Shown piece after piece: positions 1-10,201 of a stretch of DNA of 10,201 nt. Position 1 is the stretch's first letter. Every line of letters begins with the position of its first letter. Source of the stretch: an uncultured Mediterranea sp. (GTDB lineage Bacteria; Bacteroidota; Bacteroidia; Bacteroidales; Bacteroidaceae); contig CAMGAL010000048.1 in the NCBI GenBank assembly GCA_946007445.1, forward strand, positions 1 through 10,201. Direction: 5' to 3'. The notes below the pieces were generated by a model. It ran no database searches. It had not been told where the DNA came from and worked only from the letters and a program-made list of their open reading frames with translations. Position numbers and translations under genes: made by a program.

Positions 1-1439
1 TCCTCTACGATGATGTTCTCGAACACCTTGCGCTTGGAGCCCTGCACACGGATGAAGCCGCGAATCATGCGCTGGAACGTGCAACGACGCACCTCGAAGG
101 AGCTGAACGTCACAGCCATACCATTGGAGTACATGTTGGCAAAGTAGTTGCCCGTAGCCTTGCCGTCGCCATAGTTGGTGGCCAGCGGACAGTCGAAGTC
201 GATGTCTTCGAAGATGACGGACTTCACGTTGATGGGTGCATCGGCCTCGCCCGACTGAGGCTGGCGTCCGAACATGAAGTTGCAAGAGAAAGCAGAGCCG
301 TCGGGATTCTTCGACATACCGTTCAGATAGATCTTCGCATTGCCCTTGCCAGCCTGCAGGTCAGCGGGACGGGTGCGGAAGGTGACGCCCTTGCAGAGCA
401 CGGGGTTGGTAGCAAAGTAGTAGGCCTTGCCACCCTCCAACTCGTAGATGGTGCCCTCTACCAGGGAGTTGTCGGCCGTGTAGTCAATGAGAATCTTGTC
501 GAGACACATGGCCTGGTAGTCCACTGCACCGGGGATGGTGTCGCTCGGGTTCACTTCATGTTTCAGTAAGATGGGGTCGCCCGGAATACCGTCGGTACGC
601 ACCGTGCAGGTGTTGTAGATAGCATCTACGTGGATGGGGATGTTGTGATTCTCCGCATTGACCACATAGACGGTGTTCATGTCGAGCCCGTCGATGTCCA
701 CATAGCCACGCTGCTTGTCGGCATCGGTCAGGGTGTACTTCTTCCACTTGTCGGGTACCTTGCCTTCGGGATTGGTAGGGGAAACCGCCACCGAGATGGA
801 GTGTACCACGAAGTTGCCGTCTTCGCCCCCCTCGAAGTGCTCCTTGTAGTCGCCCGGATCGCCCGAAGTGGCATAATTCATGTCGAGGTTCAGACGGAAG
901 GAGGTCTTGGTGATGTCGCCGATGACCACCACGTCGGGGGTGTTGTAGCGGATGTCGGTGTCGAGTCCGAACCAGTCGGCCCAGTGACGTCCGTCGCCAT
1001 AGCCGTACCACTTGGAGTGGTACTCTTCGCCCTTGGTAGAGAGGGTGCGGATGGCGAAGCGGTAGCTGGTGCTGTACTCCAGGTCGCGGAAGGTGAGTTC
1101 CAGCACATCGGGACCCACAATGGTGTCCTTCAGGATGGCGCCGGGAGTCTCCCAGGCCTCGGCCCCGTTGGCCACATTGGCCTGCAGAGCCATCCGAATC
1201 TGATAGCCGGCACAGCCCTTCACGCCGTACCAGTAGAGGTGGATGTCGTTCAGTTCCTCCACGGCACAGGCATAGGGTTCGTCATCGCCCTTGCCCGTGT
1301 TGTGGTCCTTGCGGAACATGGTCATGAACTCGCGCTCGGGCACGGTGCCATCTTCGTTGGTCTCCACGTCATCGTCTTTGCAGGCGTAGAAGCTACCGGC
1401 GAGGAGAGCCATCATTATATATAAGAAATGCTTTTTCAT
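1..1439 (-). CDS. Surface lipoprotein with Fn3-like repeats and a DUF4957/DUF5123-type beta-helix (partial, C-terminus outside window)
   Basis: The frame is open from an ATG at 1439 to the left edge, giving 479 residues with no stop. Residues 1-19 form a short lipoprotein-type signal (MKKHFLYIMMALLAGSFYAC); the lipobox FYAC is imperfect, but Cys20 is followed by KDDD, which resembles the acidic surface-export signal of Bacteroidetes lipoproteins. Two beta-rich Fn3-like modules follow, at about 65-135 (ending YSTSYRFAIRTLS) and 165-285 (ending MNTVYVVNAEN...TVRTDG). From about 310 the pattern becomes that of a right-handed parallel beta-helix: VEGTIYELEGGKAYYF, then short strands such as VKSVIFEDIDFDC and FSSFEVRRCTFQRMIRGF. 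This matches my memory of DUF4957/DUF5123 proteins found beside SusC/SusD pairs. The gene starts 18 bases after the SusD stop, the place usually held by SusE/SusF-type glycan-binding lipoproteins, so cell-surface glycan binding is likely; a polysaccharide-lyase activity is possible but no catalytic residues can be judged. The gene's existence is certain; the family name is moderately sure. Confidence 0.85.
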   Translation of the reverse strand, partial: MKKHFLYIMMALLAGSFYACKDDDVETNEDGTVPEREFMTMFRKDHNTGKGDDEPYACAVEELNDIHLYWYGVKGCAGYQIRMALQANVANGAEAWETPGAILKDTIVGPDVLELTFRDLEYSTSYRFAIRTLSTKGEEYHSKWYGYGDGRHWADWFGLDTDIRYNTPDVVVIGDITKTSFRLNLDMNYATSGDPGDYKEHFEGGEDGNFVVHSISVAVSPTNPEGKVPDKWKKYTLTDADKQRGYVDIDGLDMNTVYVVNAENHNIPIHVDAIYNTCTVRTDGIPGDPILLKHEVNPSDTIPGAVDYQAMCLDKILIDYTADNSLVEGTIYELEGGKAYYFATNPVLCKGVTFRTRPADLQAGKGNAKIYLNGMSKNPDGSAFSCNFMFGRQPQSGEADAPINVKSVIFEDIDFDCPLATNYGDGKATGNYFANMYSNGMAVTFSSFEVRRCTFQRMIRGFIRVQGSKRKVFENIIVE

Positions 1440-1457
1440 AATCGCATGATATAGGGG

Positions 1458-3458
1458 TTAATAACCATAATAGTTCTTGTAAACACCGGCACTACGCTGG
1501 ATGGCATTGTTGGGGAAAGGCAGGATGTAGCGCACGGGAGGCAGGTTGTCGACATTGGGAGTCTCTGCCGCACCGTCGCGGATGACCTTGATGTCGCCGT
1601 TGTCGTAGCCACGGATGAAGCCGAAGAAGGAGTAGAGCATACGGTCTTCGGGATAGCCGGTCTCGCCATTGAACCATCCGTAGAGGTCGGCCTTTTCCCA
1701 ACCGGTCTCGCCCACCATGTTGGGGTCGTCCTTCTTGTCGTAGAGACAGTTCTTGTAGAACTCCAGCACGTTCATGCCGAGGTTGGGGTAGATGCTGGTA
1801 TTGCCCGGATTGGCCACGCCGGTCTTGGAATCCTTGTAATAGACCGAATAGGGAATCTGCTCCCAATCCAATCCATCGTGCTGCCTAATCTGCTCCATGT
1901 CCATCGAGGACTCGCCGTTCATGGCCACGCCGTAGTAGCGCATGAAGCTCCAATAGACCTCCTCGCTGTAGAGGTTGTTGCGCACGAGGTCGCGCCAACG
2001 CATGTTCTCGCCGGCAAACTCGAACTTGCGCTCGTCGAGCACCGCCTTGAGGAAGCTCTCCTTGGAGCCGCTGACCGACTGGAGGTACTCCTCCACCTTG
2101 CCCGCATCGGCAAAGGCACGACTACGCACCTGACGCAGGGCATCGATGGCCTTGGCACCGTGGGCACCGCCTACACCATTCTCCACCTCATTGACAGCCT
2201 CAGCATACATCAGCAGCACGTCGGCATAGCGCATCAGGGGGTAGTTGATGCCGGTGTTGCCCTGACTGTTGGTGCCGAGAGTGGTGGTAGCCCAGAGCTT
2301 GGACCACTTGTTGTTGTGCACGGTGCGGTCGTTGCGGAGCTTGGGTACACCCTCGTAGGTGTAGTACCACAGGCCGTTGACGTAGTCGCGACGCAGGTCG
2401 TCTTCATCGAAGAAGTAGCGGTAGAGGGCGCTCAAACGAGCGTTGCCCTTACATTCACCCCAGATGTTGGTACCCATGGTGTTGCCCTCATAGAGGTCGC
2501 TGGAGGGGCCGTGGATGTAGCCGATATTGCCCGTGGAGTTCTTGCCGAAGGGAATCTCGAAGATGGGGTCGTCGTTGTTGACCACCACGTAGTTGCACTC
2601 GTTGATGAAGACCTGACGATAAGGCAGGTTGAGCGCGTGCTTGCCGCAGCTGATGACCGAATCGGCATACTGCAGAGCGGTCTCGTAGAAAGCCTTGTAG
2701 TTGGCCGGACGCTGCATGGAGCCGTAGCTCTTGGGGTTACCCGTGTCGGGACGGAGCGAGTAGCCGCCTGCCGTCAGTGCCAGACGGGAGATCATGGCCC
2801 AGCAGAACTCCTTGCTGACACGCTCTACGCCATCACCCAGGTCGGAAGCAAACTTCATGGTGGGAGCAGCCTGCTTGAGGTCATCAATCAGTGTCTGCTG
2901 CACCTTCTCGCGGTCGGTGACGGGCAGCAGCATGGCTTCGTTGCTCTCAGCGCCTGCTACGGGAGAGAGAGCAAAGGGTACATCGCCAAACATCACGACC
3001 AGGTCGTGGTAGAAGACGGCACGCAGCACCTTGGCCTCGCCCATCATCTGGTTCAGCTCTTCGTCACCGGCCTTGTAGAGGTCGCTCTGCTCCAGCTGGT
3101 AGATGAAGTTGTTGGCATACTCCACGCCCTTGTAAGCCGCATTCCAGGCCTTCTCGATTTCACCACCCAGCGGGGTGCAGTCGAAGCGGCGGTAGCTGTT
3201 GTTGGTAGCCACGTCGTTGGTATAGACAGCCATATCGACATCGCTGTTGTAGCAGAAGGTACTCAGGTAGGCACCTCCGTAGGTGTCGCCGCTCAGCAGC
3301 TGGGCATAGACACCGTTCAGAGCGCGGTTGATTTCGGTCTTGTCGTTGAACACATAGTCGTTCTCGTACTTGGAGGGAGCATCCACATCGAGGAAATCGC
3401 TGCACGATGTGAGTCCCGCCAGCAGCAGACCGCTGTATAATAGATTCTTGATTTTCAT
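1458..3458 (-). CDS. SusD/RagB-family nutrient-binding outer-membrane lipoprotein
   Basis: The 666-residue product is a SusD-type lipoprotein that should cap the SusC barrel at the cell surface and bind the target glycan. The signal peptide ends in a canonical lipobox, LTSC, with the lipidated Cys at residue 19 followed by SDFLD, as in most SusD proteins. Family hallmarks include TEINRALNGVYAQL near the N-terminus, YPLMRYADVLLMYAEA at 406-421, FEFAGENMRWRDLVR at 479-493 (the usual 'GxRWxDL' block) and RYILPFP near the C-terminus. It is longer than classical SusD (about 550 residues), with extra sequence at roughly 530-640. I chose the ATG at 3458; a TTG four codons upstream (3470) is in frame but would only add MQKT before the basic signal-peptide start. 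The gene begins 24 bases after the stop of the SusC-like gene and is co-transcribed with it by all appearances. The binding specificity cannot be read from sequence. Confidence 0.96.
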   Translation of the reverse strand: MKIKNLLYSGLLLAGLTSCSDFLDVDAPSKYENDYVFNDKTEINRALNGVYAQLLSGDTYGGAYLSTFCYNSDVDMAVYTNDVATNNSYRRFDCTPLGGEIEKAWNAAYKGVEYANNFIYQLEQSDLYKAGDEELNQMMGEAKVLRAVFYHDLVVMFGDVPFALSPVAGAESNEAMLLPVTDREKVQQTLIDDLKQAAPTMKFASDLGDGVERVSKEFCWAMISRLALTAGGYSLRPDTGNPKSYGSMQRPANYKAFYETALQYADSVISCGKHALNLPYRQVFINECNYVVVNNDDPIFEIPFGKNSTGNIGYIHGPSSDLYEGNTMGTNIWGECKGNARLSALYRYFFDEDDLRRDYVNGLWYYTYEGVPKLRNDRTVHNNKWSKLWATTTLGTNSQGNTGINYPLMRYADVLLMYAEAVNEVENGVGGAHGAKAIDALRQVRSRAFADAGKVEEYLQSVSGSKESFLKAVLDERKFEFAGENMRWRDLVRNNLYSEEVYWSFMRYYGVAMNGESSMDMEQIRQHDGLDWEQIPYSVYYKDSKTGVANPGNTSIYPNLGMNVLEFYKNCLYDKKDDPNMVGETGWEKADLYGWFNGETGYPEDRMLYSFFGFIRGYDNGDIKVIRDGAAETPNVDNLPPVRYILPFPNNAIQRSAGVYKNYYGY

Positions 3459-3482
3459 CGTTTTCTGCAATTAAGTTTCTGA

Positions 3483-6400
3483 TTAGAAAGTGATGTTCGT
3501 ACCGAAGACGAAGCTGCGGCTGCGCGGATAGCGGTTGTAGTCCATGCCGCAGGTCAGGCCGGTCTGCACGTCCACCTCGGGGTCATAGCCGGAGTAACCG
3601 GTAATGATGAAGAGGTTGGAAGCGCTGGCATAGAGACGCAGCTTGCTCAGTCCCCACTTCTTGGTGAGCTTCGAGGGGAAGGTGTAGCCCACTGTGACAT
3701 CCTGACAGCGCAGGAAGGAGCCGTCCTCGATGAAGTAGGAATGCGTCACCTTGTTCACCACGTCGGTGGGGTTCCAGAGGGTCACACCCTCGTTGGCAGC
3801 GCGATAGACGTCCACGGTGTTGTCAATCCAGTAGTTCTTGTAGTAGTTGTCGCCATCGGCCGGGTTGAAGTAGTGCCAGCTGTCGCGGAACTTGGAGAGC
3901 ACGTTGTAGAACTTGTTCTTGTTGCCCTCGGACGAAGAGAGCTGGTAGGCCGTAGCGTTGTTCACATCGAAGTCAATCATGTAGTTGAAGTTGATGGTGA
4001 AGTCCAAATCCTTGTAGGAGCCGCTGAATCCGAAACCGCCCTGATACTTGGGGTTGGTGTTGCCGATGACGGTACGGTCGCGTTCGTCAATCACGCCGTC
4101 GTCGTTCAGGTCCTTGAACTTGATCTTGCCCGGCAGGGTGGCGCTACCCGAGTTGCTGTCGTTGTAGACCATGTTCTGCACAGTGCCCTCCTTGGGGATG
4201 GCCAGGAAGTTCTGGTTGGGGTCGAAGTCGAACTCGTCCATGGAGTAGAGGCCGTCGTAGACGAAGCCGTAGATGAGGCCTACCTGGTCGCCCACGCGGA
4301 GGCAGTAGTCGTTGTAGCTGGACTTCCAGCGGTCGTTCTGGTCCCAGATGACATCATCCGTGCCGTTCAGCTTGTCCACCACCATCTTGTTGAAGCCGAA
4401 GGTGAGGTTACCGCTCAGGACGTAGTCCTTGCCGCGCAGGATGTCGCCGTTGATGGAGAGTTCGAAGCCCTTGTTGGTCACCTGACCCACGTTGCGCATC
4501 TGCTTGGTGTAGCCCGACACGGTGGGCACGTCGCTCCAGTAGAGCAGGTCCTTGGTGGTGTTCCAGTAGAACTCGGGAGTGATGGTGAGTCGGTCGTTGA
4601 AGAAGCCCAGGTCGAGGGCTACGTTGCGAGTCAGAGTCGTTTCCCACTTGATTTTTGTGTTGGGATAGGTCTTGCCATCGCCCATGCCGTACCACTGCTC
4701 GCCGTTCTCGGTAGACTCGCCGAAAGCGGGGCCGCTGGTGGAGTTGACCTGATAGAGGTAGCGCCACAGGTCGTCGTCGATGCGGTTGTTACCGGCCATA
4801 CCGATGGCGGCACGCAGCTTGAGGTTGCTGATGAGGGGGTTGTCCTCCAGGAAGCCCTCCTTGGTCAGCACCCAAGCGCCCGACACCGAGGGGAAGTAGC
4901 CCCACTGCTCGCCGGGAGCGAACTTGGTACTGCCGTCGGCACGCATCGTGACGCTCAGCAGGTACTTGTGGTCGTAGTTATAGTTGGCCTGTCCAAAGAA
5001 GGAGGCCGTACGCTCGGGGCTGGAGAGGGATGTGGTGGCCTCCCAGGGTTTGCCGAGGTTCATGTTGTTCAGGGCCTTGTTGGCCGAGATGTTGCGGGGG
5101 AAATAGCGGTTCTTCATGTAGTTCTCCTTCACCTGACGGCTCTGCACCTCCTGACCCAGCAGGAACGAGAAGTTGTGCAGGTGGTCGATGTCGAAGTTGT
5201 AGGCAGCCGTATTGGTCCACATGAACTTCTCCGTGCGCTTGTTCTTGATGTAGGCCACAGGGAGCTTGTTCTGCGCCTGGCCCTCACTGGTCATGGCGCC
5301 GTAGAAGCGGTTCTCGTCGTAGAAGGAGATGAAGTGTACGCCCTCGGTGCGGAGCGTCAGTCCCTTGATAGGCTTCCACTCCAGGGCCAGCTGGTTGGTG
5401 TAGCCGTAGGAGTGCTTCTTCAAGGTGTTCTCCTGGATGTCGTTCTTCGGGTTGGTGTACTCGAAGATGGCCTCATCGTCGGGGTCAACCGTAGCAGGAT
5501 CCCAGAAAGCGAACTCGCGCAGACCGTTGGTGGGACGATAGCGCAGCACGTCGATGATACCGCCCGTGCCCACCTTATCGCCACCGGCACCGGTGTCGCG
5601 ACGGTAGGAGACCTTGGGGTTGTACTGCAGCGAGAGGTTCTTGGAGAGCTGGGCGTTGAGCTTCACGTTGAGGTTGGTGCGACGCACGCCACTGCCCATG
5701 ATGATACCCTTGTCTTCGCTCTGCGTCAGCGAGATGTTGAAGCGGAACTTCTCCGTACCGCCACCCACCGAGACGTTGGTCTGGTAGTTGAGCGGATTCT
5801 CGCCCATCACCTCGTCCTGCCAGTCGTGCGTGGTGGCACGGCGGTAGATGTCCAGGTCCATGGGGTTGCCGAAGTTGGCACGGAAGTACTTGGCCTCCGT
5901 ACTGCGGTTGTTGCCCGTGGCCGTTGCCCAGTCGTACTGATAGTCCACGAAGTCGTAGGCGTTCATCAGGTCGAGCTTGCGGGAGAGGTGACTGGTGGAG
6001 AGCTGTGCGTTGAGGTTGACCGTCACCTTGCCCTCCTTGGCGCTCTTGGTGGTGACCACCACTACGCCGTTACCACCCTTGGCACCATAGATAGCGGTGA
6101 GGGAGGCATCCTTCAGCACGTCGATGCTCTGGATGTCCGAGGGGGGAATGTCGTTGATGTTGTCCGTCTGGAAGCCATCGACGATGTAGAGCGGGTCGTT
6201 GCTCTGCGTCACCGACGTACCTCCACGTACACGGATGTTGATGTCGGCACCCGGAGCACCATCGACCGTAGTGACCTGCACACCGGCAATCTTACCCTGC
6301 AGAGCCACAGCAGCCGAAGTGACGGGCACAGCAGCCAGCTTGGCACCCGACACGGAGCCGACCGAACCGGTCAGGTCCTTGCGGGCCTTGCTGCCACCGT

Positions 6401-6746
6401 AGCCGATGACCACGACCTCCTCCAGCGCCTGGGAGTCGTCTTTCAATGTAATCTTCAATTCTTTTCCGGCCTGGGGCATCACCTCCTGCGTCTCCATACC
6501 GACATACGAAATGACCAGTGCCTTGCCTTTGGGCAACGACAGCGAGAAGTTACCATCAATGTCGGTAATCGTGCCGTTGGAGGCATTGCCTTTCTCCACT
6601 ACAGAGGCACCTATCACGGTCTCGCCCGTGGCATCGAGCACGGTACCCTTCACTGTAATGTTTTGAGCAAACAGACCGATTGGCACCATCAAGAACAATG
6701 AGAGCCAAAGCAGCAATCTGCCCTTTCTACTTAATTCAAGCTTCAT
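3483..6746 (-). CDS. SusC/RagA-family TonB-linked outer-membrane transporter
   Basis: The 1087-residue product is the TonB-dependent barrel that imports glycan fragments delivered by its SusD partner. Residues 1-27 are a signal peptide ending GLFA before Gln28. A carboxypeptidase-regulatory-like beta-sandwich follows (about 29-100: ITVKGTVLDATGETVIGASV, DIDGNFSL, ISYVGMETQEV). Next come the region holding the TonB-box-like LEEVVVIGYG (109-117) and the plug domain (about 121-236, with VALQGKIAGVQV, IRVRGG, DPLYIVDG, IDVLKDASLTAIYGAKGGNGVVVVTT). The rest is beta-barrel ending in an aromatic residue (FGTNITF), as expected for BAM-assembled porins. There is no N-terminal STN domain, which argues against control through an ECF sigma/anti-sigma pair. 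The frame extends 19 codons further upstream to a GTG at 6803, but the ATG at 6746 directly precedes the signal peptide (MKLELSRKGRLLLWLSL) and is preferred. The SusD gene follows after 24 bases. Confidence 0.97.
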   Translation of the reverse strand: MKLELSRKGRLLLWLSLFLMVPIGLFAQNITVKGTVLDATGETVIGASVVEKGNASNGTITDIDGNFSLSLPKGKALVISYVGMETQEVMPQAGKELKITLKDDSQALEEVVVIGYGGSKARKDLTGSVGSVSGAKLAAVPVTSAAVALQGKIAGVQVTTVDGAPGADINIRVRGGTSVTQSNDPLYIVDGFQTDNINDIPPSDIQSIDVLKDASLTAIYGAKGGNGVVVVTTKSAKEGKVTVNLNAQLSTSHLSRKLDLMNAYDFVDYQYDWATATGNNRSTEAKYFRANFGNPMDLDIYRRATTHDWQDEVMGENPLNYQTNVSVGGGTEKFRFNISLTQSEDKGIIMGSGVRRTNLNVKLNAQLSKNLSLQYNPKVSYRRDTGAGGDKVGTGGIIDVLRYRPTNGLREFAFWDPATVDPDDEAIFEYTNPKNDIQENTLKKHSYGYTNQLALEWKPIKGLTLRTEGVHFISFYDENRFYGAMTSEGQAQNKLPVAYIKNKRTEKFMWTNTAAYNFDIDHLHNFSFLLGQEVQSRQVKENYMKNRYFPRNISANKALNNMNLGKPWEATTSLSSPERTASFFGQANYNYDHKYLLSVTMRADGSTKFAPGEQWGYFPSVSGAWVLTKEGFLEDNPLISNLKLRAAIGMAGNNRIDDDLWRYLYQVNSTSGPAFGESTENGEQWYGMGDGKTYPNTKIKWETTLTRNVALDLGFFNDRLTITPEFYWNTTKDLLYWSDVPTVSGYTKQMRNVGQVTNKGFELSINGDILRGKDYVLSGNLTFGFNKMVVDKLNGTDDVIWDQNDRWKSSYNDYCLRVGDQVGLIYGFVYDGLYSMDEFDFDPNQNFLAIPKEGTVQNMVYNDSNSGSATLPGKIKFKDLNDDGVIDERDRTVIGNTNPKYQGGFGFSGSYKDLDFTINFNYMIDFDVNNATAYQLSSSEGNKNKFYNVLSKFRDSWHYFNPADGDNYYKNYWIDNTVDVYRAANEGVTLWNPTDVVNKVTHSYFIEDGSFLRCQDVTVGYTFPSKLTKKWGLSKLRLYASASNLFIITGYSGYDPEVDVQTGLTCGMDYNRYPRSRSFVFGTNITF

Positions 6747-6779
6747 AATAGCATTACTTTGGTTAAACAATAAAATAAA

Positions 6780-6799
6780 TTCAGTTTCTATCAACTGAA
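6780..6799 (-). other. Small hairpin in the 5' leader of the SusC-like gene
   Basis: In the minus-strand leader, TTCAGTT and AACTGAA form a perfect 7-base-pair stem with the 6-base loop GATAGA. It lies 33 bases upstream of the ATG at 6746, inside a leader of about 90 bases if the predicted -7 box is right. There is no U-run directly after it that would make it a strong intrinsic terminator, though A/U-rich sequence follows. It may influence stability or translation of the susC mRNA, or be chance. Confidence 0.35.
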
Positions 6800-6841
6800 A
6801 CACGATGAACGGCTTTCATAGTATGTGTCCATAGCATTTCG

Positions 6842-6866
6842 GGTGCAAATATCGAGACTCTGCACC
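6842..6866. promoter_or_regulatory. Dyad GGTGCA-N13-TGCACC enclosing the susC-like -7 box
   Basis: Perfect 6-base inverted arms lie at 6842-6847 and 6861-6866 with 13 bases between them. The predicted -7 element of the SusC-like gene overlaps one arm and the spacer, so a dimeric protein bound here could block the promoter. The GH95 promoter has no equivalent dyad. A chance origin is quite possible. Confidence 0.3.
6846..6853 (-). promoter_or_regulatory. Predicted -7 promoter element of the SusC/SusD operon
   Basis: The minus strand reads GATATTTG, a one-base departure from the Bacteroidetes -7 consensus TAnnTTTG, followed by C. Transcription would begin a few bases downstream, near 6838-6841, giving a leader of about 90 bases before the ATG at 6746. 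No TTG is seen at the -33 position, which suggests dependence on an activator. The spacing to the upstream 19-base element (31 bases) is identical to that at the GH95 promoter, and this supports the assignment. Confidence 0.6.
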
Positions 6867-6884
6867 ACATGGATGGGGATAATT

Positions 6885-6903
6885 TATCGCAAAAGGTGGA
6901 AAA
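6885..6903 (-). promoter_or_regulatory. Candidate operator, copy 1 (upstream of the SusC-like gene)
   Basis: Read on the minus strand this is TTTTCCACCTTTTGCGATA, which matches copy 2 at 9478-9496 at 18 of 19 positions. It contains two TTTT(C/G)C half-sites nine bases apart, so it looks like a direct-repeat site. It ends exactly 31 bases before the predicted -7 box of the SusC-like gene and begins 6 bases after the GH95 stop codon. Same orientation and same distance at two promoters of one PUL make an activator-binding site the best reading. The binding protein is unknown. Confidence 0.65.
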
Positions 6904-6909
6904 AATCTA

Positions 6910-9408
6910 TTAAAACACCTCTTTAACCACCTCTACACACTCTCCAGCCTCCGTATGGAGGTCGTAGAGATAGACCGGACGCAAATCCACACCCCGCAAG
7001 GGAGCCCGCTCACTGACCAGCGGACGGGCCACCTGCTGCAGCTCATAGCCGGGGTGGGTGTTGGCACTCTCCTCTGCCGCCCGGGTCAAAGGCCGGCCAT
7101 CGGCCCTGCGCAACGGCACGTAGGAGCGCAGACGCAACTGTCCGCCCAAGGTGGAACGGATGGTGGCTTGTTGCAATTCCTGACCACTCCAGGACAACCG
7201 CTCCACCACAAAGCCACCCCGGGCCCGCAGTCCGCTGACACGACCCTCGCGCCACTCGGAGGGAAGAGCCGGAAGGAGGTGGAGCGCTCCGTCGTGACTC
7301 TGCAGCAGCATCTCGGCCATGCCGGCCGTGCAACCGAAGTTGCCGTCAATCTGGAACGGGGGATGAGCGTCGAAGAGGTTGGGATAGGTTCCCCCACCCT
7401 GCCCCCGCTGCACCTCGGGACTGACATAGTTGAGCTGATTCTTGATGAGCCGATAGGCGTGGTCGCCATCGAGCATACGCGCCCAGAAGCAGACCTTCCA
7501 CCCCATGGACCAGCCCGTAGAGGGGTCGCCCCGCTGCAGCAGCGTGTTGCGAGCCCCTTCGAAGAGGATGGGTGTGCGGTAGGGAGAGATCTGACGGCCG
7601 GGATAGAGCCCCCAGAGGTGGGAGATGTGACGGTGATGGTCGTCGGGAGCATCCCAGTCCTCCCACCACTCCTGCAGCTGACCGTATTGCCCCACCTGCA
7701 TGGGCGGCAGGCGACGACGCATCTGCCGCAGGGTGTCGGCCAAGGTCTCGTCGCACTGCAGCCGCTCCATGGCCCGCAAGGTATTGCTGAAGAGGTCGAA
7801 CACCAGCTGGTTGTCCATCGTGATGCCTGCAAAGAGATTGGCCTTCTTCCGAATCCAGCGGGGAGCATTCTCCGGTGAATTGGAGGGAGTGACCACCAGG
7901 TAGCCTGTGCGGGGGTCTTCCACCAGAAAATCGACGAAGAAGGTGGAAGCCTCACGCAGGACGGGATAGATGCGCTGCAGGAAGGCCTCGTCGCCACTAT
8001 AGAGGTATCGGTCCCACAGGTGTTGACAGAGCCAAGCGTTGGCCGTGGGCCAAATGCCACAGTAGGCCCTATCGACCGCTCCCGTCATGCGCCAGAGGTC
8101 GCTGTTGTGGTGGAGCACCCAGCCACGACAGCCATACATCTCGCGGGCCGCCTCGCGCCCGTTGTCGGCCAGTTCCTCCACCATGCGGACGAAGGGTTCG
8201 TGCAGCTCGGCCAGGTTGGTCACCTCGGCCGGCCAGTAGTTCATCTCCGCATTGATGTTGGTGGTATAGTTGCATCCCCAAGCGGGGTTGATGTGACGGT
8301 TCCACTTGCCCTGCAGGTTGGCAGGCTGGCAGCCGGGTTGCGAGGAGGAGATGAGCAGGTAGCGGCCGAACTGGAAGTAGAGCGAGAGCAGATGAGGGTC
8401 GAAGGTGGTGGGTGCCTCCTTGATGCGGACATCCATCGGTTTCTGCACTTGCCTGTTCTCTCCCAGCTCCAGCTGCACCCGGTCGAACTGACTCCGATAG
8501 GCGGCCACATGGTCAGCCAGCTGACGACGGTAGTCGCGTGAGGCGTTCCGCAAGGCCTGCGCATTGCGGGCATAGGGGTCGGCAGAGATATCCTTGTAGT
8601 TCACAAAGTTGGTAGCCATCGCGATGTAGAGGGTCAGCTCAGTAGCCTGCTCCACGCGCAGCAGGGTATCAGCCGCCACGAGCCTGCCTCCCCGATGCTT
8701 CACCTGCAGGTCGGCACAGTAGTGCACCAGGCCGGGGAAGTGGTCGGTGCCCGAGGGCTGCCCCTCCAAGCGGAGCCGCTGACGGTCGGTGACGGACACC
8801 CGGGGGGAAGGCATGGGGGTGGTGTAGTAGAGGTCGCAGTTGATGGACCTGGGACGCGAAGCCCGCAGATTGACCACCACCAGTCCGTCGGTGAACGAGG
8901 CAAACGCCTCCTGCGTATAGTCCACTCCGTCCACCGTATAGGTCGTGGTGCTGACCGCCCGCTCGATGTCCAGCTCGCGCCGGTAGGCGGTGGGAGTGCG
9001 CCGACCGTTGTGACGGATATGCAAGCTGCCCACGGTCTGGTAGGGCATCTCATTGCCCACCTGCGACAGCAACTTCTTGCCCCCCAACTGCTGTGCCTCT
9101 TCGGTGCGTCCTTCGCAGATGAGGCGGCGGATCTCGGCCAGTGCCTCCCGTCCCTGCGGGTTGTAGTTCTGGTAGGGTGAACCAGCCGATACGGTCTCCT
9201 CGTTGAGCTGCAGTTCCTCGTTCTGCGGATTGCCATAGACCATCGCAGCCAGTCGGCCGTTGCCGATGGGCAGCGCCTCCTCCCAAGCCTGGGCCGGACG
9301 GTCGTACCAGATAATATAAGGTGAATGGGACGTTTGTGCTTGCAGCAGGGTCGCTGCACTCAGGCAGAGCATCGTACTGAGGAGCTGATGTAGGAACGTG
9401 TATTTCAT
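6910..9408 (-). CDS. Glycoside hydrolase family 95 enzyme (alpha-L-fucosidase or alpha-L-galactosidase)
   Basis: The 832-residue product begins with a type I signal peptide (cleavage likely after LLQA, residue 24; no lipobox), so it is exported, probably to the periplasm. The GH95 hallmark [20 protein letters not shown] lies at 34-53. The (alpha/alpha)6 catalytic part carries [15 protein letters not shown] (382-396), TPSNSPEN (507-514), [14 protein letters not shown] (591-604), [16 protein letters not shown] (631-646) and [13 protein letters not shown] (680-692). By analogy with Bifidobacterium bifidum AfcA (Asn421, Asn423, Glu566, Asp766) I assign the catalytic set as N384, N386, E513 (general acid) and D688; all are present. 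The residue two before the first Asn is Thr382, where classical fucosidases have His, a change I associate with L-galactose specificity. Family members act by inversion on terminal alpha-L-Fuc/L-Gal. The gene is upstream of and co-oriented with the SusC-like gene, 163 bases away, with its own promoter. Family is near certain; substrate is open. Confidence 0.96.
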
Positions 9409-9438
9409 ATTTTCAAAGTGTAAAGGTTGTTACTGCTG

Positions 9439-9446
9439 CAAATCTA
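9439..9446 (-). promoter_or_regulatory. Predicted -7 promoter element of the GH95 gene
   Basis: The minus strand reads TAGATTTG, a perfect match to the Bacteroidetes consensus TAnnTTTG, followed by C. The start point should fall near 9432-9435, leaving a leader of about 25 bases before the ATG at 9408; that leader has no Shine-Dalgarno but is A-rich just before the start (TTTGAAAATATG), as is usual in this phylum. No -33 TTG lies at the expected distance, in line with activator dependence. Confidence 0.7.
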
Positions 9447-9477
9447 GAGAGAAGCACACTGAGCAGGGAAGAAAATC

Positions 9478-9496
9478 TATCGGAAAAGGTGGAAAA
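9478..9496 (-). promoter_or_regulatory. Candidate operator, copy 2 (GH95 / TPR-gene divergent region)
   Basis: Read on the minus strand this is TTTTCCACCTTTTCCGATA, with two identical TTTTCC half-sites nine bases apart. It ends 31 bases before the -7 box of the GH95 gene, exactly as copy 1 (6885-6903) does before the SusC-like gene. On the other side it ends 26 bases before the -7 box of the divergent TPR gene and one base before a TTG at 9498-9500. A protein bound here could therefore activate GH95 and also affect the plus-strand gene. Confidence 0.65.
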
Positions 9497-9522
9497 GTTG
9501 TGGAACTGCCGAAAAAACCTGC

Positions 9523-9530
9523 TATATTTG
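9523..9530 (+). promoter_or_regulatory. Predicted -7 promoter element of the TPR gene
   Basis: TATATTTG matches the Bacteroidetes -7 consensus TAnnTTTG perfectly and is followed by C. A TTG at 9498-9500 could serve as the -33 element, although the 22-base gap is slightly long. Initiation a few bases downstream would leave a very short leader of about 15 bases that holds AAAGGA (9538-9543), a purine-rich ribosome-binding site 8 bases before the ATG at 9552. Confidence 0.65.
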
Positions 9531-9551
9531 CATTATCAAAGGATATTATTT

Positions 9552-10201
9552 ATGAAAAGCAACCGATACTTGCATCGAATCAGCACCTGCCTGCTCACGC
9601 TCTGCCTCCTCCTCGCAGGAGCCGTGAGTAGCCTGCCCGTCCGTGCGGAGAAGGTCAGTCTCGAGCTCTCCATTTACCGGGAGGTGGACGAGCCTACCCT
9701 GAATCGCTACCGGAAGCTGCTCACCAGCGTCTATGACCCACAGCAGAAGGCGGCCATCGACTCCTTCATGACCGATGCCTTGCACCAGCAGAACTGGTGC
9801 GTCAAATACCTGGCCTACCGACTCAAGGTACTCCACTACAATATGGAGAACCGGATCGACGAGGCTGTAGCCACCGCTCGGGCCGGTGCCAAGCTGGCTG
9901 ACGAACATCATGCGGAAGAGGCCTACTATGAAATGATTACCAAGATAGTCTCCTCCTATGCCTTCGAGAGCCGATACTATGCCGCCCTGCAGGAGGCACA
10001 AGGCATGGCCGACAAAGCGGCCAAAGAGCAGTCCATCTATGGAGCCATCATGGCCAACTACTGTCTAGGCATGATTTTCTCCTACCGGACGGAGTTGCAC
10101 CAGGCCATCAGCTACTTCGAGCAGAGCCTGGAGAACATGGAACAGTACGAGATGACTCCCTATCTCTATAGCACCTACCTCTTTCTGGCCCAGTGTCATC
10201 G
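9552..10201 (+). CDS. Secreted TPR-repeat protein, possible N-terminus of a PUL sensor/regulator (partial, C-terminus outside window)
   Basis: The frame is open from the ATG at 9552 to the right edge, giving 216 residues. An AAAGGA site and a strong -7 box place the start. Residues 1-32 look like a type I signal peptide (basic start, hydrophobic CLLTLCLLLAGAV, cleavage likely after VRA before Glu33), so the visible part should be extracytoplasmic. The rest is all-helical with TPR-like helix pairs, for example around 103-118 (DEAVATARAGAKLADE), 143-158 and, most clearly, 169-196 (NYCLGMIFSY, then HQAISYFEQSLENM). I do not recognise a specific family. In Bacteroidales, periplasmic TPR arrays of this kind are often followed by a membrane segment and then a histidine kinase or an HTH domain. 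Its divergent position beside a PUL, next to a candidate operator, fits a regulator. The output domain is not in the window, so a plain periplasmic TPR protein is equally allowed. Confidence 0.8.
   Translation, partial: MKSNRYLHRISTCLLTLCLLLAGAVSSLPVRAEKVSLELSIYREVDEPTLNRYRKLLTSVYDPQQKAAIDSFMTDALHQQNWCVKYLAYRLKVLHYNMENRIDEAVATARAGAKLADEHHAEEAYYEMITKIVSSYAFESRYYAALQEAQGMADKAAKEQSIYGAIMANYCLGMIFSYRTELHQAISYFEQSLENMEQYEMTPYLYSTYLFLAQCH

Follow-up and report, generated by a model that had tools for sequence, protein, structure and literature searches.

The minus strand of the window (the whole 10,201-nt stretch analysed here, which makes up the entire contig C48 of its assembly) carries two copies of a 33-bp direct repeat, one ahead of a susC-susD import operon and one ahead of a GH95 glycoside hydrolase gene. 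On sequence comparison, we consider it very likely that the two elements are predicted operators of a pectin-sensing hybrid two-component system (HTCS) of the BT4111/BT4124 type, which would co-induce the import operon and GH95. The bacterium has probably put its GH95 trimming enzyme under the same pectin sensor as the import operon. The core proposal of the first-pass annotation, an activator site coupling glycan import (susC operon) to trimming (GH95), is thus retained as a prediction: phylogenetic footprinting supports it, as does the spacing to the -7 box, which relatives keep to the exact base.

Anatomy of the two predicted operators

The genes and promoter elements of the window were assigned as follows.

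Positions 6910 to 9408, minus strand: GH95 glycoside hydrolase, 832 aa (Pfam PF22124, E 1.8e-178; best solved relative 4ufc, named GH95).
Positions 3483 to 6746, minus strand: SusC-like transporter, 1087 aa (TIGR04056, 867.9 bits).
Positions 1458 to 3455, minus strand: SusD-like protein (PF07980, PF14322).
Positions 3 to 1439, minus strand: third operon gene, first 479 codons, cut by the contig end, in the position of the FnIII-like gene of pectin PULs.
Positions 9552 to 10199, plus strand: divergent TPR-type protein, N-terminal part, cut by the contig end (weak relatives, 21-30% identity).
Positions 9464 to 9496, minus strand: predicted 33-bp operator of GH95, with site 1 TTTTCCACCTTT, a 9-bp spacer and a degenerate site 2 TTTTCTTCCCTG; 34.0 bits.
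Positions 6871 to 6903, minus strand: predicted 33-bp operator of the susC operon, TTTTCCACCTTT-TGCGATAAA-TTATCCCCATCC; 40.6 bits.
Positions 9439 to 9446, minus strand: -7 box of GH95, TAGATTTG, about 30 nt before the ATG, its TTTG 25 nt after the 24-mer core.
Positions 6846 to 6853, minus strand: -7 box of the susC operon, GATATTTG, about 100 nt before the ATG, its TTTG 25 nt after the 24-mer core.
Positions 9523 to 9530, plus strand: probable -7 box of the TPR gene, TATATTTG, judged from its sequence.

GH95 enzymes remove side-chain fucose or L-galactose. The SusC protein has orthologues up to 86% identical within the genus. Residues 1-480 of the third operon gene are 82% identical to the product of positions 14553-16754 of locus L147, and its residues 486-733 match contig C260. 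The C-terminal third of this gene lies at the end of that contig (L246, G000:C260, 2960-3703). No HTCS or lyase was recognised among the ORFs of the 3.7-kb C260, and no lyase or esterase was found on the window contig.

The first-pass annotation had described a 19-base element at 9478-9496 and 6885-6903 on the minus strand, and the two copies, identical at 18 of 19 bases, were recovered with the positions, the orientation and the 31 bases between the end of each copy and an 8-mer ending in TTTG that it had given. Of its two TAnnTTTG-like boxes, the one of GH95 (9439-9446) stands, and the one of susC (6846-6853) ends in TTTG and fits TAnnTTTG imperfectly. Comparison of the GH95 and susC intergenic regions gave a top same-strand 19-mer match of 18, compared with 16 as the top of 2000 shuffled pairs; among real upstream-region pairs from the fetched loci, from which near relatives were only roughly excluded, at least 18 of 19 bases agreed in 7 of 5934. 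No further match to the 19-base element at up to 3 mismatches occurred in the window, and 200 shuffles of the window gave 0.

The conserved unit extends beyond 19 bases. It is a direct repeat with a period of 21 that spans 33 bp, TTTTCCACCTWT-N9-TTTTCCCCCTTT, and the -7 box comes after it at a constant distance. The 33-bp block TTTTCCACCTWTTSCGATAAATTTTCCCCCTTT is common to 20 chosen promoters, and its self-match in these was 0.66 at period 21 (the best of periods 6-23) versus 0.31 at period 9, which shows that the two TTTTSC half-sites nine bases apart suggested earlier are not the repeat unit. Both window copies have the geometry of two 12-bp sites with a 9-bp spacer, and in both site 2 is degenerate, agreeing with site 1 at 6 of 9 core positions. 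In all but two of the 20 promoters (L239 and L156), an 8-mer matching KAnnTTTG lies 17 bp downstream of the end of the block, and the spacer is partly conserved (GATAA) in these promoters. A TTG starting 17-30 nt upstream of the box was present in only 2 of the 20 aligned promoters and absent from both window promoters, in agreement with the earlier remark that neither has a clear -33 TTG. The score matrix was trained on 18 promoters, all outside the window. The two operators were its top window positions, the next scoring 0.0, and its top score on 39 kb from six other contig stretches of the same assembly was 4.6.

Conservation at susC loci and association with pectin genes

We fetched 19 orthologous susC loci, and with the extended pattern the element was found ahead of susC in 12 of them (L147 to L157 and L162), TTTG being in register at all 12. 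At some of these loci a lyase-like, pectinesterase or small lipoprotein gene lies between the element and susC, and the spacing suggests that the intervening genes and susC form one operon. The small lipoprotein-like gene, which has no Pfam match (L147, 8488-9192), sits between operator and susC in several genomes. Locus L146 ends about 159 nt upstream of susC; its genome, G458, has two copies, one of which precedes a lyase-like gene, whereas the other sits at the very end of contig C24 and faces outwards. No clear element was seen at L158, L160, L161, L163 or L164 (SusC identity about 60-73%), where L160 covers only about 0.4 kb upstream and L163 has a weak copy of 13.6 bits; L159 is cut inside susC. 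Among four further susC relatives (58-70% identity), the one in B. reticulotermitis is preceded by a diverged copy in register (24.8 bits), and L270, L271 and L273 reached matrix scores of only 6.1, 1.9 and 6.8. In B. faecis no close SusC orthologue was found (best 42%).

Upstream of GH95, no element was found at 80 other loci, the best matrix score in 500 nt being 10.2 bits (L009); one of these loci extends just 27 nt upstream, and at four more the available stretch was shorter than 500 nt. The conserved context is susC, not GH95.

Across the genus, 158 genomes were scanned with the pattern CACCTWTTNCGATAAWWWTYCCYC, up to 2 mismatches being allowed; 24 of them had matches, 31 in all, compared with 4 for the reversed control. 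TTTG followed exactly 25 nt after the 24-mer at 19 of the 31, the window's two included (18 of 30 fetched, plus the 31st, in L251). Ten of these 19 are at the loci from which the pattern was drawn or their siblings, two are the window's own, and seven lie at other loci (two in G403, two in G458 and one each in G047, G057 and G474). The gene next to the 18 in-register sites was susC or susC-like in 7, a small lipoprotein gene ahead of susC in 4, lyase-like in 3, and a pectinesterase, a pectic acid lyase and GH95 in one case each, with a contig end at the remaining one; for L234 it was taken from the coordinates of the susC-orthologue search. Besides susC, the genes found behind the operator thus include pectin genes: pectic acid lyase (PF09492), pectinesterase (PF01095) and lyase-like genes matching PDB 9buj, 'Pectate lyase'. 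At L251 5571 (G474), an in-register operator precedes a gene starting MKKRFIFLAILLVQ, and the corresponding site in G057 precedes pectic acid lyase. Of the 12 matches out of register, all but L225 fell within open frames of 120 aa or longer, and L225 is intergenic with TTTA instead of TTTG; an antisense open frame of at least 120 aa overlaps 3 of the 18 in-register sites (L216, L229 and L243).

In the family, 399 genomes were scanned with the 24-mer, and 24 of them gave 28 matches (7 with the reversed control). Twelve loci were newly fetched: L258, at a lyase-like gene, had TTTG at 25 and L256 at 27, and the other ten had no TTTG at either distance; with TTTG in place at so few new loci, the element is thin outside the genus. 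The 19-mer itself at up to 1 mismatch was found in 13 of 301 family genomes (the own genome and 12 others, one match each; 7 reversed-control matches), and all 12 foreign matches lay inside open frames of at least 80 aa. The exact 19-mer is a poor search string, the result of which, taken alone, would have resembled a refutation. In six named genomes, up to 3 mismatches yielded 6 matches in 4 genomes compared with 11 for the reversed control. Only the match in Bacteroides cellulosilyticus DSM 14838 was promoter-located with TTTG in register, and it is probably G042's own rather than an additional case, since the coordinates are equal.

Candidate regulators and rival explanations

Nine of the 19 susC loci had HTCS genes next to them; at L149, L152 and L156, where the element is present, no HTCS was seen in the stretch. 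The own genome has 21 HTH_18 matches. Among its regulators, the HTCS on contig C130 (1459 aa) matches the PUL HTCSs from end to end at 46-49% identity; for seven others the figure is 37% or less and covers only part of the length. It has the full domain set (propeller, HisKA, HATPase, REC and AraC), its second helix-turn-helix is by eye near-identical to those of the PUL HTCSs, and the adjoining hydrolase is 60% identical to the HTCS-neighbour hydrolase in G042. Because the other own regulators sit on long branches in the HTCS tree, the C130 protein is placed mainly by its pairwise identities. Additionally, the last 0.36 kb of contig C194 (L203, G000:C194, minus strand) encodes a 118-aa fragment, cut by the contig end, that is the C-terminal part of a second HTCS. 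In the DNA-binding domain (about 110 residues) the fragment is 45-58% identical to the PUL HTCSs and the C130 protein 48-56%, and this roughly equal closeness weakens the claim of C130 as the regulator. Both are unjoined to the PUL in the own assembly. The genome may hold an HTCS pair like BT4111 and BT4124 of B. thetaiotaomicron, and the putative regulator is most likely the C130 HTCS, the HTCS of the C194 fragment, or both.

The first-pass annotation had looked to a regulator at the locus itself, where the candidate is the divergent TPR protein at 9552. That this protein, or a partner, binds the operator is improbable. Its gene adjoins the GH95 operator, two of its weak relatives (L088 and L090) are TPR-AraC-like, with an AraC-like C-terminus by eye, and its own C-terminus is absent from the assembly. 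However, the better matches (L125, L087 and L101) are TPR-kinase-like by eye, and a domain scan of the L101 protein gave TPR matches and a HisKA match below cut-off with no DNA-binding domain. Moreover, of 157 other genus genomes only 3 have a relative at E 1e-7 or better (21-30% identity), although the element is retained at 12 susC loci. The HTCS identities thus make an HTCS on another contig the probable binder, and the adjacent TPR protein not a likely one. Two TPR proteins with a HisKA-like region are encoded elsewhere in the own genome (L166, 5068-7194; L167, 80-2038); the L166 protein, when scanned, had a HisKA match below cut-off and no ATPase domain, and is possibly an inactive kinase or an adaptor.

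The fixed distance to the -7 box would also suit a core-promoter motif read by an alternative sigma factor instead of an activator site. We regard this as more doubtful still, since the element spans 33 bp, stops 17 bp short of an ordinary -7 box, is rare and is tied to pectin-type genes.

Despite the 18 of 19 bases shared by the copies, a recent duplication or mobile repeat with no regulatory role is hardly credible: the flanking sequences are dissimilar, as the first-pass annotation had pointed out, sequence and spacing recur across species, which already contradicts this reading, and the assembly holds just two copies, both at promoters. This count comes from the own assembly of 2.43 Mb (73% complete), in which the window copies were the only 19-mer matches at up to 2 mismatches and a single match at 3 mismatches lay within open frames. 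BLAST of the intergenic region against plasmids gave no match.

Relation to known pectin systems and proposed mechanism

The predicted HTCS operators resemble HTCS_Rgu-1, the predicted BT4111/BT4124 regulon of Bacteroides thetaiotaomicron, whose motif places two directly repeated 12-bp sites on either side of a 9-bp spacer (Ravcheev et al. 2013, PMC3878776). There, too, a 12+9+12 repeat stands ahead of operons of a pectin PUL with susC/susD, lyase and esterase genes and the HTCS is of AraC type, the comparison being one of geometry, not of letters (PMC3878776). The same authors proposed dimers two helix turns apart and called HTCS spacers non-conserved (PMC3878776), whereas here part of the spacer (GATAA) is conserved, the -7 box follows at a fixed distance, the predicted members include GH95 and the HTCS is unjoined to the PUL in the assembly. 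BT4108-23 is induced by homogalacturonan (Martens et al. 2011, PMC3243724), and growth on this substrate fell to 11.6% of wild type on disruption of BT4111 and was unaffected by disruption of BT4124 (PMC3243724). Similarly, susC, susD and FnIII genes share one strand in the homogalacturonan (pectin) PUL 49 of Bacteroides xylanisolvens, which also contains PL1, CE8 and a single HTCS (PMC4769552). It differs in that no operator-sharing GH95 operon is described in the part of that report consulted (PMC4769552); the window contig yielded no lyase or esterase. The canonical sigma-ABfr promoter has TAnnTTTG at -7 and TTTG near -33 (Ryan et al. 2020, PMC7366714); the window promoters share the -7 box, but the -33 element is absent and the predicted operator is in its place. 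A literature search for TTTCCACCT with Bacteroides returned nothing related, judged by title.

Given the published work on HTCS_Rgu-1, homogalacturonan PULs and promoters, this kind of operator was already known, and the two elements are a new member of it. New are GH95 as a predicted regulon member, with no upstream copy at the 80 other GH95 loci, and the base-exact -7 distance with the partly conserved spacer, which are absent from the portions of the published accounts examined.

In the proposed mechanism, periplasmic pectin oligosaccharides would switch the HTCS on, and its AraC-type domains would occupy the 33-bp repeat as a pair of subunits, both on the same face of the DNA and separated by two helical turns. 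The bound HTCS would then stand in for the missing -33 contact and recruit the primary sigma factor. This replacement is suggested by the position of the downstream site, which stops 17 bp short of the -7 box, roughly at the place of a -33 element. The susC-susD-FnIII import operon and GH95 would thereby be induced together. The sequences themselves show the repeat with its conservation and exact spacing, its link to pectin genes, and the presence in the genome of HTCS genes belonging to the right clade. We infer the binding, the inducer, the dimer geometry and which HTCS acts; activation rather than repression is suggested by HTCS biology and the missing -33 element. With less assurance, we lean slightly towards a wider reading, in which HTCS activators of pectin PULs would be obligate -33 substitutes at one base-exact -7 distance across species, and GH95 would have been newly captured into the homogalacturonan regulon, coupling import of backbone fragments to removal of side-chain sugars.

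The operator definition (33-bp repeat plus fixed -7 distance) predicts members of the pectin regulon from sequence, even where the sensor is unlinked. By this prediction that regulon includes a GH95 gene, and the way in which an HTCS activates promoters with no -33 element can be tested directly. A TTG at 9498-9500 sits a little past the GH95 operator, and the TPR gene seems to have a promoter of its own at 9498-9530; with this promoter starting so close by, a regulator bound at the operator could also affect the TPR gene.
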